Source: Enterobacter sp. kpr-6
GTDB lineage: Bacteria; Pseudomonadota; Gammaproteobacteria; Enterobacterales; Enterobacteriaceae
DNA length: 64,000 nucleotides
Assembly: GCF_900116015.1 (NCBI RefSeq)
Contig: NZ_FOYH01000011.1
Coordinates: 1 to 64,000, forward strand
Direction of reading: 5' to 3'
Below are positions 1 to 64,000 of this stretch, piece after piece; the stretch's first letter is position 1, and every line of letters starts with the position of its first letter. Under the pieces are notes generated by a model, which searched no databases, was not told the DNA's origin, and saw nothing but the letters and a program-made list of their open reading frames with translations. The position numbers and the translations under genes were made by a program.

Positions 1-49
1 CTGATACAGATACCATCAACAGGTCACAGGACGTGTTGATAACAGAATT

Positions 50-169
50 TGCCTGGCGGCACTAGCGCGGCGGTCCCACCTGACCCCATGCCGAACTCAG
101 AAGTGAAACGCCGTAGCGCCGATGGTAGTGTGGGGTCTCCCCATGCGAGAGTAGGGAACTGCCAGGCAT
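50..169 (+). rRNA. rrf: 5S ribosomal RNA
   Basis: This 120-nt RNA is the 5S component of the large ribosomal subunit. The sequence opens with TGCCTGGCGGC and closes with its complement GCCAGGCAT, so the terminal helix is visible, and the conserved internal segment around GACCCCATGCCGAACTCAG is intact. The 49 bases before it resemble the usual 23S-5S spacer ending in ACAGAATT. Followed by mobB on the opposite strand, it matches the end of the rrnA operon of E. coli. The 23S gene lies outside the window. Confidence 0.97.
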
Positions 170-183
170 CAATCAAGTGAAGA

Positions 184-208
184 GGCCATCCGGAAGGATG
201 GCCTTTTT
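184..208 (+). terminator. rRNA operon intrinsic terminator
   Basis: GGCCATCC (184-191) and GGATGGCC (196-203) form a perfect 8-bp stem with a GGAA loop, followed by five T. It lies 15 bases after the 5S gene and should end the rRNA transcript. Confidence 0.9.
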
Positions 209-270
209 GCGTTTCTGCGCGTCAGACGGCGGGCAGCGCACACCCCCGATCCCGCCTACAATCCACCTCT

Positions 271-789
271 TCAGCGCCCCAGCCAGTGCAGAATAAATGC
301 CGTGATCTGCGGTATATCATTAATATCTAATTGCGGAACGTCCACTACCAGCGGAACGTCGCTGGCAACAGCAATGACATGCTTATCAAGCGTAAGCGCG
401 TCCACGCTATGCCCACAATCCTGACGAAAAAGCACAATCTTTGGCACCGCTTCGTGTTTAAAACCCTCAACCAGCACCATATCCAAAGCAGAAGCATCCA
501 TCCGGCTTACCAGATAAGCTAAATCCAGCTCAGGCTCTTCCGGTGTTTCCGTCATCAATGCCCAGCGTTGCTGACTGGCGACCAGCGTTTGCGCCGCACC
601 CGCTTTGCGTAACTCATAACTGTCCTTCCCCGGCGTATCCACATCCATATTGTGATGAGTATGCTTAATCAGACCGGGGCGGATCCCGCTGGCACATAAT
701 TGCGGAATTAATCTTTTGAGCAGGGTAGTTTTCCCCGTCCCGCTCCACGCTGCAATAGCGAGCAGGGGGATCACGCTTTTTCCTGCCAT
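271..789 (-). CDS. mobB: Molybdopterin-guanine dinucleotide biosynthesis adaptor protein MobB
   Basis: MobB is a GTP-binding accessory of MobA in the cytoplasmic conversion of molybdenum cofactor to its guanine dinucleotide form, which formate dehydrogenases such as FdoG in this window require. The protein has 172 residues, close to the 175 of E. coli. It shows a P-loop at about residues 14-22 (AWSGTGKTT) and the conserved LIKHTHH and VEGFKHE motifs. Its start lies inside mobA (19-bp overlap), so the two are translationally coupled in the order mobA-mobB. A GTG at codon 6 is a possible alternative start. Confidence 0.95.
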
Positions 790-1355
790 CGCGCAAGCTC
801 CTCGGGTGTATTCACGTTCACAAATGCCCCCTTACAATCACTGAAATCAACGGCATGCCCTCCGGCCAACTGCATGAAAACCATCACCCGCCTCTCTCCT
901 GACTTCAGGTAATCCTGCAATAGAGGCTGTACAGATCGATGAATCAGGGCGATGGTCGGATGATCCCGTTCGCCATCGTGCACCCATACCACGGGAGCAC
1001 CCTCACGCAGAGTCTGTAAACGTGCGACCAGATCGTCAGGAATATAAGGGGTATCGCAGGGGCAGAACAAAAACCAGTCGCCATCCTGCTGCAAAAAGAC
1101 AGACAGCATTCCCGCCAACGGGCCGGGAAAATCAGCGAGAGAATCCTGGATCACTTTCAACCCGCTTGCCTGGTAAATCTCCTGATGACGATTAGCATTC
1201 ACCACAACCGTTTCAAGCTGTGAGGCAAGGGCATCGGCAACATGTTTCCACAAAGGCTTCCCATTCAGCTCAAGCAAGCCTTTATCAGCCCCACCCATTC
1301 GCCGGCCTTTACCGCCTGCCAGTACCACTCCCGTAATCGCACTCTCCAGATTCAC
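771..1355 (-). CDS. mobA: Molybdenum cofactor guanylyltransferase MobA
   Basis: MobA transfers GMP from GTP to molybdopterin, forming the MGD cofactor of DMSO-reductase-family enzymes. The 194-residue protein begins with the nucleotidyltransferase signature [15 protein letters not shown] at residues 12-26 and has a Rossmann-like fold with the metal-site motif PCDTPYIP. It is the first gene of the mobAB pair and is divergent from yihD across about 70 bases. Length and context match E. coli MobA. Confidence 0.96.
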
Positions 1356-1425
1356 CTTTATCGCCTCTTTTATTGTGGGTATGACCCTGCTAACGTGTCT
1401 TTCTCAAGAGTAAGGAGCACGGATT

Positions 1426-1695
1426 ATGAAATGTAAACGCCTGAACGAAGTCATTGAACTCCTCCAGCCTGCCTGGCAGAAAGAACCTGAGCTTAACCTG
1501 ATCCAATTTTTGCAGAAACTTGCTCAGGAGTCAGGCTTTGAAGGTGAGCTGGCTGACCTTTCTGACGATATCCTGATCTATCAGTTGAAAATGCGCGACT
1601 CGGCGAAAGACGCCGTCATTCCCGGGATCCAAAAAGATTATGAAGAAGATTTTAAAACGGCTCTGCTTCGCGCCCGCGGAGTAATTAAAGAGTAA
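1426..1695 (+). CDS. yihD: YihD family protein (DUF1040)
   Basis: This is an 89-residue soluble acidic protein with no signal peptide or membrane segment. Its sequence and its position between mobA and srkA match E. coli YihD, a conserved enteric protein of unknown function. The start follows a good ribosome site (AAGGAGCACGGATT before ATG). The stop codon overlaps a candidate CpxR box for the next operon. Confidence 0.93.
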
Positions 1696-1706
1696 AAGCT
1701 TGTAAG
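1692..1706 (+). promoter_or_regulatory. Candidate CpxR box upstream of srkA-dsbA
   Basis: GTAAA, five bases, then GTAAG fits the CpxR consensus GTAAA-N5-GTAAA. It lies about 65 bases before srkA. The E. coli srkA-dsbA operon is known to be activated by the Cpx envelope-stress system, so the site fits by both sequence and place. The assignment is by eye. Confidence 0.55.
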
Positions 1707-1771
1707 CGGAACAACCGAAATCGCCACGAAATGATATCCTGAATCATTCGTAGTAATTTCCGGAAGATGGG

Positions 1772-2758
1772 ATGATCGACAACGCTTTTACTTTCCAGAC
1801 GCTACACCCGGATACCATCATGGATGCGCTCTTTGAGCAGGGAATTCGGGTGGATTCCGGTCTTACCCCGCTTAACAGTTATGAAAACCGCGTCTACCAG
1901 TTTCAGGACGAAGATCGCCGACGTTTTGTCGTCAAATTCTATCGTCCCCAACGCTGGTCAGCCGATCAAATCCGCGAAGAGCACCAGTTTGCAGAAGAAT
2001 TGCGTAGCGATGAGGTACCCGTAGCCGCGCCCATAGCATTTAACGGCCAGACGCTGCTCACTCATCAGGGATTCTATTACGCCGTTTTTCCCAGTCTCGG
2101 TGGTCGTCAGTTTGAATCTGACAATCTCGATCAAATGGAATGGGTGGGCCGCTATTTAGGCCGCCTGCATCAAACCGGGCGTAAGGCGTGTTTTACCCAC
2201 CGTCCAGATATCGGCGTGCAGGAATATTTACTCGAACCGCGCACGGTTTTCGAGCATGCCGCCCTCATTCCGGCAGGCCTGAAAGAGGCGTTTCTTGGCG
2301 CGACCGATGCGCTTATTGACGCTGTTATGGCTCAATGGCATAACCGCTTTACCCGGCTTCGGCTGCATGGTGACTGCCATGCGGGTAACATCTTATGGCG
2401 CGACGGGCCGCTTTTTGTCGATCTTGATGATGCGCGTAACGGCCCGGCTATCCAGGATTTGTGGATGCTGTTAAACGGCGATAAAGCTGAACAGCGTATG
2501 CAACTGGAAATGATCATTGAAGCGTACGAAGAATTTAGTGAGTTCAATACCGATGAGATCGCGCTTATTGAGCCTCTGCGCGCCATGCGTCAGGTGTACT
2601 ACCTTGCCTGGCTAATCAGGCGATGGGAAGATCCGGCTTTTCCGCGGAATTTCCCCTGGCTGACCAGTGAAGATTACTGGCGGCAACAAATTTCGACCTT
2701 CAACGAGCAGGTAAAGGTTCTGCGGGAACCGCCTCTACAATTAACGCCAATGTATTAA
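1772..2758 (+). CDS. srkA: Stress response kinase A (SrkA/RdoA)
   Basis: SrkA is a cytoplasmic Ser/Thr protein kinase of the APH-like fold that limits stress-induced cell death. The 328-residue protein carries the Brenner motif HGDCHAGN at about residues 199-206, with catalytic Asp201, and the metal-binding DLDD at 217-220. It is the first gene of an operon with dsbA (27-bp gap). A candidate CpxR box lies upstream. Length equals that of E. coli SrkA (formerly YihE). Confidence 0.95.
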   Translation: MIDNAFTFQTLHPDTIMDALFEQGIRVDSGLTPLNSYENRVYQFQDEDRRRFVVKFYRPQRWSADQIREEHQFAEELRSDEVPVAAPIAFNGQTLLTHQGFYYAVFPSLGGRQFESDNLDQMEWVGRYLGRLHQTGRKACFTHRPDIGVQEYLLEPRTVFEHAALIPAGLKEAFLGATDALIDAVMAQWHNRFTRLRLHGDCHAGNILWRDGPLFVDLDDARNGPAIQDLWMLLNGDKAEQRMQLEMIIEAYEEFSEFNTDEIALIEPLRAMRQVYYLAWLIRRWEDPAFPRNFPWLTSEDYWRQQISTFNEQVKVLREPPLQLTPMY

Positions 2759-2785
2759 TTTTATTTATTCAGGAGAGAGTTAACC

Positions 2786-3409
2786 ATGAAAAAAATTTGG
2801 CTGGCGCTGGCTGGGCTTATTCTGGCATTTAGCGCTTCGGCAGCGCAGTTTACCGAAGGCAAACAGTACACCACGCTGGAGACTCCCGTAGCGGGCGCGC
2901 CACAGGTGCTGGAGTTTTTCTCATTTTATTGCCCGCATTGCTATGACTTTGAACGCGTCTGGCATGTCTCTGATACGGTAAAAGAAAAGCTGCCGGAAGG
3001 CACTAAAATGACCAAATATCACGTTGAGTTCCTTGGCCCGTTGGGTAAAGAATTAACGCAGGCATGGGCCGTGGCCATTGCGCTGGGCGTAGAAGATAAA
3101 ATTACCGCTCCTATGTTTGAAGCCGTACAAAAAACGCAAACCGTCCAGAGCGTTGCTGATATCCGTCAGGTATTTGTTGATGCAGGCGTAAAGGGTGAAG
3201 AATATGACGCGGCCTGGAACAGCTTCGTCGTGAAATCTCTGGTAGCTCAACAAGAAAAAGCTGCCGCAGATGTTCAGCTTCGTGGTGTTCCGGCCATGTT
3301 TGTTAACGGTAAATACCAGCTTAACCCGCAAGGAATGGATGCCAGCAGCATGGATATTTTTGTCCAGCAATATGCTGATGCCGTCAAATTCCTGATTGCG
3401 CAGAAATAA
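2786..3409 (+). CDS. dsbA: Thiol:disulfide interchange protein DsbA
   Basis: DsbA is the periplasmic oxidase that introduces disulfide bonds into exported proteins and is re-oxidised by DsbB. The 207-residue precursor has a signal peptide of about 19 residues, cleaved after FSASA. The active site CPHC is at precursor residues 49-52, and the cis-proline loop GVPAMF is present. It is one residue shorter than the 208-residue K-12 protein because of a deletion in the loop near [15 protein letters not shown] precedes the start, and a strong terminator follows 2 bases after the stop. Confidence 0.97.
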
Positions 3410-3411
3410 AT

Positions 3412-3440
3412 AAAAACGCCGGTCAATGACCGGCGTTTTT
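3412..3440. terminator. Bidirectional terminator between dsbA and yihG
   Basis: AAAAACGCCGGTC pairs with GACCGGCGTTTTT around a 3-nt loop. A-run and T-run flank the GC stem, so it can work on both strands. The yihG stop codon (3423-3425) lies within the hairpin, so the two converging genes share it. Confidence 0.9.
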
Positions 3441-4331
3441 GTATTCCGCTTTTATAGCGTCAATAAGTTGGTCTTTCTCTGTCCACCGATCGCTCAGCCA
3501 TTGCTGAAAGCTGCGCTTAAAAACGCGATCGTTAATGTAATCCCCATGCAACGCCTGCGTGACAGGTAAAAGATCCACGCGCACCACAATACGTGTGAGC
3601 TTGCCGGTCAGCATATCGTGAAAAGGCTGGCGATCGTTTTCCGGGTAGCACAGCGTTACATTGAGCAATTTATCAAACTGCCCACCCAGGACATTCAGCG
3701 CCATGGCGATCCCCGCCGCTTTTGGCGGAAGTAAATTTCTGAATGGCGAATGCGTCTGCAGGCGCTTTTCTTCCGTAAAGCGCGAGCCTTCCACGAAATT
3801 CACTATCGTCGTGGGCTGTCTGCTAAATTTTTCACAGGAGCGTCGGGTGGTTTCAACATCCTTACCCCGTCGCTCCGGGTGGCGTAATAAATAACTCCGG
3901 GAATAACGCCGCATAAACGGCATATCCAGTGCCCAACACGCGAACCCAATAAAGGGTATCCAGGCCAGTTGTTGTTTAAGAAAGTATTTATTCATGGGGA
4001 TGCATTTACGCAGAATCACACATAACACCACGATGTCAGCCCAGCTATGGTGATTACAAATCAGTAAATACCAGTTTCTTTTATTCAACCCCTCAAGCCC
4101 CTGAACATCCCATTTCAGGTGCGGGTTCAGATGCAGTAAAGCAGCCAACCCGGCGCACCAGCCGTACATCATGAAATGACAAAAGGTTGATACGGCGCGC
4201 CATACGCCAGGTATCGGCAGCAGGATTTTAATCAGACCGGCAAGAATAATCGGCACGGAGCACAGGACAGTAACCAAAATAGTTAGAGCAACACTCAACA
4301 GTAAAGTGAACGCCGCACGTAATCTCGACAT
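3423..4331 (-). CDS. yihG: Acyltransferase YihG (PlsC-like)
   Basis: This 302-residue membrane-associated protein belongs to the 1-acyl-glycerol-3-phosphate acyltransferase family. The N-terminus has hydrophobic stretches (about residues 8-45). The catalytic HX4D motif is His94 to Asp99 (NHHSWAD), and the substrate motif is EGSR at 181-184. In E. coli YihG is known as a minor acyltransferase affecting phospholipid acyl composition. Here it directly follows dsbA on the opposite strand because yihF, which separates them in K-12, is missing. Confidence 0.92.
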
Positions 4332-4745
4332 AATAAAATATTCAGGCAGTTAGCAATTAAAGTCGCTGAGAATAAGCGGAGGGCGCTGATTTTATCAGAA
4401 AATACCCTTCAGGATGGACGAAACGTGACAGAGGGCGCTGAAGGCAAATAAAAAACAATTGCCGTTGCTTATATCCACATGGAGTAAATTGTCATCGATC
4501 CGCAATAAGTACCAAAGTGTTATTGTTATCACCTTGAAATAAAAGGTTAATTTAAAAGATATGATGACGAAAAGTGTGCAACTTTACAGGCAATAAGAAA
4601 TAACCCACAAACTTATCCACAGGTTAAGAGTGCGGGCGATCCCGAGGATCCAGAAATCTTTTCCGGCAATTACCGTGAAAAACTCAAGTTTTTGGTCGGT
4701 CTGTGGCATCCTTTACCCATAAACAGACAAACAGGCCCGGACATT
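4332..4745. promoter_or_regulatory. yihG-polA intergenic region with a consensus DnaA box
   Basis: This divergent 414-bp spacer holds no ORF. It contains a perfect DnaA box, TTATCCACA, at 4613-4621, about 125 bases before the polA start. The region around 4530-4630 is AT-rich and includes TATGAT at 4560-4565. DnaA is reported to stimulate polA expression in E. coli, so a regulatory role is plausible. I could not place a convincing -35/-10 pair for polA. Confidence 0.55.
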
Positions 4746-7532
4746 ATGGTTCAGATCCCAGAAAACCCACTTATCCTCGTTGACGGCTCTTCTTACCTTT
4801 ATCGTGCCTACCACGCGTTTCCACCGCTGACAAATAGCATGGGTGAGCCAACCGGCGCGATGTACGGTGTTCTGAATATGCTCAGAAGCCTGCTCCTGCA
4901 GTATCAGCCTACGCACGCTGTGGTGGTCTTTGATGCAAAAGGGAAAACGTTCCGTGACGAACTGTTTGAGCATTATAAATCTCATCGCCCACCGATGCCT
5001 GACGACCTGCGCGCGCAAATCGAACCGCTGCATGCGATGGTGAAGGCTATGGGTCTGCCGCTGATGGCTGTGTCCGGCGTTGAAGCCGATGACGTCATTG
5101 GCACGCTGGCGCGAGAAGCCGAAAAGATGGGCCGACCTGTGCTGATCAGTACCGGCGATAAAGACATGGCGCAACTGGTGACGCCGGGCATCACACTGAT
5201 CAACACCATGACCAATACCATCCTTGGCCCGGAAGAGGTGGTGAATAAATACGGCGTACCGCCTGAACTGATTATCGACTTCCTGGCGTTGATGGGTGAC
5301 TCCTCCGATAACATTCCCGGCGTTCCGGGCGTGGGTGAGAAAACCGCGCAGGCACTGTTGCAAGGGCTTGGCGGGCTGGACACGCTCTATGCCGAAGCCG
5401 ATAAAATTGCCGGTCTGACATTCCGTGGCGCGAAAACCATGGCGGCAAAACTTGAGCAAAATAAAGAGGTGGCTTATCTCTCTTACCAGCTCGCCACCAT
5501 TAAAACGGACGTTGAACTGGAACTGACCTGCGATCAACTTGAAGTTCAGCAGCCTGCCGCTGAAGCGTTGCTCGACCTGTTTAAACGCTATGAATTTAAG
5601 CGCTGGACGGCAGATGTTGAAGCGGGGAAATGGCTGCAAGGTAGAGGGGCAAAAGCGGCCGCTAAACCCCTGGAAGCGCCTGTTGTTGTTGAGGAAGATG
5701 AGGAGCCGGCTACTGCGCTCTCGTCTGAACACTACGTCACGATCCTTGATGAAAAGACGCTCACCGAGTGGATTGCACGCCTGAAAAAAGCGCCGGTGAT
5801 TGCTTTCGATACCGAAACGGACAGCCTGGATAATGTCAGCGCCAACCTGGTCGGTCTCTCCTTTGCCGTCGAACCTGGCCAGGCCGCCTATATTCCGGTC
5901 GCCCATGATTATCTGGATGCGCCGGAACAAATCTCCCGCGAGCGCGCACTGGCGTTGCTCACACCGCTTCTCGAAGATAAGTCTGTGCTCAAGGTCGGTC
6001 AGAACCTGAAGTTCGATCGCGGTATTCTGCAAAATTACGGCATCGAACTGCGCGGGATTGCGTTTGATACCATGCTCGAATCCTACATTCTCGACAGCGT
6101 CGCCGGGCGTCATGATATGGACAGCCTGTCCGAACGCTGGCTGAAGCATCAAACCGTCACGTTTGAACAGATCGCCGGGAAGGGCAAAAATCAGCTGACA
6201 TTTAACCAGATCGCGCTGGAAGAAGCCGGGCATTATGCCGCCGAGGATGCGGACGTCACGCTGCAACTGCATCTGAAAATGTGGCCGAAGCTGCAACAGC
6301 ACAAAGGCCCGCTGAATATCTTCGAGAATATCGAGATGCCGCTGGTGCCCGTGCTGTCGCGTGTGGAACGCAACGGGGTGAAAATCGATCCCGCCGTGCT
6401 GCATAAGCATTCTGGTGAAATCACCCTGCGTCTGGCGGAGCTTGAGAAGAAGGCCCACGAGATAGCGGGCGAGCCGTTTAACCTTGCTTCAACCAAACAG
6501 CTGCAAACTATTCTGTTTGAGAAACAAGGGATTAAACCGCTGAAGAAAACCCCTGGCGGTGCGCCGTCCACTTCAGAAGAAGTGCTTGAGGAACTGGCGC
6601 TGGATTACCCGTTGCCAAAAGTTATCCTGGAGCATCGCGGTCTGTCGAAGCTGAAATCGACCTATACCGACAAACTGCCGCTGATGATCAATCCGAAAAC
6701 CGGACGCGTGCATACCTCTTATCATCAGGCGGTAACCGCTACCGGGCGTTTGTCATCCACCGATCCCAACCTGCAAAACATTCCGGTGCGTAATGAAGAA
6801 GGTCGTCGTATTCGTCAGGCGTTTATCGCTCCGGAAGATTACGTCATCGTCTCGGCGGACTATTCGCAAATCGAACTGCGCATCATGGCGCATTTGTCAC
6901 GCGATAAAGGCCTGCTCTCCGCCTTTGCTGAAGGCCAGGATATTCACCGCGCTACGGCAGCGGAAGTTTTTGGCATGCCGGTAGACAGCGTGTCGAATGA
7001 ACAGCGCCGCAGTGCTAAAGCGATTAACTTTGGCCTGATCTACGGTATGAGCGCTTTTGGTCTGTCGCGCCAGCTCAATATCCCGCGTAAAGAGTCGCAA
7101 AAGTACATGGATCTCTATTTTGAACGCTACCCTGGCGTGCGGGATTATATGGAACGTACGCGGACTCAGGCGAAAGAGCAGGGTTACGTTGAAACGCTGG
7201 AAGGGCGTCGTCTTTATTTACCGGACATCAAATCCAGTAATGCCGCGCGCCGCGCGGGTGCCGAACGTGCTGCGATAAATGCGCCGATGCAGGGTACTGC
7301 CGCAGACATCATTAAACGCGCCATGATTGCGGTAGATAGCTGGCTGGAAAGCGAAAAACCCCGCGTGCGGATGATCATGCAGGTTCACGATGAACTGGTG
7401 TTTGAAGTTCATCGCGATGATGTTGACGCGGTTTCTAAGAAGATCCATGAACTGATGGAGAACAGCACAAAGCTGGATGTGCCGTTGCTGGTGGAAGTCG
7501 GTGTCGGTGAAAACTGGGATCAGGCGCACTAA
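4746..7532 (+). CDS. polA: DNA polymerase I
   Basis: PolA fills gaps and removes RNA primers during lagging-strand synthesis and repair. From the ATG at 4746 (protein start MVQIPENP) it has 928 residues, identical to E. coli; an upstream in-frame ATG at 4692 would add 18 non-homologous residues and was rejected. The N-terminal 5'-3' exonuclease (about 1-320) has [12 protein letters not shown] and [12 protein letters not shown]. The 3'-5' exonuclease region (about 325-520) has FDTETDSLD. The polymerase domain has motif A ([10 protein letters not shown]), the O-helix ([14 protein letters not shown]) and motif C ([10 protein letters not shown]). All three activities look intact. Confidence 0.97.
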
Positions 7533-7644
7533 GCGTTCAATGATTAACAGGCTATTTATGTAAGTAAACAACATAACTCAGCGATTTTTGTGACAACCAT
7601 TAGAATTCGCTATGTAAAGAATGAAAAAAAACTACAAAAAGCAC

Positions 7645-7673
7645 TTTGTGTCTTTCTGAAAAAAGAGTAGAGT
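7645..7673 (+). promoter_or_regulatory. Spot 42 promoter
   Basis: TTTGTG (7645-7650) and TAGAGT (7668-7673) are 17 bases apart and sit at the expected distance from the known first base of Spot 42 at 7681. In E. coli this promoter is repressed by cAMP-CRP. A weak CRP-like half site, TGTGA, lies near 7590. The hexamers are assigned by position rather than by strong consensus. Confidence 0.5.
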
Positions 7674-7680
7674 TAAAGAC

Positions 7681-7789
7681 GTAGGGTACAGAGGTAAGAT
7701 GTTCTATCTTTCAGACCTTTTACTTCACGTAATCGGATTTGGCTGAATATTTTAGCCGCCCCAGTCAGTTATGACTGGGGCGTTTTTTA
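7681..7789 (+). ncRNA. spf: Spot 42 regulatory RNA
   Basis: Spot 42 is an Hfq-dependent sRNA that base-pairs with mRNAs such as galK and others for non-preferred carbon use, forming a feed-forward loop with CRP. The 109-nt sequence begins GTAGGGTACAGAGG and is nearly identical to the E. coli RNA throughout. It ends in a strong terminator hairpin (CCCCAGTCA / TGACTGGGG) plus T-run at 7758-7788. It lies between polA and engB, as in E. coli. Its presence is relevant to the many secondary-sugar operons in this window. Confidence 0.97.
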
Positions 7790-7804
7790 TTGCGTAAAAG
7801 AAAG

Positions 7805-7820
7805 CGCGGCAAGCGCCGCG
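7805..7820 (-). terminator. Probable engB terminator hairpin
   Basis: CGCGGC and GCCGCG pair around a 4-nt loop. Read on the minus strand the hairpin is followed by the T-rich stretch CTTTCTTTT, and it lies 7 bases after the engB stop. It is a short stem with an interrupted T-tract, so confidence is moderate. Confidence 0.5.
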
Positions 7821-7827
7821 ATTCATA

Positions 7828-8469
7828 TTACTCTTCGGTTTCTTCGACCGGTGGCAGATCGTTAAACCAGGTGTCCAGCTTCTGACGAAGTTTATCGACG
7901 CCCAGTTTTTTCAGCGATGAAAACGCTTCTACCTGCACATCACCATTGAACGCCAGCACCGCTTCACGCACCATATTGACCTGCGCTTTGCGCGCCCCGC
8001 TCGCGAGCTTATCGGCTTTGGTCAGTAATACCAGCACCTGAATTTCACTCTCAACTGCCCAGCGGATCATCTGCTGATCGAGATCTTTAAGCGGGTGGCG
8101 AATATCCATCAGGATCACCACACCCTGCAGGCACTGTCGTTTTTCCAGGTACTCGCCTAGTGCTTTCTGCCATTTAATTTTCATCTCTTCCGGGACTTCG
8201 GCATAACCATAGCCGGGAAGGTCAACAAGTCGTTTGCCCTCAGCAACCTGGAACAGGTTGATAAGCTGCGTACGTCCTGGCGTTTTTGAGGTGCGGGCGA
8301 GGCTTTTCTGATTCGTCAGCGTATTAAGCGCACTCGATTTTCCCGCATTGGAACGGCCAGCAAATGCCACTTCTATTCCAGTGTCGGAAGGTAAGTGGCG
8401 AATATCAGGCGCACTGGTGACAAAATGCGTCTGGTGGTAATTCAGGTTAGTCAAAGCGGTCGTCTCCAT
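7828..8469 (-). CDS. engB: Ribosome biogenesis GTPase EngB (YihA/YsxC)
   Basis: EngB is an essential small GTPase needed for assembly of the large ribosomal subunit and for cell division. The 213-residue protein has the G1 motif GRSNAGKS (residues 38-45), the G2 threonine region TPGRTQ, G3 DLPGYG and G4 TKAD. The E. coli protein corresponds to a TTG start 15 bases downstream (8454), which has GGAG nine bases before it, so that start is a real alternative to the ATG used here. Confidence 0.95.
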
Positions 8470-8727
8470 AAATAAAGCTTTGGGGGATTATACCTGAACG
8501 CCGGGAAAAGGCTGGTTTTCTCACCATCAATGCATTCCCGCCTAAAATAGCCATGGTTATTGTGAGACTTTTGCCATTGCGGGTTAGGGACATTTCAGAA
8601 TAGTTGCAGAGTCCGTTTTTATTAACCCATTGTAATTATGGGTTTTTGCTTTATAGAATTTTCTTAATTCTCGCTTTTTCGCCTGATTATGGGTTGTGAG
8701 ATTACGCTAAAAAGGTAAAGTAGTTGT
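8470..8727. other. engB-csrC intergenic region
   Basis: This 258-bp non-coding spacer carries the csrC promoter: TTGTGA at 8694-8699 and TAAAGT at 8716-8721, 16 bases apart. It also has an isolated hairpin AACCCAT/ATGGGTT (8624-8644) followed by TTTTTGCTTT, which looks like a plus-strand terminator without an obvious transcript in front. No ORF is supported. Confidence 0.5.
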
Positions 8728-8970
8728 CAAAGGCGAGGACGCCAAAGGACATGAACTTACGGATAAGGGTCAGGAGCGCCAGGAGGCGAAGACGCGGATC
8801 TGTCAGGATGACAAACGTCAGGAGACGTTTTAACAGGGAAAAGGATTGTAACAAGGAACGTTCCACGCCAAAGGACAGACAGGGCGAGTTGCAGGCAAAC
8901 ACGGACAGTTGAACCCGTTTCGGGTGGAGAGTTAAGAAAAAAGGCGACAGATTACTCTGTCGCCTTTTTT
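8728..8970 (+). ncRNA. csrC: CsrC regulatory RNA
   Basis: CsrC sequesters the post-transcriptional regulator CsrA through many GGA-containing hairpin loops, which frees CsrA targets in carbon metabolism, motility and biofilm. About fourteen GGA triplets occur between 8735 and 8930. Segments such as GGGTCAGGAGCGCCAGGAGG are shared with E. coli CsrC. The RNA ends in a 9-bp terminator stem (GGCGACAGA / TCTGTCGCC, 8943-8964) and six T. Position between engB and yihI and the length near 243 nt match. The 5' end is set by comparison and may be off by a few bases. Confidence 0.93.
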
Positions 8971-9039
8971 CTTTGCTTGCTTTCTGCTAGATTCCGCCGC
9001 AATTCTATACTGAATAAAACGGCTTAAGACCCCCATATT

Positions 9040-9558
9040 ATGAATAAACCGACAACTGCTCCACGCGCTAAAAGCCCTGGTAAATCGCGCCGTAAAACAC
9101 GCGAAGAAATAAATCAGGAAGCCCGCGACCGCAAGCGCCAGAAAAAACACCGTGGCAATGCTGCTGGCAGTCGTGCGACCGGCAGTGAAAATGCGGCAGG
9201 CTCTCGCGGTAAAGGCGTGCAAAAAGATCCCCGTATTGGCAGTAAAACCCCGGTGCCGTTAGGCGTGAGTAATAGCGCCCCGGTCACCCGTCAGCACAAA
9301 CCTAAGAGCGAGAAACCTATGCTTTCACCGCAGGCTGAGTTGGATATGCTGGAATCGGATGAGCGCCTGGACGGGCTTCTGGAGCGTCTGGAAGAGGGCG
9401 CAACCCTGAGTGCCGAAGATCAGGCGTGGGTAGATGCAAAACTCGACCGCATTGATGAACTGATGCAGCAGCTCGGCCTCTCCTGGGATGATGAGGAAGA
9501 AGAGGAAGAGGAAGAGAAAAAAGAAGACCTGATGCGCCTGCTTAAGGGCAACGACTAA
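9040..9558 (+). CDS. yihI: Der GTPase-activating protein YihI
   Basis: YihI stimulates the GTPase Der (EngA) and so modulates ribosome assembly. The 172-residue protein has the family layout: a very basic N-terminal half ([20 protein letters not shown]), the motif DPRIGSKTP, and an acidic C-terminus with an uninterrupted run of glutamates. E. coli YihI has 169 residues. A TATACT box at 9006-9011 is a candidate -10. A small ORF and hemN follow closely on the same strand. Confidence 0.94.
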
Positions 9559-9568
9559 CGGTCAGAGC

Positions 9569-9742
9569 ATGGGTTTACCCATCCTGCTTATAACCCTTCC
9601 GGTTATATGTTATCTGGCGTGGTTATTCGTTAAACTACGGCGGTTGTCGCAGCAGCAAAAACGGCTGCGCAACCGGCTATTGACCCGTAATGCGGTCAGG
9701 CCGGGCCGCCGGACACGCCTGCGGCATCATCGTAAGGAGTGA
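9569..9742 (+). CDS. Small basic membrane protein between yihI and hemN
   Basis: This 57-codon ORF fills the gap between yihI and hemN almost exactly: its ATG is 11 bases after the yihI stop, and its TGA lies 2 bases before the hemN ATG. It encodes one hydrophobic helix (about residues 3-21) followed by a 36-residue tail with 15 Lys or Arg. The hemN ribosome site lies inside its last codons, so translation is probably coupled. It has only a weak ribosome site of its own. It may be a shortened relative of a membrane-anchored protein found next to hemN in other gammaproteobacteria, but I do not recognise it with certainty. Confidence 0.45.
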   Translation: MGLPILLITLPVICYLAWLFVKLRRLSQQQKRLRNRLLTRNAVRPGRRTRLRHHRKE

Positions 9743-9744
9743 GC

Positions 9745-11118
9745 ATGTCTTCGCAGTTAATCGACTGGGATCTGGCCCTGATCCAGAAATATAACTATTC
9801 CGGGCCGCGTTATACCTCATACCCGACCGCGCTGGAGTTTGCTGAATCCTTTGGCGAGTCCGAATTTTTGCAGGCCGTCGCGCGCTATCCTGAGCGCCCG
9901 CTGTCGCTCTACGTGCATATCCCGTTCTGCCACAAACTTTGCTACTTCTGTGGCTGCAATAAAATCGTTACCCGCCAGCAGCATAAAGCCGATCAGTATC
10001 TGGATGCGCTGGAGCAGGAGATTGTCCACCGTGCGCCGCTGTTTGCCGGGCGTCACGTCAGCCAGTTGCACTGGGGTGGCGGTACGCCGACCTATCTCAA
10101 CAAAGCGCAAATCAGCCGTCTGATGAGTCTGCTGCGCAGCCATTTTGCTTTCAACGCTGATGCGGAAATCTCTATTGAAGTCGATCCGCGTGAAATCGAA
10201 CTGGATGTGCTCGACCACCTACGGGCGGAAGGATTTAACCGCCTGAGCATGGGCGTGCAGGACTTCAATAAAGAAGTGCAGCGTCTGGTAAATCGCGAGC
10301 AGGATGAAGATTTTATCTTTGCTCTGATTAACCATGCGCGCGAGATCGGTTTCACCTCGACTAATATCGATCTGATCTATGGCCTGCCGAAGCAAACGCC
10401 GGAAAGTTTTGCGTTTACCCTGAAACGGGTGGCGGAGTTAAACCCGGACAGGCTCAGCGTCTTTAACTATGCGCATTTGCCGACGCTGTTTGCCGCTCAG
10501 CGTAAAATCAAAGACGCCGACCTGCCTTCCGCCCAGCAGAAACTGGATATTCTCCAGGAAACCATCACTTCGTTAATCGCCACGGGCTATCAGTTTATCG
10601 GCATGGATCACTTTGCCCGCCCGGACGATGAACTGGCGGTGGCGCAACGTGAAGGCGTGCTGCACCGTAATTTCCAGGGCTACACTACCCAGGGCGATAC
10701 CGATCTACTCGGGATGGGCGTTTCCGCCATCAGCATGATTGGCGACTGCTACGCGCAAAACCAGAAAGAGCTGAAGTACTATTATCAGCAGGTAGATGAA
10801 ACGGGCAACGCGCTGTGGCGCGGGATTGCTTTAACCCGGGACGACCAGATCCGCCGCGACGTCATTAAGGCGCTGATCTGCAACTTCCGCCTGGATTTTG
10901 CCGCCGTTGAAAATGCGTGGGATCTCGATTTCCTGGATTATTTTGCAGAGGATTTGAAACTGCTCGCACCGCTGGCCAAAGACGGGCTGGTGGACGTGGA
11001 TGAGAAGGGTATTCAGGTTACGGCAAAAGGCCGCCTGTTGATTCGTAACATCTGCATGTGCTTTGACGCGTACTTGCGCCAGAAAGCGCGGATGCAGCAG
11101 TTTTCGCGGGTGATTTGA
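9745..11118 (+). CDS. hemN: Oxygen-independent coproporphyrinogen III dehydrogenase
   Basis: HemN decarboxylates and oxidises two propionate chains of coproporphyrinogen III to give protoporphyrinogen IX in anaerobic haem synthesis, using radical SAM chemistry. With the ATG at 9745 (AAGGAG six bases before) the protein has 457 residues and the cluster cysteines fall at 62, 66 and 69, exactly as in E. coli. A GTG at 9739 would add two residues. GGGTP and the HemN C-terminal domain are present. The palindromic repeat element follows. Confidence 0.97.
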   Translation: MSSQLIDWDLALIQKYNYSGPRYTSYPTALEFAESFGESEFLQAVARYPERPLSLYVHIPFCHKLCYFCGCNKIVTRQQHKADQYLDALEQEIVHRAPLFAGRHVSQLHWGGGTPTYLNKAQISRLMSLLRSHFAFNADAEISIEVDPREIELDVLDHLRAEGFNRLSMGVQDFNKEVQRLVNREQDEDFIFALINHAREIGFTSTNIDLIYGLPKQTPESFAFTLKRVAELNPDRLSVFNYAHLPTLFAAQRKIKDADLPSAQQKLDILQETITSLIATGYQFIGMDHFARPDDELAVAQREGVLHRNFQGYTTQGDTDLLGMGVSAISMIGDCYAQNQKELKYYYQQVDETGNALWRGIALTRDDQIRRDVIKALICNFRLDFAAVENAWDLDFLDYFAEDLKLLAPLAKDGLVDVDEKGIQVTAKGRLLIRNICMCFDAYLRQKARMQQFSRVI

Positions 11119-11126
11119 GGAAGGGC

Positions 11127-11270
11127 CCCCTCACCCTGGCCCTCTCCCCTGGGGAGAGGGGACGGATCGAGCACTGACTAACCCTTACTCCTCTCCCTGG
11201 GGAGAGGGGATGAATCGGGCACCGGCTTGCCTTTCTCCCTCTCCCTGGGGGAGAGGGCCGGGGTGAGGGG
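11127..11270. repeat. Compound palindromic repeat element, copy 1
   Basis: This 144-bp GC-rich element is bounded by 22-bp inverted repeats (CCCCTCACCCTGGCCCTCTC at the left end, the complement at the right end with one mismatch). It contains three internal palindromes of the form CCCTCTCCC-GGGGAGAGGG, separated by about 29-bp spacers containing GATCGAGC or GAATCGGGC. A second element of the same design lies at 62888-63030. It sits between the converging hemN and yshB genes and has no ORF. It resembles a non-autonomous REP- or MITE-like repeat. Confidence 0.8.
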
Positions 11271-11283
11271 ACCGCCCCCGCAA

Positions 11284-11406
11284 CTAACTAAACAGCCCAA
11301 CCAGCGCTGCGCACAACACCGCAGCCAGTGCCGTATGCGGTGTCTGGCTGGCAGCCGCGCCGACTTCTGCACCGTTTGAAACAAAGTGAATAATAGATTC
11401 CAGCAT
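11284..11406 (-). CDS. yshB: Small membrane protein YshB
   Basis: This 40-codon gene encodes a protein starting MLESIIHFVSNGAEVGAAAS and ending in a hydrophobic helix (about residues 25-39). The sequence is very close to the YshB small protein that lies between hemN and glnG in E. coli and Salmonella, where it has been linked to intracellular replication. GGGAGAG lies six bases before the ATG. It lies downstream of glnG on the same strand but is separated by about 110 bases, so it may have its own promoter. Confidence 0.85.
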   Translation of the reverse strand: MLESIIHFVSNGAEVGAAASQTPHTALAAVLCAALVGLFS

Positions 11407-11517
11407 GATCTCTCTCCCGCGTGAACGCGCACGATCATACTGAACTCATCGGAACAGTAAAGCGCAAAATAGCAGCAATTTGCGCTCACAATTCAATCTT
11501 TACATTCACCTCAGTCA

Positions 11518-12927
11518 TCACTCCATACCCAGCTCTTTTAGCTTGCGCGTCAGAGTATTACGTCCCCATCCGAGCAGGCGAGCCGCTTCCTGTTTGTGTC
11601 CCTGCGTGTGGCGCAGCGCGGTGGTCAGCAATGTACGCTCCATCTCCGGTTGCGCCTCTGAAAGCAGGTTTTGATGACCGGAACGCAGCGCCCTGTCTGC
11701 CCACTGTGCCAGCAGCGTCGCCCAGCTGTCGGGCAGCGTCTGTGACGGGCTATCGGGAAGTGTGGTTTCAAACAGTTCCCCCGGCAGATCCTGAATCAGC
11801 ACTTCCTGACCGGCCGCCATTACCGTCAACCAGCGACAGGTGTTCTCAAGCTGACGAACGTTACCCGGCCAGGCCAGGCGCGTCAGTGCCGCTTCGGTTT
11901 CCGGGTGCAGGAGTTTGGCTTCTACTCCCAGCTCACGCGCTGCCACCTGCAAAAAATGCCGCGCCAGCCGGGGGATATCTTCCCGACGCTCGCGTAGCGG
12001 TGGCAGGTGGACGCGGATCACGTTCAGGCGGTGGAATAAATCCTCGCGGAATTTTCCTTCCTGTACGCGCAGCTCCAGATTCTGGTGCGTGGCGGCAATA
12101 ATGCGCACATCCACTTTGACCGGCGCATAGCCGCCGACGCGGTAAAACTGCCCGTCCGCCAGCACGCGGAGTAAACGCGTCTGCACATCCAGCGGCATAT
12201 CACCGATTTCATCAAGAAACAGCGTGCCGCCATCGGCCTGCTCAAAGCGCCCCTGGCGAATGGTGTTCGCCCCGGTAAATGCGCCTTTTTCATGGCCGAA
12301 CAGTTCGGATTCAATCAAATCTTTCGGGATCGCCGCCATGTTCAGCGCGATAAATGGCGCTTTCACACGCGGGCTGTGGCGATGCAACGCATGGGCGACC
12401 AGCTCTTTACCGGTACCGGATTCGCCATTGATCAACACGCTAATCGACGAGCGGGATAAACGCCCGATGATGCGAAACACATCCTGCATGGCAGGCGCTT
12501 CGCCAATGATGTCGGCGGTCGGGCCGAAAACCTGCACGTTGCGCGGCTGCTGTTGCTCCTGATAGTGACTGATTGCCCGCTCGACCAGCGCAACCGCTTC
12601 ATCAATATCAAAAGGTTTCGGCAGATAATCAAACGCCCCTTGCTGATAGGCGCTTACGGCGGCATCCAGATCGGAATGCGCGGTCATAATGATGACCGGG
12701 AGCATCGGATGACGCTGTTTAATTTGTTTAAGCAGCGCCAGCCCGTCCATTCCCGGCATCCGAATATCCGACAGCAGTACATCCGGGGTTTTGGTGGTCA
12801 GCGCATCAAGCACTTCATTGCCATTTTCAAACGTTGTACAACTCAAGCCAGCCCCGGTGAGCGCGCGTTCAAGCACCCAACGGATGGAGCTATCGTCATC
12901 AACGATCCAGACTATCCCTCGTTGCAT
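11518..12927 (-). CDS. glnG: Nitrogen regulation response regulator NtrC (NRI)
   Basis: NtrC is the sigma54-dependent enhancer-binding activator of nitrogen-limitation genes. From the ATG at 12927 (MQRGIVW) it has 469 residues as in E. coli; the longer frame would add 19 unrelated residues. The receiver domain has phospho-acceptor Asp54. The AAA+ domain (about 140-370) has the Walker A motif GESGTGKE and the sigma54-contact loop GAFTGA. The Fis-type DNA-binding helix-turn-helix closes the protein. It is the third gene of glnA-glnL-glnG, starting 8 bases after glnL. Confidence 0.97.
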   Translation of the reverse strand: MQRGIVWIVDDDSSIRWVLERALTGAGLSCTTFENGNEVLDALTTKTPDVLLSDIRMPGMDGLALLKQIKQRHPMLPVIIMTAHSDLDAAVSAYQQGAFDYLPKPFDIDEAVALVERAISHYQEQQQPRNVQVFGPTADIIGEAPAMQDVFRIIGRLSRSSISVLINGESGTGKELVAHALHRHSPRVKAPFIALNMAAIPKDLIESELFGHEKGAFTGANTIRQGRFEQADGGTLFLDEIGDMPLDVQTRLLRVLADGQFYRVGGYAPVKVDVRIIAATHQNLELRVQEGKFREDLFHRLNVIRVHLPPLRERREDIPRLARHFLQVAARELGVEAKLLHPETEAALTRLAWPGNVRQLENTCRWLTVMAAGQEVLIQDLPGELFETTLPDSPSQTLPDSWATLLAQWADRALRSGHQNLLSEAQPEMERTLLTTALRHTQGHKQEAARLLGWGRNTLTRKLKELGME

Positions 12928-12935
12928 AAACACCT

Positions 12936-13985
12936 CTACTTCCGAATCGGCAGGAATACCGAGAATTCGGTATGCCCCGGCCAACTGGTGAATTCAATTT
13001 TGCCGGAATGTTGATCAATCAAATTACGGGCGATAGATAATCCCAACCCGGTGCCACCTTCGCGGCCACTGACCATCGGGTAAAACAGCGTGTCCTGCAA
13101 ATACGACGGTATGCCCGGCCCGTTATCTTCGATATCAATACGTGCCGCCAGGCGATAGCGCACGCCGTGCAGCGTTAACTGGAAGGCGGTGCGGGTGCGC
13201 AGAATAATTTCGCCACCTTCCGGCCCCAGCGCCTGCAACGCATTGCGCACGATATTCAGTAAAACTTGTTCAATCTGGTCGGGATCGTGCGGCAGTTCTG
13301 GCAGACTCGGATCGTAGTCGCGGATTAGCGTGACATTCTCCGGCAACTCCATCGACACCAGTTTCACCACCCGTTCGGCCACTTTATGAATGCTTTCTGT
13401 GACGTGCATTCCCGGCTGTTGCGGCCCCAGTAACCTGTCCACCAGATTACGCAGCCGGTCGGCCTGCTCGATAATCACTTTGGTGTATTCCAGCAGCGAG
13501 GGATCGGGCAGGGCTTTACTCAACAGTTGCGCCGCACCGCGCAATCCGCCGAGCGGGTTTTTAATTTCATGTGCCAGCCCACGCACCAAATCGCGCGCGG
13601 CGACCTGCTGGGCGTGCTGCAACTGCTCCTGACTCAAACGCCGCTGGTTGTCCATCGGTGCCATCTCCAGCAGGATCAGGCCCTCAGGCAGCCGTTGTGC
13701 GGTCAGGGAAAGAATGTGCGATCGGCCATCAATCACCAGGGTCACTTCGTTATCCGTAAACCCTTGCCCGGCTTGCAGACTTTCCTGCATCAGGCCAATG
13801 TTCAGTGAAAAATAGCTCAGGAGTTCTGGCAACGGTGTGCCAAACAGTTTGCGCGAACTTTGGGCCAGCAACTGTTGTGCGGCGGGGTTCGCATAATGGA
13901 CTGCCAGTTCATCGTCGACCAGCAAGATGCTGTTGATCAAAGAATTGAGGATCTGCCCAGCATCGGGCAGGGTGCCAGTTGCCAT
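12936..13985 (-). CDS. glnL: Nitrogen regulation sensor kinase NtrB (NRII)
   Basis: NtrB is the cytoplasmic histidine kinase/phosphatase of NtrC and is controlled by PII. The 349-residue protein has an N-terminal PAS domain (about 1-110), the H-box [11 protein letters not shown] with His139, and an ATPase domain with N-box NALQAL, G1 box DNGPGIP and G2 box GGTGLGL. Length is identical to E. coli. An NtrC site directly upstream (14004-14020) permits repression of its own promoter. Confidence 0.97.
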
Positions 13986-14003
13986 TCAGCAGTCTCCTTA
14001 GTT

Positions 14004-14020
14004 TGCACCAATACAGTGCA
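14004..14020 (-). promoter_or_regulatory. NtrC operator at the glnL promoter
   Basis: TGCACCAATACAGTGCA fits the NtrC consensus TGCAC-N7-GTGCA. It lies 18 bases upstream of the glnL start, where NtrC represses the internal glnLG promoter in E. coli. The first 16 bases are repeated exactly at 15840-15855 upstream of glnA. Confidence 0.8.
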
Positions 14021-14075
14021 TTATAAGCGTAAGTAGATGAAATGTGCGGAAACACGCGATGTTCGCGGAGAAAAA

Positions 14076-14249
14076 AGCCCATCCTGGGATGGGCTAAAGT
14101 TCCACGGCAACAAAAATCCTCTGGCGTCTTTCTCGCCGCTGCTGCGTTGGCTGCCTTCGTTCACTCCGGTCACATAGTTGCCTATGCTCCCGAAGATTCA
14201 CTCAGTTGCCGCCTTGCTGCGACAAGAAATTCACCGAGTCTTAATTTAC
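14076..14249 (-). ncRNA. glnZ: glnA 3' UTR with terminator, probable GlnZ sRNA
   Basis: Between glnA and glnL is an untranslated stretch of about 170 nt that ends, on the minus strand, in AGCCCATC/GATGGGCT (14076-14095) plus six T. This terminator should end most glnA transcripts. In E. coli and Salmonella the Hfq-dependent sRNA GlnZ is processed from this same 3' UTR and adjusts carbon-nitrogen balance. The internal part holds the inverted pair CATAG/CTATG. The sRNA call rests on position and the terminator; the processing site cannot be seen. Confidence 0.5.
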
Positions 14250-15659
14250 TTAAACGCTGTAGTACAGCTCGAACTCTACCGGGTGCGGCGTCATGCGCAC
14301 GCGATCGTTTTCTTCGATACGCAGGGCGATGTAAGCATCGATTGCGTCGTCGGTGAACACGCCACCGGCAGTCAGGAACTCACGGTCTGCGTCCAGCGCA
14401 TTCAGTGCTTCTTCCAGAGAGCCTGCAACCTGTGGGATCTCTGCGGCTTCTTCCGGCGGCAGATCGTACAGGTTTTTGTCCATTGCTTCGCCCGGGTGGA
14501 TTTTGTTCTTGATACCATCCAGACCAGCCATCAGCAGCGCTGCGAAGCACAGGTACGGGTTAGCAGCCGGGTCCGGGAAGCGCACTTCGATACGACGTGC
14601 TTTCGGAGACGCCACCACCGGAATACGGATAGAGGCAGAACGGTTACGGGCAGAGTAAGCCAGCATAACCGGTGCTTCGTAGCCCGGGACCAGACGCTTG
14701 TAGGAGTTGGTGGTTGGGTTAGACAGGGCGTTAATGGCTTTAGCGTGTTTGATTACGCCGCCAATGTAAAACAGCGCCTGCTCAGACAGACCTGCATATT
14801 TGTCGCCAGAGAACAGGTTGGTACCGTTCTTGGACAGAGACATGTGGCAGTGCATACCGGAACCGTTATCACCGAACATCGGTTTCGGCATAAAGGTCGC
14901 GGTTTTACCGAAGCGGTGAGCAACGTTGTGTACCACATATTTGTAAATCTGAATTTCGTCAGCTTTTTTGGTCATGGTGTTGAAGCGGGTAGCCACTTCG
15001 TTCTGACCAGCGGTTGCCACTTCGTGGTGGTGAGCTTCAACCACCAGGCCCATCTCTTCCATCACCAGACACATGGTGGAACGCAGGTCCTGCGCGGAGT
15101 CAACCGGTGGCACCGGGAAGTAACCGCCTTTCACAGCCGGACGGTGGCCTTTGTTGCCGCCTTCGTATTTGGTGCCGGTGTTCCATGCGCCTTCGATATC
15201 ATCGATAGCAACGTGGGAACCAGAGATGGAGCTGCCGAAACGGATGTCGTCAAACAGGAAGAATTCTGGTTCTGGCCCGAACAGAACGGTGTCTGCGATG
15301 CCGGTTGAACGCAGGTATTCTTCAGCGCGTTTCGCGATGGAGCGCGGGTCACGGTCATAGCCCTGGAAAGTACCTGGTTCCAGGATATCGCAACGGATGA
15401 TCAGCGTAGATTCTTCGTAGAACGGGTCAATGACAGCGGTGGTCGCATCCGGCATCAGAACCATGTCGGATTCGTTGATACCTTTCCAGCCACCAATCGA
15501 GGAGCCGTCAAACATTTTGCCTTCTTCAAAGAATTCGGCATTTACCTGGTGAGCAGGAATAGTGACGTGCTGTTCTTTACCTTTGGTGTCAGTGAAGCGC
15601 AGATCAACAAACTTCACTTCATGTTCATTCAGCATCGTCAAAACGTGTTCAGCGGACAT
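14250..15659 (-). CDS. glnA: Glutamine synthetase
   Basis: GlnA condenses ammonia and glutamate to glutamine at the expense of ATP and is the main ammonia-assimilating enzyme under nitrogen limitation. The 469-residue type I beta subunit carries the metal and ATP site motifs ([25 protein letters not shown]) and the adenylylated tyrosine in [10 protein letters not shown], so GlnE control should operate. It is the first gene of glnALG with a sigma54 promoter and upstream NtrC sites. Confidence 0.98.
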
Positions 15660-15749
15660 ACTTAACTCTCCCGGATTTGGTCATTGTCGTCGTGGTAACG
15701 AGGTCTACAAATAGTGCTTATAATTGGCAGTGACGCCCTGTAAAAGATA

Positions 15750-15767
15750 AAGCGAAATCTGTGCCAA
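15750..15767 (-). promoter_or_regulatory. glnAp2 sigma54 promoter
   Basis: On the minus strand TTGGCACAGATTTCGCTT has the -24 GG and -12 GC elements of a sigma54 promoter and is essentially the E. coli glnAp2 sequence. It lies about 90 bases upstream of glnA. Confidence 0.88.
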
Positions 15768-15796
15768 CTTTAAAATCACCCCCAAAAGGCGTTATG

Positions 15797-15888
15797 ATGC
15801 ACATCATAGTGCAAAAGGGCTGCACCAGGATGGATAGATTGCACCAATACAGTGCTCGTCAGTGAACGATGCGCACCGTATTGGTGCA
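15797..15888 (-). promoter_or_regulatory. NtrC enhancer sites and glnA-typA intergenic region
   Basis: Two strong NtrC sites are visible: TGCACCAATACAGTGCT at 15840-15856 and GCACCGTATTGGTGC at 15873-15887. A weaker one, TGCACATCATAGTGCA, lies at 15798-15813, and a half site TGCACCA near 15821. This reproduces the E. coli arrangement, in which two high-affinity sites act as enhancer and lower-affinity sites act as governor. The whole 380-bp glnA-typA spacer (15660-16039) has no ORF; its right part should hold the typA promoter. Confidence 0.82.
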
Positions 15889-16039
15889 ATTTTCGTTAAG
15901 GTGCCCTTTTACCGCTCCGTGAAAGCGATCACAAAGCCTTACTTTCCGTATTGTTTGTAAGAGATCTTTGTGATCCTGTTCTGTACTGCGATTAATACGT
16001 GTACAATAACGCGCTATTTCTAATGCCTGAGGCAAAGTT

Positions 16040-17863
16040 GTGATCGAAAATTTGCGTAACATCGCCATCATCGCGCACGTCGACCATGGTAAAACGACCC
16101 TGGTTGACAAGCTGCTACAGCAATCCGGTACTTTCAGCGAGCGCGCTGAAACCCAGGAACGTGTGATGGACTCCAACGATTTGGAGAAAGAGCGTGGGAT
16201 TACCATCCTCGCTAAAAACACCGCTATTAAATGGAATGACTACCGTATCAATATCGTTGATACCCCGGGTCACGCCGACTTTGGTGGTGAAGTTGAACGT
16301 GTAATGTCCATGGTAGACTCCGTGCTGCTGGTGGTTGACGCAATGGATGGCCCAATGCCGCAGACGCGCTTTGTAACCAAAAAAGCGTTTGCTCATGGCC
16401 TGAAGCCGATTGTTGTTATCAACAAAGTTGACCGTCCTGGCGCGCGTCCGGACTGGGTTGTTGATCAGGTATTCGACCTGTTCGTTAACCTCGACGCGAC
16501 CGACGAGCAGCTCGATTTCCCAATCATCTACGCTTCTGCGCTGATGGGTATCGCCGGTAACGATCACACTGACATGGCGGAAGACATGACCCCGCTGTAC
16601 CAGGCGATTGTTGACCACGTTAAAGCACCGAGCGTTGACCTTGATGGTCCGTTCCAGATGCAGATTTCCCAGCTCGATTACAACAACTACGTTGGTGTTA
16701 TCGGCATCGGTCGCATCAAACGCGGTAAAGTGAAGCCAAACCAGCAAGTTACTGTTATCGACAGCGAAGGCAAAACTCGCAACGGTAAAGTGGGCAAAGT
16801 GCTGGGCCACCTCGGTCTGGAGCGTATTGAATCCACCGAAGCGGAAGCAGGCGACATCATCGCGATCACCGGTCTTGGCGAGCTGAACATCTCCGACACC
16901 ATTTGCGATCCGCAAAACGTCGAAGCGCTGCCAGCGCTGTCTGTTGATGAACCGACCGTGACCATGTTCTTCAACGTCAACACCTCTCCGTTCTGTGGTA
17001 AAGAAGGTAAATTCGTTACCTCCCGTCAGATCCTTGACCGCCTGAACAAAGAGCTGGTGCACAACGTGGCACTGCGTGTTGAAGAAACCGAAGATGCGGA
17101 CGCGTTCCGTGTATCCGGCCGTGGCGAACTGCACCTGTCTGTACTGATCGAAAACATGCGTCGTGAAGGCTTCGAACTGGCTGTGTCCCGTCCGAAAGTT
17201 ATCAACCGTATGATCGACGGCCGCATGCAAGAGCCGTTCGAAAACGTAACCCTGGATATCGAAGAACAGCATCAGGGTTCTGTGATGCAGGCGATGGGTG
17301 AGCGTAAGGGTGACGTTAAAGACATGATCCCTGACGGCAAAGGCCGTATTCGTCTGGATTACCTGATCCCGGCACGTGGCCTGATCGGTTTCCGTACCGA
17401 GTTCATGACCATGACCTCCGGTACCGGTCTGCTGTACTCCACTTTCAGCCACTACGACGATGTACGTCCGGGCGAAATCGGCCAGCGTAACAACGGCGTG
17501 CTGATCTCCAACGGGCAGGGTAAAGCAGTCGCGTTTGCGCTGTTCAGCCTGCAGGATCGCGGTAAGCTGTTCCTGGGTCACGGTGCAGAAGTCTATGAAG
17601 GCCAGATCATCGGTATTCACAGCCGTTCTAACGACCTGACCGTTAACTGCCTGACCGGTAAGAAACTGACCAACATGCGTGCGTCTGGTACAGACGAAGC
17701 GACGGTTCTGGTTCCGCCGATCAAAATGTCCCTTGAGCAGGCACTTGAGTTTATCGATGACGACGAACTGGTAGAAGTTACTCCTACCTCCGTGCGTATC
17801 CGTAAACGTCACCTGACCGAGAACGACCGTAAACGCGCAATGCGCGGCCCGAAAGACGCGTAA
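16040..17863 (+). CDS. typA: Ribosome-associated GTPase TypA/BipA
   Basis: TypA is a translational GTPase related to EF-G and LepA that helps large-subunit assembly at low temperature and under stress. The 607-residue protein begins with GTG; GAGG lies seven bases upstream. It has G1 AHVDHGKTT (about 12-20), the switch I motif RGITI, G3 [11 protein letters not shown] and G4 NKVD, then domains II, III, V and the TypA-specific C-terminal domain. Length equals that of E. coli TypA. A terminator follows. Confidence 0.97.
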
Positions 17864-17884
17864 GCCTCTCCGGCACTAAAAACG

Positions 17885-17915
17885 AAGCCCTGTCTGCAAA
17901 GACGGGGCTTTTTTT
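17885..17915 (+). terminator. typA terminator
   Basis: AAGCCCTGTCT pairs with AGACGGGGCTT (one G-T pair) around GCAA and is followed by a long T-run. It lies 21 bases after the typA stop and just before the converging yihO. Confidence 0.88.
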
Positions 17916-17923
17916 ATTGCGCT

Positions 17924-19342
17924 CTATACATTCACCGCGGTTGTTTCTCTTTTCGCCGCCACGGTCGCGGGCGCGTCTTGTTTTTTCCGCTGCCCGATCT
18001 CCTCAATAATCATCGCAAACCGCTGCTCGTTGAGTTTGTAGAAGAACCCCATTGTGAGCGCTGCTACGATGGCCAGTCCGCACGGCCAGAGGAAGATTAA
18101 CTGCCGCAAGCCCAGCAGCGTGCCTTCGCTTTGGATCGTATTGGGAATATAGCCAATCTGCGTCAGCATAATGCCCGGCAGGAATCCGGCGAGCGCGGCG
18201 GAGATCTTGCGTGAAAAGGTATACCCGGTGTACACCGATCCTTCGGCGCGAATGCCCGTTTTCCACTCTCCATAATCAACCGTATCCGGCACCAGAGCCC
18301 AGTTGAGGCTGTTCACAAAAGCGGTACCAAAAAACGCCATGCAGGAAAAGAGCACAAACGTCAGCGAGTTGCTGCCGTAGAAGAAGTTCAGCACGTCACC
18401 CACCGCCCACAGCGTAAGACCGCCGAGGTAAACCTGTTTTTTCCCAAAACGCTTCACTGCGCCGGGTACCAGGAACACCCCTACCAGAATGCAGCCCATG
18501 CTGAAAAAGCCCATCCACGACAGCAAATGAATGTCGTTGAGCACGTACTGGGTGTAATAGACCTGAATGGCGAGCTTGATATTGAACGCCGCCAGCGTAC
18601 AGAGATTCGCCAGGCACAGCACCAGCAACGGCGGGTTGTGGAAGATGGCGCAGAACGATTTTACAATCCCCGGCTTATGGTGATCGGGCGTCAACTCGAC
18701 ATAACGCTCCCTGACCCCGCTGTAACACCACCACATGCAGAACAGGCCGCCGGTGGTAAAAATCAGCGCCGCCACCAGATAGCCGAGGGAGGGCTTTTCG
18801 GTAAACAGCGACTGGATCGGCATAAAGCCCACGGTACACAGCAGCAGCCCGACGGTGGCACCGCCCTGACGCCACGCCGCCAGGTGCGCGCGCTCCTGCG
18901 GATTTTTGGTGATGGCCGGCACCATCGCGCCATAGGAGCAGTTCATCAGGCTATAGAACAGCCCGAACAGCATAAACAGTACCGTAGCCAGCGCGGTTTT
19001 CACCGTCAGGCTAAAGTCATTCGCCATAAACTGCGCGCTGGCGACCAGCGCCACCGGGATCGCGGCGTACAGGATAAAGGGCCGGAACTTGCCTTTTGCG
19101 CCGATAGCGCGCCGGGAATCCAGCAGCACACCGGTAAGCATATCGGTGAAGGCGGTGAAAAACTTCGCCACCAGAAAAATGATCCCGCCGTAAAATGCGG
19201 GCATCCCTAACTCATCGGTGTAAAACTTGAGCAAATAGAGTGTGCCGATGCACAGCATCAAATTAGAGCCAAAATCTCCCATTCCGTAGGAGAATTTTTC
19301 ACGCAGGCTCAACTTCAGGGTTAACGGATCGTGAGTCATCAT
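17924..19342 (-). CDS. yihO: Sulfoquinovose-cluster transporter YihO (GPH family)
   Basis: This 472-residue inner-membrane protein of the glycoside-pentoside-hexuronide symporter family has about twelve hydrophobic helices and the family signature GMGDFGSNL near the N-terminus. By homology it matches E. coli YihO, assigned to uptake of sulfoquinovose or its glycosides. It is the last gene of the minus-strand operon yihU-T-S-Q-P-O. It is clearly a paralogue of its neighbour YihP, with shared blocks such as LYLLKFYTD and AAWRQGGAT. Which of the two carries which substrate, or exports DHPS, is not decided by sequence. Confidence 0.93.
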   Translation of the reverse strand: MMTHDPLTLKLSLREKFSYGMGDFGSNLMLCIGTLYLLKFYTDELGMPAFYGGIIFLVAKFFTAFTDMLTGVLLDSRRAIGAKGKFRPFILYAAIPVALVASAQFMANDFSLTVKTALATVLFMLFGLFYSLMNCSYGAMVPAITKNPQERAHLAAWRQGGATVGLLLCTVGFMPIQSLFTEKPSLGYLVAALIFTTGGLFCMWWCYSGVRERYVELTPDHHKPGIVKSFCAIFHNPPLLVLCLANLCTLAAFNIKLAIQVYYTQYVLNDIHLLSWMGFFSMGCILVGVFLVPGAVKRFGKKQVYLGGLTLWAVGDVLNFFYGSNSLTFVLFSCMAFFGTAFVNSLNWALVPDTVDYGEWKTGIRAEGSVYTGYTFSRKISAALAGFLPGIMLTQIGYIPNTIQSEGTLLGLRQLIFLWPCGLAIVAALTMGFFYKLNEQRFAMIIEEIGQRKKQDAPATVAAKRETTAVNV

Positions 19343-19350
19343 CGTTCCTC

Positions 19351-19373
19351 ATGACGCCCGCCGGGGGCGTCAT
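19351..19373 (-). repeat. Intercistronic hairpin between yihP and yihO
   Basis: ATGACGCCC and GGGCGTCAT form a perfect 9-bp stem with a 5-nt loop in the 42-bp gap. No T-run follows, so it is more likely an mRNA stability element than a terminator. Confidence 0.6.
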
Positions 19374-19384
19374 CCTCTGTTGCG

Positions 19385-20770
19385 TTACGCCATCCGCTTG
19401 CGGGTTTCTATCTCGGCAACGATACGCACATACATCTTCTCGTTGAGGTTATAGAACACGCCCATCGCGATAATCGTGACCACCGCCAGCACGCACGGCC
19501 AGATAAAGATCAACTGGCGCAAGCCTTCCTGCGTAGCCTCGGATTGCACAACGTTGGGGACATAACCGATTTGCGTCAGCATCAGGCCCGGAAAGAAGCC
19601 CGCCAGCGCCTGCGATACCTTGCGGAAGAAGGTGAACCCGGTGTAGACCGTCCCTTCCGAACGCACCCCGGTACGCCATTCGCCATATTCCACGGTGTCC
19701 GACACCAGCGCCCAGTTCAGGCTGTTCACAAACGCCGAACCGAAAAACGCCAGGCAGGAGAACGCCACAAAACTGACCGAACCGCTGCCCAGGAAGTAAT
19801 TCAGCACATCGCCTGCGACCCAGATCAGCAGCCCGCCGAGATAGACCTTTTTCTTACCAAAACGGCGTACCGCGCCGGGCATCAAAAAGACGCCGATAAA
19901 AATACAGCCCATGCTGAAAAAGCCCATATACGACAGCAAAATCGGATCGTTGAGCACGTACTGGGTGTAATAGACCTGAATGGCGAGTTTGACGTTAAAC
20001 GCGCCGAGCGTGCACAGGTTAGCGATGCAGAGCACAAACAGCGGGCGGTTACCGGCAATCGCGCGGAACGACGCGAGTAACCCCGGTTTTTGCGCCGCCT
20101 GAGCGGGCTGCGCCTCCACGTACCGCTCGGTCACGCCGCGATAGCACAGCCACATGAACAGCAGCCCGAACAGCGAAAACAGCGTGGCGGCCAGGATATA
20201 ACCGGCCTGCTGATTACTCTCCACCAGGTTCATCACCGGCACAAACCCGACCGTACACAGCAGCAGGCCGAGCGTGGCACCGCCCTGACGCCACGCCGCC
20301 AGCGACGCACGCTCATCCGGGTTTTTGGTGATCGCCGGTACCATCGCGCCGTAAGAGCAGTTCATCATGCTGAAGAACAGCCCGTAGAGCATGAACAGCA
20401 CCGTCGCCATCACCGTTTTCCCGGTGATCTCAAACGGCGTGCCGATAAAATTGGCGATCGCCAGCAGCGTCACCGGGAAGGCGGCGTAAAGCACAAACGG
20501 ACGGAATTTCCCCTTCGGACCGATGTTCCGCCGGGAATCCAGCATGATGCCGGTGCCCATATCGGTAAACGCGGTAAAGAATTTGGCGATCAAAAAGATA
20601 ATGCCGCCGTAGGTTCCCGGCAGGCCGAGCACGTCGGTGTAGAACTTTAGTAAATAGAGCGTGCCAATATCCAGCAGGATATTGGAGCCGAGATCGCCCA
20701 TGCCATAGGCGAGCTTTTCCTTAAACGGCAGCCGCAGGGTTGCCGGATCGGTTGCGGTAGACTGACTCAT
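19385..20770 (-). CDS. yihP: Sulfoquinovose-cluster transporter YihP (GPH family)
   Basis: YihP is a 461-residue GPH-family cation symporter with about twelve membrane helices. It matches E. coli YihP, which is thought to handle a product or substrate of sulfoquinovose breakdown. Sequence blocks are shared with YihO along the whole length, pointing to an old tandem duplication. It lies between yihQ and yihO, with GC-rich hairpins in both junctions. Confidence 0.93.
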   Translation of the reverse strand: MSQSTATDPATLRLPFKEKLAYGMGDLGSNILLDIGTLYLLKFYTDVLGLPGTYGGIIFLIAKFFTAFTDMGTGIMLDSRRNIGPKGKFRPFVLYAAFPVTLLAIANFIGTPFEITGKTVMATVLFMLYGLFFSMMNCSYGAMVPAITKNPDERASLAAWRQGGATLGLLLCTVGFVPVMNLVESNQQAGYILAATLFSLFGLLFMWLCYRGVTERYVEAQPAQAAQKPGLLASFRAIAGNRPLFVLCIANLCTLGAFNVKLAIQVYYTQYVLNDPILLSYMGFFSMGCIFIGVFLMPGAVRRFGKKKVYLGGLLIWVAGDVLNYFLGSGSVSFVAFSCLAFFGSAFVNSLNWALVSDTVEYGEWRTGVRSEGTVYTGFTFFRKVSQALAGFFPGLMLTQIGYVPNVVQSEATQEGLRQLIFIWPCVLAVVTIIAMGVFYNLNEKMYVRIVAEIETRKRMA

Positions 20771-20785
20771 GATTCGTCCTCACAG

Positions 20786-20807
20786 GCCCGCCGGTTTCGC
20801 GGCGGGC
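20786..20807 (-). repeat. Intercistronic hairpin between yihQ and yihP
   Basis: GCCCGCCG and CGGCGGGC pair around GTTTCG within the 45-bp junction. It has no T-run. Together with the similar hairpin at 19351 it may set different mRNA stabilities along the operon. Confidence 0.6.
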
Positions 20808-20815
20808 AAGCCTTA

Positions 20816-22852
20816 TCAACATGCGCGCAATGTGCTGAACAGTGACGCCCACTCGCTGTCGGCGCGGTAAAACACCGGCGGCTGACCGAGCGGGGCGGCG
20901 ACGGTGACATCGCCTCCGTCACAGCGTTCGCCCGTCCAGAGGTTGATCCAGGCATCCTGCGGCAAATAGAGCGTCCAGTCGTCCCGGCCTTCTTCATACA
21001 CCGGTGCGACCAGCAGATCGCGGCCAAACAGATACTGGTATTTCAGTGAATAGGCGCGCGCGTCGTCTTCGTAATGCAAAAACAGCGGGCGCATCACCGG
21101 CAGACCGGTTTTGGCGTTCTGCGCCACGGCGTTTTTGATGTACGGCTTCAGGGTGGTGAAAACGGTGGTCATGCGGGCGAAGTGGGCAATAGTTTCCGCA
21201 TCGCTGTCAAACTGCCAGTTGTCGCCAGGGCGATTGCCTTCGTGGGTGCGCATCATCGGCGTGAACGCGTTGAAATCGCACCAGCGCAACAGCAGTTCTT
21301 TGCTGCGTTTCATGTCAAACAGGGTGGTGTAACCGCCGATATCGCTGTGGTGCAGGCCGTGCCCGCTCATCGCCAGCGACAGGGCCGCAGGCACCACGGA
21401 GGCCAGCCCGTCGTCCAGGCTCCAGTCGACGTTCTGATCGCCCGCCCACATCATCGTCGAATATTTCTGGCTGCCGGTAGAGCCTGCGCGCATAAAGAAC
21501 AGGATTTCGCCGAGCTTGCCGGTCTCTTCCAGCGCCTCATAGTTGCACTTCGCCCACAGCGCGGGCCAGGCGTTGTGCATGATTTCCGCGCTGACGCCGT
21601 TATGCAGGTAAGTGTCGGTAGGCAGATATTCGCCGAAGTCCGCCATCCAGCCGCCGCAGCCCAGTTCAATCATGTTTTTCTTGATGACATTTTTGAACCA
21701 GTCAAACGCCTGCGGATTGGTCAGATCCACCACGCCGCCGTAAAACTCGCCGAATTCCACGAGGTAATCATCGCCGTTCGCCTGTTTCGCCAGATAGCCC
21801 AGACGCCCGGCTTCCGCGCATAAATCCCGATCGCTGGCGACATACGGGTTGATATAGGAGAGGAACTGCACGCCTTCTTGTTTCCACTGCGCAATGCGGT
21901 CATCAAGCTGCGGGTAGTTATTGCTGTCCCACCGCCAGTTCCACATCACGCGCTTGCCGAAAGAGGTCATGCGCACGCCGGACCAGTCCTGCGCCCAGAT
22001 ACCGTTAACCTTCACGCCGGCATTGCGCATGGTATCCAGTTTTTTCTGGCACACGTCGGTGCCGCCCTGAATGCCGAGCGTGACGCCGTCGTACACCCAG
22101 TCCGGCAGTTCCGGCTGGCGGCCGAGCAGGGCGGTGAGTTTTTCCAGCAGCGTAATATACGTGGGTGCGCACTCAACCCGCAGGGTGGTGTGATTCTCCC
22201 AGATCGCCAGCTCGTGATAGTCGGGCGCGCTGAAATCGAAGTTCATGTAGCAACTGTTGTCGAGATGGCAGTAATACTTCTGCGTACTGACAAACGTGGG
22301 TTGCGGGAAGAAGGTCCAGTAATAATCACCGCCCGCGTTCTCTTTGCAGTCCGCCTGCCAGGTCACCAGCGTTTGCTTATTGCGGCCCACGCCCTGTTCA
22401 CTGGTCCACAGCGGGAAAGGTTTACCGCGCAGATCGAAATAAGAGAACTGCTCGCCGCAGCCGTAGATATGATCCTCCGGGTTAGCCGCCAGCCGCAGCC
22501 AGATACGGTTATGGCTGGCGTCGTCGTTTTGCAGGGTCAACAGCAGACGGCCCGCCTCATCGAGGCCAATTTTGAGCGTGGCGCTGACCGCGTCGCCCCG
22601 GCCAAAGCGGATTGTCCAGCCCGCCGCATGGGCGTTAACCGTGGCGTCAGGCAGGGCGATTTTTTCATTTAAGCGGTCTTTGATGCTGAAGTTACCGCGG
22701 AACATCTCAATGTCAGCCACGCCCGCGCCGACCCACAGGCAGGCCGCCTCTGGGGTATGACGCAGGATCAGGCGTTGCTGGTACGTTAAGGTAAAACCGC
22801 CTGGCAGTGTGTTCAGTTCCAGGCCAGATAAATCAGGGTGTAGGGTACGCAT
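20816..22852 (-). CDS. yihQ: Sulfoquinovosidase YihQ (GH31)
   Basis: YihQ hydrolyses alpha-sulfoquinovosides such as sulfoquinovosyl glycerol from plant sulfolipid, releasing sulfoquinovose. The 678-residue protein is colinear with E. coli YihQ. The nucleophile Asp405 (GWMADFGEY) and acid/base Asp472 (AGDQNVDW) are present. The sulfonate-recognition residues known for the family, Gln288, Arg301 and Trp304, are all conserved at the same numbers, so specificity for sulfoquinovose can be read with confidence. There is no signal peptide, so it acts in the cytoplasm. Confidence 0.97.
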   Translation of the reverse strand: MRTLHPDLSGLELNTLPGGFTLTYQQRLILRHTPEAACLWVGAGVADIEMFRGNFSIKDRLNEKIALPDATVNAHAAGWTIRFGRGDAVSATLKIGLDEAGRLLLTLQNDDASHNRIWLRLAANPEDHIYGCGEQFSYFDLRGKPFPLWTSEQGVGRNKQTLVTWQADCKENAGGDYYWTFFPQPTFVSTQKYYCHLDNSCYMNFDFSAPDYHELAIWENHTTLRVECAPTYITLLEKLTALLGRQPELPDWVYDGVTLGIQGGTDVCQKKLDTMRNAGVKVNGIWAQDWSGVRMTSFGKRVMWNWRWDSNNYPQLDDRIAQWKQEGVQFLSYINPYVASDRDLCAEAGRLGYLAKQANGDDYLVEFGEFYGGVVDLTNPQAFDWFKNVIKKNMIELGCGGWMADFGEYLPTDTYLHNGVSAEIMHNAWPALWAKCNYEALEETGKLGEILFFMRAGSTGSQKYSTMMWAGDQNVDWSLDDGLASVVPAALSLAMSGHGLHHSDIGGYTTLFDMKRSKELLLRWCDFNAFTPMMRTHEGNRPGDNWQFDSDAETIAHFARMTTVFTTLKPYIKNAVAQNAKTGLPVMRPLFLHYEDDARAYSLKYQYLFGRDLLVAPVYEEGRDDWTLYLPQDAWINLWTGERCDGGDVTVAAPLGQPPVFYRADSEWASLFSTLRAC

Positions 22853-22874
22853 GATAGTTCGATCTCTTATTTGA

Positions 22875-24116
22875 TTATTTGGCGTTGCAATCCAGCAGCC
22901 CGGCGGCCACGGCAGGGGCTAAACCCGGAGCCAGCGGCAGGCGGGGGATCACCAGGCAATGCAGGAGGTGATAAATATCCTGCTTACCGTCCCAGACTTT
23001 GGTGGTGACTTTATTGTCGGTATCCAGTTCCTGCCACCAGGAGCCGTTTTCATAGTCGATCAGGTATTTGATGCAGTAGTCCCACCATTGCTGATACCAG
23101 GCTTCGTACTGCGCCTCGCCGGTCACGCTCCACAGGGCGTAAGCCGTTCCCATCGCTTCGACAATCGGCCAGCGCACCCGCTCGCGCACAATCGGCTTGC
23201 CGTCCCAGCCCACGGAGTAAACAAAACCGTCTGCACCGTCCGGTGCCCACGCATCACGGATCGTGGCGTGGAATAGCCCTTTCGCATCGTCGAGCAGCCA
23301 GGCTGGTGGCGTTTCACCACGGGCCTCAAGCGCCGCGCGGAGATGCAGCATCAGGCGGCCCCACTCAATCCAGTGGCCGGGCGTACCGCCGTAAGCACGG
23401 AAGCGGTGGGCCGGGTTATCCTGGTTGTAATCGCGGATCGGGTTCCAGTTCGTGTCAAAATGCTCATTAACGCGGTAATCCCCTTTCCGGGCGACGTCAT
23501 GAATAATCACCGAGGCGATGCGCAGCGCGCGATCCAGCCATTTGCGGTCATGGGTCACGTCATAGACGATCAAAAAGGCTTCAACGGCGTGCATATTGGC
23601 GTTGCCGCCCCGGTAATCTTCCGTTTTGCTGAACGCTTCGTCCCAGGACTCCAGGCACATTTGTTCCTGTTCGCTCCAGAAATAGTTCTCGATCACCTCA
23701 ATGGCATCATCGAGCAGTTTCTGTGCGTCAGGATGCCCGGTGGTGACCGCGCTGGCCGCGCCGAGTAACACGAAGAAGTGCTGATAGCCCTGCTTTGATG
23801 CGTCGATAACGCCTTCGTCATTCACGCAGGCGTACCAGCCGCCGTATTGTTTGTCGCGCAGTGCGCCGTTCAGCGCCCTGATACCGTGATCCACCAGCGC
23901 ATACGCGCCGGGGCGTCCCATGCCAGCGGCAACGGCGTAAACATGCAGCATCCGGGCGGTGATCCACAGATGCGTTCCCATATCGGTTTTGACCTGGCCG
24001 TTATTTCCCAGCCAGCCAAAGCCGGTAGGCACCTCGGCATTGCGCCCAAAATCAAAAATGCGGTCGGTTTCCTTCTCCAGCCAGCGGTTATGGCTTAGCG
24101 TGTTAAACCATCTCAT
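22875..24116 (-). CDS. yihS: Sulfoquinovose isomerase YihS
   Basis: YihS interconverts sulfoquinovose and 6-deoxy-6-sulfofructose, the first intracellular step of the sulfo-EMP pathway. The 413-residue protein belongs to the N-acylglucosamine 2-epimerase superfamily with an (alpha/alpha)6 barrel, and its length equals the E. coli enzyme. Conserved barrel motifs such as [13 protein letters not shown] and [11 protein letters not shown] are present. It lies 22 bases before yihQ. No yihR mutarotase gene lies next to it, unlike in E. coli. Confidence 0.95.
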
Positions 24117-24129
24117 CGTTTTTCTCCCT

Positions 24130-25005
24130 TCAGCGCTTCGCCATCATTTCGTCAACAATTTCCCCTAAGCGTTGCAGCTTAGGTGCGGAAACGTCCCGCA
24201 GCATCAGATCGGTATCCGGCAAACCCACCACCGATGACCACACCGCGCGCCCGGCGAGGAAGCCTGATGCGCCCGCGGCCATCGCCACGCGCACCGCGCG
24301 GGGGAACAGCTTTTCGTCAATGCCGGATGAGAGGATTACCCACGGCATCGCAATGTTGTCATTGAGTTTTTGTGCGGCACTCAGCAGCGCAGACTGCGTG
24401 CCTTTGCCATACAGCGGCATTTCTACTTTGTAGAGATCGGCTCCGCTGTCGCCCAGCTCGCGCGCGGCGTCGATAATCGCCTGCTCGCGGTCAAACGTGT
24501 CGCCCTGGCGCGGCGGGCGGACAACGGGTTCGATAATGCTCACCAGTCCGTTGGTGTGGCAAAGCTGGTTAAACTCGCGCACCATCTCCAGCCGCGCATC
24601 GGCATCTTCATCGCTGCGCCACAGCACCAGCAATTTCAGCGCCTTCGCGCCATCGCGTTTCACCGCCTGCGGATCGACCCTTTTGTCGATGGCAACGCTG
24701 TCCACCGGAATGCCGTTGCCGGGAATAAACGCATCGGCCGCAACGATCAGGCCGCACGAGGGCGCGATGGCCTGCTGTTCAACCACCTGGCGGTAGCAGA
24801 ATTGCTGATCGACCAGAATGGCCGACGCGTAAGGGGAAAGGGTTTTCGCCGCGTTGACTTTAAAATCCGTCAGCACCTGGTCGGTGACCGGCTGTGGCGC
24901 ACCGGCGGCGGCGAACATCAGGCGCATCGCTTCGCGCTGATCCACGGCCAGCATCGCAAATCCGCCGGAAGGCCGGGTTATGTCTTTCAGGGAGTAACTG
25001 TTCAT
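24130..25005 (-). CDS. yihT: Sulfofructosephosphate aldolase YihT
   Basis: YihT cleaves 6-deoxy-6-sulfofructose 1-phosphate into dihydroxyacetone phosphate and 3-sulfolactaldehyde. Starting at the ATG at 25005, which has AAGGA seven bases upstream, it has 291 residues. The Schiff-base lysine is Lys193 in LYKVEMPL. The DQREAMR motif of this class I aldolase family is seen near the N-terminus. An upstream in-frame ATG would add six residues containing the ribosome site itself and was rejected. Confidence 0.95.
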
Positions 25006-25026
25006 ACATCTGTCCTTTTGCAAACA

Positions 25027-25923
25027 TCACAGGGATACGTGTGGGGTCAGGCCTGCGCTGACGCGCGCCTGCTCTAAAATGGCGGTCCAGTCCTGGCGGC
25101 CCCGTCCGGCGGCGCGCGCCTGGTTGTACACTTCGCGCGAGGCTGCGCCCAGCGGCATCGGGACATGCAGCTGATTCGCCACGTCCAGCGCGATGCCTAA
25201 ATCTTTGTGGGCCAGATCGATCATAAAAGCGGGGGAGAGATCGCCTTTCAGCACTTTGTTTGGCCAGGAGGTGGTGAAATGTCCCTTGCCCGCTGGCGTG
25301 CCGCTCATGACTTTCAGCGCCACGTCGAACGACAGCCCCAGCGCCTCGCACAGCACGGCGGCTTCGGCTGACAGGGCGTTGAGCGCAATGCTCATGTAGT
25401 TGTTGATGAGCTTCACCCGGATGCCCATGCCGGGGCCGCCCGCGTTAATCAGTTCGTTACCCATCGCCATCAGCACCGGCGTGGCACGCTCCACCTGGTC
25501 AGACGTGCCCCCCGCCAGCAGCAGCAGGGTGCCCGCGATGGCGTGATCGGAGGTGCGCCCGACCGGGGCATCCATCAACTGAAAGCCTTTTGCCTGCATA
25601 TCGCGGATCAGCGCGTCGGTTTGCAGCGGGTGAATGGTGGACATATCAATAGCCAGCGCCTGAGGGGAGAGGGTTTCGCACACGCCGCCCTCGCCGAACA
25701 GCACCTGGCGCACCAGATCGCCGTTCGGCAGCATGGTGATAACAAACTCTGCGTCCTGCGCCGCCTGTGCGGGCGAGTCGCAGCCCACCGCGCCTTCACG
25801 CACTACGTTTTCCACCGCTGCAGCGCTCACATCAAATGCGCGAACCTCGTGTCCTTTTCGCGCCAGGTTGGTTGCCATCGGTGCGCCCATTTGCCCAAGC
25901 CCGATAAAAGCTATGCGTGCCAT
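25027..25923 (-). CDS. yihU: 3-sulfolactaldehyde reductase YihU
   Basis: YihU reduces 3-sulfolactaldehyde to 2,3-dihydroxypropane-1-sulfonate with NADH, the last step before export. The 298-residue beta-hydroxyacid dehydrogenase has the Rossmann motif [10 protein letters not shown] at 8-17, the substrate-binding segment [11 protein letters not shown] at about 118-128 and the catalytic Lys171 in VKLINNYM. It is the first gene of the minus-strand catabolic operon and is divergent from yihV. Confidence 0.96.
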
Positions 25924-26090
25924 TTCACCCTCCGGTTGATTCTGTTTGTAAGATCATGTCGTAACGCCTGCTCTTTTTTGTCTGTTTTTGATCGTATTTG
26001 TAATTTATAGGCGAAAAATTGACAGCCATCACTTTTTTAACAATTCAGTAAATTAAAATGTGTCCATCATTAATCGTTTAAGGAATGACC
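25924..26090. promoter_or_regulatory. yihU-yihV divergent promoter region
   Basis: This 167-bp AT-rich spacer should carry the divergent promoters and the CsqR operators. TTGACA is visible on the plus strand at 26019-26024, and TATAAA on the minus strand at 26004-26009. I could not define the CsqR site. AAGGA at 26080-26084 is the yihV ribosome site. Confidence 0.5.
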
Positions 26091-26987
26091 ATGATTCGTA
26101 TCGCCTGCGTTGGCATCACCGTGATGGACAGGATCTATTCGGTCGCGGCGCTCCCCACAGAAGGAGGAAAATATGTGGCGAGTCACTATCAGGAAGTGGG
26201 TGGCGGCCCGGCGGCAACGGCTGCGGTGGCGGCGGCGAAGCTCGGCGCAACGGTGGACTTTATCGGACGTGTCGGTGATGACGATACTGGCGACCGGCTC
26301 CTTGCGGAGCTGGAGTCCCTGGGGGTAAAGACCCGTTATTGCCGCCGCCTGCCGGATGCCCGTTCGTCGCAGTCCGCCGTGCTGGTGGACGCAGAGGGCG
26401 AGCGGATCATCATTAACTATCCCAGCCCGGACCTGACGCCGGACGCCGACTGGCTGGACGCGCTCGATTTTTCACAGTGGGACGTGGTGCTGGCGGATGT
26501 GCGCTGGCATGAGGGGGCAAAACGCGCCTTTACGCTGGCGAAAAAAGCGGGCGTGATGACGGTGCTGGACGCAGACGTCACGCCGCAGGATATCAGCGAG
26601 CTGGTGGCGTTAAGCGATCACGCGGCGTTTTCAGCGCCCGGTCTGCGCCGCTTTTCCGCTCAGAATGAGGCGCTGGAGGGACTGGCTTACGCCAAAACGC
26701 GCACAAATGGACAGGTCTATGTCACCTGCGGGGCGCAGGGGTGCTACTGGATTGAGGGCGCAGATACACATCATCAGCCGGGCTTTGCGGTAGACGTCGT
26801 TGATACCACAGGGGCGGGGGACGTTTTTCACGGCGCGCTGGCGCTGGGTCTGGCTGAAAAGCAGGGCATTGCACAAGCCGTGCGCTTTGCCAGCGGCGTG
26901 GCGGCGCTCAAATGCACCCGCCCCGGCGGACGGCAGGGTATCCCCGATTGTGATCAAGTCCGGTCTTTTTTGTCACTTTATGTATAA
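26091..26987 (+). CDS. yihV: 6-deoxy-6-sulfofructose kinase YihV
   Basis: YihV phosphorylates sulfofructose at C1 to give the aldolase substrate. The 298-residue PfkB/ribokinase-family protein has GGGPAATAAVAAAKLG near the N-terminus and the ATP/catalytic motif DTTGAGDVFHGAL near the C-terminus. An ATG six bases upstream was rejected because it abuts the ribosome site. The length then equals E. coli YihV. csqR follows 35 bases later on the same strand. Confidence 0.95.
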   Translation: MIRIACVGITVMDRIYSVAALPTEGGKYVASHYQEVGGGPAATAAVAAAKLGATVDFIGRVGDDDTGDRLLAELESLGVKTRYCRRLPDARSSQSAVLVDAEGERIIINYPSPDLTPDADWLDALDFSQWDVVLADVRWHEGAKRAFTLAKKAGVMTVLDADVTPQDISELVALSDHAAFSAPGLRRFSAQNEALEGLAYAKTRTNGQVYVTCGAQGCYWIEGADTHHQPGFAVDVVDTTGAGDVFHGALALGLAEKQGIAQAVRFASGVAALKCTRPGGRQGIPDCDQVRSFLSLYV

Positions 26988-27022
26988 AATGCGCATAAGA
27001 AATGAGGTTAAGAGGGTTTCCC

Positions 27023-27811
27023 ATGAGCGTGACTGAACTGACCGGCAATCCGCGCCACGATCAACTGCTGGCGTTGATCGCGGAACGTGGCTACATGAAC
27101 ATTGATGAACTGGCCCAGTTGCTGGATGTCTCCACGCAGACGGTGCGCCGCGACATTCGTAAGCTCAGCGATCAGGGGCTGATCACACGTCACCACGGCG
27201 GTGCGGGCAGGGCGTCGAGCGTGGTGAATACCGCGTTTGAAGAGCGTGAAGTCTCGCAAACCGCCGAGAAAGACGCCATTGCCGGGGCGATTGCGGACTA
27301 CATCCCTGACGGTTCGACCATCTTTATTACCATCGGTACCACCGTGGAACACGTCGCCCGGGCGCTGCTTAACCATAATCATTTGCGCATTATTACCAAC
27401 AGCCTGCGGGTGGCGCACATTCTTTATAAGAACACGCGATTTGAAGTGATGGTGCCTGGCGGCACGCTTCGACCGCACAACAGCGGCATTATCGGCCCCC
27501 ACGCGGTGTCGTTTGTTGAAGGGTTTCGCGCGGATTACCTGATCACCAGTCTCGGTGCGATTGAGAGCGACGGCACGCTGCTGGAGTTTGATGTCAACGA
27601 AGCCAGCGTCGCGCGGGCGATGATGGCGCACTCCCGACAGATTCTGGTTGCAGCGGATCACACCAAGTTCACCGCCTCCGCCGCCGTGGAGATTGGTAAT
27701 GTGACCCAGGCCGCAGCGCTGTTTACCGATGAAACACCGCCGCAAGCGCTGCAAACCTTAATGAAAAATAAGCAAATTGAACTGATTGTGGCATCGGGTG
27801 ATGAGGTTTAA
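27023..27811 (+). CDS. csqR: Sulfoquinovose operon repressor CsqR (YihW, DeoR family)
   Basis: CsqR represses the yih promoters; sulfoquinovose-related ligands relieve repression in E. coli. The 262-residue protein has the DeoR-type winged helix (LAQLLDVSTQTVRRDIRKLSDQG, seen at about residues 30-52) and a C-terminal sugar-isomerase-like sensor domain with TIGTTVEHVARAL and DHTKF. The start is the MSVTEL codon, matching E. coli; the first in-frame start upstream would add seven residues. Its stop overlaps the stop of the converging GntR gene at TTAA. Confidence 0.94.
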   Translation: MSVTELTGNPRHDQLLALIAERGYMNIDELAQLLDVSTQTVRRDIRKLSDQGLITRHHGGAGRASSVVNTAFEEREVSQTAEKDAIAGAIADYIPDGSTIFITIGTTVEHVARALLNHNHLRIITNSLRVAHILYKNTRFEVMVPGGTLRPHNSGIIGPHAVSFVEGFRADYLITSLGAIESDGTLLEFDVNEASVARAMMAHSRQILVAADHTKFTASAAVEIGNVTQAAALFTDETPPQALQTLMKNKQIELIVASGDEV

Positions 27812-28560
27812 GCCAGTTCTTTACGATGCAACTCAAGCGTAAAATCGTAATAGTCGTTCAGGCACCAGGTGTGGGTGTATTCCACCGGTTGATCGCGGCG
27901 AGTAAACCCCGTGCGGACGACGAGTAGCAGGGGGGTCTGTTCTCTGATATTCAGATAGTGAGCCAGCTTGCTGTCCGTTGCTACGGCGCTGAAACGCTGG
28001 CTGGCGCGCAGTACCGGCGAACCTTTTTTCTCCAGATGCAGGTACAGCGATTCATTCAGCTCAGCAATATTACTGAGCAAATGGGCCGGGAGTATCGCGG
28101 TCTGGAGCGAAACCGCGATGCCGTTGATTTTCCGCAGGCGGGTCAGTTCCACCACGTCACTTTTGTCATCATCCAGTTGCAGTACAAGTCGCTCCCCGGA
28201 CGTCGACGCCCGACGCAGATACCCCACCAGCTCGCTTTGCGCTTCACCACCACTGGCATTCGCCATCTCGCTAAAACTTTCCAGCAGCGGCAATGACTGG
28301 CGCACCTGGGGCGCCACAAACGTACCCGATCCCTGGTTTCGAATCAGCACGCCTTCTTCCAGCAGTTGTTGTAGGGCTTTACGCGCCGTTCCCCGCGCGA
28401 TTGCCAGCATCTCAACCAGCGCACGCTCGGAGGGCAGAACGTCGCCTGGACGTAATCGCCCCTCAGTAATGGCGGCTTTAATCGCGTGCATCAGCTGCAT
28501 ATACAGCGGCAGTGCGCTGTATCCCTCAAGATGTAACTGGAGTGGTGACGTCGTGCTCAT
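27808..28560 (-). CDS. GntR/HutC-family transcriptional regulator
   Basis: This repressor-type protein of about 250 residues has an N-terminal GntR winged helix (PLYMQLMHAIKAAI, then LPSERALVEML and ARGTARKAL) and a C-terminal UTRA ligand-binding domain (about residues 90-245). The start used here is the second in-frame ATG (28560). The first ATG (28590) would place the coding region inside the palindromic operator. It is divergent from the unknown barrel-protein gene and very likely controls it. Neither gene is found here in E. coli K-12. The ligand is unknown; HutC-type regulators often sense phosphorylated sugars or amino sugars. Confidence 0.85.
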   Translation of the reverse strand: MSTTSPLQLHLEGYSALPLYMQLMHAIKAAITEGRLRPGDVLPSERALVEMLAIARGTARKALQQLLEEGVLIRNQGSGTFVAPQVRQSLPLLESFSEMANASGGEAQSELVGYLRRASTSGERLVLQLDDDKSDVVELTRLRKINGIAVSLQTAILPAHLLSNIAELNESLYLHLEKKGSPVLRASQRFSAVATDSKLAHYLNIREQTPLLLVVRTGFTRRDQPVEYTHTWCLNDYYDFTLELHRKELA

Positions 28561-28567
28561 TATTTTA

Positions 28568-28621
28568 CCAATATGGTTTTTATGGTCCATTAATGGTACA
28601 CATTAAAAGGCACTAATGGTA
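28568..28621. promoter_or_regulatory. Operator cluster between the GntR regulator and the barrel gene
   Basis: CCATTAATGG (28587-28596) is a perfect palindrome inside the longer GTCCATTAATGGTAC. Related elements ACCAATATGGT (28568-28578) and CTAATGGTAC (28612-28621) flank it. Repeats of an ACCATTA/TAATGGT half site in the divergent spacer point to binding by the adjacent GntR protein. This is inferred from pattern only. Confidence 0.55.
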
Positions 28622-28658
28622 CATATTCACTGACAATAAACTTGAGAGAGGTAATGCC

Positions 28659-29588
28659 ATGATACATCGTCGTTTGCTCGACTGTGCCGCTTCCGAGCTG
28701 GCATCAATGGATAAAGCCGCGCTGTTGTATGCCATTCGCGCCAGTGAAGGACGGGTAATGGTGAGTGAAACTATCGCCATCACGCAGCCTTTATTGAATA
28801 CCGTTACAAATGCTGAGCTTGCCGCCTCGCAGGGCGCCGATATTTTGCTGATTAACATGTTCGACAGCGAAACCCCGGTCATTCAGGGGATGCCCGCAGG
28901 GATTGCCGCAGAACACACATTGCATGAGCTACAGCGCCTGACGGGGCGCATTATTGGCGTCAATCTGGAGGCCGTCGATCCGGAATTTGCCGCCAGTCAT
29001 GACGACATCTGGAGCATGAAACCGGGCCGTGCTGCTACTGCCGATAACGCACGTAAGCTGGTCGCTATGGGTGCCAAAATTCTGGTGCTGACCGGCAATC
29101 CTAACAACGGCATCAGTAACCGTGCGCTGGGGCTGGCGACCCGAGAAATCCGCGACGCGGTGGGGGATAGCGCCCTGGTAATCACCGGAAAGATGCACGG
29201 CGCGGGCATCGTTCGCGAAAGCGGAAGCGCGATTATTAGTGAAGAAGACGTCGCATGGTTTGCTGAACAGGGCGCTGATATTGTTCTGATCCCGGCACCG
29301 GGCACCGTGCCTGGTATGAGCCAGCAAAAAGTCGCCTCGCTCATCGCCAGTGCTCATGCGCAGGGCGTGCTGGCGATGACCGCCATTGGAACGTCGCAGG
29401 AAGGTGCGGATGTGAATACCATCAGGCAAATTGCCCTGATGAGTAAAATGGCCGGGGCCGATCTGCATCACATCGGCGACACGGGTTATATGGGCATGGC
29501 GCTGCCCGAGAATATCTTTGCTTATAGTGTTGCCATTCGCGGCGTCAGACACACCTACACGCGAATTGCGCGCTCTGTGCATCGCTAG
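28659..29588 (+). CDS. TIM-barrel-like protein of unknown function
   Basis: I do not recognise a defined function for this 309-residue soluble protein. Its sequence shows a series of short hydrophobic strands ending in Gly/Asp/Asn loops: ADILLINMFD, GRIIGVNLEAVD, AKILVLTGNPNNG, ALVITGKMHGAG, ADIVLIPAPGTVPG, GVLAMTAIGTSQEG, ADLHHIGDTGYMG. This is typical of a (beta/alpha)8 barrel. Close relatives occur beside PTS or GntR genes and carry inconsistent names such as hydrolase-like. GAGAGG precedes the ATG. Regulation by the divergent GntR protein is likely, and the pair is an insertion relative to K-12. Confidence 0.8.
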   Translation: MIHRRLLDCAASELASMDKAALLYAIRASEGRVMVSETIAITQPLLNTVTNAELAASQGADILLINMFDSETPVIQGMPAGIAAEHTLHELQRLTGRIIGVNLEAVDPEFAASHDDIWSMKPGRAATADNARKLVAMGAKILVLTGNPNNGISNRALGLATREIRDAVGDSALVITGKMHGAGIVRESGSAIISEEDVAWFAEQGADIVLIPAPGTVPGMSQQKVASLIASAHAQGVLAMTAIGTSQEGADVNTIRQIALMSKMAGADLHHIGDTGYMGMALPENIFAYSVAIRGVRHTYTRIARSVHR

Positions 29589-29724
29589 CGGTTGCTGCAT
29601 CATCAGGAGCGGCAGCGGCTGCGCTGCCATGTTGTGGATTAGGTTTGCCGTGTTGAAGCCCTGAATAGTCAAACCAGATCTTTCCCGCTACAGTTAACCT
29701 TCCACGGCTAACAAGGAGAGGGAA

Positions 29725-30324
29725 ATGCTCTATATCTTTGATTTGGGTAACGTGATTGTCGATATCGACTTCAACCGGGTGCTGGGCGCATGGAGCGATT
29801 TTAGCCGTGTGCCGCTGGCGACGCTCAAACAAAACTTCACCATGGGCGAGGCGTTTCACCAGCATGAACGGGGAGAAATCACCGATCAGGCATTTGCCGA
29901 AGCGCTCTGCCTGGAAATGGATTTGCCGCTCAGTTACGAACAGTTTTCTGCGGGCTGGCAGACGGTGTTTGTCGCGCTGCGCCCGGACGTTATTGCCATC
30001 ATGCACAAACTGCGCGAGCAGGGGCACCGCGTAGTGGTGCTCTCTAACACCAATCGCCTGCACACCACGTTCTGGCCGGAGGAATACCCGGAAATCCGCG
30101 CCGCCGCCGATCATATTTATCTGTCGCAGGATATGGGGATGCGTAAACCCGAAGCGCAGATCTACCAGGCGGTATTGCAGGCCGAAGGTTTCTCCGCCGC
30201 CGATGCGGTCTTTTTTGACGACAACGCCGATAATATAGAAGGCGCTAACCAACTGGGGATTGTCTCCATTCTGGTCACCGGCAAAGAGACCATCCCGAAT
30301 TATTTTGCGAAGCAGTTATGCTAA
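29725..30324 (+). CDS. yihX: Alpha-D-glucose-1-phosphate phosphatase YihX
   Basis: YihX is a HAD-family phosphatase that releases glucose from alpha-glucose 1-phosphate formed by glycogen breakdown. The 199-residue protein has HAD motif I at the N-terminus ([12 protein letters not shown]), motif II in VVVLSNTN, the lysine in MRKPEAQIY and motif [10 protein letters not shown]. Length equals E. coli YihX. AAGGAGAGGG lies upstream. It is the first gene of a tightly packed yihX-yihY-dtd-fabY operon and overlaps yihY by 7 bases. Confidence 0.96.
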
Positions 30325-31190
30325 AAACCGTTCAGGATAAAGCCAACTATCACGCCAGGGCGAGCTGGGCGTGGCTCAAATTGCTCTGGCAGCGAATAGA
30401 CGAAGACCACCTGACGACGCTGGCGGGAAATCTCGCCTACGTGTCGTTACTCTCTTTAGTGCCGCTGGTGGCGGTCATTTTTGCGCTGTTCGCCGCCTTT
30501 CCGATGTTTTCAGACGTCAGTATCCAGTTACGGCATTTTGTTTTTGCTAATTTCATGCCCGCAACGGGCGATGTGATCCAGAGCTACATCGAACAGTTTG
30601 TCGCTAACTCCAGCAAAATGACGGCGGTGGGGGCGTGCGGGCTGATTGTGACCTCGCTCTTATTGATGTACGCCATTGATAGCGCGCTCAATACCATCTG
30701 GCGCAGCAAGCGCGTGCGCCCCAGAGTGTATTCGTTTGCCGTTTACTGGATGATCCTGACGCTTGGCCCGCTGCTGGCAGGGGCGAGCCTGGCCATCAGT
30801 TCTTATCTGCTGTCGTTGCGCTGGGTCAGCGATCTCGATAGCGTCATCGATAATGTGCTGCGCATTTTTCCGCTGATTCTTTCCTGGCTCTCTTTCTGGC
30901 TGCTTTACAGCATCGTGCCGACGACGCGGGTACCCAACCGCGATGCAATCATCGGCGCATGGGTCGCGGCGGTATTGTTTGAACTGGGGAAAAAAGGTTT
31001 TGCCCTGTATATCACTATGTTTCCGTCATACCAGCTGATTTATGGCGTGCTGGCGGTGGTGCCGATCCTGTTTGTCTGGGTCTACTGGACGTGGTGTATC
31101 GTCTTGCTTGGTGCTGAAATAACTGTCACTCTCGGGGAATACCGCAAACTCAAAGAAGCCTCAGAAAAAGAAAAAGCAGAAGAACCATGA
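30318..31190 (+). CDS. yihY: Inner-membrane protein YihY (BrkB/virulence factor family)
   Basis: This 290-residue polytopic membrane protein has about six hydrophobic helices and a charged C-terminal tail. It belongs to the YihY/BrkB family and was once wrongly called RNase BN. Its function is unknown. It overlaps yihX at the start and dtd by 4 bases at the end, so the genes are translationally coupled. Confidence 0.94.
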
Positions 31191-31624
31191 TTGCATTGAT
31201 CCAGCGCGTAAGCCGCGCAAGCGTCACCGTAGACGGCGACGTGACGGGGGAAATTGGCCCAGGACTTTTGGTGCTGTTGGGTGTCGAAAAGGATGACGAT
31301 GAGCAAAAAGCTAATCGCCTGTGCGAACGGGTGCTGGGCTACCGCATTTTTAGCGATGCTGACGGGAAAATGAATCTGAACGTGCAGCAGGCGGGTGGCA
31401 GTGTGCTGGTCGTCTCGCAGTTTACGCTTGCCGCCGATACCAGTCGTGGTATGCGTCCGGGGTTCTCGAAAGGTGCAGAGCCTGAGCGGGCGCAGGCGTT
31501 ATACGACTATTTTGTTGAGCGTTGCCGCACGCAGAATGTGGAAACGCAAACCGGACGATTCGCTGCCGATATGCAGGTTTCGCTGGTCAATGATGGCCCC
31601 GTCACGTTCTGGTTGCAGATATGA
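31187..31624 (+). CDS. dtd: D-aminoacyl-tRNA deacylase
   Basis: Dtd removes D-amino acids (and glycine from tRNA-Ala) from misacylated tRNA. The 145-residue protein has the family motifs SQFTLAAD and, near the C-terminus, [11 protein letters not shown]. The length equals E. coli Dtd. It overlaps yihY and fabY by 4 bases each (ATGA junctions). Confidence 0.96.
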
Positions 31625-32610
31625 GTCAACTGGCGGCGTGGCCTCGGGTAACAAGAGAGAATACCGCTATGTATCATCTTCGCGTACCGCAGACAGCGGA
31701 AGAGTTAGAGCGCTATTACGATTTCCGCTGGCAGATGCTGCGCCAGCCGCTTCATCAGCCACGGGGTTCGGAACGCGACGCCTGGGATGCGATGGCGCAT
31801 CATCAGATGGTTGTCGATGAAGAGGGCAATCTGGTCGCCGTCGGGCGTCTTTATATTAATGCTGACAATGAAGCCTCAATCCGGTTTATGGCCGTGCATC
31901 CCTCGGTGCAGGATAAAGGTCTTGGCACGCTGATGGCGATGACGCTGGAATCCGTGGCCCGTCAGGAGGGCGTTAAGCGTGTGACCTGTAGCGCGCGTGA
32001 AGATGCCGTCGAGTTTTTCGCCAAGCTGGGGTTTATCAACGAAGGTGAAATCACCGCGCCGCAAACCACCCCGCTGCGTCACTTTTTAATGATCAAACCG
32101 GTCGCAACACTGGATGACATTTTGCACCGTGGCGACTGGTGCGGGCAGTTACAGCAGGCCTGGTACGAGCACATCCCGCTCAGCGAGAAAATGGGCGTGC
32201 GCATTCAGCAGTACACCGGGCAAAAGTTCATTACTACCATGCCGGAAACCGGCAATCAGAATCCGCACCACACCCTGTTTGCCGGTAGCCTGTTCTCGCT
32301 GGCCACGCTGACTGGCTGGGGGCTTATCTGGCTGATGCTGCGCGAGCGCCATCTCGGTGGCACCATCATTCTCGCTGACGCGCACATCCGCTACAGTCAG
32401 CCGATTACTGGCAGGCCCGGAGCGGTTGCCGATTTAGGTTCGCTGAGTGGCGATCTCGACCGCCTGGCTCGCGGGCGTAAAGCACGTGTGCAGTTGCAGG
32501 TTGAGCTGTTCGGCAACGACACGCCGGGCGCAATTTTTGAAGGCATTTATATTGTCCTCCCCGCAAAACCCTTCGGCTCTTATGAAGAGGGTGGGAACGA
32601 GGAAGAGTAA
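31621..32610 (+). CDS. fabY: FabY, putative acetyl-ACP synthase (YiiD)
   Basis: The 329-residue protein has an N-terminal GNAT acetyltransferase domain (about 15-160, with [19 protein letters not shown]) and a C-terminal YiiD-type thioesterase-like hot-dog domain (about 175-329, with [21 protein letters not shown]). In E. coli FabY can supply acetyl-ACP to start fatty acid synthesis when FabH is absent. It is the last gene of the yihX operon. Confidence 0.94.
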
Positions 32611-32625
32611 GCATCACCGGCAGGC

Positions 32626-32865
32626 TCAGGCGATAAACGCCTGAGCAGGCAAGTTGAAGCGTTCAGAAAGCGCCTTAATATGCTGAACCGTGAGCGCCCG
32701 CCGCCCATTCAATATGTTGCTCACATTCGATCTGGAACCCAGCTCATCTGCTAAATCAGCCGCTTTCAAACCCTGCTGATCCATGAGAGTTTGCGCCTGC
32801 AAAGAAGGCCTCCCCTGCGCAATAAACGCCTCAACTAACTCTGCGATACCCTTTTCCAGTGCCAT
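32626..32865 (-). CDS. HigA-like antitoxin, apparently without a toxin
   Basis: This 79-residue protein ends in an XRE-type helix-turn-helix (LMDQQGLKAADLADELGSRS then NVSNILNGRRAL) as in the C-terminal half of HigA-type antitoxins. It lacks the longer N-terminal part of full-size members. AGGGA lies upstream of the ATG at 32865. An upstream in-frame ATG would add 35 residues running through the promoter and was rejected. No higB-like toxin gene precedes it (32866-33064 has no suitable ORF), so it looks like an orphan or decayed pair, possibly acting as a regulator. Confidence 0.7.
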   Translation of the reverse strand: MALEKGIAELVEAFIAQGRPSLQAQTLMDQQGLKAADLADELGSRSNVSNILNGRRALTVQHIKALSERFNLPAQAFIA

Positions 32866-32877
32866 GATTTTCCCTTT

Positions 32878-32899
32878 AAACTGTATGCATATACAGTTT
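32878..32899 (-). promoter_or_regulatory. Palindromic operator upstream of the HigA-like gene
   Basis: AAACTGTAT and ATACAGTTT form perfect 9-base arms around GCAT. The palindrome lies 12 bases upstream of the coding start. Autoregulation by the HigA-like protein is the simplest reading. Confidence 0.6.
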
Positions 32900-33064
32900 T
32901 TATATCCTGGTTTCACACCGTTGGAAACGACAAAAATGAGAGAAATATGATTCTGGAAAGCGCCTCGCAAAAGTGAACAAAGTCAGGGAAATGGCTTTGC
33001 TTACTACAGTTTGCAAGGGTATTTTGGCGATGAATTGAGCCGAAATGATATACTGGAGGTATAT

Positions 33065-33307
33065 ATGAGCATGATGGCTGGCAGGGATATGGGCAGAATA
33101 TTACTCGATTTATCGGACGAAGTTATCAAACGGCTTGATGACCTCAAGCAGCAGCGCAATCTTCCACGAGCAGAACTGTTACGGGAGGCGATTGAGCAGT
33201 ATCTGGAAAAGCAGGCTAAAACAACGATTTCTGATGCTTTGGGGCTTTGGCAAGGCTGTGAAGAAGACGGCGTTGAATTTGAAAGGAAGCTGCGCGAGGA
33301 ATGGTAA
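33065..33307 (+). CDS. yiiF: CopG-family antitoxin (YiiF-like VapB)
   Basis: This 80-residue protein has a ribbon-helix-helix fold: the strand [11 protein letters not shown] followed by two helices ([26 protein letters not shown]). Its tail ends in REEW, and it resembles the YiiF protein of E. coli at the same place. GGAGG lies five bases before the ATG chosen; an ATG at 33089 (MGRILL) is an alternative. Its stop overlaps the start of the PIN-domain toxin gene, so it is very likely the antitoxin and autorepressor of the pair. Confidence 0.8.
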
Positions 33308-33681
33308 TGCTAAAGGGACCCGTACTTTTTGATACCAATATATTGATTGATCTATTTAGCGGGCGCGTTGAAGCCAGGAATGCGCTTGAGGCGTATCCGC
33401 CGCAGAATGCCATTAGCCTCATTACCTGGATGGAAGTAATGGTGGGGGCAAAAAAATATCATCAGGAACATCGCACACGCCTCGCATTAAGCGCATTTAA
33501 CGTCATTGGCATTTCGCAAGATATTGCTGAACAAAGCGTCAATCTCAGACAGGAATATGGAATGAAACTCCCGGATGCCATCATTCTGGCAACGGCACAT
33601 ATTCATCGTCTGGAACTGGTAACAAGAAACACGAAGGATTTTGCAGGCATACCTGGTGTGACGACGCCCTACCAGTTATAA
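33307..33681 (+). CDS. VapC-like PIN-domain ribonuclease toxin
   Basis: This 124-residue PIN-domain protein probably cleaves a specific RNA when the antitoxin is lost. Acidic active-site residues are visible: Asp9 in LFDTN, Glu in TWMEVMVG, Asp in KLPDAII and Asp in TRNTKDF. Its ATG shares a base with the antitoxin stop (TAATG), and GAGGA is six bases upstream. An ATG at 33301 would abut that site. All catalytic positions are kept, so it appears active. Confidence 0.85.
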   Translation: MLKGPVLFDTNILIDLFSGRVEARNALEAYPPQNAISLITWMEVMVGAKKYHQEHRTRLALSAFNVIGISQDIAEQSVNLRQEYGMKLPDAIILATAHIHRLELVTRNTKDFAGIPGVTTPYQL

Positions 33682-33705
33682 GCCGGACAGCTCGCACTGT
33701 CCGGC
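33682..33705. terminator. Hairpin between vapC and fdhE
   Basis: GCCGGACAG and CTGTCCGGC form a perfect 9-bp stem with a 6-nt loop between the converging genes. There is no clear T-run on either strand, so it may be a REP-like element or a weak bidirectional terminator. Confidence 0.5.
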
Positions 33706-33715
33706 ATTGGTGAGA

Positions 33716-34645
33716 CTACTCCCCTTCACCCGGGAACAAGAACGGGTTAATGGAGCTTCTGGCAAAGCCTTCTTGCTCCATGCGGGCATCGAGTACCAGC
33801 GAGGCCAGATCGTCTGCCACGGGTTCGACTCCCGGATCTTTTTCCTGATAAAGGATTTTCAGGTAAGTCCCGCAGTCGCCGCAGCTTTCCGCTTTGATTG
33901 ACGCCTGCTCGCTCTCAAGCGACCAGTAATGTAAATCGCGGCTTTGCTCGCAGTTGCTGCATTTGACGCGTACTACATGCCATTCGGTTTCGCACAGATT
34001 GCAGTGCAGGTAACGCAGGCCCTGACTGGTACCAATCTGTACGACACTTGAGACGGGCATCGACCCGCAAACCGGGCAGAACTGGCGCTGTTCGCCATAT
34101 TCCGCACGCGCTTTCCCTGGGATTAACGCGGCCATTTGCGCCCAGTACAGCGATAGCGCGGCCCAGATGAAAGGCGCTTTGTCGCTACTGACCGAGGCAA
34201 AATCGGCGGCAAACAGCGCGCTTGCCATTGCTTCCAGCTCTTGCGAAGAGGCCTTCTCCAGATTCTCAATCACCGCCAGTGCCGGGCCGCTCATCTCCGG
34301 CTTCAGCTCGGCGATCAGCGAATGCAGCAGTTTTTGCCAGTGCGCATCGCGCGGCAGAACGTGAATGTCCAGCGGCGGTTTACCCTGAGCAGCAGCCTCT
34401 TTAATGCGGGTGGTGAGATCCATCTGCAAAGGGTGGTCATACAGCACCACTTCCTGCGCATGGGCGATAAGCGCGGCAAAGCGCAGATAATCGCCCAGCG
34501 GATTTTTCTCGGCCAACTCGCGCAGGCGCTCTGCACGGCGGTTATAGAGGTTCTTGAGTCTGGGGAATAACAACGGCGGAATGGCTCCCGCCGCGCGTTT
34601 TTCGCTCTGTTCCAGCTCATCTTGCGGGATTATGCGAATACTCAT
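33716..34645 (-). CDS. fdhE: Formate dehydrogenase accessory protein FdhE
   Basis: FdhE is a cytoplasmic rubredoxin-like protein needed for activity of the respiratory formate dehydrogenases and interacts with their catalytic subunits. The 309-residue protein has four CxxC pairs in the C-terminal half (CPVCGS, CNLCET, CSNCEQ, CGDCGT) that bind iron. Length equals E. coli FdhE. Its start overlaps the fdoI stop by 4 bases, making it the last gene of fdoGHI-fdhE. Confidence 0.96.
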
Positions 34646-35277
34646 TCAGATGACTTTTCCTCTTTCTGGCGGACTTCCCGGTACCAGCGCGGGTGATGTT
34701 TCTTCGCCCACGCCTTCGGTACCCAGCCTTCCACCATCGCGGTAATGGTGCCTTTCACCCAGAGGGCGGCGTAAATATGCACCATGATAACCACAATTAA
34801 CCCCACGGCTGCAAATGAATGCAGCATTAAGCCAAATCGGATCACCGGAATGGAGAACGCTGGCGCAAAGTAAGGCCGCCAGATAATCACCCCGCTGACC
34901 AGCAGCATCACCAGCAAAATAATCGCCGCCCAGAACACGCATTTCTGGCCGAAGTTATAGCGTCCGGTGTCACCCACTTCCTCGTTAACGATGATCTTAC
35001 GAATGTTCTTCGCCCAGAAAATGTCGTCACGATTGATGAGGTTATGATGCCAGTAGCGGAAAAACATAATGATGAATGAGGCAAACATCACCACGCCGAC
35101 AAACGGATGCAGAATGCGTGCGAGCTGCGGCGTGCCGAGGATCTGCATCAGCCAGTTGAAGGACGGGAAGAAAAAGCCCAGTCCGCTCACCGACGCCAGC
35201 ACGAAGCAGAAGGCGGTGACCCAGTGGTTGATGCGTTCCGGCGCGGTGTAGCGCACGATGGTGTCACGTCTTTTCAT
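34642..35277 (-). CDS. fdoI: Formate dehydrogenase-O cytochrome b556 subunit
   Basis: FdoI anchors the enzyme in the inner membrane and passes electrons through two b haems to menaquinone or ubiquinone. The 211-residue protein has four membrane helices with histidines in or near them ([32 protein letters not shown]). It overlaps fdoH and fdhE by 4 bases each. Length equals that of E. coli FdoI. Confidence 0.96.
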
Positions 35278-36176
35278 TTGCGCACCTCGTCTTTCTCTTC
35301 ATGCAGATTGTCTTCTTCTTCATCCGCGCGGTTTGGACCCACGCCGACATAGTGGAAGACGCTGGCTGCGAACGTCGCCGCAAAGCCGACAGCGGCGAGC
35401 GGTTTCCAGATGCCTTTCCAGAACTTCACAGTGGCGCTGATTTCCGGGTTCTCCGGCAGGCCGTGATACAGATTCGGCTTGTCGGCATGGTGCAGCACAT
35501 ACATTACGTGCGTGCCGCCAACACCCTCCGGATCGTACAGACCGGCATTATCGTAACCACGGGTTTTCAGCTCGGACACGCGCTCGCCCGCCAGCGTTTT
35601 CATATCCTCTTTAGAACCAAAGTGGATAGCCCCGGTCGGGCAGGTTTTCACGCAGGCAGGTTCCTGGCCGACGGCCACGCGATCCACGCACAGGGTGCAT
35701 TTATACACGCGGTTGTCTTCCGGGTTCATACGCGGAACGTCAAACGGACAACCTGCGATGCAGTAGCCGCAGCCGATACACTGTTCTGACTGGAAATCGA
35801 CGATACCATTGGCGTACTGAATGATTGCCCCTTCAGACGGACAGGCTTTCAGGCAGCCGGGATCGGCGCAGTGCATACAGCCGTCCTTACGGATCAGCCA
35901 CTCCAGTTTGTCGTTTTGCTCCACTTCCGAGAAGCGCATCACCGTCCAGGATTTGGCGGTCAGATCCGCCGGGTTGTCATACACCCCGACGTTATGCCCG
36001 ACCTCATCACGGATGTCGTTCCACTCCGAACAGGCCACCTGACAGGCTTTACAGCCGATGCAGGTGGTCACGTCGATAAGTTTCGCCACTTCTTGCTGGT
36101 GATCCCGCGCCTGAGGCGCGGGGGTGAAACCGTTGGTCGCGGAACGGCGGATAATATCTTGAGATTGGTAAGCCAT
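35274..36176 (-). CDS. fdoH: Formate dehydrogenase-O iron-sulfur subunit
   Basis: FdoH transfers electrons from the catalytic FdoG to FdoI through four [4Fe-4S] clusters. The 300-residue protein has ferredoxin-type cysteine groups ([44 protein letters not shown] and CVKTCPTGA) and a C-terminal membrane anchor helix (about 255-275). It starts 6 bases after the fdoG stop. Confidence 0.97.
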
Positions 36177-36182
36177 AAGCCG

Positions 36183-39100
36183 TTACACCTTTTCCACGTT
36201 AACCAGGAACGCCTTAAACTCCGGCGTCTGCGTGTTCGCGTCACCCACAAACGGCGTCAGCGTGTTGGCGATAAAGCCTTTCTTCGCCACGCCCTGATAG
36301 CCCCAGTGGATCGGGATGCCGATGGTGTCGACCTGCTGACCGTTCACATTCAGCGTGCGAATACGTTTCGTCACCACCGCTTTGGCTTTGATATAGCCGC
36401 GGTTCGAGGAGACTTTCACCGTATCGCCCTGAGTAATACCCAGTTTCCCCGCCAGCTTCTCACCGATCTCCACAAACTGCTCCGGCTGCGCAATCGCGTT
36501 CAGCAAGGCGTGCTTGGTCCAGTAGTGGAAATGCTCGGTCAGACGGTACGTGGTGCCGACATACGGGAACTTATCCGCTTTTCCTAACGCGTCCGCATCG
36601 CCTTTAAAGATACGGGCGGCCGGGTTAGAAATGACGTTCGGGTGCAGCGGGTTGGTGCCCAGCGGCGTTTCAAACGGCTCGTAGTGTTCCGGGAACGGAC
36701 CTTCCGCCATTTTATCCATTGCGAACAGACGGCCGACGCCTTCCTGCAACATGATAAACGGCCCGACATCGCTGCCCGGCGGTGCGGTGTTGTAGTCCGG
36801 GATATCAGCCCCGACCCACTTGCCGTTAGCGTAAGAGAGCAACTGGCGTTTCGGATCCCACGGTTTACCCTGCGGGTCTGCGGAGGCGCGGTTATACAGG
36901 ATACGGCGGTTCAGCGGCCACGCCCATGCCCAGCCCAGCGTATTGCCAAGGCCTGACGGATCGGCGTTATCGCGGCGCGCCATCTGGTTGCCATCCGGCG
37001 TCCAGCTTCCGGCGAAGATCCAGCAGCCACTGGAGGTGGTGCCATCGTCACGCAGGTGCGCGAAGGAACTCAACTGATTCCCTTTTTTCGCCAGCACGTT
37101 GCCTGTTACCGGATCGATAATATCGACCAGCGCTTTGCCGTTGCTTTCCATGGCCACTTCTTCTGCCGACGGGTTTTCCGGCGTCAGGTAGTTCCAGGAC
37201 ATGTTCAGCACCTGCTCTGGATTCGCCCCGCCTTCTGCGGCATACATCTTACGCATGCGCATGAAAATACCCGCCAGGATCTCGCCATCGTTCAGCGCTT
37301 CGCCGGGGGCGTCCGCACCTTTCCAGTGCCATTGCAGCCAGCGACCGGAGTTAACGATAGAGCCGTTTTCTTCCGCGAAACAGGTGGACGGCAGACGGAA
37401 CACTTCGGTCTGAATGGTCGACGGGTCCACATCGTTCTGCTCACCGTGGTTCTGCCAGAAGGTAGAAGTTTCGGTATTGAGCGGATCGATGGTCACGAGG
37501 AATTTCAGTTTCGACAGCGACGCAACGACCTTGTTTTTATTCGGGAAAGAGGCAACCGGGTTAAAGCCCTGGCAAATATAACCATTGACCTTGCCCTCGT
37601 TCATCATCTCGAAATACTGTAAAACGTCGTAGCCTTTATCCCACTTCGGTAACCAGTCAAAGCCCCAGTTATTCTCTGCCGTCGCTTTATCGCCGTAGAA
37701 GGCTTTCATCAGCGAGACGAAGAATTTCGGGTAGTTGCTCCAGTAGTTGACCTGATTTTCCAGCAGCGGTTTGGTGGTGTTACCCGCCAGATAGGTTTGC
37801 AGATCGGCCTGTTTTTCACTCGGCAGCGTCATGTAACCCGGCAGGCTTTGCGTCAGCAGGCCGAGGTCGGTCAGACCCTGAATGTTGGAGTGACCGCGCA
37901 GGGCGTTAACGCCGCCGCCTGCCATCCCCATGTTACCGAGCAGCAACTGGATCATCGCCATGGTACGGATGTTCTGCGCGCCGACTGAGTGCTGCGTCCA
38001 GCCGAGGGCATACAGGAACGAGGCGGTCTTATCGTGAGCGCTGGTTTCTGCAATGTATTCGCAGACTTTCAGGAAGTCAGCTTTTGGCGTTCCGCAGATG
38101 TTTTCAACCACGTCCGGCGTGTAGCGGGAAACGTGTTTTTTCATCATGTTCCACACGCAGCGCGGATGCGTCAGCGTGGTGTCGCGTTTCGCAAAGCCGC
38201 GTTCGTCCAGCTCGTAGTTCCAGCTCGCGCGGTCGTACTGGCGCTTATCCGGGTTATAGCCGGTAAACAGACCATCATCGAAGCCGAAATCTTCACGCAC
38301 GATCAGGCTGGCGTTGGTATAGGCTTCGGTATATTCGCGGTTATATTTTTCGTTATTAAGCAGGTACAGGATCACGCCTGACAGGAAAGCAATGTCAGTA
38401 CCGGAACGAATAGGAGCATAGAAATCGGCCACCGACGCCGTACGCGTAAAGCGCGGATCGATCACAATCAGCTTCGCGCCGTTATGAATTTTGGCTTCCA
38501 TCGCCCAGCGGAATCCCACCGGATGTGCTTCAGCCGCATTCCCCCCCATCACGACGATAAGGTTGGCGTTCTTCATGTCGACCCAGTGGTTGGTCATCGC
38601 ACCGCGACCAAATGTTGGAGCAAGACTTGCTACCGTTGGTCCGTGTCAGACACGCGCCTGGTTATCGACGGCTAACATGCCGAGTGCGCGGGTAAATTTC
38701 TGGGATAAATAGCCTGTTTCGTTGCTGGCTGCGGACGCACAAAGCATCCCGGTGGAGAGCCAGCGGTTGACGGTGGTGCCTTCGGCATTTTGCGCGATAT
38801 AGTTGGCATCACGATCTTCTTTCATCAGTTTGGCGATACGGTCAAACGCGGTTTCCCAACTGATGCGTTCCCATTTATCGGAGCCTGGGGCGCGATATTC
38901 CGGGTATTTCAAACGGCTTTCGGAGTGAATAAAGTCTACGAGGCCCGCCCCTTTTGGACAGAGTGCGCCACGGTTGACCGGGTGATCCGGATCCCCTTCG
39001 ATATGGAAAATAGATGCTTTGGCGTTTTTCGCGCCGTCGCCGAGACTGTACATTAACAGCCCACAGCCGACGGAACAGTATGTGCAGGTGTTGCGAGTTT

Positions 39101-39233
39101 CGCGGGTGCGCAGCAATTTATACTGCCGCGTTTCCGCCAGCGCGACGGATGGGGCAAAGCCCAGCGCCGCTGCTGTTGTACCTGCCATACCGCCAGCGCA
39201 GATCTTAAAGAACTGCCTTCTGCTGACCTGCAT
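36183..39233 (-). CDS. fdoG: Formate dehydrogenase-O catalytic subunit (selenoprotein)
   Basis: FdoG oxidises formate in the periplasm using bis-MGD molybdenum, selenocysteine and a [4Fe-4S] cluster. Read through an in-frame TGA at 38646-38648 as selenocysteine 196, the protein has 1016 residues as in E. coli. The start at MQVSRRQFFK gives a Tat signal peptide (SRRQFFK, then AGTTAAALGFAPSVALA). Cluster cysteines are in CTYCSVGC. A SECIS hairpin lies just after the TGA. Simple ORF calling splits this gene in two. It forms an operon with fdoH, fdoI and fdhE. Confidence 0.97.
38606..38641 (-). promoter_or_regulatory. Bacterial SECIS element of fdoG
   Basis: On the minus strand GACCAA pairs with TTGGTC, and inside it AGCAA pairs with TTGCT around GTC. 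The hairpin starts a few bases after the selenocysteine TGA, where SelB-tRNA-Sec binding is needed. The layout matches SECIS elements of fdhF, fdnG and fdoG. Confidence 0.85.
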
Positions 39234-39271
39234 GGTCACTCCTTGTTTCGACATTGTCTCACGTTGTTATA

Positions 39272-39293
39272 CTTTGCGACGGGCGTCGCAAAG
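39272..39293. promoter_or_regulatory. Perfect inverted repeat between fdoG and fdhD
   Basis: CTTTGCGACG and CGTCGCAAAG are perfect 10-base arms with a GG spacer, located 39 bases upstream of fdoG in the divergent fdoG-fdhD region. No T-run follows on either strand, so an operator is more likely than a terminator. The binding protein is unknown. Confidence 0.55.
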
Positions 39294-39417
39294 GTTCAGA
39301 ATTGTGTAATCCCCTCTTTGCGGGGGGATTTGGCAAGAGAATACCATATTGTTACCAGGCCTTACCCGGTGCGGTTAACAAAAAACGAACAATTAGTGCG
39401 CTGCACAAGAGGAAAGT

Positions 39418-40224
39418 GTGACCTATATCACAGGCTGTCAGCCCTTTACGCTCTGGAAACGTGATGATTTGCAACATTCTCAACAGGATATTCTTGCAGA
39501 AGAAGTGCCTGTAGCGCTGGTCTATAACGGCATCTCCCATGTGGTGATGATGGCCTCGCCCAAAGATCTTGAGCTGTTTGCCATCGGCTTCTCTCTCTCC
39601 GAAGGCATTATCGATTCAATCCATGACATTTATGGAATCGACGTGGTGCCCGCCTGCAATGGTCTGGAAGTACAAATAGAACTCTCCAGCCGCCGGTTTA
39701 TGGGACTTAAAGAGCGCCGTCGCGCGCTGGCCGGGCGCACCGGCTGCGGCGTATGCGGGGTGGAACAGCTTAACGATATCGGCAAACCCGTTGCACCGTT
39801 GCCCTTTACCCAAACATTTAACCTCGCCGTGCTTGATAACGCGCTGCGTCATCTGACCGATTTTCAGCCCGTCGGGCAACTCACCGGCTGCACGCACGCG
39901 GCGGCTTGGGTGCAGCCGTCAGGGGAGCTGGCGGGTGGCCATGAAGATGTGGGCCGTCATGTGGCGCTGGATAAACTCCTGGGCCGCCGGGCGCGGGAAG
40001 GGGATGCCTGGCAGCCTGGCGCGGTGCTGGTATCAAGCCGTGCAAGCTATGAGATGGTGCAAAAGTCGGCGATGTGCGGGGTGGAAATCCTCTTTGCCGT
40101 CTCTGCCGCCACCACGCTGGCGGTGGAAGTGGCTGAACGTTGCAACCTGACGCTGGTGGGTTTTTGCAAGCCGGGCAGGGCGACGATTTATACCCATCCG
40201 CAGCGTTTGATAAGCGCAAAATGA
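39418..40224 (+). CDS. fdhD: Formate dehydrogenase sulfurtransferase FdhD
   Basis: FdhD passes sulfur from IscS to the molybdenum cofactor so that the formate dehydrogenase becomes active. The 268-residue protein has the conserved cysteines in GRTGCGVCG and the [14 protein letters not shown] signature. The start is GTG, with AGAGGA four bases upstream; a TAG lies 24 bases upstream, so no longer start is possible. It is about nine residues shorter at the N-terminus than K-12 FdhD. It is divergent from fdoG. Confidence 0.95.
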
Positions 40225-40348
40225 ATGTTCAATAATTTTGACTATTCAAAGCAAATCCTTCCGCTATTCGTTGGTGATAAACAGGATTACTATTTATCAC
40301 ATCAAGGCGACACGCCTTATTCAAACAAATAACGTAAGGGTAAACATC

Positions 40349-40561
40349 ATGAAATCTATCAAAACTTTTGTTGCAGTTATCGCTCTCGCTACTTCTTTCG
40401 GTTCTTTCGCTGCGCAGTCTGTGACCGCAACTGACACCACGCTGTCCGGTGCTGAAGCAAAAATCGCTGCTCAGGCTCAGCAGGCAGGTGCTTCATCTTA
40501 CAAAATCATTGAAGCGTACACCGGCGGCCAGGTGCACATGACGGCTGAACTGAACAAATAA
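40349..40561 (+). CDS. Small periplasmic DUF1471 (YhcN/BhsA-type) protein
   Basis: This 70-residue precursor has a signal peptide of about 22 residues ending in GSFAA and a short secreted domain with GASSYKIIEAYTGGQVHMTAEL, typical of the DUF1471 family (YhcN, BhsA, McbA), which is linked to stress and biofilm. AAGGGT lies upstream of the ATG; the earlier in-frame ATG at 40238 adds 37 unrelated residues. In K-12 the lipoprotein gene yiiG lies here instead. The exact role is unknown. Confidence 0.82.
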   Translation: MKSIKTFVAVIALATSFGSFAAQSVTATDTTLSGAEAKIAAQAQQAGASSYKIIEAYTGGQVHMTAELNK

Positions 40562-40578
40562 GGTTTTGCCTCACGCTA

Positions 40579-40607
40579 CTGTCCCTGGCCTTTTCAGGCA
40601 GGGACAG
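40579..40607. terminator. Hairpin between the DUF1471 gene and frvR
   Basis: CTGTCCCTG and CAGGGACAG form a perfect 9-bp stem around an 11-nt loop, 17 bases after the stop of the small gene and just before the frvR stop. The T-tract is poor on both strands, so efficiency is uncertain. Confidence 0.5.
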
Positions 40608-40617
40608 GCTTCCCGCC

Positions 40618-42336
40618 TCACTCCCGCAGTAACGCCATAAAATCATCATAGCCACGCAGCGCCGCGATCTTCTCCGCAGGATAGCGATGCAGCACGCTGG
40701 CGAGATAACTGAATATTTTCAATTCCTGCCGTGATGCTGAACTGGCGCAGGCAATCAGCATGTGTGAAACCGGCTCGTCATTGACCGTCATGGGATGGGC
40801 CAGCGTCACGAAAAATCCCCGAAAAGCCGAAGGACGCTCACTCCAGCAGTGAGGGATCGCCACACGGTTGACGATTAAATTCTCTCCTTCGCGCTCACGC
40901 TGACAAAGATTCACCGCTTCTTCCGCGCTCAGATGCTGCATTGCTTTTAACTGTTCACACACCGCCAGCATCACCGTATCCCAGCACTGCGATGGCTGAT
41001 TGGCGTAGTGAAAACTGCCGGTCGCCGGGAACAGCTTGCCAGGGTTTTGCCGGATAAAGACCGATTCCACAACATCTTTAATCTGCCCGATCCCGGCGGG
41101 CGTAATAATGTTTTTAATCGTCAGCGTATTTTTGAGCGCCTCATCCAGGCGGAAATGGCTGTTATTAATGATGCACGCCGGAGAAAAGGCCTCCATCATC
41201 GCCGTCAGTTCACTCAGGTTATGCGCCACCATCACCCGGCAGTTCAGTACGTCGCGCTCAATCGCCATTTTATTGATGGTGGCAATCGCATTCTGGTCGG
41301 ACAGCAAAATAACCGGCTGGCGCTCGGTCTGGTTGCGTTCCAGGCTACAGGCGAAATACAAGCCGATTAAATCACTGTCGAACACCGGGACGTTCAGTTG
41401 CTCACGCAGCAGGGCAATAAAACGAATGCTCATATCAAACGCGGCGGGCCAGGCGGCCTTCAGATTATTCAGGCTGCTCTGGCGGCTTTCGGCCAGCCAT
41501 ACCGGGGTGGCGGCGCAGCGGATCAGATGCCCGGTCAGATCGTTAATCAACGGCGGGTCGATAATGGCCGGCGGATGTTTATCGCGTACCTGCTCCAGCA
41601 GGGCCACGATCCGCGCGGGCGTCAGTAAATTTGCCCGCTGTTGCAGGGCATCAAGAAGCGTTGTCAGGGTTTGCAGCGCCTGCGGGCTAAGGTAGATATC
41701 CATTTCCTCGACGCAAATTTTCAGCGCTTCATCCACCGCCACGGGTACGGAGGGTTCCAGACGATTACGCAGGACATACACCGCCCGGATCAGGCTTGCC
41801 AGATAGTCACCGGGGATCGCGGGGTAGGCGGCCAGCGGCGTGGCGACAGATTTGCCGCAGGATGGCAGCAGATCGGGGTCTTTTTTCAGTAAATTGGCGA
41901 GAATGACGATCCGTTTCATCTCCGGTTCGTCAATAAAATAGCCCGCACCGGGGCGACCGGCGAGAGTAAATCCCTTCCCGTAGCGCTGTTTCAGGCGCGC
42001 CAGCTTATCCGCGACCCAGGTTTCTGGCATGTTTAGCGCATCGGCCAGTTGAATGCGGGTGGTAAAGGCGTTTTGCAGCAATAACACCAGCAGGCGGTCG
42101 TCGTTGTCATGGCGCTGCAAAAGCCGGAAATAGCTTTTACGATCGAGAATATCCAGTTGCCAGGTGGCATTAACGGTGGTGAACAGCCGCGCCCTGCCAC
42201 TGAGGGTAAAGTTCAGATAGTCGAGATCGCGCAGGATTGTGCGCGGTGAAACGTCTGCCAGCCGTGCCAGTTCCGCCAGCGTCTGCGGCTGGTTTTCCAG
42301 AGTTTCCAGCAGGGCCAGCTGGCGTTCGTTAAGCAT
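40618..42336 (-). CDS. frvR: PRD/EIIA-containing transcriptional regulator FrvR
   Basis: FrvR is a 572-residue MtlR/BglG-like regulator. It has N-terminal helix-turn-helix motifs (LAELARLADVSPRTILRDLDYL), central PTS-regulation domains (about 170-390), an EIIB-like segment (about 385-420) and a C-terminal EIIA domain with a candidate phospho-histidine in NRVAIPHCWSE. Its activity is probably set by PTS-dependent phosphorylation. It is the last gene of frvA-frvB-frvX-frvR, 8 bases after frvX. E. coli FrvR is of similar length. The inducing sugar is unknown. Confidence 0.93.
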   Translation of the reverse strand: MLNERQLALLETLENQPQTLAELARLADVSPRTILRDLDYLNFTLSGRARLFTTVNATWQLDILDRKSYFRLLQRHDNDDRLLVLLLQNAFTTRIQLADALNMPETWVADKLARLKQRYGKGFTLAGRPGAGYFIDEPEMKRIVILANLLKKDPDLLPSCGKSVATPLAAYPAIPGDYLASLIRAVYVLRNRLEPSVPVAVDEALKICVEEMDIYLSPQALQTLTTLLDALQQRANLLTPARIVALLEQVRDKHPPAIIDPPLINDLTGHLIRCAATPVWLAESRQSSLNNLKAAWPAAFDMSIRFIALLREQLNVPVFDSDLIGLYFACSLERNQTERQPVILLSDQNAIATINKMAIERDVLNCRVMVAHNLSELTAMMEAFSPACIINNSHFRLDEALKNTLTIKNIITPAGIGQIKDVVESVFIRQNPGKLFPATGSFHYANQPSQCWDTVMLAVCEQLKAMQHLSAEEAVNLCQREREGENLIVNRVAIPHCWSERPSAFRGFFVTLAHPMTVNDEPVSHMLIACASSASRQELKIFSYLASVLHRYPAEKIAALRGYDDFMALLRE

Positions 42337-42344
42337 AAGATTCC

Positions 42345-43406
42345 TTAGTGAAAATCCGCCAGCGCGCGCACGCTGTCGGCATCCAGAGACAGAAGCAGAT
42401 CGCGCACCAGGGCAAGCGCGGCGTCATAGTCCTTTGTTGAGATCATGCCGCTGTTGGCGTGCAGATACCGCGTCGGCAAACAAAGCGCCACCACCGGACG
42501 CCCGCCGCCCATCACGTTATAGCGCCCGCCATCGGTGGCCCCGGTTTTCATGGTGCAGCACTGCAACGGCGCTTCGCTGCGCGCGGCGCTCTCTTTCACC
42601 GCCTTCACCAGTTTCTGATTGGGAAAATAGCGCTTGTCGAAAAGCATCATTGCCGGGCCGTTACCCAGTTTGAGCGGGTATTTGACGCTATCAATGCCCG
42701 GCACGTCGCCTGCTACAGCGGTGTCGAGCACGATCACCACGTCCGGTTTGATTTTTTCCGCCGAGGTTTGCGCCCCGCGCAGCCCCACTTCTTCTTCCAC
42801 GCTGCCGACGCCGTAGAGCGTAATGGCCGGGTTATCGACAGTGGCGAAAAGTTCGGCCATTAATGCGCAGCCGACGCGATTATCCAGCGCTTTACCGACC
42901 ACTTTGTCTTCGCCCCACAGGGCAAAATTCGCCTCCGGGCTGACAAAATCGCCAATATCAATGCCACGCTGGAGTACCTCATCGCGGCTGTTTGCGCCGA
43001 TATCAATAAACATCTCGTCAAACGCCAGCGGCTGCTGCTTTTGCTTTTCACTGAGTGCGTGGGGGGCGATAGAGCCGATCACACCGGGGATTTTCTCGCC
43101 GCCACGGGTACGTACGTTGACACGATGGTTGAGCATCGACTGGCTCCACCAGCCGCCGATGGTGTCGAAGCGGATAAAACCCTGCTCACTGATGTGCGTG
43201 ACCATAAAGCCCACTTCATCCATGTGCCCGACCACGGCGATTTTTGGCCCCTGGCTGCCCTTGCGGGCGATAAAACTGCCCAGTCCGTCAAAATCGATTT
43301 CATCCGCATGGCTTTTTAACTGCTGCGTCAGCATCTGGCGCACTTCGTGTTCGTCGCCGCTGACGGCGCTGGCATCGCACAGTGTTTTCAGTAACTCAGT
43401 GTTCAT
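42345..43406 (-). CDS. frvX: M42-family metallopeptidase FrvX
   Basis: This 353-residue protein belongs to the M42 glutamyl aminopeptidase family (also misannotated as endoglucanase). Dinuclear metal-site residues are visible: His in VVGHMDEVGFM, Asp in ALDNRVGCAL, the Glu pair in SVEEEVGLRGA, Asp in VLDTAVAGDVP and His in RYLHANSGM. It overlaps frvB by 11 bases. Why a peptidase is encoded in a PTS operon is unresolved; a glycopeptide or amino-sugar conjugate is one possibility. Confidence 0.93.
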   Translation of the reverse strand: MNTELLKTLCDASAVSGDEHEVRQMLTQQLKSHADEIDFDGLGSFIARKGSQGPKIAVVGHMDEVGFMVTHISEQGFIRFDTIGGWWSQSMLNHRVNVRTRGGEKIPGVIGSIAPHALSEKQKQQPLAFDEMFIDIGANSRDEVLQRGIDIGDFVSPEANFALWGEDKVVGKALDNRVGCALMAELFATVDNPAITLYGVGSVEEEVGLRGAQTSAEKIKPDVVIVLDTAVAGDVPGIDSVKYPLKLGNGPAMMLFDKRYFPNQKLVKAVKESAARSEAPLQCCTMKTGATDGGRYNVMGGGRPVVALCLPTRYLHANSGMISTKDYDAALALVRDLLLSLDADSVRALADFH

Positions 43407-44841
43407 GGGCTAACTCCGTTTTCGCGGCTTTATGCTTAAGCCACCATCCTTTCAGTAAGATAATCAACGCGATATTCAATGTCAGGCCGATACCCAGCAC
43501 CAGATAGAACGCGCCGACGGGTGACATCAGGCCGATCAGCGGGTCGAAGATACCCAATCCCGGGGCAAGACGTTTGATGCCAAAAGCGATGACCAGCATT
43601 CCGGTAATGCCGCCGGAGAGGATGTTGGCGGTAATCATCGGCAGCGGGGCGGCCAGCGCATAGGGGATAGCCGGTTCGGTGGCGACGGTCGCACCGACCA
43701 CAATCGCGCTACTGGCGGCGGCTTTTTCCTGGGCGGTGAACAGCTTCGGTGCAAGATAGGTCGCAATCCCCGCCGCGACGGGCGGCATCAGCGCGACCAC
43801 ACCCACAATCGCGTACCAGTCATAGATGTGTTTTTCGAGAAGTGAAAAGCAGAAGAACCATGCGGTTTTGTTGATTGGCCCGCCCATATCGAAAGCCAGC
43901 ATTGCGCCGACGAGGAACGCCGCGCCGAGCTTCATGGAGGGCGGAATGGTGTTCAGAAAATGCAGCAGGCCGCCCATGAGGTCCGACATCACCGGACCGA
44001 CCACGTAGTACGTCAGCACCCCGAAAACCAGCAGCGTGACAAAGGGGATCAGCATAGAGCCGAGCAGCGGCTGGAGCGCTTTGCCGAGTTTGAGTTTGCG
44101 AAACCAGAGCACGAAATAGCCGATTGCCAGCCCCAGCACTACCGCGCCGAGGAAGCCCGCGCCGGATTGCGTGCCGAGCAGCCCTTTATCGTTGGCGAGA
44201 TAACAGACCAGAAACGCCGGGGCAAAAGCGGGTTTATCGGCAATCGACCAGGCGATATACGCGCCCATCACCGGGATCATGAAAGTGAAGCCGAGATAGC
44301 CGATGGACTCCACCACCCAGGTAAATGACGGCGCGCCTTTCGACATGTCGGTATAGGGCAGGCCGAGCTGCACCAGCATATTGGCAATGGCGACCAGAAT
44401 ACCGCCGCCGATCACAAACGGCAGCGCGGCAGAGACGCCCGCCATCAGGTGACTCATCACGCTGCCTGATTGCACTTCCTGGTTGCCGAGCTTCACCGCG
44501 CTGTCGGCAGCAAAAAGCTGAGAGTGCGTCGGCAGGTCGGTGAAAATCTGATCGATATTTTTCAGCGCCTGGGAAATGGCAATTTGATACACCTTCTTGC
44601 CCGCAAACCGCGCTTTGTCTTCCGCACTCAGGCCGCGCCCGGTGGCGAGAACAACGTAATCCGCAGCGGCAATGGCCTCATCGCTGAGACGATTTTCCAC
44701 GCCGCTCGATCCCTGTGTTTCCACCTGAATAGTGTGGCCGAGGGCGCGGGCTTTCTGCTCCAGCGCTTCCGCCACCATATAGGTGTGGGCGATCCCCGCC
44801 GGGCAGTTGGTGATGGCGACCAGACGTAATGCATCCTTCAT
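43396..44841 (-). CDS. frvB: PTS fructose-like EIIBC component FrvB
   Basis: FrvB is a 481-residue sugar permease of the fructose PTS family. The N-terminal EIIB domain (about 1-100) has the phospho-cysteine Cys13 in NCPAGIAHTYM. The C-terminal EIIC domain (about 130-465) has about ten membrane helices. Phosphate would come from FrvA. It lies 10 bases after frvA. Confidence 0.93.
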   Translation of the reverse strand: MKDALRLVAITNCPAGIAHTYMVAEALEQKARALGHTIQVETQGSSGVENRLSDEAIAAADYVVLATGRGLSAEDKARFAGKKVYQIAISQALKNIDQIFTDLPTHSQLFAADSAVKLGNQEVQSGSVMSHLMAGVSAALPFVIGGGILVAIANMLVQLGLPYTDMSKGAPSFTWVVESIGYLGFTFMIPVMGAYIAWSIADKPAFAPAFLVCYLANDKGLLGTQSGAGFLGAVVLGLAIGYFVLWFRKLKLGKALQPLLGSMLIPFVTLLVFGVLTYYVVGPVMSDLMGGLLHFLNTIPPSMKLGAAFLVGAMLAFDMGGPINKTAWFFCFSLLEKHIYDWYAIVGVVALMPPVAAGIATYLAPKLFTAQEKAAASSAIVVGATVATEPAIPYALAAPLPMITANILSGGITGMLVIAFGIKRLAPGLGIFDPLIGLMSPVGAFYLVLGIGLTLNIALIILLKGWWLKHKAAKTELAHEH

Positions 44842-44851
44842 GGCGCGCTCC

Positions 44852-45298
44852 TTATTGAGTCAGTGTGTGGTTAAGCAACGTGAGGATCTGGCTCATGTCG
44901 CCCTGTTTAAGCTGGCTGACAAAATCAGCGTGGATAAGCCTGCGGCATAACGTGCCGATCATTTTGACCTGCTCATCCTCACCCGCCTGCGGCACGCCGA
45001 TGCAAATCCAGCAGTTAACCGCTTCGTCGTCGCTGGCTTTCCAGTCCACGCCATCGGCTTTGCGGGCAAAGAGGATAAACGGCTGTTTCACGCAGGCACT
45101 TTTGCCGTGCGGAACGGCGATACCCGCGCCAAAGCCGGTGGAGTGGAGTTTTTCGCGCAGCAGCAGGGTGTGTAAAAACGCGCCGCGATCGCTGACGAAG
45201 CCGCGCTTTTCGGCCATATCCGCCAGATTTTTCAGCACCGAATAGGCGCTGTTGCCGCTGATGTTGAGATTGATGCAGTCCGGTGTCAGTTCTGCCAT
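44852..45298 (-). CDS. frvA: PTS fructose-like EIIA component FrvA
   Basis: FrvA is a 148-residue EIIA of the fructose family with the phospho-histidine His64 in GIAVPHGKSA. The start at 45298 has AAGGAG nine bases upstream; the longer frame adds 42 residues that lack similarity. The length equals that of E. coli FrvA. It is the first gene of the frv operon and passes phosphate from HPr to FrvB. Confidence 0.93.
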   Translation of the reverse strand: MAELTPDCINLNISGNSAYSVLKNLADMAEKRGFVSDRGAFLHTLLLREKLHSTGFGAGIAVPHGKSACVKQPFILFARKADGVDWKASDDEAVNCWICIGVPQAGEDEQVKMIGTLCRRLIHADFVSQLKQGDMSQILTLLNHTLTQ

Positions 45299-45842
45299 GA
45301 GTTCACTCCTTGATGATTTTCCCTGAGTGTACGCGGGCGCGGGAGGCGATTTGAGCGCGGATATGTCCAGAATCGGTGACAGATTCCTGCCAGCGATAGC
45401 GCGATTTTGCGGGCTCGCCCACATTTCGGCGACGACGCATGAGAAAACTATTTCTATTAATAAAAGAAAAATGCGTGGGGTTAATTATTTCAATAATTGC
45501 CAGTGATGTGTTTTATATTCACCGTGATTTTAAATAACGCTATTTTATTCATGTGATTTATACGAATAAATAAATTCAAAAATATAATGAACTTTAATTT
45601 AATGCTTATGTTATCTCGCTCACGAACCTGCTTTTGTAAGCGTTTACATCACAGGAAAGGGCAGATAATATTTTTTTGCACCTGTATTGATGGGTTTGAA
45701 CTGGGTAATTGAAAAATTTCAAGGGTATCAGGGACTCAGTTAATCAATAAATAAAATATATAAAATACATCGTGAATATGAATTGAGATGACGGAATTGC
45801 TTCGGCAATGCCAGCCCCTACTTTATTTCAAGGAATGTAATA
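45299..45842. promoter_or_regulatory. frvA-rafY divergent region with CRP and LacI-type sites
   Basis: This 544-bp AT-rich spacer contains no convincing gene. Near 45609-45624, TGTTA-TCTCGC-TCACG is a good CRP-site match. Eleven bases further, TGTAAGCGTTTACA (45635-45648) is a typical LacI-family operator with a central CG; it differs from the raf operators at 48480-48518. A UUCG-capped hairpin (ATTGC/GCAAT, 45796-45809) lies in the rafY leader. The AT-rich composition at 45440-45600 is typical of H-NS-bound DNA. Confidence 0.55.
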
Positions 45843-47240
45843 ATGAAGAAAACAATCCTGGCAGTGGCAATAGGATTATCGGTAACGGCGACCTCTGGGT
45901 GGGCGAAAACCAGTAATGCCTCAATTGAACAGCGTCTGCAACAGCTTGAATCACGCCTTATTGCTGCGGAAAATCGCGCGGCGGTAGCGGAAAGTCAGGT
46001 TCAACAGTTGAAGACTCAACAGGCGGCTGAAATTCAGGAAATTAAAGCGGCACAGGGTAATATTCGTGTAGAGGCGGTGGAAGCCTCGAAAGAAGAAATT
46101 CGTAAAAACGCCACGTCACCCGCATTATCTCTGGCCGGGTATGGCGATCTGAAAATCTATGGTGATGTTGAATTCAACATGGATGCCGAAAGTAAACATG
46201 GCTTACTGGCGATGACCAATGCCAGTCTGGATAACGACCCGACTAATGAACAATGGGATTTGAATGGTCGCATCAAGCTGGGCTTTGAAGGCAATCGTAC
46301 ATTAGAAAATGGTTATTTCGCGGGCTTCCGCGCCGAGCCGCTGGCTGATATGTCAGGTTCTATGGACCTTGATGACGCCATGTTCTTCTTTGGTCAGAAA
46401 GATGACTGGGCGGTGAAAGTGGGTCGTTTCGAAGCCTACGACATGTTCCCGCTGAATCAGGATACCTTTGTTGAGCACTCCGGTAACACCGCGAACGATC
46501 TGTATGACGACGGTAGCGGCTACATCTATATGATGAAAGAAGGCCGTGGCCGTTCCGATGCGGGCGGTAACTTCCTCGTCAGCAAACAGATCGATAACTG
46601 GTATTTCGAGTTGAACTCCCTGCTGGAAGACGGCACATCGCTGTTTAACGAAGGCGGCTATCATGGCCGTGATATGGAACAGCAAAAGAACGTCGCCTAT
46701 CTGCGTCCGGTTATCGCCTGGTCGCAGGATGAGTTCTCCGTCGCGGCGGCAATGGAAACCAACGTCGTTAATAACGCCTATGGTTACACCGATGCCAACG
46801 GTAATTTTGTCGATCAGTCGAACCGTACCGGTTACGGTCTGACCATGACCTGGGACGGCCTGAAAACCGATCCGGATAATGGCGTGGTGGTTAACGTGAA
46901 CACCGCCTACATGGATGCCGATAACGAGCAGGACTTTACGGCTGCGGCGAACATTTTGTGGAAACGCTTTGAAGTGGGCTATATCTACGCACATAACAAA
47001 GTGGACGATTTTGCAGGCGTCGTGTGCGACAACGGCTGCTTTATTCGTGATGAAGGCACCTACGATATTCATACCATTCACGCGTCTTATCAGATCCCGA
47101 ACGTCATGGATATGAAGAACTTCGATATCTTCCTGGGTGCGTACTATTCAATGCTGGATAGCGATCAAGCGGCCCGTAACCAGGATGGCGATGACGACGA
47201 TCGCTACGGTGCCCGTCTGCGCTTCAAATATTACTTCTAA
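45843..47240 (+). CDS. rafY: RafY-type glycoporin
   Basis: This 465-residue outer-membrane porin admits oligosaccharides such as raffinose. It has a signal peptide of about 21 residues (ending GWA). A predicted periplasmic coiled coil follows at about 27-70 (IEQRLQQLESRLIAAENRAA and onward), then a beta-barrel ending in the outer-membrane signature LRFKYYF with terminal Phe. It resembles the RafY porin of plasmid raffinose operons (464 residues). ScrY also has an N-terminal coiled coil but belongs to the LamB family. It lies directly before rafR and rafAB. Confidence 0.83.
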   Translation: MKKTILAVAIGLSVTATSGWAKTSNASIEQRLQQLESRLIAAENRAAVAESQVQQLKTQQAAEIQEIKAAQGNIRVEAVEASKEEIRKNATSPALSLAGYGDLKIYGDVEFNMDAESKHGLLAMTNASLDNDPTNEQWDLNGRIKLGFEGNRTLENGYFAGFRAEPLADMSGSMDLDDAMFFFGQKDDWAVKVGRFEAYDMFPLNQDTFVEHSGNTANDLYDDGSGYIYMMKEGRGRSDAGGNFLVSKQIDNWYFELNSLLEDGTSLFNEGGYHGRDMEQQKNVAYLRPVIAWSQDEFSVAAAMETNVVNNAYGYTDANGNFVDQSNRTGYGLTMTWDGLKTDPDNGVVVNVNTAYMDADNEQDFTAAANILWKRFEVGYIYAHNKVDDFAGVVCDNGCFIRDEGTYDIHTIHASYQIPNVMDMKNFDIFLGAYYSMLDSDQAARNQDGDDDDRYGARLRFKYYF

Positions 47241-47257
47241 TTCGTAACGCTAATTTC

Positions 47258-47284
47258 AAACGCCTGCTCGCCAGGCGTTTTTTA
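47258..47284 (+). terminator. rafY terminator
   Basis: AAACGCCTG pairs with CAGGCGTTT around a 5-nt loop, followed by further T. It lies 17 bases after the rafY stop. Confidence 0.87.
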
Positions 47285-47311
47285 TTTCCCTACAACGTTA
47301 AGGAGCTAAAA

Positions 47312-47353
47312 ATGAAAGAAGCGGAGGACCGGGTAGCTGGACGCGGTGGGTAG
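47312..47353 (+). other. Thirteen-codon ORF with strong ribosome site
   Basis: TTAAGGAGCTAAAA precedes an ATG opening a 13-codon frame (MKEAEDRVAGRGG) ending in TAG, between the rafY terminator and rafR. It may be the remnant 5' end of a lost gene or a leader peptide. There is no further support. Confidence 0.25.
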
Positions 47354-47445
47354 ATAAACGCAAAGTAAATAATATTTATCAGGCTTTACCCCCCGCGAGC
47401 CTTGGGTGACACTAAGGCCACCTTTTGTTTCTGACACGGAAAATT

Positions 47446-48441
47446 ATGTCGTTAAAAGCCATCGCCAAAGAACTGGGACTTTCCGTTACCACGGTGAGCC
47501 GTGCCTTAAACGGGTATGACGACGTGTCGCAGGAAACGCGCGCGCGGGTGGAAGCGGAGGCGCAGCGTCGGGGATACCGCCCTAACACCTTCGCCCGTCG
47601 CCTGAAGATGGGCAAAATCGACGCGGTAGGGCTGGTGTTCCCGGTGCATCCGGTGCCGCTCAATAACAGCGTGTTTATGGATATGGTCGGTGAAATCAGC
47701 CATCAACTTGCAACGCATGAAATCGACCTGCTGCTAATTGCTGATGACGATTTAGCCGACAAACACAGCTACATGCGCATGGTGCAAAGCCGCCGGGTGG
47801 ATGCGCTGATTGTCGCGCACACCCTGGATAACGATCCGCGCCTGGAGCAGCTTCAGGCCGCGCGTTTTCCCTTTCTGGCACTGGGCCGCAGCCAGTTAAG
47901 CGAGCCTTACGCCTGGTTTGATTTTGATAATCACGCAGGCACCTACCGCGCCACGCGCCATCTCATCGCCCAGGGCCATTGGCGCATTGCGATGCTGGCG
48001 GAAAACAACACCCAGGCGTTTATCACCCAGCGGCGCAACGGCTACCTCAACGCCCTGAATGAGAGCGGATTATCCCACGAATGGCTGCGCGCCATGCCGC
48101 CGTCACGCCGGGCGGGCTACAACGCCACTCTGGAATTACTTTCCCTGCCCGAACCGCCGACGGCGATTATCACTGACTGCAATACCCACGGCGACGGCGC
48201 GGCGATGGCGCTGGCGCACGCGGGCAAACTCACCGGCGATAACCGCGTGGCGCTGATCGTGTATGACGGATTGCCCGCCGACAGCATTGTTGATGTTGAC
48301 GTTGCGGCGGTGATCCAGTCCACCCGTCAGGGCGTGGGCCGGCAAATTGCCGACATGGTGCGACGGCTGATTGCGGGCGACGATCTCGCCACCTTGCAGG
48401 TGCTGTGGCAGCCTGAATTTACGCCAGGCGCGACCGCCTGA
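47446..48441 (+). CDS. rafR: LacI-family raffinose repressor RafR
   Basis: RafR represses the alpha-galactoside genes until an inducer such as melibiose or raffinose binds. The 331-residue protein has the LacI helix-turn-helix at the N-terminus (SLKAIAKELGLSVTTVSRAL) and hinge RRLKMGK near residue 52, then a periplasmic-binding-like sensor domain. It is close to the plasmid RafR protein along its length. A TTG seven codons upstream was rejected. Palindromic operators for this family lie just downstream, before rafA. Confidence 0.87.
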   Translation: MSLKAIAKELGLSVTTVSRALNGYDDVSQETRARVEAEAQRRGYRPNTFARRLKMGKIDAVGLVFPVHPVPLNNSVFMDMVGEISHQLATHEIDLLLIADDDLADKHSYMRMVQSRRVDALIVAHTLDNDPRLEQLQAARFPFLALGRSQLSEPYAWFDFDNHAGTYRATRHLIAQGHWRIAMLAENNTQAFITQRRNGYLNALNESGLSHEWLRAMPPSRRAGYNATLELLSLPEPPTAIITDCNTHGDGAAMALAHAGKLTGDNRVALIVYDGLPADSIVDVDVAAVIQSTRQGVGRQIADMVRRLIAGDDLATLQVLWQPEFTPGATA

Positions 48442-48479
48442 GTTCATCTCTTAAACTTAAATTCCTCGCACGATCACAT

Positions 48480-48518
48480 TTCCGAAACGTTTTGGTTGGC
48501 ATCCGAAACGTTTCGGAT
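48480..48518 (+). promoter_or_regulatory. Twin raf operators flanking a -35 box
   Basis: TTCCGAAACGTTTTGGTT (48480-48497, imperfect) and ATCCGAAACGTTTCGGAT (48501-48518, perfect palindrome) have centres 21 bases apart, two helical turns. Between them TTGGCA (48496-48501) is a good -35 hexamer. The known raf operon has two 18-bp operators flanking its -35 box, so this layout matches. A CRP half site ATCACA lies at 48473-48478. Confidence 0.82.
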
Positions 48519-48553
48519 CAACCATTGAAGCATCACTTATGAGGAGATGCTCA

Positions 48554-50677
48554 ATGGAAACGACCTGCGTGCGCCTGCAAAGCGCCACTGTGGATGTGAT
48601 AATCAAAACCCACCCGTTCGCCGAAATTCTCTACTGGGGCGCGCATCTTAGTGATTTTTCGCCGCAGGATGTCGCCACTCTCGAACGCCCGGTTGCCAAC
48701 GGCAAACTGGATGTCGATGCGCCCGTGACGCTGATGGCTGAACCGGGTCACGGTCTGTTTGGTTCGCCGGGCATTGAAGGGCACCGCAGCGGCCTCGATG
48801 GTTCTCCGGTCTTCACCACCGTTCACTGTGAGCAGCACGATGGCTCGCTGACCCTCCTCAGCGAAGACACCCGCGCCGGACTGCGTTTGCAGAGTGAAAT
48901 CAGCCTCGACGCGTCCGGCGTGCTGAAAATTCGTCACGGTCTGACCAATGTGCGGGCAGGGGCCTGGCAGGTGGATCGGCTGGCGGTCACGCTGCCGGTG
49001 GCGGAACGGGCGCAGGAGGTGATGGCCTTTCACGGGCGCTGGACCCGTGAATTTCAGCCGCACCGCGTGGCGCTGACCCACGACAGTTTCGTGCTGGAAA
49101 GCCGCCGGGGGCGCAGCTCGCACGAGCATTTTCCGGCGCTGATCGCAGGCAGTACCGGCTTTAGCGAAATGCAGGGCGACGTGTGGGGGGCGCACCTGGG
49201 CTGGAGCGGCAACCACCGGATGCGTTGCGAAGTGAAGACCGACGGACGCCGCTACATGCAGGCGGAGGCGCTCTATCTGCCGGGCGAAATGGCGCTGGGC
49301 GAGGGCGAAACGCTGTGGACGCCGTGGCTCTACGCCAGCCACTCCGCAAACGGGCTTAACGGCATGAGCCAGCAGTACCACCGTTTCCTGCGCGAGCTGG
49401 TGATCCGCTTCCCGGAAAATAAGCCGCGCCCGGTGCACCTCAACACCTGGGAGGGCATCTATTTCAACCACTCCCCGGCTTATATTATGCAGATGGCTGA
49501 GGACGCGGCGGCGCTCGGCGTCGAGCGTTTTATCATTGATGATGGCTGGTTTAAGGGGCGCAATGACGATCGCGCGGCGCTCGGCGACTGGTATCTCGAC
49601 ACGCAAAAATACCCGGACGGCCTGAAGCCGGTTATCGATCACGTTAAAAACCAGGGTATGGAGTTTGGCATCTGGGTGGAGCCGGAAATGATCAACCCAA
49701 ATTCCGACCTCTACCGCGCGCACCCGGAGTGGGTGCTGGCGCTGCCGGACTATCCGCAGGCCACCGGACGGCACCAGCTGGTGCTCAACCTGAACATTCC
49801 GGCGGCATTTGATTATCTGCTGGAGCGCATGAGCTGGCTGCTCGGCGAGCACGATATTGATTATGTGAAATGGGATATGAACCGCGAACTGGTGCAGCCG
49901 GGGCATAACGGCAAAGCCGCCGCCGATGCGCAAACCCGCCAGTACTATCGCCTGCTCGATACGCTGCGCACCCGTTTCCCCGATGTGGAATTTGAGTCCT
50001 GCGCCTCCGGCGGCGGGCGTATAGATTACGGCGTGCTGACGCGCTGCCACCGTTTCTGGCCGTCGGATAATAACGACGCGCTGGAGCGCAACGCTATCCA
50101 GCGCGGGATGAGCTATTTCTTCCCGCCGGAAGTAATGGGCGCGCACATCGGCAATCGCCACTGCCACGCCACGTTCCGCCAGCACAGCATTGCGTTTCGC
50201 GGACTGACGGCGCTGTTCGGGCACATGGGGCTGGAACTGGACCCCACCAATGCCGACGCGGGCGAGCGGGAAGGCTACCGGCATTACGCCGCGCTCTACA
50301 AACAGTGGCGTGAGGTGATCCATTCCGGCACCCAGTGGCGGGTCGATATGCCCGATGCCACCACCCAGGTTCAGGGCGTGGTGAGCCAGGATAAGCGGCA
50401 GGCGCTGTTTAGCGTCAGCCAGCTTGCGATGCCGGATTACAGCCTGATGCCGCCGTTGCGCGTGCCGGGACTGGAGGCCAGCGCCCGCTACCGCACCACC
50501 CTTCTGGATCACCCCAACATTCAGCTTACGGGCGAGGGCGGGCACACCATGCGCAAGTTACCCGCGTGGATGACCGGGACGCAAACGGTCAGCGGTGCCT
50601 GGTTAATGCAGGCGGGGATGAGCCTGCCGGTGCTCGACCCGGAAAGCGCCATTCTGATTGGCTTTGAACGCGTGTAG
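48554..50677 (+). CDS. rafA: Alpha-galactosidase RafA (GH36)
   Basis: RafA hydrolyses terminal alpha-1,6-galactose from raffinose or melibiose in the cytoplasm. The 707-residue protein has an N-terminal beta-sandwich, a central (beta/alpha)8 barrel with the nucleophile Asp in YVKWDMNRE and acid/base Asp in WPSDNNDALER, and a C-terminal beta domain. FIIDDGWFKGRNDDRAALGD and CASGGGRIDYG are GH36 signatures. GAGGAG lies seven bases before the ATG at 48554; an upstream ATG at 48539 overlaps that site. The length is near the 708 residues of plasmid RafA. Confidence 0.92.
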   Translation: METTCVRLQSATVDVIIKTHPFAEILYWGAHLSDFSPQDVATLERPVANGKLDVDAPVTLMAEPGHGLFGSPGIEGHRSGLDGSPVFTTVHCEQHDGSLTLLSEDTRAGLRLQSEISLDASGVLKIRHGLTNVRAGAWQVDRLAVTLPVAERAQEVMAFHGRWTREFQPHRVALTHDSFVLESRRGRSSHEHFPALIAGSTGFSEMQGDVWGAHLGWSGNHRMRCEVKTDGRRYMQAEALYLPGEMALGEGETLWTPWLYASHSANGLNGMSQQYHRFLRELVIRFPENKPRPVHLNTWEGIYFNHSPAYIMQMAEDAAALGVERFIIDDGWFKGRNDDRAALGDWYLDTQKYPDGLKPVIDHVKNQGMEFGIWVEPEMINPNSDLYRAHPEWVLALPDYPQATGRHQLVLNLNIPAAFDYLLERMSWLLGEHDIDYVKWDMNRELVQPGHNGKAAADAQTRQYYRLLDTLRTRFPDVEFESCASGGGRIDYGVLTRCHRFWPSDNNDALERNAIQRGMSYFFPPEVMGAHIGNRHCHATFRQHSIAFRGLTALFGHMGLELDPTNADAGEREGYRHYAALYKQWREVIHSGTQWRVDMPDATTQVQGVVSQDKRQALFSVSQLAMPDYSLMPPLRVPGLEASARYRTTLLDHPNIQLTGEGGHTMRKLPAWMTGTQTVSGAWLMQAGMSLPVLDPESAILIGFERV

Positions 50678-50719
50678 TGGCGACGGGCCGCGCAGACGGC
50701 CCTTACTGAGGAAAACACA

Positions 50720-51982
50720 ATGAACACAACTGCCTGTACCCATAAAAATAACCCTAACTTCTGGATTTTCGGCTCGTTCTTTTTTCTCTACTTTTTCATT
50801 ATGGCGACCTGCTATCCGTTTCTGCCGATATGGCTGTCGGATATCATCGGCCTGAGCAAGACCGATACCGGGATCGTCTTCTCCTGCATTTCGCTGTCGG
50901 CTATCGCCTTCCAGCCGGTGCTGGGGGTGATCTCCGATAAACTCGGGTTGAAGAAACATCTGCTGTGGATCATCGCTATCATGCTGTTTCTGTTTGCGCC
51001 CTTCTTCCTGTACGTGTTCGCGCCGCTGCTGAAAGTAAGCATCTGGCTTGGCGCGCTCAGCGGCGGGTTATATATCGGCTTTGTTTTCTCGGCGGGTTCC
51101 GGGGCGATTGAGGCGTATATCGAGCGCGTCAGCCGTAACAACTTTTTCGAATACGGCAAAGCGCGCATGTTTGGCTGCCTTGGCTGGGGACTGTGCGCCT
51201 CGACCGCCGGGATGCTGTTCAGCATCAACCCGGCATGGGTGTTCTGGATGGGGTCAGGCGCGGCGCTGATTTTAATGGTGCTGCTGCTCGTTTCCCGCCC
51301 GCAGGCGAACCAGACCGCGCAGGTGATGAACGCGCTGGGCGCAAACTCGCCGCAAATCACCAGCAAAATGGTGTTCAACCTGTTCCGCCAGCGCAGAATG
51401 TGGATGTTCGTGCTCTACGTTATCGGCGTGGCGTGCGTTTACGACGTGTTCGACCAACAGTTTGCGACCTTCTTTAAATCCTTCTTCGCCACCCCGCAGG
51501 CGGGCACGCAGGCCTTTGGGTTTGCCACTACCGCCGGAGAGTTATGCAACGCGGTGATCATGTTCTGCTCGCCATGGATCATCAACCGCATCGGTGCGAA
51601 AAACACCCTGCTGATTGCCGGGACGATCATGGCGACGCGCATCATCGGCTCTGCTTTCGCCACCACGGTGGTGGAAGTGGTGGCGCTGAAAATGCTGCAC
51701 GCGCTGGAAGTGCCGTTCCTGCTGGTGGGCGCGTTCAAATACATCACCGGCGTCTTCGACACCCGGCTGTCTGCCACCATTTATCTGATTGGTTTTAACT
51801 TTGCCAAACAACTGGCGGCGATTTTCCTCTCCGCCTTCGCCGGAAATATGTATGACCGCATCGGCTTCCAGGACACCTATCTCATTCTGGGCTGTTTAGT
51901 GCTGTCGGTAACGGTTATTTCGGCCTTCACCCTGACCAATAATCGCGTAACTGCGCCGATTGAAAAACCGCAGGCAATATAA
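50720..51982 (+). CDS. rafB: Raffinose:H+ symporter RafB (LacY family)
   Basis: This 420-residue transporter of the oligosaccharide:H+ symporter family has twelve membrane helices. Residues essential in LacY are recognisable: Glu and Arg of EAYIERVSR and KARMFGCLGWG, the Asp pair in VYDVFDQQF, Glu in GELCNA, Arg in MATRIIG, and His and Glu in LHALEVPFL. It is very close to plasmid RafB. It forms a two-gene unit with rafA (42-bp gap) and ends in a terminator. The sucrose hydrolase gene rafD that follows rafB on plasmids is absent. Confidence 0.92.
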   Translation: MNTTACTHKNNPNFWIFGSFFFLYFFIMATCYPFLPIWLSDIIGLSKTDTGIVFSCISLSAIAFQPVLGVISDKLGLKKHLLWIIAIMLFLFAPFFLYVFAPLLKVSIWLGALSGGLYIGFVFSAGSGAIEAYIERVSRNNFFEYGKARMFGCLGWGLCASTAGMLFSINPAWVFWMGSGAALILMVLLLVSRPQANQTAQVMNALGANSPQITSKMVFNLFRQRRMWMFVLYVIGVACVYDVFDQQFATFFKSFFATPQAGTQAFGFATTAGELCNAVIMFCSPWIINRIGAKNTLLIAGTIMATRIIGSAFATTVVEVVALKMLHALEVPFLLVGAFKYITGVFDTRLSATIYLIGFNFAKQLAAIFLSAFAGNMYDRIGFQDTYLILGCLVLSVTVISAFTLTNNRVTAPIEKPQAI

Positions 51983-51994
51983 AAAGAGTCACCG

Positions 51995-52021
51995 CTCCCC
52001 ACACAATTTGTGGGGAGTTTT
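51995..52021 (+). terminator. rafAB terminator
   Basis: CTCCCCACA and TGTGGGGAG form a perfect 9-bp stem with a 5-nt loop and four T. It lies 13 bases after the rafB stop. Confidence 0.87.
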
Positions 52022-52132
52022 GTTCTCGTGTCTTTAATTACGTGTTGTCTGAAAAGAATAAAGAAATTCCTGCGGCTAATAGTCAACGCCATAAGTGCGT
52101 GTACCATCACATTCGATATTTTTTCGCTGGCC

Positions 52133-52138
52133 TATACT
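52133..52138 (+). promoter_or_regulatory. Candidate -10 box before the leader ORF
   Basis: TATACT fits a sigma70 -10 element and lies 26 bases before the leader ORF start. No good -35 is seen at 17 bases, so an activator may be needed. Confidence 0.4.
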
Positions 52139-52163
52139 CCGCCTGTCATATTCAGGAGCAGCT

Positions 52164-52634
52164 ATGGCCTATATCGCCCGATATTATTTCATCAGCACCG
52201 CATTCTTACTGTCGATTGACGGTAGGATCAGGACGCTGCTGAATAATATTTGCTGGTTCACCTCCATAAATGCCCTCGAAGACGATGCCTCGTTTGAATC
52301 TGATGAAGATGCGTTCCTGAACTGGGCGCAGGTCTGGTGCAGCGCCAGAAAACTTTGTGTCTCCGTTTATCGCCCGACAAAGCCTGTAAAAGCCCGCCGC
52401 CGCGCCGCCCATTCCACCCGGCTGCACAGCCGTAAGCGTTACGAACTGGCGTTCTTATGCCGCATCTCCAGCCTGCATCAGCTCAGAGCGTGCCACCACG
52501 CCAGTGGTGAGCTGGATGACGCCGCATCTTCAATCTCTGTTTTCTCTGAAAGCACAATGCGCTCACGCCATTGTGCTTTTTTTATTGCTAAAAAATGCCC
52601 TTCTAAGGAGTTGATATGTTTATTGTTTGCGTAG
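52164..52634 (+). CDS. Unrecognised ORF in the leader of the PTS operon
   Basis: This 156-codon ORF begins MAYIARYYFISTAFLLSI after a good ribosome site (CAGGAGCAGCT) and a TATACT box. The first part has an aromatic hydrophobic stretch, then an acidic segment (EDDASFESDEDAF) and a basic, histidine-rich middle. Its last 29 codons run through a strong intrinsic terminator (52549-52583) and overlap the EIIB start by 19 bases. I recognise no family. It may be a real protein, a regulatory leader ORF, or an sRNA that contains a chance frame. Confidence 0.4.
   Translation: MAYIARYYFISTAFLLSIDGRIRTLLNNICWFTSINALEDDASFESDEDAFLNWAQVWCSARKLCVSVYRPTKPVKARRRAAHSTRLHSRKRYELAFLCRISSLHQLRACHHASGELDDAASSISVFSESTMRSRHCAFFIAKKCPSKELICLLFA
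52549..52583 (+). terminator. Strong terminator 32 bases before the PTS operon
   Basis: AAAGCACAATG and CATTGTGCTTT pair perfectly over 11 bp with a 9-nt loop, and the stem ends in a run of seven T. The first PTS gene starts at 52616, leaving no room for a separate promoter after it. It therefore looks like an attenuator. Confidence 0.88.
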
Positions 52635-52930
52635 CGGCCTGTCCGACAGGCGTGGCTCATACCTATATGGCAGCGGAAGCCCTCGAAATGACCGGCAAAC
52701 AGCGCGGTCATGAAATCAAAGTGGAAACCCAGGGCAGCATGGGCGTGGAAAACGAAATCACCGCTGAGGATCTGGCGCGTGCCGATGCGGTGATTCTGGC
52801 CACCGATGTGGCGGTGACCAACCGGGAGCGCTTCGACGGCATGGTGAAACTGGAGTGCAGCGTCGCCGATCCCATTAAATTTGGCGACGCGGTGTTTGAA
52901 GCCATCGAACAGGAGATAGCAAATGGCTAA
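52616..52930 (+). CDS. PTS fructose-like EIIB component
   Basis: This 104-residue stand-alone EIIB of the fructose family has the phospho-cysteine Cys9 in ACPTGVAHTYMAAEAL. It transfers phosphate from an EIIA domain to the incoming sugar at the partner EIIC. AAGGAG precedes the ATG. The stop overlaps the EIIC start by 8 bases. With a GH38 gene downstream, the sugar is probably an alpha-mannoside such as mannosylglycerate, as for MngA, but this is inference. Confidence 0.92.
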   Translation: MFIVCVAACPTGVAHTYMAAEALEMTGKQRGHEIKVETQGSMGVENEITAEDLARADAVILATDVAVTNRERFDGMVKLECSVADPIKFGDAVFEAIEQEIANG

Positions 52931-54038
52931 GTTCAAAGGCGGGAGCGGCCCTTCTGCGGGCACGGAAATCAAAAATGCGATCATGACCGGCGTGTCATGG
53001 ATGCTGCCCTTTGTCATCGCCGGGGCGGTGCTGATGGGCATCGCGCGTATCGGCGCATCGATGTATGGCATTGATAACATCTGGGACGGCAGCCACGCGC
53101 AGGCCGCAAGCGTCGTGGTGCAACTGCTGCACAAATTTGATGGCTTTGGCGGTATGGCGCTGTCGCTGATGCTGCCGGTTGTTGCCGGGTACATCAGCTT
53201 TGCGATTGCCAACAAACCCGGCCTGGCACCGGGCATGGTCGGCGGATTACTCGCCAGCAACCTCGGCACCGGCTTTCTGGGCGCGCTGGCGGCGGGATTT
53301 GTCGCCGGTTACATCGTGCGTGCCCTCGCTACCCACATCAAACTGCCGAAAGCGCTGGCTTCTGCCGGGCCGATTTTCATCCTGCCCGTCGGCGGCACGC
53401 TGCTGACCTGTCTGGTGATGGCGTTTATCATCGGCACGCCGCTGGCGGCGCTCAATCACGGCATGGAAAGCTGGCTGATGTCGATGTCCGGCGCGAACAA
53501 AGTCATCCTCGCAGCGGTGGTTGGCGGCATGGTGGGCTTTGACCTTGGCGGCCCGGTCAACAAGGCGGCGGTCACCACTGCGATGGCGCTGCTGGCCTCC
53601 GGGATTTACGACCCCAACACCGCCGCGCAGGTGGCGATCATCGTTCCGCCGATTGGCCTTGGCGTGGCGACGCTGCTGTGGGCAAAACGCTTCCCGGAAT
53701 CCCTGCGCGAAGCGGGTAAAGCCTCCACCCTGATGGGGCTGATTGGCGTCTCCGAAGGGGCGATCCCCTTTGCGCTGTCGAATCCAAAAATCATCGTCAT
53801 TAACGTACTCGGTTCCGCAGTCGGTGCAGCGATGGCGGTAGGCCTGGGCGCAGTCAACCACGCGCCGATCTCAGGCTTTTACGGCTGGCTTGCAGTGGAT
53901 AACTGGCTTATTTACGTGCTTTCCATTGCCACCGGTTCGGCCATTATTGCCTTTGGATCGTTACTGGTCTTTCGTGGCGATGTGCCGAATGAAAATAAAC
54001 CCGCTGCGGTAGCGCCGAAATTTAAAGTCGGGCGCTAA
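52923..54038 (+). CDS. PTS fructose-like EIIC component
   Basis: This 371-residue inner-membrane permease has about nine to ten helices and fructose-family EIIC motifs such as GFDLGGPVNKAA and GVSEGAIPFAL. It translocates the sugar phosphorylated by the preceding EIIB. AGGAG precedes the ATG inside the EIIB coding end. It is split from EIIB, unlike MngA of E. coli, which is a single EIIABC protein. Confidence 0.92.
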   Translation: MAKFKGGSGPSAGTEIKNAIMTGVSWMLPFVIAGAVLMGIARIGASMYGIDNIWDGSHAQAASVVVQLLHKFDGFGGMALSLMLPVVAGYISFAIANKPGLAPGMVGGLLASNLGTGFLGALAAGFVAGYIVRALATHIKLPKALASAGPIFILPVGGTLLTCLVMAFIIGTPLAALNHGMESWLMSMSGANKVILAAVVGGMVGFDLGGPVNKAAVTTAMALLASGIYDPNTAAQVAIIVPPIGLGVATLLWAKRFPESLREAGKASTLMGLIGVSEGAIPFALSNPKIIVINVLGSAVGAAMAVGLGAVNHAPISGFYGWLAVDNWLIYVLSIATGSAIIAFGSLLVFRGDVPNENKPAAVAPKFKVGR

Positions 54039-54068
54039 GCGCGTTATTCATCATCGACGGAGAAATCA

Positions 54069-54086
54069 CAGGCTTATTTAAGCCTG
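54069..54086 (+). repeat. Intercistronic hairpin between EIIC and the mannosidase
   Basis: CAGGCTTA and TAAGCCTG form a perfect 8-bp stem around TT in the 86-bp gap. No T-run follows. It may protect or process the mRNA. Confidence 0.5.
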
Positions 54087-54124
54087 GGGATTTACGCATC
54101 CTGAATTTAAGCAAAGAGGCAGGA

Positions 54125-56710
54125 ATGAAAACCGTACATTTGATTCAGCACACCCACTGGGATCGGGAATGGTATTTCACCGAGAACGATTCGCGGGTCG
54201 TACTTTATTATTTCATGCAGGATTTGCTCACGCGTCTGGAGCAGGACACCACACTCGGCCCCTTTATCCTCGACGGGCAAACGGTGGTGCTGGAGGATTT
54301 TATGCGCGTGGCACCCGACGAGCGCGAACGCGTGCAGCGACTTATCCACGAAGGCCGCATTCTTATCGGCCCCTGGTATACGCAGACCGATTTTTTAGTG
54401 GTCGGTGCGGAGTCCATCGCCCGCAATTTGCTGCTCGGTAAAGCCGACTGCGACACGTGGGGCGGCACGATGCCGGTCGGCTATGTACCGGATTCCTTCG
54501 GGCAAAGCGCGCAGCTGCCGCTCTTTTTGCGTGAATTTGGCATAGATTGCGCGGTGATCTGGCGCGGCTGGTGTGAGTACGATGTCGCCAGCAGCGAGTT
54601 CGACTGGGTGGCGCAGGGCGGTCGCGCGGTCACCACGGCGGTGCTGCCGTGGGGTTACGGCTGCGCGAAATGGCTGCCCACGGACGCTGACAAGGCCATG
54701 GACGTCCTGCCCGCCATTCTGCAAAAGCAGGCGCGTTTTTCACTCACTGATGAACTGCTCTTGCCGAACGGCAACGATCAGTCGCCGTTTGAGTACGGCG
54801 TCCCGGCGATGCTCGATGCGTTAAACGAACGCCAGCAGGATTACCGTTTTCAGCGCAGCGACTTTAGCGCCTTTTTCGCCGCGCTGCGGGCCACGAAAAC
54901 GCCGTTGCCGACGTTTAGCGGCGAGTTACTCAGCCCGAAATATATGCGCATCCATCGCGGGATTTTCTCCACGCGCATCGACATAAAACTCCTGAACGCG
55001 CGCCTTGAGCAGTTCGTCAGCCAGACGCTGGAACCGCTGCTGGCAGTGAACATGCGCCTTGGCCTGCCGTATCCGCAGCAGGCGGTGGAAAACATCTGGC
55101 GCGAGGCGATGAAATCCCACGCCCACGACAGCATCGGCGGCTGCAATGCCGATCGCGTCAACAGCATGGTCAAAGCGCGGCTCACCGACGGGCTGGAGAG
55201 CGCCCGGCAGCTGTTCGATCTGAACATGAAAATGCTGGCGGAGGGCATCAGCGCCCGCCAGGACGGTAAAAAAATCATTCTGTTCAACCCGTTGCCGCAC
55301 GTGCGTGACGCGCAGGTAACGCTGACGCTCTACACGCCGCACGCCGATTTCCGCATTGTCGACGACGCCGGAAACCCGTGCCGCTGGCAGTTGCTGCGTG
55401 AGACGCCGCAGGATATGTCGACCATCGTGCAGGAGCTGTCCAACAGCACCACCACCACCTGGTATCGCAAGTGCGAGATTTTGCTGGAGGCGGCGGCGCT
55501 CCCCGCCTGCGGCTATCGCACTTTCTCTCTCCAGGAAGGGCAGCCCGCCGGATTTGCCCATCAGACCCAGGATACCGACGCGCTGGAAAACGCCTGGCTG
55601 CGGCTGGAACTGGAGGACGGGCAGCTTACCCTCACCGATAAACGCAGCCAGCAGCGCTACCCGCATATTTTACGGCTGGTGGACGGCGGCGACGCCGGGG
55701 ACAACTACAACTACTCCCCGCCCGCACAGGACTGGCAGATCACCAGCGACGGCTGCCTGACGAAATCGCACTGCGTGCGGGCGACGCTCAACGACACGCT
55801 CACCCTGCACTGGCGCATCCCGGCACCCGTTGATGCCGCGGCGCGTCAGGCGCATGAGTGCAACGGGCTGCTTGAGGTCGCGATGACCATCCGGTTACCG
55901 CACGACCGCCCGTGGCTGGACGTTGAAATCGACGTCAATAACACCCTGCGCGATCACCGTTTGCAGGTGGAAATCCCGGTCGGCATTGAGCAGGCGTTCC
56001 ATTTTGCCGATCAGCCGTTTGGCCTGATCCAGCGGGAAAATCGCCCGGCTGCCCTGCAACACTGGCAGGCGGAGAACTGGACGGAAGCGCCCGCGTCGCT
56101 GTGGCCGATGCAAAGCCTCGTGATGCTGCATAACGCCACGCGTGGGCTGTGCGCGGTCACGGAAGGGCTGCGGGAATATGAGATCCCGGCGGCGCAAACC
56201 GGGGTGATTGCGGTCACGCTGTTGCGCAGCGTCGGCTGGCTTGGGCTGCCGGATCTGCCGTGGCGACCGGGACGCGCCTCCGGGATGGTTCTGCCTTCGC
56301 CGGAGTCGCAAATTCCGGGTCAGCACCATTTCCATCTGGCTGTGTTGCCGATGGCGGAAGGGCAAAGCGCCGGTTTCTGGCGCGCGGTGGAACACTGGCG
56401 CACGCCCGCCAGCGGTTATCTGGACTCTGGCTGGTCGCGCTTTCGCACCAACCCGCACGGCCTGCGCTTTGCCGATCATTACAGCGTGCTGGCATGGGAC
56501 TGTGCGCTGCACTTCAGCACCCTCAAAAAGGCGCAGAACGGCAACGCGCTGATACTGCGCGGCTGGAATCCGGGCCTGACGCCGCTGCCCTGCGTGACGC
56601 CAGACGTGAACACCGCCGCACAGCCCGTGACGCTGGCGGAAACGCCCGTCGATGCGCTCAGTGACACCGTTGCGCCCGGTACGCCGCTTTCCTGGCGGAT
56701 GGATTATTAA
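54125..56710 (+). CDS. GH38 alpha-mannosidase (MngB-like)
   Basis: This 861-residue cytoplasmic glycosidase probably cleaves the phosphorylated alpha-mannoside delivered by the PTS. Zinc ligands are seen in HTHWDREWYF (His11, Asp13) and in KSHAHDSIGG. The nucleophile is Asp123 in YVPDSFGQ. Overall layout and length resemble E. coli MngB (877 residues, mannosylglycerate 6-phosphate hydrolase), with shared blocks such as LIGPWYTQTD and LLPNG-DQ. Strong similarity in the beta domains is not evident by eye, so the natural substrate may differ. Confidence 0.9.
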   Translation: MKTVHLIQHTHWDREWYFTENDSRVVLYYFMQDLLTRLEQDTTLGPFILDGQTVVLEDFMRVAPDERERVQRLIHEGRILIGPWYTQTDFLVVGAESIARNLLLGKADCDTWGGTMPVGYVPDSFGQSAQLPLFLREFGIDCAVIWRGWCEYDVASSEFDWVAQGGRAVTTAVLPWGYGCAKWLPTDADKAMDVLPAILQKQARFSLTDELLLPNGNDQSPFEYGVPAMLDALNERQQDYRFQRSDFSAFFAALRATKTPLPTFSGELLSPKYMRIHRGIFSTRIDIKLLNARLEQFVSQTLEPLLAVNMRLGLPYPQQAVENIWREAMKSHAHDSIGGCNADRVNSMVKARLTDGLESARQLFDLNMKMLAEGISARQDGKKIILFNPLPHVRDAQVTLTLYTPHADFRIVDDAGNPCRWQLLRETPQDMSTIVQELSNSTTTTWYRKCEILLEAAALPACGYRTFSLQEGQPAGFAHQTQDTDALENAWLRLELEDGQLTLTDKRSQQRYPHILRLVDGGDAGDNYNYSPPAQDWQITSDGCLTKSHCVRATLNDTLTLHWRIPAPVDAAARQAHECNGLLEVAMTIRLPHDRPWLDVEIDVNNTLRDHRLQVEIPVGIEQAFHFADQPFGLIQRENRPAALQHWQAENWTEAPASLWPMQSLVMLHNATRGLCAVTEGLREYEIPAAQTGVIAVTLLRSVGWLGLPDLPWRPGRASGMVLPSPESQIPGQHHFHLAVLPMAEGQSAGFWRAVEHWRTPASGYLDSGWSRFRTNPHGLRFADHYSVLAWDCALHFSTLKKAQNGNALILRGWNPGLTPLPCVTPDVNTAAQPVTLAETPVDALSDTVAPGTPLSWRMDY

Positions 56711-56725
56711 AAGGACGAACACCTT

Positions 56726-58252
56726 ATGCTTACGATTTCATTTCGCTGTCAGTTGCCGAACGGCATTCACGCCCGGCCCGCCAGCGCGCTGGAGACGCGC
56801 GCGGCGGCGTTTCATTCCGCTATCACGTTGATCAACGTCACTAAATCCCGCGAGGCCAGCGCCAAAAGCGTGCTGGCGCTGGTAAGCGCCGACGTGACCC
56901 TGGGGGATGAGTGTCTGCTCCAGATTGAAGGACCGGATGAGGCGCAGGCGCACGCGGCGCTTGCGCCGTTTATTACCGACGAATTCAACGAGAGCGACGC
57001 GCCGCTCGCGCAGCAGGAGACGACGAACCACGCGCTGCCGGTGTTTCTAGCCCGCACCACCTCGCAGTACGTGCGCGGTAACGGCGTCAGTCCGGGCCTG
57101 GCGCAGGGGATCGCCGTGCAACTGACACCATTTGATCTGCACGCGCTGGCCCAGGCAGAACCCGCAGGTGACGTGGAGATCCCGCTTTTACAGGCGGCGC
57201 TGCAACGCGTTCGCCAGCAGTTAGACGACGAAGCCGGGCGCGCCACGGGCGAGGCAGCGAGCATTCTGGATGCGCAAAGCCAGCTTTTAGGGGATGAAGC
57301 GGTGGAGGAAATTCTCTGCGCCCCGCGCGAGGCCCGCAACACGCTGGCGGCGCTGGCCTGTGCCGTTGATGAGTTGCGCCTGCCGTTTCGTGACAGCGGC
57401 AGCGACTATCTGCGCCAGCGCGAACTGGATATTGAAGATCTCGGTCTGCGGCTGGCGGCGTGTCTGACGTCGCGCATCACGCTGCCGGTGCTGACGCAGG
57501 ATCCCATCATCGTCTGCCACGGGCGCGTCACGCCGGGACAGCTTCTCGCCCTACGCAGCGCCGGGTTGCAGGGCATCGTGATGGGCGAGGGGGCGGAAAC
57601 CTCCCACACGGTGATCCTGGCGCGGGCGCTGGGCATTCCTTTACTCTGCTTGGTGCAAGGGTTTGAGCAGATAAACGAGGGCGACGCCCTGATGCTGGAC
57701 GCGCGCTGCGGCGTGCTGGTTATCACCCCGGACAGCCAGGCTAACCGCTGGTTTACCCTTGAGCAGCAAAAACAGCAGCGCATGACCACCGCGGTAATGG
57801 CTGACGATAAGCCCGCCATTGCCCCCGCGCTGGTGCTGCTCGACGCCTCCCCCGTCGATAAAAGCGAGGCCATCAAACGGCTGACCGACAACCTCCACAT
57901 TCAGCAGCGCGTGTTAAACGGTGATGATGCCGAGCGGGCCATCTGGCAGCGCGAAGAGGTGTTTACCACCGCGCTTGGGTTTTCGGTGGCGATCCCGCAC
58001 TGCAAATCCCCGGCGATTACGCACAGTAGTATTTCCGTGATGCGCCTGACGGAGCCGGTCGCCTGGGGCGGCGATGTGGATGTGCAGTTGATCATTATGC
58101 TGACCATCAGCGAGCACGAAGCGGACAGGCACATGCGCATCTTTTCGGCGCTGGCGCGAAAGTTGATGCACGAATCCTTCCGCCAGCAACTGATGACCGT
58201 CGCCACGCCGGAGGCGATGGTGGCCATGCTGAGTGCGGAACTCGGACTCTGA
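56726..58252 (+). CDS. PTS polyprotein HPr-EI(N)-EIIA lacking the PEP-binding domain
   Basis: This 508-residue protein joins an HPr domain (about 1-90; His15 and Arg17 in PNGIHARPAS), the N-terminal half of enzyme I (about 118-350; NGVSPGLAQG and the phospho-histidine His294 in AETSHTVILAR) and a fructose-type EIIA (about 365-508; His425 in VAIPHCKS). The PEP-binding C-terminal barrel of enzyme I, about 300 residues and present in FrwA- or FryA-type proteins of about 830 residues, is missing without any frameshift. It therefore cannot take phosphate from PEP by itself. It probably receives it from the general HPr or another enzyme I and serves the EIIB/EIIC encoded upstream. Confidence 0.88.
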   Translation: MLTISFRCQLPNGIHARPASALETRAAAFHSAITLINVTKSREASAKSVLALVSADVTLGDECLLQIEGPDEAQAHAALAPFITDEFNESDAPLAQQETTNHALPVFLARTTSQYVRGNGVSPGLAQGIAVQLTPFDLHALAQAEPAGDVEIPLLQAALQRVRQQLDDEAGRATGEAASILDAQSQLLGDEAVEEILCAPREARNTLAALACAVDELRLPFRDSGSDYLRQRELDIEDLGLRLAACLTSRITLPVLTQDPIIVCHGRVTPGQLLALRSAGLQGIVMGEGAETSHTVILARALGIPLLCLVQGFEQINEGDALMLDARCGVLVITPDSQANRWFTLEQQKQQRMTTAVMADDKPAIAPALVLLDASPVDKSEAIKRLTDNLHIQQRVLNGDDAERAIWQREEVFTTALGFSVAIPHCKSPAITHSSISVMRLTEPVAWGGDVDVQLIIMLTISEHEADRHMRIFSALARKLMHESFRQQLMTVATPEAMVAMLSAELGL

Positions 58253-58274
58253 AACGGTTTACACGGAGAGAAAC

Positions 58275-60260
58275 ATGAATCACCCATTACGGTTTTGTTG
58301 GCCCCTGCTTTTGCTGGCAGGCGGCGCGGCGCAGGCAGAGTATCGCGTCGCATTTATGCCCGATATTCACTTTCACGATGTCTACGGGCAGTTTGCTGAT
58401 GGAGCATTTCCCGGTCTGAAAAACACCAAAACAGGAGAGCAGGCCATCATCCGCACGATGTATGCGCAACTGACCTCCACCCGGCTGTTCAATGAAAACT
58501 ATTTTGCCCTACGCGCCGCGCTGGATGACGCCGGGCAGAAGGGGATCAAATGGGTGGCGCTGCCGGGAGATTTCAGCGATGACGGTCAGCCCTATCACGT
58601 TCGCGGGCTGGTCACGCTGCTTCACGAGTACCAGCAAAAATATGGGATGCGCTTTTTCGCCACCCCCGGCAATCACGATCCCAACCGCCCGTTCACCGTG
58701 CCCGGCGGCGAGGAGGATTTTCTTGGCGAAGGGGGCAAAACGCAGCGCATTTTCAGCCGGGGCGCTAAAGAGTGTAAAGGCTATCAGGGTGCAACGGTGG
58801 TGATAAAAACCGATGCCGAATTGCCGACGATTTGCAGCGAAGAGATGGCCAGCAGCGGCTATCAGGCGATCATGGCGGCGATGGGCAGCTTTGGCATCAA
58901 TCCTTCGCCTGAAGATCGGTACTGGGAAACGCCCTATTCCCGCTATGGCACAGAGAATTACACATATCAGGCGGCGCTGAAGGCCAGCGATTTCAGCCAG
59001 CGGCAGTATGAAATTTGCGCCCAGGGAACGGGCGGCAAATATAAAAAGCCCGGTTACGGCCCCTGTTTTCAGGTGGCTGACAGCAGCTATCTGGTGGAGC
59101 CGATTCCTGGTTTATGGCTGCTCGCCGTGGACGCCAATGTCTATTTGCCGACCGCCACCGCCGATGCTGCGTCTCCCGCGTCAGGCGCGAATTTTGCCGG
59201 TTCCGGCGATGCGGGCTACAACAAAATGCTGACCCACAAACAGCAAACCGTCGCCTGGATGACGGACGTGGCGCAGCGGGCGAAGCGGCTCAATAAAACG
59301 CTGATCACCTTCAGCCACTTCCCGATGGTGGAATTTGATAACGGCGCGGCAGCGGATCTGGAGGCGATTTTTGGCAAAGGTAAATTCCAGTTAGCCCGCG
59401 CGCCGCAGGAAGATACCAGTCACGCGCTGGCAAAAACGGGGATTGGCGTACACGTCGGCGGGCATATGCATTTTAATGACACGGGCGTGCGCCGTTACCC
59501 GGATGGCAGCCAGTTGTTTAACATCCAGGCCCCGTCGATGGCGGCCTACGTTCCGGCGTATAAAATCCTCAGTTTTAAAAACCGCGATGAAATCGATGTG
59601 CAAACGGTGACGCTGAAAAACGTGCCGCGCTTCGACGAGTTGTTTGAACACTATCAGCAGGAGTGGGATCACCTGAACGCCACTCACTCACCCCATCTCT
59701 GGAACAAAGCCATTCTGAAAGCGGAAAACTACTACGCGTTTACCAACTGGCATATTACCGAGCTAACGCGCCTGCGTTTTCTGCCCGAAGAGTGGCCGGA
59801 AAATATCCGCCAGATGCTGTTTACGCTTAACGGCGAGGAGATGCTGATCTTAAGCCAGCTGGCAGACGGGCAGGGCGTTGATAAACACAGCGCCGCGTGG
59901 AAAGCCGCGCAGCAAAAAGCCGATGCGCTGGCCAAAAACGCGGGGATGACGCCGAGTGATTTCGCCCGCTGGAACGGCTTCGACCTGGCGGTGGATTTTT
60001 ATCGTCTGCGTAACGCTGACGCACTGGCATTAAAGGACATCGACGCTGCCCGCTTAAAACAGTATCAGCTTCTCACCCGCGCACTCGCCGCCCGCCTGTC
60101 GCCCGTGGAAGCACAGATCAACCCGCAGAGCCCGTTCGAAGAGATCTTCCGCGTACGCTTTGGCAGCATTTTTAAGGTGATCGATAAGTACCTGCACGGC
60201 AACCCGTCGGGGGATTTTCACATCAACCTGAAAACCGGGGAAATTACGCCGATGGAATAA
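58275..60260 (+). CDS. Secreted calcineurin-like metallophosphoesterase
   Basis: This 661-residue protein has a signal peptide of about 21 residues (LLLLAGGAAQA) and the full two-metal phosphoesterase signature: DIHFHD, GDFSDDG, GNHDPN, FSHFPM and GGHMHF. It is probably periplasmic. It starts 22 bases after the PTS polyprotein (GGAGAG before the ATG) and so belongs to the same transcription unit. A role in removing phosphate from an extracellular mannoside or sugar-phosphate before uptake is conceivable but unproven. No specific homologue is recognised. Confidence 0.85.
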   Translation: MNHPLRFCWPLLLLAGGAAQAEYRVAFMPDIHFHDVYGQFADGAFPGLKNTKTGEQAIIRTMYAQLTSTRLFNENYFALRAALDDAGQKGIKWVALPGDFSDDGQPYHVRGLVTLLHEYQQKYGMRFFATPGNHDPNRPFTVPGGEEDFLGEGGKTQRIFSRGAKECKGYQGATVVIKTDAELPTICSEEMASSGYQAIMAAMGSFGINPSPEDRYWETPYSRYGTENYTYQAALKASDFSQRQYEICAQGTGGKYKKPGYGPCFQVADSSYLVEPIPGLWLLAVDANVYLPTATADAASPASGANFAGSGDAGYNKMLTHKQQTVAWMTDVAQRAKRLNKTLITFSHFPMVEFDNGAAADLEAIFGKGKFQLARAPQEDTSHALAKTGIGVHVGGHMHFNDTGVRRYPDGSQLFNIQAPSMAAYVPAYKILSFKNRDEIDVQTVTLKNVPRFDELFEHYQQEWDHLNATHSPHLWNKAILKAENYYAFTNWHITELTRLRFLPEEWPENIRQMLFTLNGEEMLILSQLADGQGVDKHSAAWKAAQQKADALAKNAGMTPSDFARWNGFDLAVDFYRLRNADALALKDIDAARLKQYQLLTRALAARLSPVEAQINPQSPFEEIFRVRFGSIFKVIDKYLHGNPSGDFHINLKTGEITPME

Positions 60261-60349
60261 CAGGCAATGCCTACTGATGTTGTGAGTGATTTCGTGTCTG
60301 ATTCGACGTATAAAATGGCGCATCACACGATAACTCAAGGATGGCAAAA

Positions 60350-61354
60350 ATGTCTGATAACGATCTGATCCTCTATACCAGTGAAGATGGCGAAGCCCGG
60401 TTTGTTTTGCGTGAACTGGGTGGGCAGGTGTGGTTGACGCAGCTGGAAATTGCTGCGCTTTATCAAACCACTAAACAAAATATTAGCCTGCACGTGAAAA
60501 ACATTTTTGCTGAAGGAGAGTTGAGCAGTGAGGCAACCGTCAAGGATTACTTGACAGTTCAAAGTGAGGGCGAGCGCGATATTAAACGTCAGCTTGCCCA
60601 TTACTCTTTGCCCATGATTATTGCTATCGGCTACCGCGTACGTTCTACCCGGGCTACCCAATTTCGTCAGTGGGCAACACGCTCATTAAGTGAATTTATG
60701 CACAAAGGCTTCGTTATGGATGATGAACGCCTTAAAGATCCGAAATGGGATTACTTTGACGAACTGCTGGCGCGTATCCGGGATATCCGCTCATCAGAAC
60801 TTCGCTTTTATCAAAAAATCCGCGATCTGTTCACGCTTTCAGAAGACTACCGCGCCAGTGAAAAAGATACCGGACTGCTTTTTGCCGAAGTGCAGAACAA
60901 ACTCTTTTTCGCCGTTACTGGATTTACTGCGGCCGAACTGATTGTACAGCGCGCCGATGCCACAAAAGCCAATATGAATCTGACCAGTTTTAAAGGTTCG
61001 CGGGTGCGTAAGGTGGATGTCGTTATTGCCAAAAACTATCTCAATGAAGATGAACTCGACAGCCTGAACCGGCTGGCTTCAATGTTTTTCGAATTTGCAG
61101 AATTCAGGGCAAAGAACAAACAGCACCTGAAGCTGGCGGACTGGCGGCAGTATATCGATAACTTTATTGCGTTTAATGAACAGCCTCTGTTGAACCATTG
61201 CGGCACCGTAAGCCGGGAGCAGATGATATCCCTGGCGCATGAACGTTACGCATCGTTTGATAAAAACCGAAAAGTGGCGGATGCCCGCGAAGCCGACCGT
61301 ATCGAACTGGAACAGCTGGAGCAGCTCGAAAAGCGACTGGCTAAGAAAAAATAA
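60350..61354 (+). CDS. RhuM-family protein
   Basis: This 334-residue soluble protein is a member of the RhuM family, named after a gene of Salmonella pathogenicity island 3. The N-terminal part (about 10-130) contains LTQLEIAALYQTTKQNISLH, a winged-helix-like segment also found in phage KilA/Bro-type proteins, followed by TVQSEGERDIKR and YRVRSTRATQFRQWA. The C-terminus is a charged helix. Such genes are often mobile or island-borne. AAGGA lies eight bases before the ATG at 60350; the ATG at 60341 overlaps it. The molecular function is unknown. Confidence 0.85.
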   Translation: MSDNDLILYTSEDGEARFVLRELGGQVWLTQLEIAALYQTTKQNISLHVKNIFAEGELSSEATVKDYLTVQSEGERDIKRQLAHYSLPMIIAIGYRVRSTRATQFRQWATRSLSEFMHKGFVMDDERLKDPKWDYFDELLARIRDIRSSELRFYQKIRDLFTLSEDYRASEKDTGLLFAEVQNKLFFAVTGFTAAELIVQRADATKANMNLTSFKGSRVRKVDVVIAKNYLNEDELDSLNRLASMFFEFAEFRAKNKQHLKLADWRQYIDNFIAFNEQPLLNHCGTVSREQMISLAHERYASFDKNRKVADAREADRIELEQLEQLEKRLAKKK

Positions 61355-61366
61355 CCTAATCAGCGT

Positions 61367-61387
61367 CCTCCCCCGATTCGGGGGAGG
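61367..61387. terminator. GC hairpin between rhuM and rhaM
   Basis: CCTCCCCC and GGGGGAGG form a perfect 8-bp stem around GATTC between converging genes. The T-tract is poor on both strands, so it may act only as a weak bidirectional terminator. Confidence 0.5.
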
Positions 61388-61398
61388 CGTCACTGCGT

Positions 61399-61713
61399 TT
61401 ACTCTAAATAAAAGACTTCTTTAAGCTCGGCGCTGACCGGGCTGTTGTCGGGGTTTGACGGCATCACGCTGGACATGTGCTTCCACCAGCGCTGGCAGAC
61501 TTCGGTTTGCGCCACGGCGTTCCAGCGCTCCTCGGACTCAATCTCAACGGTGGCGAACAGCAGGTCGCGCGCTTTATCGAGATAAATAGCGTAATGGTGC
61601 GCGCCATGATCTTTGAGTACCGACTCCAGTTCCGGCCAGATGGGATTGTGGCGGCGCTCGTACTCGTCATGCGCATTTGCGTTCACCTGCATCACAAACG
61701 CCTTGCGGATCAT
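61399..61713 (-). CDS. rhaM: L-rhamnose mutarotase RhaM
   Basis: RhaM interconverts alpha- and beta-L-rhamnopyranose to feed the isomerase RhaA. The 104-residue ferredoxin-like protein has the conserved [17 protein letters not shown] and the C-terminal CQRWWKHM region, and its length equals E. coli RhaM. It overlaps the preceding alcohol dehydrogenase gene by 4 bases. It is the last gene of a rhamnose unit that continues past the window. Confidence 0.96.
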
Positions 61714-62858
61714 AATGCCTCCAGGTACAGATCGCGCACTTCATCGCGGCTGGCGGTGCGGGGGTTGCACGGGGCGCACGGGTCGGCCAGCGCTTTGTCG
61801 AGCCAGCCTTCGATATCTTCTTTGGTGACGCCCAACTGACTGAAGCCGGACGGGATGCCGACGCGGGCGCTCAGCGCACGGATGGCGATAATCGCTTCTT
61901 CGCTGGCGGCTTCATCGCTCATGCCACGGGTATCGACGCCCATCGCCTGCGCGACGCGGGCAAACCGCGCGACGGCGTTCGGGCGGTTAAAGTTTTCGAT
62001 GATCGGCAGCAGGATGGCGTTGCAGACGCCGTGCGGCAGGTTGTGCGTCGCGCCCGGCTGATGTGCCAGCGCGTGCACCAGGCCCAGCCCGGCGCTGTTA
62101 AATGCCATGCCCGCCAGGTACTGACCAAAGGCCATCTGCTCACGCGCTTCGAGGTTATGACCGTCATCGACCGCTTTCGGTAGCCACAGGTTAATCAGGC
62201 GAATGGCTTCGAGAGCGTTGGCATCGGTCAGCGGGTGCGCGCCGATAGAAACATAGGCTTCGACCGCGTGGGTCAGCGCGTCCATACCGGTCGCGGCGGT
62301 GACGGAGGCGGGGATCTCCAGCATCACGCTGGCGTCGTCCACTGCGATATCCGGGATGATGTTGGAATCGATAATGACTTCTTTTACCTGGCGCGCGGTG
62401 TCGATGATGACCGCGTTGCTGGTCATCTCAGCGGCAGTCCCGGCGGTAGTGTTAATCGCCACCAGCGGCACGCCTGCGTTAACCACTTTGCCGACGCCGG
62501 AATAGGCGGTGGACGGGCCAGGGTTAGCGGTCAGGATTTTGATGGCTTTGGCGGTATCAATCGGGCTGCCGCCGCCGAAGGCGATAATGAAGTCACACTG
62601 CGCGTCGTTGTAGGCGGCGAACCCTTTTTGCACCAGTTCTTCGGTTGGGTTCGGGAACACCTCGTCGAACAGGTGATACGAGAGTTGATGCGCATCCAGC
62701 GCGGTAAACAGGCTGTCCAGCAGGCCCAGCTTCACTAACTGACCGTCAGTGACGATCAGCGCTTTGCCCCACTGTTTGCCCGCTACCAGATTAACCATGT
62801 CGCCAATTGCGCCTGCGCCATGAAGGCTGATTTTGGGAAGTGCCAACATAAAACTCAT
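61710..62858 (-). CDS. Lactaldehyde reductase-like iron-dependent alcohol dehydrogenase
   Basis: This 382-residue group III (Fe-dependent) alcohol dehydrogenase has the nucleotide motif [11 protein letters not shown] at about 95-105, [11 protein letters not shown], and metal-binding residues in [23 protein letters not shown] and [10 protein letters not shown]. It resembles FucO and YiaY of E. coli. Next to rhaM it most likely reduces the L-lactaldehyde from rhamnose to L-1,2-propanediol under anaerobic conditions. The four-base overlap with rhaM supports a shared operon. The family is certain; the substrate is inferred. Confidence 0.87.
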
Positions 62859-62887
62859 GATAAATCTCCTTTAAGTGAAAAATTTTT

Positions 62888-63030
62888 CCCCTCACCCTAA
62901 CCCTCTCCCCTGGGGAGAGGGGACAGATCGAGCGCGGACCCGCCTCTCTCTCCCGCTGTGGCAGAGGGGACAGATCGAGCGCGGACTCGCCTTTCCCCCT
63001 CTCCCTTTGGGAGAGGGCCGGGGTGAGGGG
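62888..63030. repeat. Compound palindromic repeat element, copy 2
   Basis: This 143-bp element has the same design as that at 11127-11270. Its ends are CCCCTCACCC and GGGTGAGGGG, and three CCCTCTCC/GGAGAGGG-type palindromes are spaced by near-identical 29-bp units containing ACAGATCGAGCGCGGAC. It lies in the 175-bp gap between the ABC permease and the dehydrogenase gene and is transcribed with them. It could shape the mRNA. Confidence 0.8.
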
Positions 63031-63033
63031 CGT

Positions 63034-64000
63034 TTACATTCGTCTTCGCTGCATAATCCGTCGCGTAATAATCGGCAGCGAAATAACCACAATCAGCATC
63101 GCGCCGATAATGATCGACATCACGATGCCCGGCACGTTGAGCAGGCTCAGGCCGAAGGTCACCAGCCCCATCAGGAAGGCGGCGATGATCACGCCCACCA
63201 TGCTGCCGGACCCGCCCAGAATATTGACGCCGCCCAGTACCGCCATTGTCACCACCGCCAGTTCCCAGCCGGTGGCAATCGTCGGGCGCGTGCTGCCGAG
63301 GCGCGAGGTCAGCAGCACCGAGGCGAGCCCCGCCATCAGGCCGACCAGCGCGAATAAAATCAGGTTGTGGCGCTTCACGTTGATGCCGGAATACCACGCG
63401 CCGGTCGGGTTGTTGCCGATGGCGTAGGTGCGGCGGCCAAAGTTGGTGCGGTGCAGCACAAAAGCAAAGACCCCGGCGAGCACCATAAACAGCGTGAACT
63501 CAAACGACAGCGCGCCCCACACGTAACCCTGACCGAACCAGGCAAAACTCTCCGGGTAGGCATTCAGCGCCTGATCGCCGAGCAAAATATAGGTAATGCC
63601 GCGATACAAACTCATGGTGCCGATGGTGATCACAATCGACGACAGGTTAAAGCGCGTCACCAGAATGCCGTTGAACAGCCCGCACAGCAGGCCCACGCCT
63701 AATCCCACGCAGACCAGCAGCGGTGTATCGACGCCCGCCTGAGCGCAAAAGCCCATCACCGTGGAACTCAGCGCGATGGTGGAGGCGACGGACAAATCAA
63801 TCTCGCGGGCGATAATCAGCATCGCCATCGGCAGCACGATGATCGCTTTTTCCGTGAAGTTGAACGTCGCATCGGACAGATTCCAGATGTCGAGGAAGTA
63901 GGGCGAGGCGAGGGCGTTGGCAATAAAGACCGCCGCCGTCACCGCCAGTAAAAATCCTTCCCAGCACATCAGGCGTTGCAGAAATGGCGTGGCTGAAGGC
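63034..64000 (-). CDS. Sugar ABC transporter permease, probably for rhamnose (partial)
   Basis: This is the C-terminal part of an inner-membrane permease of the ribose/AraH/RhaP-RhaQ type. Eight to ten hydrophobic helices are visible, as are the motifs REIDLSVAS, LSSIVITIGTMSLYRGI and AVLGGVNILGGSGS typical of this family. The reading frame stays open to the window edge beyond the first internal ATG at 63969, so the true start lies outside. With rhaM and the lactaldehyde reductase-like gene it suggests rhamnose uptake by an ABC system instead of, or besides, RhaT. Confidence 0.88.
   Translation of the reverse strand, partial: PSATPFLQRLMCWEGFLLAVTAAVFIANALASPYFLDIWNLSDATFNFTEKAIIVLPMAMLIIAREIDLSVASTIALSSTVMGFCAQAGVDTPLLVCVGLGVGLLCGLFNGILVTRFNLSSIVITIGTMSLYRGITYILLGDQALNAYPESFAWFGQGYVWGALSFEFTLFMVLAGVFAFVLHRTNFGRRTYAIGNNPTGAWYSGINVKRHNLILFALVGLMAGLASVLLTSRLGSTRPTIATGWELAVVTMAVLGGVNILGGSGSMVGVIIAAFLMGLVTFGLSLLNVPGIVMSIIIGAMLIVVISLPIITRRIMQRRRM

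Follow-up and report, generated by a model that had tools for sequence, protein, structure and literature searches.

In the textbook flow of the PTS, phosphate is passed from enzyme I (EI) to HPr and on to EIIA. FruB/FPr is fed by PtsI, and DhaM (YcgC), the phosphoryl donor subunit of dihydroxyacetone kinase, is phosphorylated via EI and HPr, as Gutknecht and colleagues are said to have found in 2001. In the E. coli MngA/MngB gene arrangement, a fructose-class PTS adjoins a GH38 enzyme. Reduction of multiphosphoryl transfer proteins (MTPs) in these bacteria was proposed in 2008, and that study presents FruB/FPr as an MTP that was reduced, with loss of its EI domain, once the general PTS had taken over (PMC2405797). 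Here we describe an MTP-like protein in which the N-domain of EI (EIN) is kept without the PEP site, which raises the question of the role of this N-domain.

The window, by which the whole analysed stretch of 64,000 nucleotides is meant (Enterobacter sp. kpr-6, contig NZ_FOYH01000011.1), contains a tight operon whose fourth gene is separated from the GH38 gene by 15 bases (Table 1). The product of this single intact frame, referred to as the window protein, matched PF00381 (residues 5–84), PF05524 (117–232), PF00391 (259–329) and PF00359 (368–503), the second and third being the two halves of EIN. PF02896, the PEP-binding domain, was absent from the Pfam listing of the protein at E ≤ 1. The three phospho-histidines align with the corresponding histidines of full-length relatives, and His294 aligns with His189 of the host PtsI. 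The domain search and the alignment thus bear out the first-pass annotation, which had reported from the letters alone that His15, His294 and His425 were kept and that the PEP-binding barrel was missing. An AlphaFold model built with 12 sequences had a mean pLDDT of 85.1 and a pTM of 0.73, and its parts resemble the solved structures of EI and EIN, EIIA-Ntr and HPr.

Table 1 Coordinates of the operon genes and of the segments of the window protein.
Feature	Position	Strand	Remarks
PTS EIIB, fructose class (operon gene 1)	52616..52930	+	Matches fructose-class models
PTS EIIC, fructose class (operon gene 2)	52923..54038	+	Matches fructose-class models
GH38 alpha-mannosidase (operon gene 3)	54125..56710	+	Nearest NCBIfam model mannosylglycerate hydrolase, 801 bits (cut-off 1138)
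HPr - EI N-domain - EIIA(Fru) polyprotein without EI PEP-binding domain	56726..58252	+	508 aa
HPr domain (Pfam residues 5-84)	56738..56977	+	Phospho-His15 codon 56768-56770
EI N-domain (EIN), residues 117-345	57074..57760	+	Phospho-His294 codon 57605-57607, aligned with His189 of PtsI
Linker, residues 346-365, site of the PEP-binding domain in full-length relatives	57761..57820	+	
EIIA, fructose class, residues 366-508	57821..58249	+	Phospho-His425 codon 57998-58000

The sole EIIA domain encoded by the four genes sits in the window protein, beside EIIB and EIIC, and the protein is therefore regarded as the operon's own EIIA. No regulator gene is present among the four. Genes for a GH36 alpha-galactosidase and a LacY-type permease (48539–51982) lie immediately upstream on the same strand and apparently form a separate alpha-galactoside uptake unit; a terminator-like hairpin just past the LacY-type gene (51994–52018) fits such a separation, with 13 terminator-like sites found against 7.5 expected. 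Promoter-like sites showed no excess over chance (1 found, 2.2 expected), and CRP-like sites within the window were at chance level (20 against 20.7).

We consider it fairly probable that the window protein is a reduced MTP that arose in a fructose-class PTS/GH38 operon by in-frame loss of the PEP-binding domain, and that it is fed by the general PTS, with EIN as the adaptor that links soluble HPr to the fused HPr. The protein would then make no use of PEP by itself. Phosphate from PEP would reach soluble HPr through PtsI, pass to His294 of the retained EIN, from there to His15 of the fused HPr and to His425 of EIIA, and finally through EIIB to a sugar entering by EIIC; the GH38 enzyme would act on the imported mannoside. 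We infer every phosphate step in the window protein, the substrate and the adaptor role. The first step required by this flow has a counterpart in PMC8295985, where isolated EIN of T. tengcongensis was driven to the phosphorylated form by catalytic EI and HPr with excess PEP. In the literature searched, as far as its accessible text goes, no HPr-to-HPr step assigned to a protein was found.

The short protein is shared by several genera. A scan of 392 genomes of the host's family (E ≤ 1e-60) gave 22 genomes with a match. The short protein is present in 8 of these, namely the host and seven others at 55–60% identity (group A); 10 have a full-length frame of 830–903 aa (group B), and the remaining 4 a different short protein of 32–35% identity (group C). 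In one group A genome (G213) a stop lies within the gene. A contig search of named genomes with alignment A1 found 12 loci, every one short (Providencia, 4; Chimaeribacter, 3; Cedecea, 2; Enterobacter sp., 2; and Enterobacteriaceae bacterium RIT693), while the same search with a single protein as query gave no match; six of these loci (L069, L071 and L075–L078) are the same records as six group A genomes, and the two counts are not additive. All 12 matches span 1521–1554 bases over nearly the whole query, 11 of them as a single open frame, and the order EIIB-EIIC-GH38-short protein is found at all 12 and in the seven other group A genomes read. The same order with the short protein is carried by the Chimaeribacter arupi plasmid p251, whose RefSeq name for the protein is 'HPr family phosphocarrier protein'; the GH38 gene is annotated in two pieces on the C. 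arupi DSM 115072 plasmid (L001:5398-7930) and gives one match in the C. arupi genome L078. In the window the operon is followed by a calcineurin-like phosphoesterase gene (58275–60260), as it is in Chimaeribacter and in one group B genome, L046; in Providencia such a gene comes about 1 kb later, and no match to it was found within the stretches read from Cedecea.

The first-pass annotation had named an assembly deletion relative to full-length close strains as a case that would overturn it. This was rejected, the same deletion being common to all 12 named-genome relatives and present on the complete C. arupi plasmid. Decay was likewise rejected on the open frame at 11 of 12 loci and on dN/dS well below 1, and the clean in-frame loss proposed earlier agrees with purifying selection on the protein and its presence in several genera. 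One case counts against the adaptor reading: Chimaeribacter coloradensis (L069:8001-9542, L037) has a TAG in the EIN-EIIA linker. Its halves are otherwise readable (HPr-EIN, 354 aa; EIIA, 160 codons) with all three phospho-histidines kept, and the TAG could mark a natural HPr-EIN/EIIA split or an early pseudogene.

In the host genus the operon protein occurs in one of four genomes and is thus accessory. An order-wide search (394 genomes, E ≤ 1e-55) gave five genomes with a match, namely the host and four with frames of 830–903 aa; a class-wide search (369 genomes, E ≤ 1e-25) gave three, the host and two matching over HPr-EIN only, in stop-containing frames of 687 and 693 aa. None of 5426 E. 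coli genomes had a place covering over 80% of the gene by distant blastn. Matches occurred in 131 plasmid records, and among the best 40 of these the only single-piece full-length ones are from Chimaeribacter arupi and Pantoea sp. At-9b; among 5 listed of 37 matching phage records, one Salmonella record covers most of the query in two pieces.

Group B carries the same EIIB-EIIC-GH38 operon with a full-length protein in all nine neighbourhoods read (of 10 genomes). These proteins of close relatives are about 830 aa long and share 45–52% identity with the window protein across HPr-EIN. In the alignment the extra residues fall at the EIN-EIIA linker, 312–316 in nine B rows and 317–318 in five rows of group D, the full-length MTPs used as comparators for group C. 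The insert is PF02896 in both B proteins tested, and PF02896 was found in the three full-length relatives scanned. Trees of 28 proteins were built from two datasets, HPr+EIN and HPr+EIN+EIIA. A and B form one branch in both (100/100), A alone forms one branch (100/97 and 100/99 in the two trees) and groups with seven of nine B rows against the remaining two (92/93 and 97/97). On this comparison, the window protein descends from a full-length HPr-EI-EIIA MTP by in-frame loss of the PEP-binding domain.

Group C branches with full-length MTPs whose genes lie near those of three group C proteins (100/100 in both trees), and a single origin for A and C was rejected (constrained A+C, p-AU 1.5e-8). 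The separate branches and this rejection indicate at least two losses of the PEP-binding domain, both at this linker, group C having lost the same ~315 residues independently of group A as judged from these trees. FryA_own is a long branch of unsure position, and the A-with-B and C-with-neighbour branches are independent of it. Genome G067 (L103) has the same double operon as group C with a full-length protein (6621–9113) in the slot of the short one, so that both MTPs of the double PTS cluster L103:6621-17832 are full-length. Judged from gene order rather than from a tree, this cluster probably represents the state of the group C clusters before one of their two MTPs lost its PEP-binding domain. 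In G363 (L053/L104) several adjoining genes, including the full-length MTP, are split into frames, more likely through assembly errors than through real decay. That relatives reached the same state independently suggests that such proteins now depend on the central phosphate supply of the cell.

The possible sources of phosphate were searched through PF02896. The host genome has five matches, in frames of 578, 877, 752, 839 and 795 aa, which by size and neighbours are taken as PtsI, an MTP, PtsP, a second MTP and PpsA, respectively; an HPr-like frame adjoins PtsI. As all of these matches lie in frames of 578–877 aa, none of them represents a free EI C-domain. Each of the seven other group A genomes has three matches in frames of 578, 752 and 797–811 aa, fitting PtsI, PtsP and PpsA, so that PtsI and PtsP are the only PTS phosphate sources seen in these seven. 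A free PEP-binding domain was thus found in none of the eight group A genomes, and another MTP in none of these seven. In group C, three of the four genomes have only frames of 578–894 aa, and G363 has in addition two PF02896 pieces (frames of 354 and 530 aa) of a frameshifted neighbouring MTP. Of the two feeding routes that the first-pass annotation had offered, an EI C-domain supplied in trans found no candidate in the host or in the other seven group A genomes, while feeding by the general PTS gains support from the purifying selection and the spread over several genera.

The dN/dS of EIN is 0.29 between the window protein and L038 (at dS 1.1) and 0.15–0.25 in eight close A pairs, against 0.08–0.22 in six B pairs; these values count against the adaptor reading. 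The HPr and EIIA domains are also under constraint by dN/dS. His15, His294 and His425 are kept in all 18 truncated A and C proteins (C. coloradensis being outside this count). Gly290 is lost in seven of the 18 and His294 in none. Arg300 (Arg195 in PtsI), intact in all 22 full-length proteins, is lost in five of the 18, which again counts against the adaptor reading.

Two contact sets were mapped onto EIN via the host PtsI. The 26 HPr-contact residues derive from a model of the S. coelicolor EIN:HPr complex that was based on its E. coli counterpart (PMC3724859); from the 28 listed there, Val102, Phe106 and Leu113, whose E. coli numbering is unsure, were dropped and Asp129 was added from the text. 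The 17 C-domain (EIC)-contact residues are those sensing the C-domain by NMR in PMC5537066, all used in the source numbering. The D set for conservation comprised nine rows, with the host's two other MTPs, L079 and L080 left out. Over the whole of EIN, the truncated groups are somewhat less conserved than the full-length ones (A 0.564 vs B 0.610; C 0.552 vs D 0.644), which counts against the adaptor reading. The HPr-contact columns score higher in the truncated groups (A 0.772 vs B 0.685; C 0.812 vs D 0.792), and the remaining EIN columns drop (A 0.527 vs B 0.582, −0.054; C 0.514 vs D 0.610, −0.096). The columns are not independent and the p-values of this analysis therefore serve as guides: against a conservation-matched null the gain gave p 0.0004 for A-B (+0.087) and 0.001 for C-D (+0.020), and gains as high were seen in 5/228 and 1/228 circular shifts, respectively, or 11/228 with thinned A and B sets. 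The EIC-contact columns drop (A 0.646 vs B 0.806, −0.159; C 0.565 vs D 0.783, −0.218) by no more than conservation-matched columns do (p 0.44 and 0.15); these values do not single out the EIC face as specially released, which counts against the adaptor reading. The helical subdomain partly follows the contacts, its non-contact part changing by +0.027 (A-B) and −0.043 (C-D). This pattern suggests that the N-domain is no relic, and the sites under selection point to an HPr-to-HPr step.

DhaM was compared at 26 of 28 family loci (L110–L135), L136 being too short and L137 full-length. The equivalent of His189 is present in all 26 and Tyr122, Arg126 and Asp129 in 25, while Arg195 is present in 12 and Gly185 in one. 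Glu68, an HPr contact, is present in one of 26 only, which counts against the adaptor reading. Conservation in the DhaM EIN is 0.580 in the HPr-contact columns, 0.379 on the C-domain face and 0.366 in the rest, with 5 of 227 shifts as high for the HPr set. L137, one full-length DhaM-like protein and the only full-length comparator of DhaM, keeps GGATSH and the arginine. Much as in the window family, the DhaM EIN thus keeps His189 and most of the HPr-docking residues looked at, and several residues of its PEP-barrel face are gone. A class-wide DhaM search was negative (0/229).

These data bear differently on three other readings of the truncated protein. PtsI might phosphorylate the fused HPr directly, which would then pass phosphate to EIIA, with EIN lingering as ballast (a spacer or folding partner that is in the course of being lost, much as FruB/FPr lost its entire EI). 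The slightly lower overall conservation of EIN and the drift at Arg300 are what such a process would leave, and a docking site kept solely to hold the fused HPr would give nearly the same trace as the adaptor reading. A mere spacer, however, would need neither the histidine, unchanged in all 18 truncated proteins and matched in every DhaM examined, nor the HPr-contact columns, which are specifically kept in A and C and rank first in conservation among the three column sets of the DhaM EIN; we therefore regard ballast as rather unlikely.

In another reading, PEP might phosphorylate His294 directly, with a C-domain provided in trans by PtsI or by a different full-length MTP; EIN was reportedly complemented by a cloned EIC (Fomenkov, 1998, as cited in PMC5537066). 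Such a kept partner would predict that the EIC-contact columns are held. These columns instead lose conservation like comparable ones in A and C and are no better than the rest in DhaM, and with no free C-domain in the eight group A genomes this reading is quite improbable. It would be consistent with the three phospho-histidines in a single chain, and with the reversible phosphate exchange between EIN and HPr that belongs to general PTS chemistry, if EIN and HPr formed a phosphate reservoir or regulatory sensor off the main transport path that controls how far EIIA or a regulator is phosphorylated. We give this very little weight, as the protein holds the operon's only EIIA beside EIIB and EIIC, with no regulator among the four genes. 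The adaptor between soluble and fused HPr remains our preferred reading. Tentatively, it may extend further: a stand-alone EIN adaptor from HPr to HPr could have arisen on three or more occasions (in group A, in group C and in DhaM), each time through loss of the PEP barrel with retention of the histidine and of the HPr-docking face, and could form a general, overlooked class of PTS relay.

The earlier description of the protein as a new PTS architecture stands in part. The order HPr-EIN-EIIA(Fru) was found undescribed in the open-licence literature, as judged from its listings, and is a new variant; the idea is not new, since DhaM already consists of HPr and EIN without the PEP barrel and MTP reduction dates from the 2008 proposal (PMC2405797). 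The present proteins extend the MTP reduction of Comas et al. to MTPs with a C-terminal EIIA-Fru. They add two independent losses to that of DhaM, in transport operons with surviving uncut relatives, so that versions of one operon that have and that lack the PEP barrel can be set side by side and the question of the role of EIN becomes testable.

Among the known systems, DhaM resembles the window protein in combining HPr, EIN and EIIA without PF02896 (one DhaM tested). Its EIIA, however, is of the mannose class (PF03610) and N-terminal, whereas that of the window protein is PF00359 and C-terminal; its partners are DhaK and DhaL rather than EIIB, EIIC, GH38 and a metallophosphoesterase, and the window protein scores 103.6 bits against the DhaM model NF008478, whose NCBIfam cut-off is 520. 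FruB/FPr (EIIA-M-HPr) of the fructose PTS lost its EI domain, according to the 2008 study, whereas the window protein keeps the N-domain with its histidine. The E. coli 2-O-alpha-mannosylglycerate PTS shares with the window the fructose-class PTS beside GH38. MngA is by its model name a fused IIABC, while the window has separate EIIB, EIIC and HPr-EIN-EIIA proteins, and its GH38 does not reach the cut-off for mannosylglycerate hydrolase, which leaves room for a substrate other than that of MngA/MngB. The FrwA/FryA-type MTPs (HPr-EI-EIIA, C-terminal EIIA-Fru) agree with the window protein in domain order, EIIA class and fructose-class EIIB/EIIC partners and share common descent with it by the 28-protein trees and the same operon; they differ in PF02896, which accounts for 312–318 residues in the full-length rows and which the window protein lacks.
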